Source of the DNA: Sphingomonadales bacterium
GTDB lineage: Bacteria; Pseudomonadota; Alphaproteobacteria; Sphingomonadales; Sphingomonadaceae
Reading direction: 5' to 3'
DNA length: 9,293 bases
Assembly: GCA_017302775.1 (NCBI GenBank)
Contig: JAFLDC010000078.1
Coordinates: 1-9,293, forward strand
Numbering within the stretch: position 1 is the stretch's first letter; the number at the start of each line of letters is the position of its first letter. The notes beneath the pieces are model-generated. The model saw nothing but the letters and a program-made list of their open reading frames with translations. It was not told the DNA's origin and did no database searches. Below are positions 1 to 9,293 of the stretch, piece after piece. The translations under genes were made by a program, and so were the position numbers.

Positions 1-1496
1 GCCTCCGCGAGTGCAGTCAGCGCTTCGTAAAGGCTCCACCCGGGCTGTGCGATCTTGCGCAGCTCGGCATCGCGCATCGCCAGCAAGGCATCGTAGAGTT
101 GTCCGATATGTTCGACGTGCGCTAGTTCGAGCGGCGCGGTTGAAGCGAGGTCGGCGACCAGCGCCAGCCCGATCGGTTGGCAAAGAAGCGCCTGCACTTT
201 GGTGCCGGCGCCTTGTATGCCAATGCCCAGCTTCACCAATACCGGCAGTACATCTTCGGTCCAACGCAGCGGGCCGATGTCGATCCGCAGTGCATGTGGC
301 GCACGCGCTATCGCCCGGAACTCATGGTCGTTGTCGAGGTCGAACGAGCGGCAGCTGAAGACGACTTGCAAGTCTGGATAGAACCGGGCCTGGCGAAGCA
401 TCCGCAGCAACACATTTCGAACCGTCGCCGTGCGCCCGGACATCTCGCTGACCGCGTCCGCCTGGTCGATGAAGAGTACTGCGCGTCCGGCCAATTGCTC
501 CAGAACCACGGCGGGGCTGTCGCTGACCTCGATCGTCGCCTCGCCAAGTGCGGCAAGCGAGGCGATGCCGCCGACCTGATCGATCCGGAATACCAGGGCA
601 GGGCGATCGGGATCGATCCGCTCCAAAGCCTTGCGGACAATCACCGACTTTCCCGACCCAGCCGGTCCGGCGAGGGCAATGACCTTCGGGCCTTCCGGAT
701 CGGCAAGCGCGGCGGTCAGCACATCGACTTCGGCGCGATCAATATCGAACAGTCCGGCGCCGATGGGCCGATAGCTCTCATCATAGTGACGATTGGCAGC
801 CTCGATCTTGCCCGGAATCGTCCGGTCAATTTCGTATTGCTTGAGGGCGATTGTCCGCGCGCTGAGCGTATCGAGCAGTTCCTGACGGCGCAGCGGCCGG
901 TTGAAGTTGTGGTCATCCTCGACCCACCGTCGCAGGGTATCGATAACGGCTTCGGGATCGGCGGCAAACCAGCGATCGCACTCCGCAACGATTGCCGCTC
1001 CGAGTTCGCGCTCGGGATAGGTGAAGAAGTCGCACCGCTCCAGCCAGGCAAAACTCTCCGATTTGTTCAGACCAAGGCTTTGCTGCAGCTTTTGCCATTC
1101 GGTCTGCTCGGCTTCGGACAACGTGCGCTCGAAAGCGTCGGGATTGGCGGCTGTCGGCTGTTTGTCCTTGAGCAGCCGGAGCGGTTTCGCGGGGTCAGTC
1201 GAGACGAAGACGCAGCTGTTACTCCCCGACGCAGCGAGTTTGCCCTGAAAAGTCGCCAGCACGCCTTCGCTCGCAAGCCGGGGAATCGTCCAACTGCTGC
1301 TGGTCTGACGCTTGGCCTGATGCCACTCCGTCCCATTGCCCCGTTCGACTGCGAATTCGACACCGATTCCGGCATCGCCGACCGGCTCGATCATGATCGC
1401 GTGAGCGCGGCCATCGATCAGCTCCAGCAAATGACGGATCAGCCACAGGGCCTCGTACCGATTGCCAACCTTGTCTGCGATTCCGCCGGGATGCAT
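1..1496 (-). CDS. Large nuclease-NTPase protein (PD-(D/E)xK N-terminus plus P-loop NTPase), Avs/STAND-like defence protein; 3' end cut by window edge
   Basis: An uninterrupted minus-strand frame runs from ATG at 1496 to the left edge (498 codons, no stop), so the C-terminus is missing. Residues 1-90 resemble the PD-(D/E)xK nuclease domain at the front of many NTPase defence proteins: an N-terminal GG (4-5), GNRYEALW around E15, a conserved GVEF (E47) and HQAKRQ (59-64, K62 the likely catalytic lysine). Residues 270-390 form a P-loop core: Walker A AGPAGSGKS (276-284), Walker B-like LFIDQAD (341-347, D344) and a following strand VVFSCRS (378-384). Known Avs and related STAND proteins pair such a nuclease with an NTPase and a long C-terminal sensor, which would lie left of this window. 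The start lies 3 bp after the abiEii stop, with AAGG about 8 nt upstream, so it is probably co-transcribed and coupled with abiE. It could instead be a Cap4-like or AAA-type nuclease. That it is a nuclease-NTPase is well supported; the Avs assignment is inference. Confidence 0.82.
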   Translation of the reverse strand, partial: MHPGGIADKVGNRYEALWLIRHLLELIDGRAHAIMIEPVGDAGIGVEFAVERGNGTEWHQAKRQTSSSWTIPRLASEGVLATFQGKLAASGSNSCVFVSTDPAKPLRLLKDKQPTAANPDAFERTLSEAEQTEWQKLQQSLGLNKSESFAWLERCDFFTYPERELGAAIVAECDRWFAADPEAVIDTLRRWVEDDHNFNRPLRRQELLDTLSARTIALKQYEIDRTIPGKIEAANRHYDESYRPIGAGLFDIDRAEVDVLTAALADPEGPKVIALAGPAGSGKSVIVRKALERIDPDRPALVFRIDQVGGIASLAALGEATIEVSDSPAVVLEQLAGRAVLFIDQADAVSEMSGRTATVRNVLLRMLRQARFYPDLQVVFSCRSFDLDNDHEFRAIARAPHALRIDIGPLRWTEDVLPVLVKLGIGIQGAGTKVQALLCQPIGLALVADLASTAPLELAHVEHIGQLYDALLAMRDAELRKIAQPGWSLYEALTALAE

Positions 1497-1499
1497 CGC

Positions 1500-2363
1500 T
1501 CAGGCCTTCATGAGGCGCGTGCAGCTGGGTTCGAGGTTCGCCCAGATCTCGTCGATAACGAGTACGAGTTCGACAGGCGGTAGCTCAAGTGATGCCATAT
1601 AAGCCTTCCAGCGCTGCTGGGCGGCAGCATCCTCTGCCATCGACGCGGAGAGGCCGACCGGGCGGTCATGCGGTATCGGTGTCTCCCGCCGCCTGAAGGT
1701 TGCTGAGATCGCGGCATCGAGCGCCGCTTCCTCGATTGGTAGCGATTTCGGCACGGCCCAGAGGTCGTAGAAATCCTTCATCCGTCCATTTGCCAGACCC
1801 AGCGCCACGACGGCCTGGAATTTCTCCGCAATCACCGCTTCGGGTGGATAGCTGCGGATGTTGGGCTGTTCCATGCCGAGCAGCGATGGATAGTCGATGT
1901 TTTGCGTGGCGTCGGCGAGCGCGTCGCCGAACCCGATGTCCAGCGTCACCGGGATACGGGTACGCTCGAGATAGGCTGAGGTCTTGAGGCGAATGCCGCC
2001 ATATTCCATTTCTTCGCGGATCGCGCTTGCGGCAATGGCATCAGTATCGAAGACGAGACCGTCTCCGACCTCGATTTTCATGATTTCGGCGAAAATCGCC
2101 TTGATCGCAGCCTCGTCGTCGGGGCCGAAACCGAGGAAATCGATGTCGCGGGTTTCGCGGTTGTCATGATCGAGCCACTGAGTGACGAGCATGCCGCCCT
2201 TGAGCACGTAATTCTCGCGATGAGGGGATTGCGACAGGCGAAAAAGCAGCCGCTCCAGCGCGAAACGCACGAGCAGCACATCGAACCCGCGGCCCTGCTG
2301 GCGCGCGAGATTGAGCAGGCGGTCTTTGACCGAAGCCGCCACGTTTTTGAGCTTCTCAGCCAT
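1500..2363 (-). CDS. abiEii: AbiEii-family nucleotidyltransferase toxin (type IV toxin-antitoxin)
   Basis: 287-aa protein of the AbiEii/AbiGii (DUF1814) family, the usual length. These are MNT-fold nucleotidyltransferases acting as the toxin of the AbiE abortive-infection/toxin-antitoxin system; cytoplasmic. Visible motifs: KGG at 55-57 followed by RETRDIDFLG at 69-78 (D73 and D75 as metal-binding acids), LDIGFGD around D142, AEKFQAVV around K181, and MKDFYDLW at 195-202, matching the four conserved motifs of the family. The C-terminal part (about 205-287) is helical and variable. Its ATG overlaps the abiEi stop by 8 bp (ATGGCTGA), a sign of translational coupling with the antitoxin. The stop lies 3 bp before the start of the nuclease-NTPase gene. 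All expected catalytic motifs are present, so it appears intact. Confidence 0.93.
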   Translation of the reverse strand: MAEKLKNVAASVKDRLLNLARQQGRGFDVLLVRFALERLLFRLSQSPHRENYVLKGGMLVTQWLDHDNRETRDIDFLGFGPDDEAAIKAIFAEIMKIEVGDGLVFDTDAIAASAIREEMEYGGIRLKTSAYLERTRIPVTLDIGFGDALADATQNIDYPSLLGMEQPNIRSYPPEAVIAEKFQAVVALGLANGRMKDFYDLWAVPKSLPIEEAALDAAISATFRRRETPIPHDRPVGLSASMAEDAAAQQRWKAYMASLELPPVELVLVIDEIWANLEPSCTRLMKA

Positions 2364-2976
2364 TGAAGGTCAGGGCCTCGAGATAGGGCCGCATGATTTT
2401 CCAGGCCCCCCCGGTTCGTGCTGCCTCGGCAATCTCGGAAGGACTTGCCTTGCGTTGCTCGACCGCTGTGCGCAGCCCTTCGACCGCCACCGAACGGTCT
2501 ACCAGACGGCCGTTACGGAACAGATCGGCAAGGGTTTTGGGCACCGAAAAGATCGCCACGTCAACTCCGGAGATCGTATGATGCTCGATGCCCTCAGCAA
2601 GATACTTGTCGGCAAAGCGCACAATCCGCACGGGCGGATAGCCCGGGACAGGTGACCAGTCGCTGGTGCCGATCGCGACCCAGGTCTTGCGAGGCATCTG
2701 GTCGGTCAGACCATGCCAGGCGAGTGCCGAAACCATCGCAATCACGCCCTTGGGAATGCGCTTCGCCACTTCGGCGAGAGTGAGGTTACCGTCGAACTCG
2801 GCATCGGGGCGTTGATAGAGCCCCCGGCCAATACGAACCAGTTCGCCATCGCCCAGCGCGCGCTGTATAGTAGCGCCAGCGATGCCGTGTTGGCGCAGAT
2901 CCTGCGCGCGCAGGATGGTCTGCCCTGCCAGTTGCGCGCGCAGCAGTTCGCGTTGGGTGCTCGCCTGCCTGACCAC
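2356..2976 (-). CDS. abiEi: AbiEi-family antitoxin / transcriptional regulator (type IV toxin-antitoxin)
   Basis: Antitoxin partner of AbiEii. In studied AbiE systems it is a DNA-binding protein that represses its own operon through an N-terminal winged helix and counteracts the toxin through its C-terminal part. With the GTG start at 2976 it is 206 aa. Residues about 8-55 form the winged helix: RELLRAQ, then LRAQDLRQHGI, a recognition-helix region, and the wing ending in VRIGRGLYQRP, a hallmark of the family. The C-terminal part (about 65-206) contains the typical KGVIAMVSALAWHGL and SVPKTLADLFR segments. The frame stays open to an ATG at 3057, but that start would put the coding region across the promoter and the inverted repeat and add 27 residues unlike the family, so GTG 2976 is preferred. 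GTG would lie within 1-2 nt of the predicted transcript start, so the message may be leaderless. Confidence 0.9.
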   Translation of the reverse strand: MVRQASTQRELLRAQLAGQTILRAQDLRQHGIAGATIQRALGDGELVRIGRGLYQRPDAEFDGNLTLAEVAKRIPKGVIAMVSALAWHGLTDQMPRKTWVAIGTSDWSPVPGYPPVRIVRFADKYLAEGIEHHTISGVDVAIFSVPKTLADLFRNGRLVDRSVAVEGLRTAVEQRKASPSEIAEAARTGGAWKIMRPYLEALTFNG

Positions 2977-3023
2977 GTTACAAATCCTATGACTGAAATC
3001 AATATTGTCAGAGGTTTTGTAAC
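2977..3023 (-). promoter_or_regulatory. abiE promoter and likely AbiEi operator (12-bp inverted repeat)
   Basis: On the plus strand GTTACAAATCCT (2977-2988) and AGGTTTTGTAAC (3012-3023) form an inverted repeat with 11 of 12 positions complementary and 23 bp between arms. On the minus strand a sigma70-like promoter sits inside it: -35 CTGACA (3011-3006), 16-bp spacer, -10 TAGGAT (2989-2984). The -10 lies in the start-proximal arm and the -35 abuts the other arm, so a protein bound to the arms would block RNA polymerase. AbiEi proteins are known to autorepress by binding inverted repeats in their promoter. The binding here is inference; the repeat is seen. Confidence 0.72.
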
Positions 3024-3141
3024 ACAAAGGACGATGCCTGGCCAGTTCATTCCACACCGCGATGCAATCGCCACGGGAATCTAACGGAAGCCGAAACCAA
3101 TTTCCGGACCAATCGACGTACGCACACTTGAACGAGATCGT
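3024..3141. other. Intergenic gap between the two minus-strand clusters
   Basis: No ORF with coding character and no clear rho-independent terminator were seen. A short direct repeat CCAAT flanks TTCCGGA near 3098-3114. The only other structure is the palindrome at the stop of the downstream-cluster gene, annotated separately. Confidence 0.5.
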
Positions 3142-3144
3142 TCA
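3129..3144. repeat. Perfect 16-bp palindrome overlapping a stop codon
   Basis: TGAACGAGATCGTTCA is complementary over both 7-bp arms with a 2-bp centre, and its right end is the TGA stop (minus strand, 3144-3142) of the unrecognised gene. No T-run follows on either strand, so a classical terminator is unlikely. It could be a weak hairpin protecting the mRNA end, or chance. Confidence 0.4.
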
Positions 3145-3768
3145 CCGCAATTTCTTGAACGCCCACAGATGCGTGTAAATTTCGGCCAGTTCCGCTGCCC
3201 GCTCCGGTGAGAAACCCGCCTTTGTCAGACGGGACCTAAACAGATAATCGGGGATTTCCTGCCGGCTTTCGCGAACCAGAGCATAGAAGCGCTGCCAGTC
3301 GTAGAAGTGGAGCGACGACGTGTTCGCGAGCATGACAAAGCGCTTGAACAACGTCGTCGTGCGCTCACTCATCGCAAAGGCCTTGCTCTGGCGCACACCT
3401 ACCCGAAGGCGATAGCGCGCGCCGAACTGGCGATTGTACTGCCTGAGCAGGTCGCCAACCAAACTCTGAGCGGCCTCGACATAAATCGCCCTGGTCGGCG
3501 GATCCGGCGACCATCGTGCAGCCTGCAGCTCGACATTCACCCGACCTGGCCGGTTTTCGTAGGCGATCAGTTGGAAGCCATGATCCTCGTGAATGCACTC
3601 GACGGTCAGTCGGAAGTTCACAATGTCGGGTCGGTGTTGTCCGGGATGAATCCTGTGTCGATCAATCTTGAATTTGCCGGAGTTCTTGCCGAGCTCGGCC
3701 ATCTGCTCCAGGAATGCCGTCGCTTCCCCCCGCACGCCGATGTCTATGTCGGGCAGCACTTCAACCAT
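3142..3768 (-). CDS. Unrecognised ~208-aa protein, last gene of the DUF2726 cluster
   Basis: I do not recognise this protein. The frame is open from 4062, but everything before 3866 is a shadow of the neighbouring DUF2726 gene. A strong Shine-Dalgarno GGAGG (3786-3782) lies 7 nt before TTG 3774 and 13 nt before ATG 3768; I chose the ATG, but TTG 3774 has better spacing. TTG 3864, next to the upstream stop, is possible and would add a segment PFQIGG. From the ATG the protein begins VEVLPDIDIG, with a DID triplet at about residues 8-10. A mixed strand/helix middle follows, then a helical C-terminus rich in Arg and aromatic residues (HFYDWQRFYALV, IYTHLWAFKKLR). No signal peptide or membrane segment is visible. 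It lies downstream of a DUF2726 nuclease on the same strand, which suggests a functional link. If translated from TTG 3864, the GG followed 11-12 residues later by DID recalls nucleotidyltransferases, but no further motif confirms it. Confidence 0.7.
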   Translation of the reverse strand: MVEVLPDIDIGVRGEATAFLEQMAELGKNSGKFKIDRHRIHPGQHRPDIVNFRLTVECIHEDHGFQLIAYENRPGRVNVELQAARWSPDPPTRAIYVEAAQSLVGDLLRQYNRQFGARYRLRVGVRQSKAFAMSERTTTLFKRFVMLANTSSLHFYDWQRFYALVRESRQEIPDYLFRSRLTKAGFSPERAAELAEIYTHLWAFKKLR

Positions 3769-3865
3769 GAGCAAACACACGCCTCCAATCTGAAACGGCA
3801 ACTGCACCCGCTGGAGACCGTTCGAGGACCTCGCGCCAGGGCCTTGGTCTAGCGCCAAATGCAAA

Positions 3866-4768
3866 TCAGCGCATCTTAATGCCCGACATGGGATCCCACA
3901 CGAAGTCGAGCGGAGACTCGCCCATGCTGTGCGAAGGGTGCGGATCGTATCGGGTCCGGAACCGGTCGAAGACTCTTCTGAATTCGCTTGAAGTCGACGG
4001 CCGCAATTGCCCGCGCTGGTACGCCGCCAACCGCTCGCCAAGCTCACACCCGTCAATTTCACTCAGGAGATCGTAGTGCGGGAAATCGAGGTCCTGTCTG
4101 CGAACCGCGATAACAGACCAGAGAACTTGTCCATTAAACCACAGGTATGAGAGCCGGCCCGCCGTGTCCTCACCATCACGCCCGTCAAACGATGCCCATC
4201 CGAATTTCGCATCGGGCCCCAGCTTCTTGTCAAAGGCATGAATCGCGCGGGTGGCTGGCGCGGACAGCCAATACGGAAAGGATGTTTCCCCAATCGATAC
4301 GAAGCTCGCCGGATCGAAGGGCTCGTCCAATGGAATCTGGCCGCTCATCTGGGCCGACTCGAAATGCTTCGCCAGTTCTGTAACTTCGACAATCCAGCGT
4401 AGCACAGTCATGCCGCGATAAAGCTTGGTGACATGCCGATCGTTGATCCGCAACATTCCCAGACCCGCTTCGCGGCATAGGTCGTTCTTGATACGGTCGC
4501 GTTCCATCTGCCGGGCATCGGCATGCATCGGTCCATCATATTCAACCACCATCAGCGGCTGGAATTCAGGGTCGAGAATGACAAAGTCAAAATGGGCACG
4601 CGTGAAATAGTCGAACGCGCTCTGGGTCAGGTGCGTCCTGCCCTTGTCGATCACATCCGACATTCGAGTCTTGGAAAGCACTCGCAGGCCATTGTCGTCA
4701 GCGATGCGGTCCAACTCCCGGTAGACGACCTCCTCTGACCGATTGATAACGCGCTGGACGACCTTCAT
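3866..4768 (-). CDS. DUF2726-domain protein, putative PD-(D/E)xK-type nuclease
   Basis: 300-aa soluble protein. Residues about 10-125 match DUF2726, a restriction-endonuclease-like fold found alone or attached to helicases and topoisomerase-type zinc domains. The visible pattern is SEEVVYREL (11-19, E13), RMSDVI (35-40), FDYFTRAHFDFVILDP (52-67, D61), VVEYDGPMH (74-82, E76 and D78), then ERDRIKNDLCREAGLGMLRI (89-108), with K94 in the position usual for the family. D61, E76 and nearby residues are the likely metal site. Residues 126-300 are a C-terminal domain I do not recognise, with aromatic-rich segments YLWFNGQVLWSVI (208-220). The likely start is ATG 4768 with a weak GAG about 9 nt upstream. 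It sits 78 bp after the cysteine-rich protein gene, and that gap is an in-frame 24-codon ORF. Its last codons overlap the open frame of the next gene. The fold is well supported; nuclease activity and target are inference. Confidence 0.85.
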   Translation of the reverse strand: MKVVQRVINRSEEVVYRELDRIADDNGLRVLSKTRMSDVIDKGRTHLTQSAFDYFTRAHFDFVILDPEFQPLMVVEYDGPMHADARQMERDRIKNDLCREAGLGMLRINDRHVTKLYRGMTVLRWIVEVTELAKHFESAQMSGQIPLDEPFDPASFVSIGETSFPYWLSAPATRAIHAFDKKLGPDAKFGWASFDGRDGEDTAGRLSYLWFNGQVLWSVIAVRRQDLDFPHYDLLSEIDGCELGERLAAYQRGQLRPSTSSEFRRVFDRFRTRYDPHPSHSMGESPLDFVWDPMSGIKMR

Positions 4769-4771
4769 CGA

Positions 4772-4846
4772 TCAAAGCTCATCCATGTCAGTTGGACCAG
4801 CGATCTCATTTTCGGCCCGCTGTGGATTGAGGTTCTGCCCTACCAT
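4772..4846 (-). CDS. Possible 24-aa small ORF between the Cys-rich gene and the DUF2726 gene
   Basis: ATG at 4846 follows the TGA of the 377-aa gene with no gap. The ORF ends in TGA at 4774-4772, three bases before the DUF2726 ATG and in the same frame. The peptide begins MVGQNLNPQRAENE and ends TDMDEL; it is acidic and soluble. The abutting stop/start arrangement allows translational coupling by reinitiation. The ribosome site is poor (GAGG about 12 nt upstream). It could be a small subunit, a coupling device, or a former N-terminal extension of the DUF2726 protein cut by a stop. Chance cannot be excluded at this length. Confidence 0.3.
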   Translation of the reverse strand: MVGQNLNPQRAENEIAGPTDMDEL

Positions 4847-5980
4847 TCAGACAATAGTCCTCGCCATCATGGCGCTGATCAGTTCGGATCTTTCCAGGGG
4901 CGCGCCCTGATAAATCACCTCGCCGAAAGTATCGTCCACAATTCGGCCCTCCTTACCTTGGACGTGGACATGGATACCAAACTCCTGCGGGCGCTCTGCA
5001 GTCCAGACGATTGCCGGTGTCGATGCCCAGACGGCAAAATCGTAGCCCGCAAAGTCGTCTAGATTCAGCGTCCGATCAGGCGTCTCGTACTTCAATGTGC
5101 GGGCGAAGCTATCGTGCAGAGGCTTCAGCGGAGTCGAAATGATCGGCTCTTTGCTCCAGGTGCTGTCCCGGCCACAATTTCCGCAAAAGTGCTTGCGGTG
5201 GGGCGTATCTGCAAAATCGGCCAGATCGAGATGAGGGTATCCGCAAGTGCTGCAACTTATGCAGCTCATTTCCTGGTTGGCTTCCATCGCGCGTACGAAA
5301 TCAAATGCGGCCGGCGGAGTGATGTTGACGCGCGTTATTTCCTGATTGTGAAAGAGCCCAAGGCCGCTGTTGTACAACGTCGAGATCGCGCTAAAATCGC
5401 GATCGATTGTTTTCTTTCCCGCGACATCGTCACGCACATGCACATGGATCTTTGGCGGGCGCGGCTTGATCGGCAAAGTCGAGAGTGCGGCGGGCATTGA
5501 GCACCAAATTCCCACTTCAGCATGCTGTGTGACATTCACCGTCAGTGGCGAGACGACGTAGTTCATCGTTTGCTGATAGTTCGCACAGCGCATCTCGCCG
5601 TGGATTTCCAGCGCTTCGATGTCCGCCTTGATGCCCCAATGCGTCTGATGGGTCCTGCACCACAATCGCTCCGCCCCGTGACGAAATTTCCCTGCATGGG
5701 TAAAATCGCATGGCAACTGAGCATCGCTGCCGACCTTCGCCGGGAAGTGACCCAGTAGCGCGGGCGATGTGACTGCAATATTCCCCAAGGTTCGGCCGTA
5801 GGACCAACAAATCGCAGCCTCTTCCTTCAAACCACCTTCAGCGTCCTTGTCGACTGGTTGCTCGTCGCAAATCTTCGACAAATAGACCTTCTTTGCCGCT
5901 TGCCCCTCCGCATTCTCCCACTGACACTTCCAAAGCTCGACTTTGCCATTTGACTGGTTGATGCGGCGTTCGATAAACAT
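4847..5980 (-). CDS. Unrecognised Cys/His-rich protein with two metal-binding clusters and an internal duplication
   Basis: 377 aa, soluble, no signal peptide or membrane segment. I do not recognise the family. Residues 91-114 contain C91, H95, C108, H111 and H114 (CRTHQTHWG at 108-116). A second cluster, C243-x2-C246 and C266-x2-C269, is a zinc ribbon with histidines nearby (H250, H264) and an extra C240. Two copies of a unit are visible: residues about 155-200 (IWCSMPA, then IHVHV at 178-182, then GKKTIDRDF) and about 314-358 (VWASTPA, then IHVHV at 336-340, then GRIVDDTF), flanking the zinc ribbon. The His-Val-His pairs could bind metal. ATG 5980 has AGG about 8 nt upstream. It is the first gene of a minus-strand cluster leading to the DUF2726 putative nuclease, so a partner or recognition role in that system is plausible but inferred. 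The frame is intact. Confidence 0.82.
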   Translation of the reverse strand: MFIERRINQSNGKVELWKCQWENAEGQAAKKVYLSKICDEQPVDKDAEGGLKEEAAICWSYGRTLGNIAVTSPALLGHFPAKVGSDAQLPCDFTHAGKFRHGAERLWCRTHQTHWGIKADIEALEIHGEMRCANYQQTMNYVVSPLTVNVTQHAEVGIWCSMPAALSTLPIKPRPPKIHVHVRDDVAGKKTIDRDFSAISTLYNSGLGLFHNQEITRVNITPPAAFDFVRAMEANQEMSCISCSTCGYPHLDLADFADTPHRKHFCGNCGRDSTWSKEPIISTPLKPLHDSFARTLKYETPDRTLNLDDFAGYDFAVWASTPAIVWTAERPQEFGIHVHVQGKEGRIVDDTFGEVIYQGAPLERSELISAMMARTIV

Positions 5981-6022
5981 TGCCCATACCTACACGATTG
6001 TCCGCACCTGCATCCAGAGGCA

Positions 6023-6043
6023 TTTGATCACGCACTTTGATCA
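6023..6043. repeat. Direct repeat of TTTGATCA, possible operator for the minus-strand cluster
   Basis: Two identical copies of TTTGATCA (6023-6030 and 6036-6043), 13 bp apart start to start, each containing the palindrome TGATCA. They lie 43-63 bp upstream of ATG 5980, where a promoter for that gene would be. A regulator-binding site is an inference. Confidence 0.45.
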
Positions 6044-6052
6044 AGGTTCTGT

Positions 6053-6068
6053 GGGGAAGGTATTCCCC
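6053..6068. repeat. Short hairpin GGGGAA-GGTA-TTCCCC
   Basis: Six perfect base pairs with a 4-nt loop. No T-run follows on either strand. It is the first of the hairpins in this intergenic region. Confidence 0.45.
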
Positions 6069-6108
6069 TGAGCCGGAGCCACTGCAGTGTCTCCCGCTAC
6101 CCCTTCAT

Positions 6109-6179
6109 GCGGGGACACCCCGCAACGCCCCGAGATTCGGAGCGGGGCTGGTGACGCGCTCTTCCCGCAGGCCCTGCGG
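6109..6179. repeat. Three consecutive perfect GC-rich hairpins
   Basis: GCGGGG/CCCCGC (6109-6114 with 6118-6123, loop ACA), GCCCCG/CGGGGC (6127-6132 with 6143-6148), and CCGCAG/CTGCGG (6165-6170 with 6174-6179, loop GCC). All three arms pair perfectly. Such a cluster could be part of a transfer or replication origin, a structured RNA, or a protein-binding region; the sequence alone does not decide. Confidence 0.5.
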
Positions 6180-6251
6180 TCCTGCTCCTGAGGGCGCGGC
6201 ATTTCTCGAGAATGGCCCCGCACGTACTCTGAACCGGCGGACATGGATTCA

Positions 6252-6297
6252 CGTGCAGGCTTGGAAAGCCGACAGGCCCCGGCTTTCAGCCTGCACG
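6252..6297. repeat. Long imperfect hairpin, 18 paired bases
   Basis: CGTGCAGGCT (6252-6261) pairs with AGCCTGCACG (6288-6297), and inside it GAAAGCCG (6264-6271) pairs with CGGCTTTC (6280-6287). Only TG (6262-6263) is bulged, and the 8-nt loop is ACAGGCCC. It is too long and stable to be likely by chance. No T-run follows in either direction, so it is not a classical terminator. Candidates are an extragenic palindrome, an origin/transfer element, or a structured RNA. Confidence 0.65.
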
Positions 6298-6397
6298 AGC
6301 AAGTGAGCGATTGCCGCCTCCTTTCAGGGTGCGGCTTTCTGTTCGGGCAACTTCGCTGGTCGTTCGCGCCACATCGGCGATGAACGGCCGAAGATGA

Positions 6398-6472
6398 GAG
6401 TGAGAGGGTGGCGGGCTTCGCCGTGACGGGATGAGGGTCGAGAGAGAGGCTCCCGGCCGCCCGTCATGGAGA
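6398..6472 (+). promoter_or_regulatory. Structured leader, copy 1 (before the DUF932 gene)
   Basis: The element starts with GAGTGAGAGGG (6398-6408). Fifteen bases later TGACGGG (6424-6430) pairs perfectly with CCCGTCA (6460-6466). Within this, GGTCG (6436-6440) can pair with CGGCC (6454-6458) around a loop starting AGAGAGAG. A small hairpin GGCG/CGCC (6410-6413 with 6419-6422) precedes it. The outer stem runs straight into TGGAGA, the Shine-Dalgarno of the gene, so folding could control ribosome access. An alternative pairing CGGGA/TCCCG (6427-6431 with 6451-6455) competes with the outer stem. A second copy lies at 7721-7796. Confidence 0.7.
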
Positions 6473-6479
6473 TTTTCCC

Positions 6480-7673
6480 ATGAACATGCAGGTTCTCGAA
6501 GCGCGGCGCGATATGAGCGGCGGGTATATGGTCGATGTTTCGCGCGGCTCCCGCGTCGGCCGGGTTTCGTCGGAGTGGTTCTCTCGGCCCGATGATCAGC
6601 GGTTTCTTTCGCTGAACGAGCTCGCGAGCTCAGTGCGTGGGCGTTCCGATCGCAGCCGGACCCGTGTGGTCGAAACTGCGCTCATTCACGTCGAGGCAAA
6701 CCGCAACGATCCGGAACGCCTGGCGCTGATGCTGCCCGGCGCTGATGCGCCGGTACACCCCACCCACTGGAGCTTCGGCCAACTGGCGAGTCAAGTCGGC
6801 GCACCCGCTGCCTATCTGCGCCAGCTTCCTGCACCGCTTGCCGCGATCAACCTGCAGTACGGACTGACCGCGAACCGGGCCGAGCAGATCAAGACCTTGG
6901 AAACCGAGAACGGTCGGCTCGAACTGCGCGCCGTAACTGGCCCCGACTATGGTCGGATTTACGATCACGAACTGGTCGAGGCCGTGCAGAAGATCGCCGG
7001 CAACGGCACCGGCGACACCCGCTGGAAAGTGCCCGGCGTGCTCGACTGGTCGACCGGTGTTTACAACCCGATGGTCGATGTCTCGAAGGATACGACCACT
7101 CTCTATGCGTCCGACCGCGATGTGTTCCTGTTCCTGGTCGATGATCTCAATCCGATCGAAGCGGGACGCCTGCCTGATGGCTCGCCCGATCTCTACTTCC
7201 GGGGCTTCTACTGCTGGAACTCCGAGGTCGGCGCAAAGACGCTCGGCATGGCGAGCTTCTATCTGCGCGCAGTCTGCCAGAACCGGAACCTGTGGGGCGT
7301 CGAGGACTTCGAGGAAATCTCGATCCGCCACAGCAAATACGCCGCCAACCGGTTCGCCCATGAAGCGACACCCGCCCTGCTGAACTTCGCCAATTCTTCC
7401 CCGCAGCCGTTCATCAACGGTATCAAGACCGCGCGCGAGCGCATCGTTGCCCGCACCGACGAGGAACGCGGCGACTTCCTGCGTCATCGCGGCTTCTCGA
7501 AGGCCGAGATCGGCAAGATCATCGAGACTGTGCTGGCCGAGGAAGGCCGCCCGCCCGAATCGATCTTCGATTTCGTTCAGGGGATCACTGCACTCGCCCG
7601 CGGCAAGCCGCACCAGGATGCCCGGCTCGACATGGAGGGCAAAGCGAAGAAGCTGCTCGACCGGGTTCATTGA
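6480..7673 (+). CDS. DUF932 domain protein (phage/plasmid-like protein)
   Basis: 397-aa soluble protein of the DUF932 family, common on plasmids, phages and integrative elements; molecular function not established. The DUF932 region covers about residues 95-330: HWSFGQLASQVGAPAAYLRQL (96-116), LRAVTGPDYGRIYDHELVEA (149-168), SDRDVFLFLVDD (211-222), and the typical YFRGFYCWNSEVGAKTLGM (239-257) followed by YLRAVCQNRNLWG (261-273). The C-terminus (330-397) is helical. The start at 6480 has GGAG 8 nt upstream; a second ATG two codons later has poorer spacing. A structured leader precedes it, and the ParB-like gene follows 129 bp downstream with a second copy of that leader, so the two are probably regulated together. 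It appears intact. Confidence 0.9.
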   Translation: MNMQVLEARRDMSGGYMVDVSRGSRVGRVSSEWFSRPDDQRFLSLNELASSVRGRSDRSRTRVVETALIHVEANRNDPERLALMLPGADAPVHPTHWSFGQLASQVGAPAAYLRQLPAPLAAINLQYGLTANRAEQIKTLETENGRLELRAVTGPDYGRIYDHELVEAVQKIAGNGTGDTRWKVPGVLDWSTGVYNPMVDVSKDTTTLYASDRDVFLFLVDDLNPIEAGRLPDGSPDLYFRGFYCWNSEVGAKTLGMASFYLRAVCQNRNLWGVEDFEEISIRHSKYAANRFAHEATPALLNFANSSPQPFINGIKTARERIVARTDEERGDFLRHRGFSKAEIGKIIETVLAEEGRPPESIFDFVQGITALARGKPHQDARLDMEGKAKKLLDRVH

Positions 7674-7720
7674 GTCCGAACAGTCGGGTGTGTTTTCCAC
7701 GCTTAGCGCTGCCTTCTCCA

Positions 7721-7796
7721 GAGTGAGAGGGCGGCGCTTCGCTTCGTGACGGGTCGGGGCCTGAGAGAGAGTCTTTCAGGCGGCCCGTCATGGAGA
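7721..7796 (+). promoter_or_regulatory. Structured leader, copy 2 (before the ParB-like gene)
   Basis: Same layout as the element at 6398-6472: GAGTGAGAGGG (7721-7731), 15 bases, TGACGGG (7747-7753) pairing with CCCGTCA (7784-7790), then TGGAGA as Shine-Dalgarno. The inner stem here is GCCTGA (7759-7764) with TCAGGC (7776-7781). Its sequence differs from copy 1 while pairing is kept and the loop keeps GAGAGAGAG (7763-7771). This compensatory pattern argues for a selected RNA fold rather than simple duplication. Confidence 0.7.
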
Positions 7797-7802
7797 ACCA
7801 CC

Positions 7803-9293
7803 ATGACCAAGCAATTGCCCAAGCTCGTGCTCAGTTCCTCGCGCGACATCCCCTTCTGTCAGCTGGTGCTGAGCCAGAAGAACGTCCGGCGTCTGAAGGC
7901 GGGCCTCTCGATCGAGGAGCTCGCCGAGGACATCTACCGCCGCACCCTACTCCAGAGCCTCAATGTCCGGCCGGTGGTCGGTGAGGACGGCCGGGAGACC
8001 GGCATGTTCGAAGTCCCCGCCGGCGGCCGCCGCTTCCGCGCGCTCGAACTGCTGGTGAAGTCGAAGCGGATGGCCAAGGACCAGCCCGTTCCCTGCGTGG
8101 TGCGTGAGGCCGGGATCGCCGAGGAAGACTCGCTCGCCGAGAACGTCATGCGCGTCGGCCTGCATCCGCTCGACCAGTTCCGCGCTTTCACCGCCCTGAT
8201 CGAGGCGGGCCTATCGGAAGACGATATCGCTGCGCGCTTCTTCGTCTCGGCCTCGACAGTGCGCCAGCGCCTGCGGCTTGCGTCGGTCGCACCCAGCCTG
8301 CTCGAAATCTACGGTGATGACGGCATGTCGCTCGAGCAGCTCATGGCCTTCACGGTCAATGAGAACCATACCCGCCAGGAGCAGGTCTGGGAGCAGCTCA
8401 AGCAGACCTACCAGCCCTCCGCCCACCAGATCCGCCGCATGCTGACCGAGGATGCCATTTCGGCCAGCGATCGCCGCGTCCGGTTCATCGGGCTCGACGC
8501 CTATGTCGAAGCTGGCGGCTATGTGATGCGCGACCTGTTCTCGTCGGACCAGGATGGCTGGCTGCAGGACCCGGCGCTGGTCGAACTGCTGGTGAACGAG
8601 AAGCTTTCCGAGATCGCACAGGAAATCGGTGCCGAAGGTTGGAAATGGGTCGAAGCCGCAATCGACCTGCCTTTCGGCTGCGAGCGCGGTAAGCGCCGGA
8701 TCACCGGCACCACCGTCCCGCTGACCGACGATGAGCAGTCCAAGCTCGACGCGTTGGTCGAGGAATATGACGGCCTCGCCGAGCAGTATCAGGATGGCGG
8801 AGACCTGCCCGACGAGGTCGATGCGCGGCTGACCGAGATCGACGCCCACATCACCGCGCTCACCCAGCGTCCGGTCACTTACGATCCCGAGGAACAGGCA
8901 CGCGCAGGCGTGTTCGTGTCGCTGTCGCACGATGGCCGGCTGCGCATCGACCGCGGTTATGTGCGGCCGGAGCATGAACCGGTCGCTGAAGGTGTTAGCG
9001 GCGACGAAGGTCAGGCTGCCGGAACTGCGCCGACCGGCCCGACGGTAAGCGTCGGTGGCCAGGTGCAGACTGGCGAACAGGCCGACGACGAAGACGATGC
9101 CATCCGTCCGCTGCCCGACCGGCTCGTGTCCGAACTGACCGCCGAGCGCACGCTGGCGCTGCGCGACGCGCTCGCCAATGCACCCGATGCCGCGTTCCTT
9201 GCCCTGCTGCACGCGCTGTGCCTGTCGGTGTTCCGGTCGCATGTGCAGGCTGGCTGCGTGCAGATCGGCGTCACTCAGGCATGGCTTGGCAAT
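7803..9293 (+). CDS. Large ParB/RepB/Spo0J-family partition-type protein; 3' end cut by window edge
   Basis: An open frame from ATG 7803 (GGAG 7 nt upstream) to the right edge, 497 codons with no stop. Residues about 15-120 are the ParB N-terminal domain: QKNVRR (25-30), PAGGRRFRAL (72-81, the family's GERRxRA box) and AENVMR (112-117, the ENxxR arginine patch that in ParB binds CTP). A helix-turn-helix lies at about 136-160 (LSEDDIAARFFVSASTVRQRLRLA). Residues 300-350 are acidic and probably helical, followed by a low-complexity acidic linker (395-432) and another helical region. It is longer than chromosomal ParB (about 300 aa) and resembles the large ParB-like proteins of alphaproteobacterial plasmids and integrative elements. 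Whether it segregates DNA or acts as a regulator is not settled by sequence; no parA gene is seen in the window. Confidence 0.9.
   Translation, partial: MTKQLPKLVLSSSRDIPFCQLVLSQKNVRRLKAGLSIEELAEDIYRRTLLQSLNVRPVVGEDGRETGMFEVPAGGRRFRALELLVKSKRMAKDQPVPCVVREAGIAEEDSLAENVMRVGLHPLDQFRAFTALIEAGLSEDDIAARFFVSASTVRQRLRLASVAPSLLEIYGDDGMSLEQLMAFTVNENHTRQEQVWEQLKQTYQPSAHQIRRMLTEDAISASDRRVRFIGLDAYVEAGGYVMRDLFSSDQDGWLQDPALVELLVNEKLSEIAQEIGAEGWKWVEAAIDLPFGCERGKRRITGTTVPLTDDEQSKLDALVEEYDGLAEQYQDGGDLPDEVDARLTEIDAHITALTQRPVTYDPEEQARAGVFVSLSHDGRLRIDRGYVRPEHEPVAEGVSGDEGQAAGTAPTGPTVSVGGQVQTGEQADDEDDAIRPLPDRLVSELTAERTLALRDALANAPDAAFLALLHALCLSVFRSHVQAGCVQIGVTQAWLGN

Follow-up and report, generated by a model that had tools for sequence, protein, structure and literature searches.

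In the window, by which we mean the whole 9,293-nucleotide stretch of DNA analysed here, a DUF932-like and a ParB-like gene are each preceded by a short leader with shared letters, which raises the question of whether the two leaders are copies of one structured RNA and what such an RNA would do for the genes behind it. The letters given in the first-pass annotation were confirmed on rechecking the sequence: GAGTGAGAGGG lies at 6398-6408 and again at 7721-7731, TGACGGG follows 15 nt later in both copies (6424-6430 and 7747-7753), and CCCGTCATGGAGA is found at 6460-6472 and 7784-7796. The inner helices had been said to differ in sequence yet remain paired, as they do (GGTCG/CGGCC in copy 1, GCCTGA/TCAGGC in copy 2), and both reach inward as far as the loop, AGAGG in copy 1 and AGAGT in copy 2, with one A.C mismatch in copy 1. 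Read 5′ to 3′, the leader is built of AGAGTGAGAGGG, 15 nt, TGACGGG, a short linker, the hairpin with its AGAGG or AGAGT loop, and CCCGTCATGGAG, from which it is 8 nt to the ATG of the DUF932-like gene (copy 1, 6480) and 7 nt to that of the ParB-like gene (copy 2, 7803). The outer stem, P1, extends outward beyond the stem noted earlier, in that an upstream CC or TC pairs with the GG of the Shine-Dalgarno sequence. A gapped pattern of the leader matched exactly two sites in the window against 0.07 expected, and none of 200 shuffles held two. The features are as follows, with scores from R1, a covariance model built from 81 leaders that include these two, so that their own cmsearch scores are not independent.

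6397..6472, + strand: leader 1 as a whole, before the DUF932-like gene; cmsearch with R1 90.4 bits, E 7.7e-22 (not independent)
6397..6406, + strand: leader 1, 5′ AGAG-NN-AGAG element, predicted single-stranded
6421..6430, + strand: leader 1, P1 5′ strand CCGTGACGGG, pairing with 6460-6469
6436-6437 (GG) and 6457-6458 (CC), + strand: leader 1, extension of P2
6438..6456, + strand: leader 1, P2 hairpin TCGAGAG/loop AGAGG (6445-6449)/CTCCCGG, with one A.C mismatch
6460..6469, + strand: leader 1, P1 3′ strand CCCGTCATGG, merging into the Shine-Dalgarno sequence
6468..6471, + strand: Shine-Dalgarno GGAG before the DUF932-like gene, with P1 pairing its GG
6480..7673, + strand: DUF932-like gene, 397 aa (open reading frame)
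7720..7796, + strand: leader 2 as a whole, before the ParB-like gene; cmsearch with R1 79.0 bits, E 1.1e-18 (not independent)
7720..7729, + strand: leader 2, 5′ AGAG-NN-AGAG element
7742..7753, + strand: leader 2, P1 5′ strand CTTCGTGACGGG, including the anti-Shine-Dalgarno CTTC; pairs with 7784-7795 in the minimum free energy (MFE) fold
7759-7760 (GC) and 7780-7781 (GC), + strand: leader 2, extension of P2
7761..7779, + strand: leader 2, P2 hairpin CTGAGAG/loop AGAGT (7768-7772)/CTTTCAG, from the MFE fold and covariation
7784..7795, + strand: leader 2, P1 3′ strand with Shine-Dalgarno GGAG (7792-7795)
7803..9293, + strand, running past the window end: ParB-like gene, weak ParB_N and HTH_ParB

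The DUF932-like protein matched nothing in Pfam or NCBIfam at 1e-3, and a close relative (locus L049) missed the DUF932 cutoff (PF06067; E 0.0061, 16.8 bits against a cutoff of 23); among its plasmid relatives many are annotated as DUF932 and others as hypothetical. For the ParB-like protein, ParB_N and HTH_ParB were weak and below the Pfam cutoffs, while PRTRC_parB (E 1.7e-12) was below the NCBIfam cutoff. The exact arms of an inverted repeat at 6253-6296 were absent from all 240 loci searched.

Searching species genomes with the DUF932-like protein returned at least 588 confirmed stretches, and the 80 best loci among them were retained. R1 placed a leader directly before the DUF932-like gene in all 80 of these best loci, and a second leader 1.3-2.9 kb downstream in all 80, with the limit that many of their leaders had also trained R1 and the scores are not independent. 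Wherever the start of the gene after the second leader was read, that gene was ParB-like. Among the same best 80 loci, the distance from the DUF932 stop to the start of leader 2 could be measured in 67 and is 44-120 nt in 63 of them; a leader 2 lying no more than 120 nt behind that stop is consistent with a single mRNA that carries both genes, each with its own leader.

Further copies, which the first-pass annotation had suggested looking for beyond the window, were recovered with the covariance model in many genomes and plasmids. At E<=0.001, R1 hit 28 of 385 genomes in the class of Xanthobacter genome G001, 25 of 299 in the phylum of the same genome, 17 of 147 in the order of Sphingomonas genome G002, and 2 of 274 in the class of Thauera MAG G657, a count to which G657 itself contributes one; these tallies include each centre genome and were made with stricter filters, under which weak matches are lost. 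Multiple copies, as many as 10, occur in several genomes. Of 52 viral-contig loci, 17 longer ones were searched (L081-L084, L086, L095, L097, L098, L103, L104, L107, L110, L116, L117, L122, L124 and L130), and leaders were found only in L081, where the relative is 85% identical; no leader at E<=1 was seen in the remaining 16 (L082 is 71% identical, the others 43-52%). The leader family is widespread, in many alphaproteobacterial plasmids and chromosomes.

The genes served were read in an independent census of loci L160-L193, where R1 gave 54 hits at E<=1 and the downstream frames were examined for 38; the 16 left out comprised 11 further strong copies, each close to one of the 38, and 5 weak hits (E 0.35-0.83). 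Of the 38 examined leaders, 19 precede ParB-like, 8 DUF932-like and 7 ArdC-type genes. The ArdC identity rests on Pfam ArdcN in L160 (E 1.6e-20), on BLAST to L160 for five others and, for L192, on a call by eye from the N-terminus (BLAST of another L192 frame returned nothing). The L185 leader stands before a truncated DUF932-like start, as judged by eye, the second hits in L181 and L182 (31-33 bits) are followed by small unassigned open reading frames, and the hit in L186 (27.8 bits) has no fitting frame and is probably false. Among the weak hits on whole plasmids, L139 precedes an ArdC-like gene (BLAST 31%, E 2e-10), and L141 and L142 showed no leader-like fit.

In 13 plasmid stretches, each chosen for holding a DUF932 relative, P1 with a GAGAG-type insert occurred at 22 of 334 GGAG-ATG sites of open frames, against 1, 1 and 0 in three shuffles; a mirror control with CTCTC for GAGAG gave 4 hits, and is a poor control in that P2 itself contains CTCTC. 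The 22 sites include those of a PAPS-reductase-family gene (L198) and two hypothetical genes (L194 13837 and L201 13333). Four more distant plasmid DUF932 genes (L197-L200) had no leader, so the leader is not obligatory for DUF932; in L198-L200 the ParB gene upstream of the leaderless DUF932 gene has one. On pSR7 the gene order is DUF932, ParB, strawberry notch, DUF2493, DUF736, WGR, traG-traD-traC and traA, and the order on pSymA of strain ml47 resembles it, except that the stretch lists no ParB gene. A shorter leader was also noticed by eye at the corresponding place before a RadC-annotated gene (L196 13884), and looser leaders before DUF6878 genes (L196 and L201).

A variant of the leader has diverged and scores weakly with R1 (E 0.015-0.56); it precedes a strawberry-notch helicase gene (PF13872/PF13871, L050) and an ArdB/KlcA antirestriction gene (PF03230, E 5e-36, L063), with similar starts elsewhere. 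In the variant set A4 (19 sequences), a 3′ CGCUCUC has two potential partners, the loop GAGAGCG and (as judged by eye) the 5′ AGAG element, and RNAalifold found double changes at only 2 of 13 predicted pairs; that this helicase and antirestriction variant is a bistable switch is only an idea.

Covariation was assessed in two sets. Set A2 holds 81 distinct leaders, namely the two of the window and 79 of 80 kept at a 95% similarity limit, drawn from 135 distinct pattern hits at 153 places, with one minus-strand sequence dropped. Set A5 holds 99 hand-chosen leaders (45 rows of A2, 36 census or other model hits, the latter being L139 and L018, and 18 from annotated plasmids) and leaves out the helicase and antirestriction variant. 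In A5, 96.2% of cells are paired (96.5% in P1 alone), against at most 48.1% for slid structures. Double changes occur at 13 of its 17 pairs (6 of 10 in P1, 7 of 7 in P2), a number reached by 1 of 500 shuffles; they fill 122 cells against 38.4 +/- 7.4 in shuffles, and further pair types number 37 against 28.3, neither matched by any of 500. In A2, P1, its extension and P2 together are 96.4% paired, against at most 47.9% when slid, and 77 cells carry double changes against 31.6 +/- 4.7 in shuffles; two of its five measures are not clearly above shuffles, as the pairs with double changes were matched by 44 of 500 and the further pair types by 379 of 500. The outermost P1 pairs of A2 are broken in some leaders (columns 26/82 unpaired in 16 of 81), and RNAalifold without guidance recovered both helices. 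The exchanges in A5 run in P1 from A-U to G-C in 4 leaders and from G-C to A-U in 5 and 6 leaders at two pairs, and in P2 from G-C to C-G and also from C-G to G-C. Kinship alone can beat shuffles; the slid controls and the exchanges within a near-invariant P1 would be hard to explain otherwise than by selection for pairing. The first-pass annotation had inferred selection on RNA structure from its two copies, and had named as contrary outcomes a lack of further leaders with compensatory changes or homologues that lose the pairing; neither was found, and many further homologous leaders carry compensatory changes in both helices. These changes, present in A2 and A5 alike, show the conserved RNA structure expected of a translation-controlling leader, and judged from the alignments this structure is almost certainly under selection.

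Single leaders fold unequally well on their own. Copy 2 is strong (z -3.41, with none of 200 shuffles as good), and its MFE structure lengthens P1 to CUUCGUGACGGG/CCCGUCAUGGAG, with the entire Shine-Dalgarno sequence paired. Copy 1 prefers a rival MFE structure (z -1.79, equalled by 12 of 200 shuffles), and the shared structure rests for this reason on comparison and not on single-sequence folding. The consensus pairs have a mean probability of 0.74 in copy 1, 0.99 in copy 2 and 0.88 over the 99 leaders of A5, exceeding 0.5 in 93 of them. As expected of a leader that controls translation, P1 pairs with the GG of GGAG: the mean unpaired probability of GGAG is 0.146 over the 99 leaders, against 0.462 with the upstream part dinucleotide-shuffled (Mann-Whitney p about 1e-28, a guide only, the rows being related). 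GGAG and ATG are separated by 7-9 nt in all but four of the 73 leaders in which the gap was measured (69 of 73). The 5′ AGAG-NN-AGAG element is exactly AGAGNNAGAG in 80 of the 99 leaders, and the P2 loop reads AGAGG in 65 and AGAGT in 13; both are predicted to be largely unpaired (mean 0.83 for the element, 0.91 for the loop).

Several other pairings were considered for these leaders. A short alternative hairpin over the Shine-Dalgarno sequence, of the CATGG..CCATG type, is possible in 56 of 99, with 17.7 expected when spacers are shuffled and 39.1 when 5′ triplets are swapped. Three candidates were discarded: an upstream hairpin P0 acting as an anti-anti-Shine-Dalgarno, which is present in some leaders (GGCG..CGCC, CGGA..TCCG) and weak or absent in others; a switch in which the 5′ AGAG element pairs with the 3′ strand of P2, as the partner varies and the element is constant; and a transcription attenuator, as a U-run after the stem is not consistent in the A5 rows read by eye.

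We propose that both leaders represent the same element, acting in cis on the mRNA that carries it. The transcribed RNA would fold into P1 (10-12 pairs) with the P2 hairpin inside it, and the outer end of P1 would lock the Shine-Dalgarno GGAG, which lies 7-9 nt ahead of the start codon, such that little translation would be initiated as long as P1 stays closed. The AGAG motif would remain exposed three times, twice in the 5′ single strand and once in the P2 loop, offering likely recognition sites for a conjectured trans factor, be it a protein, an sRNA or the 30S subunit itself, which would shift P1 between open and closed. As the same leader heads DUF932, ParB-like and ArdC genes, and its variant the ArdB/KlcA and strawberry-notch helicase genes, it would set the translation of plasmid-establishment genes jointly, for instance on entry into a new host; this timing is conjecture.

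Whether the molecule under selection is RNA at all can be asked of the mismatches. On the sense strand of A5 these are G-U 270 times and A-C 28 times (152:7 in P1, 118:21 in P2), and in A2 the ratios are 24:0 in P1, 127:2 in its extension and 90:20 over seven P2 pairs, where 19 of the 20 A-C mismatches fall at one pair. G-U is tolerated in a sense RNA; a DNA hairpin of the template strand would have the reverse bias, and in a duplex operator neither kind would be favoured; the mismatches being G-U rather than A-C, selection therefore acts on the sense-strand RNA. This bears directly on a promoter of the Frpo/ssi kind, folding in the incoming T-strand and driving early transcription of the leading region. 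Such elements are, in the excerpt available of Samuel et al. 2024 (PMC11541004), single-stranded DNA with -35/-10 elements, and like our leader they are hairpins before establishment and anti-defence genes of conjugative elements, so that both the gene kinds and the hairpins directly before each gene would suit this reading. A template hairpin, however, would tolerate G.T, which is A.C on the sense strand and is the rarer class (28 against 270), and the hairpin of the leader ends on the Shine-Dalgarno sequence, leaving no promoter room before the gene; unlike Frpo/ssi, the leader is selected as a sense RNA and covers the Shine-Dalgarno sequence. We regard such a promoter as very improbable, and give the same low weight to a double-stranded-DNA operator, with TGACGGG/CCCGTCA as half-sites bound by a ParB-like or KorB-like protein. 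The highly conserved letters of the P1 core and the ParB-like protein encoded alongside are what an operator would lead one to expect, but the half-sites lie 27-34 nt apart, and once 44, among 80 leaders measured, the intervening sequence shows hairpin covariation, P1 changes in pairs (the exchanges in 4, 5 and 6 leaders given above), and the position is fixed relative to the Shine-Dalgarno sequence. A conserved coding stretch, as a leader peptide or N-terminal extension, has an open frame upstream of the ParB-like start to its credit (from 7746) and is scarcely credible all the same, with the distance from P1 to ATG falling in all three frames (30, 24 and 19 of 73) and changes that follow the pairing. 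Strand bias, spacing, frames and the GGAG gap speak for a structured 5′ mRNA element and against an operator or a peptide.

Two other explanations accept a folded mRNA and give it a different task. Shielding from read-through is known for some transposase genes, and here the fold would form only in transcripts that arrive from upstream and would block their translation; the native promoter would lie inside the leader, its own transcripts would lack the 5′ strand of P1, and a regulator would be needless. Sequestration of the Shine-Dalgarno sequence and compact leaders close to the preceding gene fit this, while the conserved 5′ AGAGNNAGAG (80 of 99) and the conserved P2 loop are left unexplained, and we consider a shield unlikely, if the least unlikely of these alternatives. 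An element for mRNA processing or stability, its AGAG motifs read by a host nuclease or chaperone and initiation unaffected, would account for purine motifs left exposed and for a strong stem where each cistron begins, and would not explain why the stem merges into GGAG in nearly every leader; to us it is more doubtful than the shield. Our preference is for the cis-acting element that masks the Shine-Dalgarno sequence, and we hold that explanation as a whole to be likely. Of its parts, the sense-strand structure, its conservation, its position on the Shine-Dalgarno sequence and the set of genes served are demonstrated by comparison. Control of translation initiation by the leader is, from the predicted folds, a shade more likely than the whole; repression would be its direction, and a shared trans factor is a conjecture to which we give somewhat less than an even chance.

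The comparison with Rfam that had been suggested earlier gave no match over threshold in Rfam 15 for the leaders (the window at E<=5, leader 1 alone at E<=10). The best match below threshold was snoRNA sR53, with 19.7 bits against a cutoff of 49 (E 0.5 for the window, 0.006 for leader 1 alone), a sequence-only match that we took as chance, and L158, L194 and L198 likewise had no Rfam match over gathering. The leader family is new to Rfam, and the leader belongs to none of the known families against which it was compared. A 2017 paper is said to contain 224 candidate structured RNAs; among the best-ranked matches in the open PMC full-text literature, a scope with most subscription papers and all supplements outside it, no description of the leader was found.

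The closest known kinds are radC RNA and STAXI. radC RNAs precede integrase, methyltransferase and antirestriction genes. In the portion available of Weinberg et al. 2010 (PMC2864571), radC RNA (RF01754) is a putative cis-regulatory RNA of Proteobacteria, tabulated as RNA 'Y' and cis-reg 'y'. It resembles the leader in being putatively cis-regulatory, and a genuine copy in the Thauera MAG (L230) stands before a RadC-like frame, as read by eye. It differs in both sequence and fold, its model having 149 positions and several hairpins and the leader 86 positions with one stem plus hairpin. As a positive control RF01754 found four genuine radC RNAs in the Thauera genome (91-137 bits), of which all four (L230-L233) contain AUGCCCAGG and two (L230 and L233) CUUCAAGG; these consensus motifs occur in 0 of 99 A5 leaders and 0 of 81 A2 leaders. 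Under stricter filters RF01754 was over its cutoff in 0 of 16 records or genomes, and weak hits at E<=1 appeared in 9 of the 16, much as in 6 of 14 control genomes, none of them at a leader position. STAXI (RF01728), in the same portion of PMC2864571, lies near single-strand-binding, topoisomerase, antirestriction and integrase genes, and is like the leader a structured element near DNA-handling genes; unlike it, STAXI has repeated pseudoknots and frequent UUCG loops and is listed for Enterobacteriales. It was not among the Rfam matches to the window or to leader 1.

In manner of action, the proposed element recalls the targets of CsrA/RsmE, leaders that mask the Shine-Dalgarno sequence and are read via repeated purine motifs in loops or single strands. 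Both have a repeated short purine motif, one of them in a hairpin loop, by a covered ribosome-binding site, and they differ in the motif, AGAG in the leader and GGA in the CsrA/RsmE targets. ParB-like and ArdC domains are discussed as parts of mobile-element proteins in an excerpt of PMC5512222. Our best reading is that the leader represents a new family of cis-regulatory RNA that would mask the translation initiation of plasmid-establishment genes.

The leader probably controls when anti-restriction and plasmid-establishment genes are translated, and it offers a concrete means of testing how these genes could be timed in conjugative plasmids and related chromosomal elements of Alphaproteobacteria. 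Early expression in other conjugative elements has been linked to single-stranded-DNA promoters (PMC11541004, in an excerpt where the word alphaproteobacteria does not occur), and among the best-ranked matches in the open PMC literature no counterpart for these plasmids was found. As a sequence tag, the covariance model of the leader can find establishment genes, uncharacterised ones too, across plasmids and chromosomes. The earlier suggestion that a single regulator controls these genes jointly is plausible, since the leader is shared by at least four types of gene and, in diverged form, by a further two. A fuller version, a post-transcriptional establishment regulon in alphaproteobacterial conjugative elements, in which one plasmid- or host-encoded factor would read the three AGAG motifs and release the translation of anti-restriction and DNA-handling genes at cell entry, is a tentative proposal that we think rather less probable than the shared factor by itself. 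If true, it would parallel, at the level of RNA, the single-stranded-DNA promoters known from enterobacterial leading regions.

Two features precede leader 1, the structured RNA ahead of the DUF932-like gene, and variant leaders were located in front of helicase and antirestriction genes at several of the homologous loci compared with the window:

Window 6118-6129, the recurrent element CCCCGCAACGCC, about 300 nt upstream of the leader stem
Window 6253-6296, the long inverted repeat GTGCAGGCT..GAAAGCCG / CGGCTTTC..AGCCTGCAC, located 3′ of the gene before leader 1 and 5′ of leader 1 itself
L034 and L063 near 15000-15680, L050 at 15383, L197 at 11424, and L199 at 11420, variant leaders before helicase/antirestriction genes

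The element CCCCGCAACGCC was present in 82 of the 241 sequences compared and, among the 58 genome loci with the element upstream, was positioned no more than 60 nt from the leader stem in 31. The exact arms of the inverted repeat had no match in the 240 other loci compared, and the region containing the repeat aligned at 87% to the Sphingobium YC-XJ3 plasmid.

In the variant leaders, a 3′ CGCUCUC/CCUCUCU stretch appeared by eye to be complementary both to the 5′ AGAG element and to the loop, a dual complementarity that could possibly constitute a bistable switch.

The leader family was also found on contig C1 of a Thauera MAG (L047, genome G657), betaproteobacterial by name, which had four genuine radC RNAs (a different known family, Rfam RF01754) on four other contigs; the co-occurrence of both families reflects either cross-class transfer or mixed binning. 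Additionally, a single open frame at 579-1503 on the minus strand of L160, a genome-census locus, contained an ArdC N-terminal domain and a TraG P-loop domain, possibly a fusion following a deletion.

A gene for a ProQ/FinO-family RNA-binding protein was located near the module of leader-bearing, establishment-type genes in one of 13 annotated plasmid stretches, that of Rhizobium hidalgonense (L200, 6715-7221).

Finally, defence-type genes were frequent 5′ of the DUF932-like gene or the module. Specifically, AbiEi/AbiEii was encoded there in L158, L198, L200, and the window, the latter alongside a STAND-type NTPase (both within 1-6000), while L133 had a CBASS phospholipase and L134 a methyltransferase/TrlF. 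The region looks like a defence-gene hotspot adjoining the establishment module.
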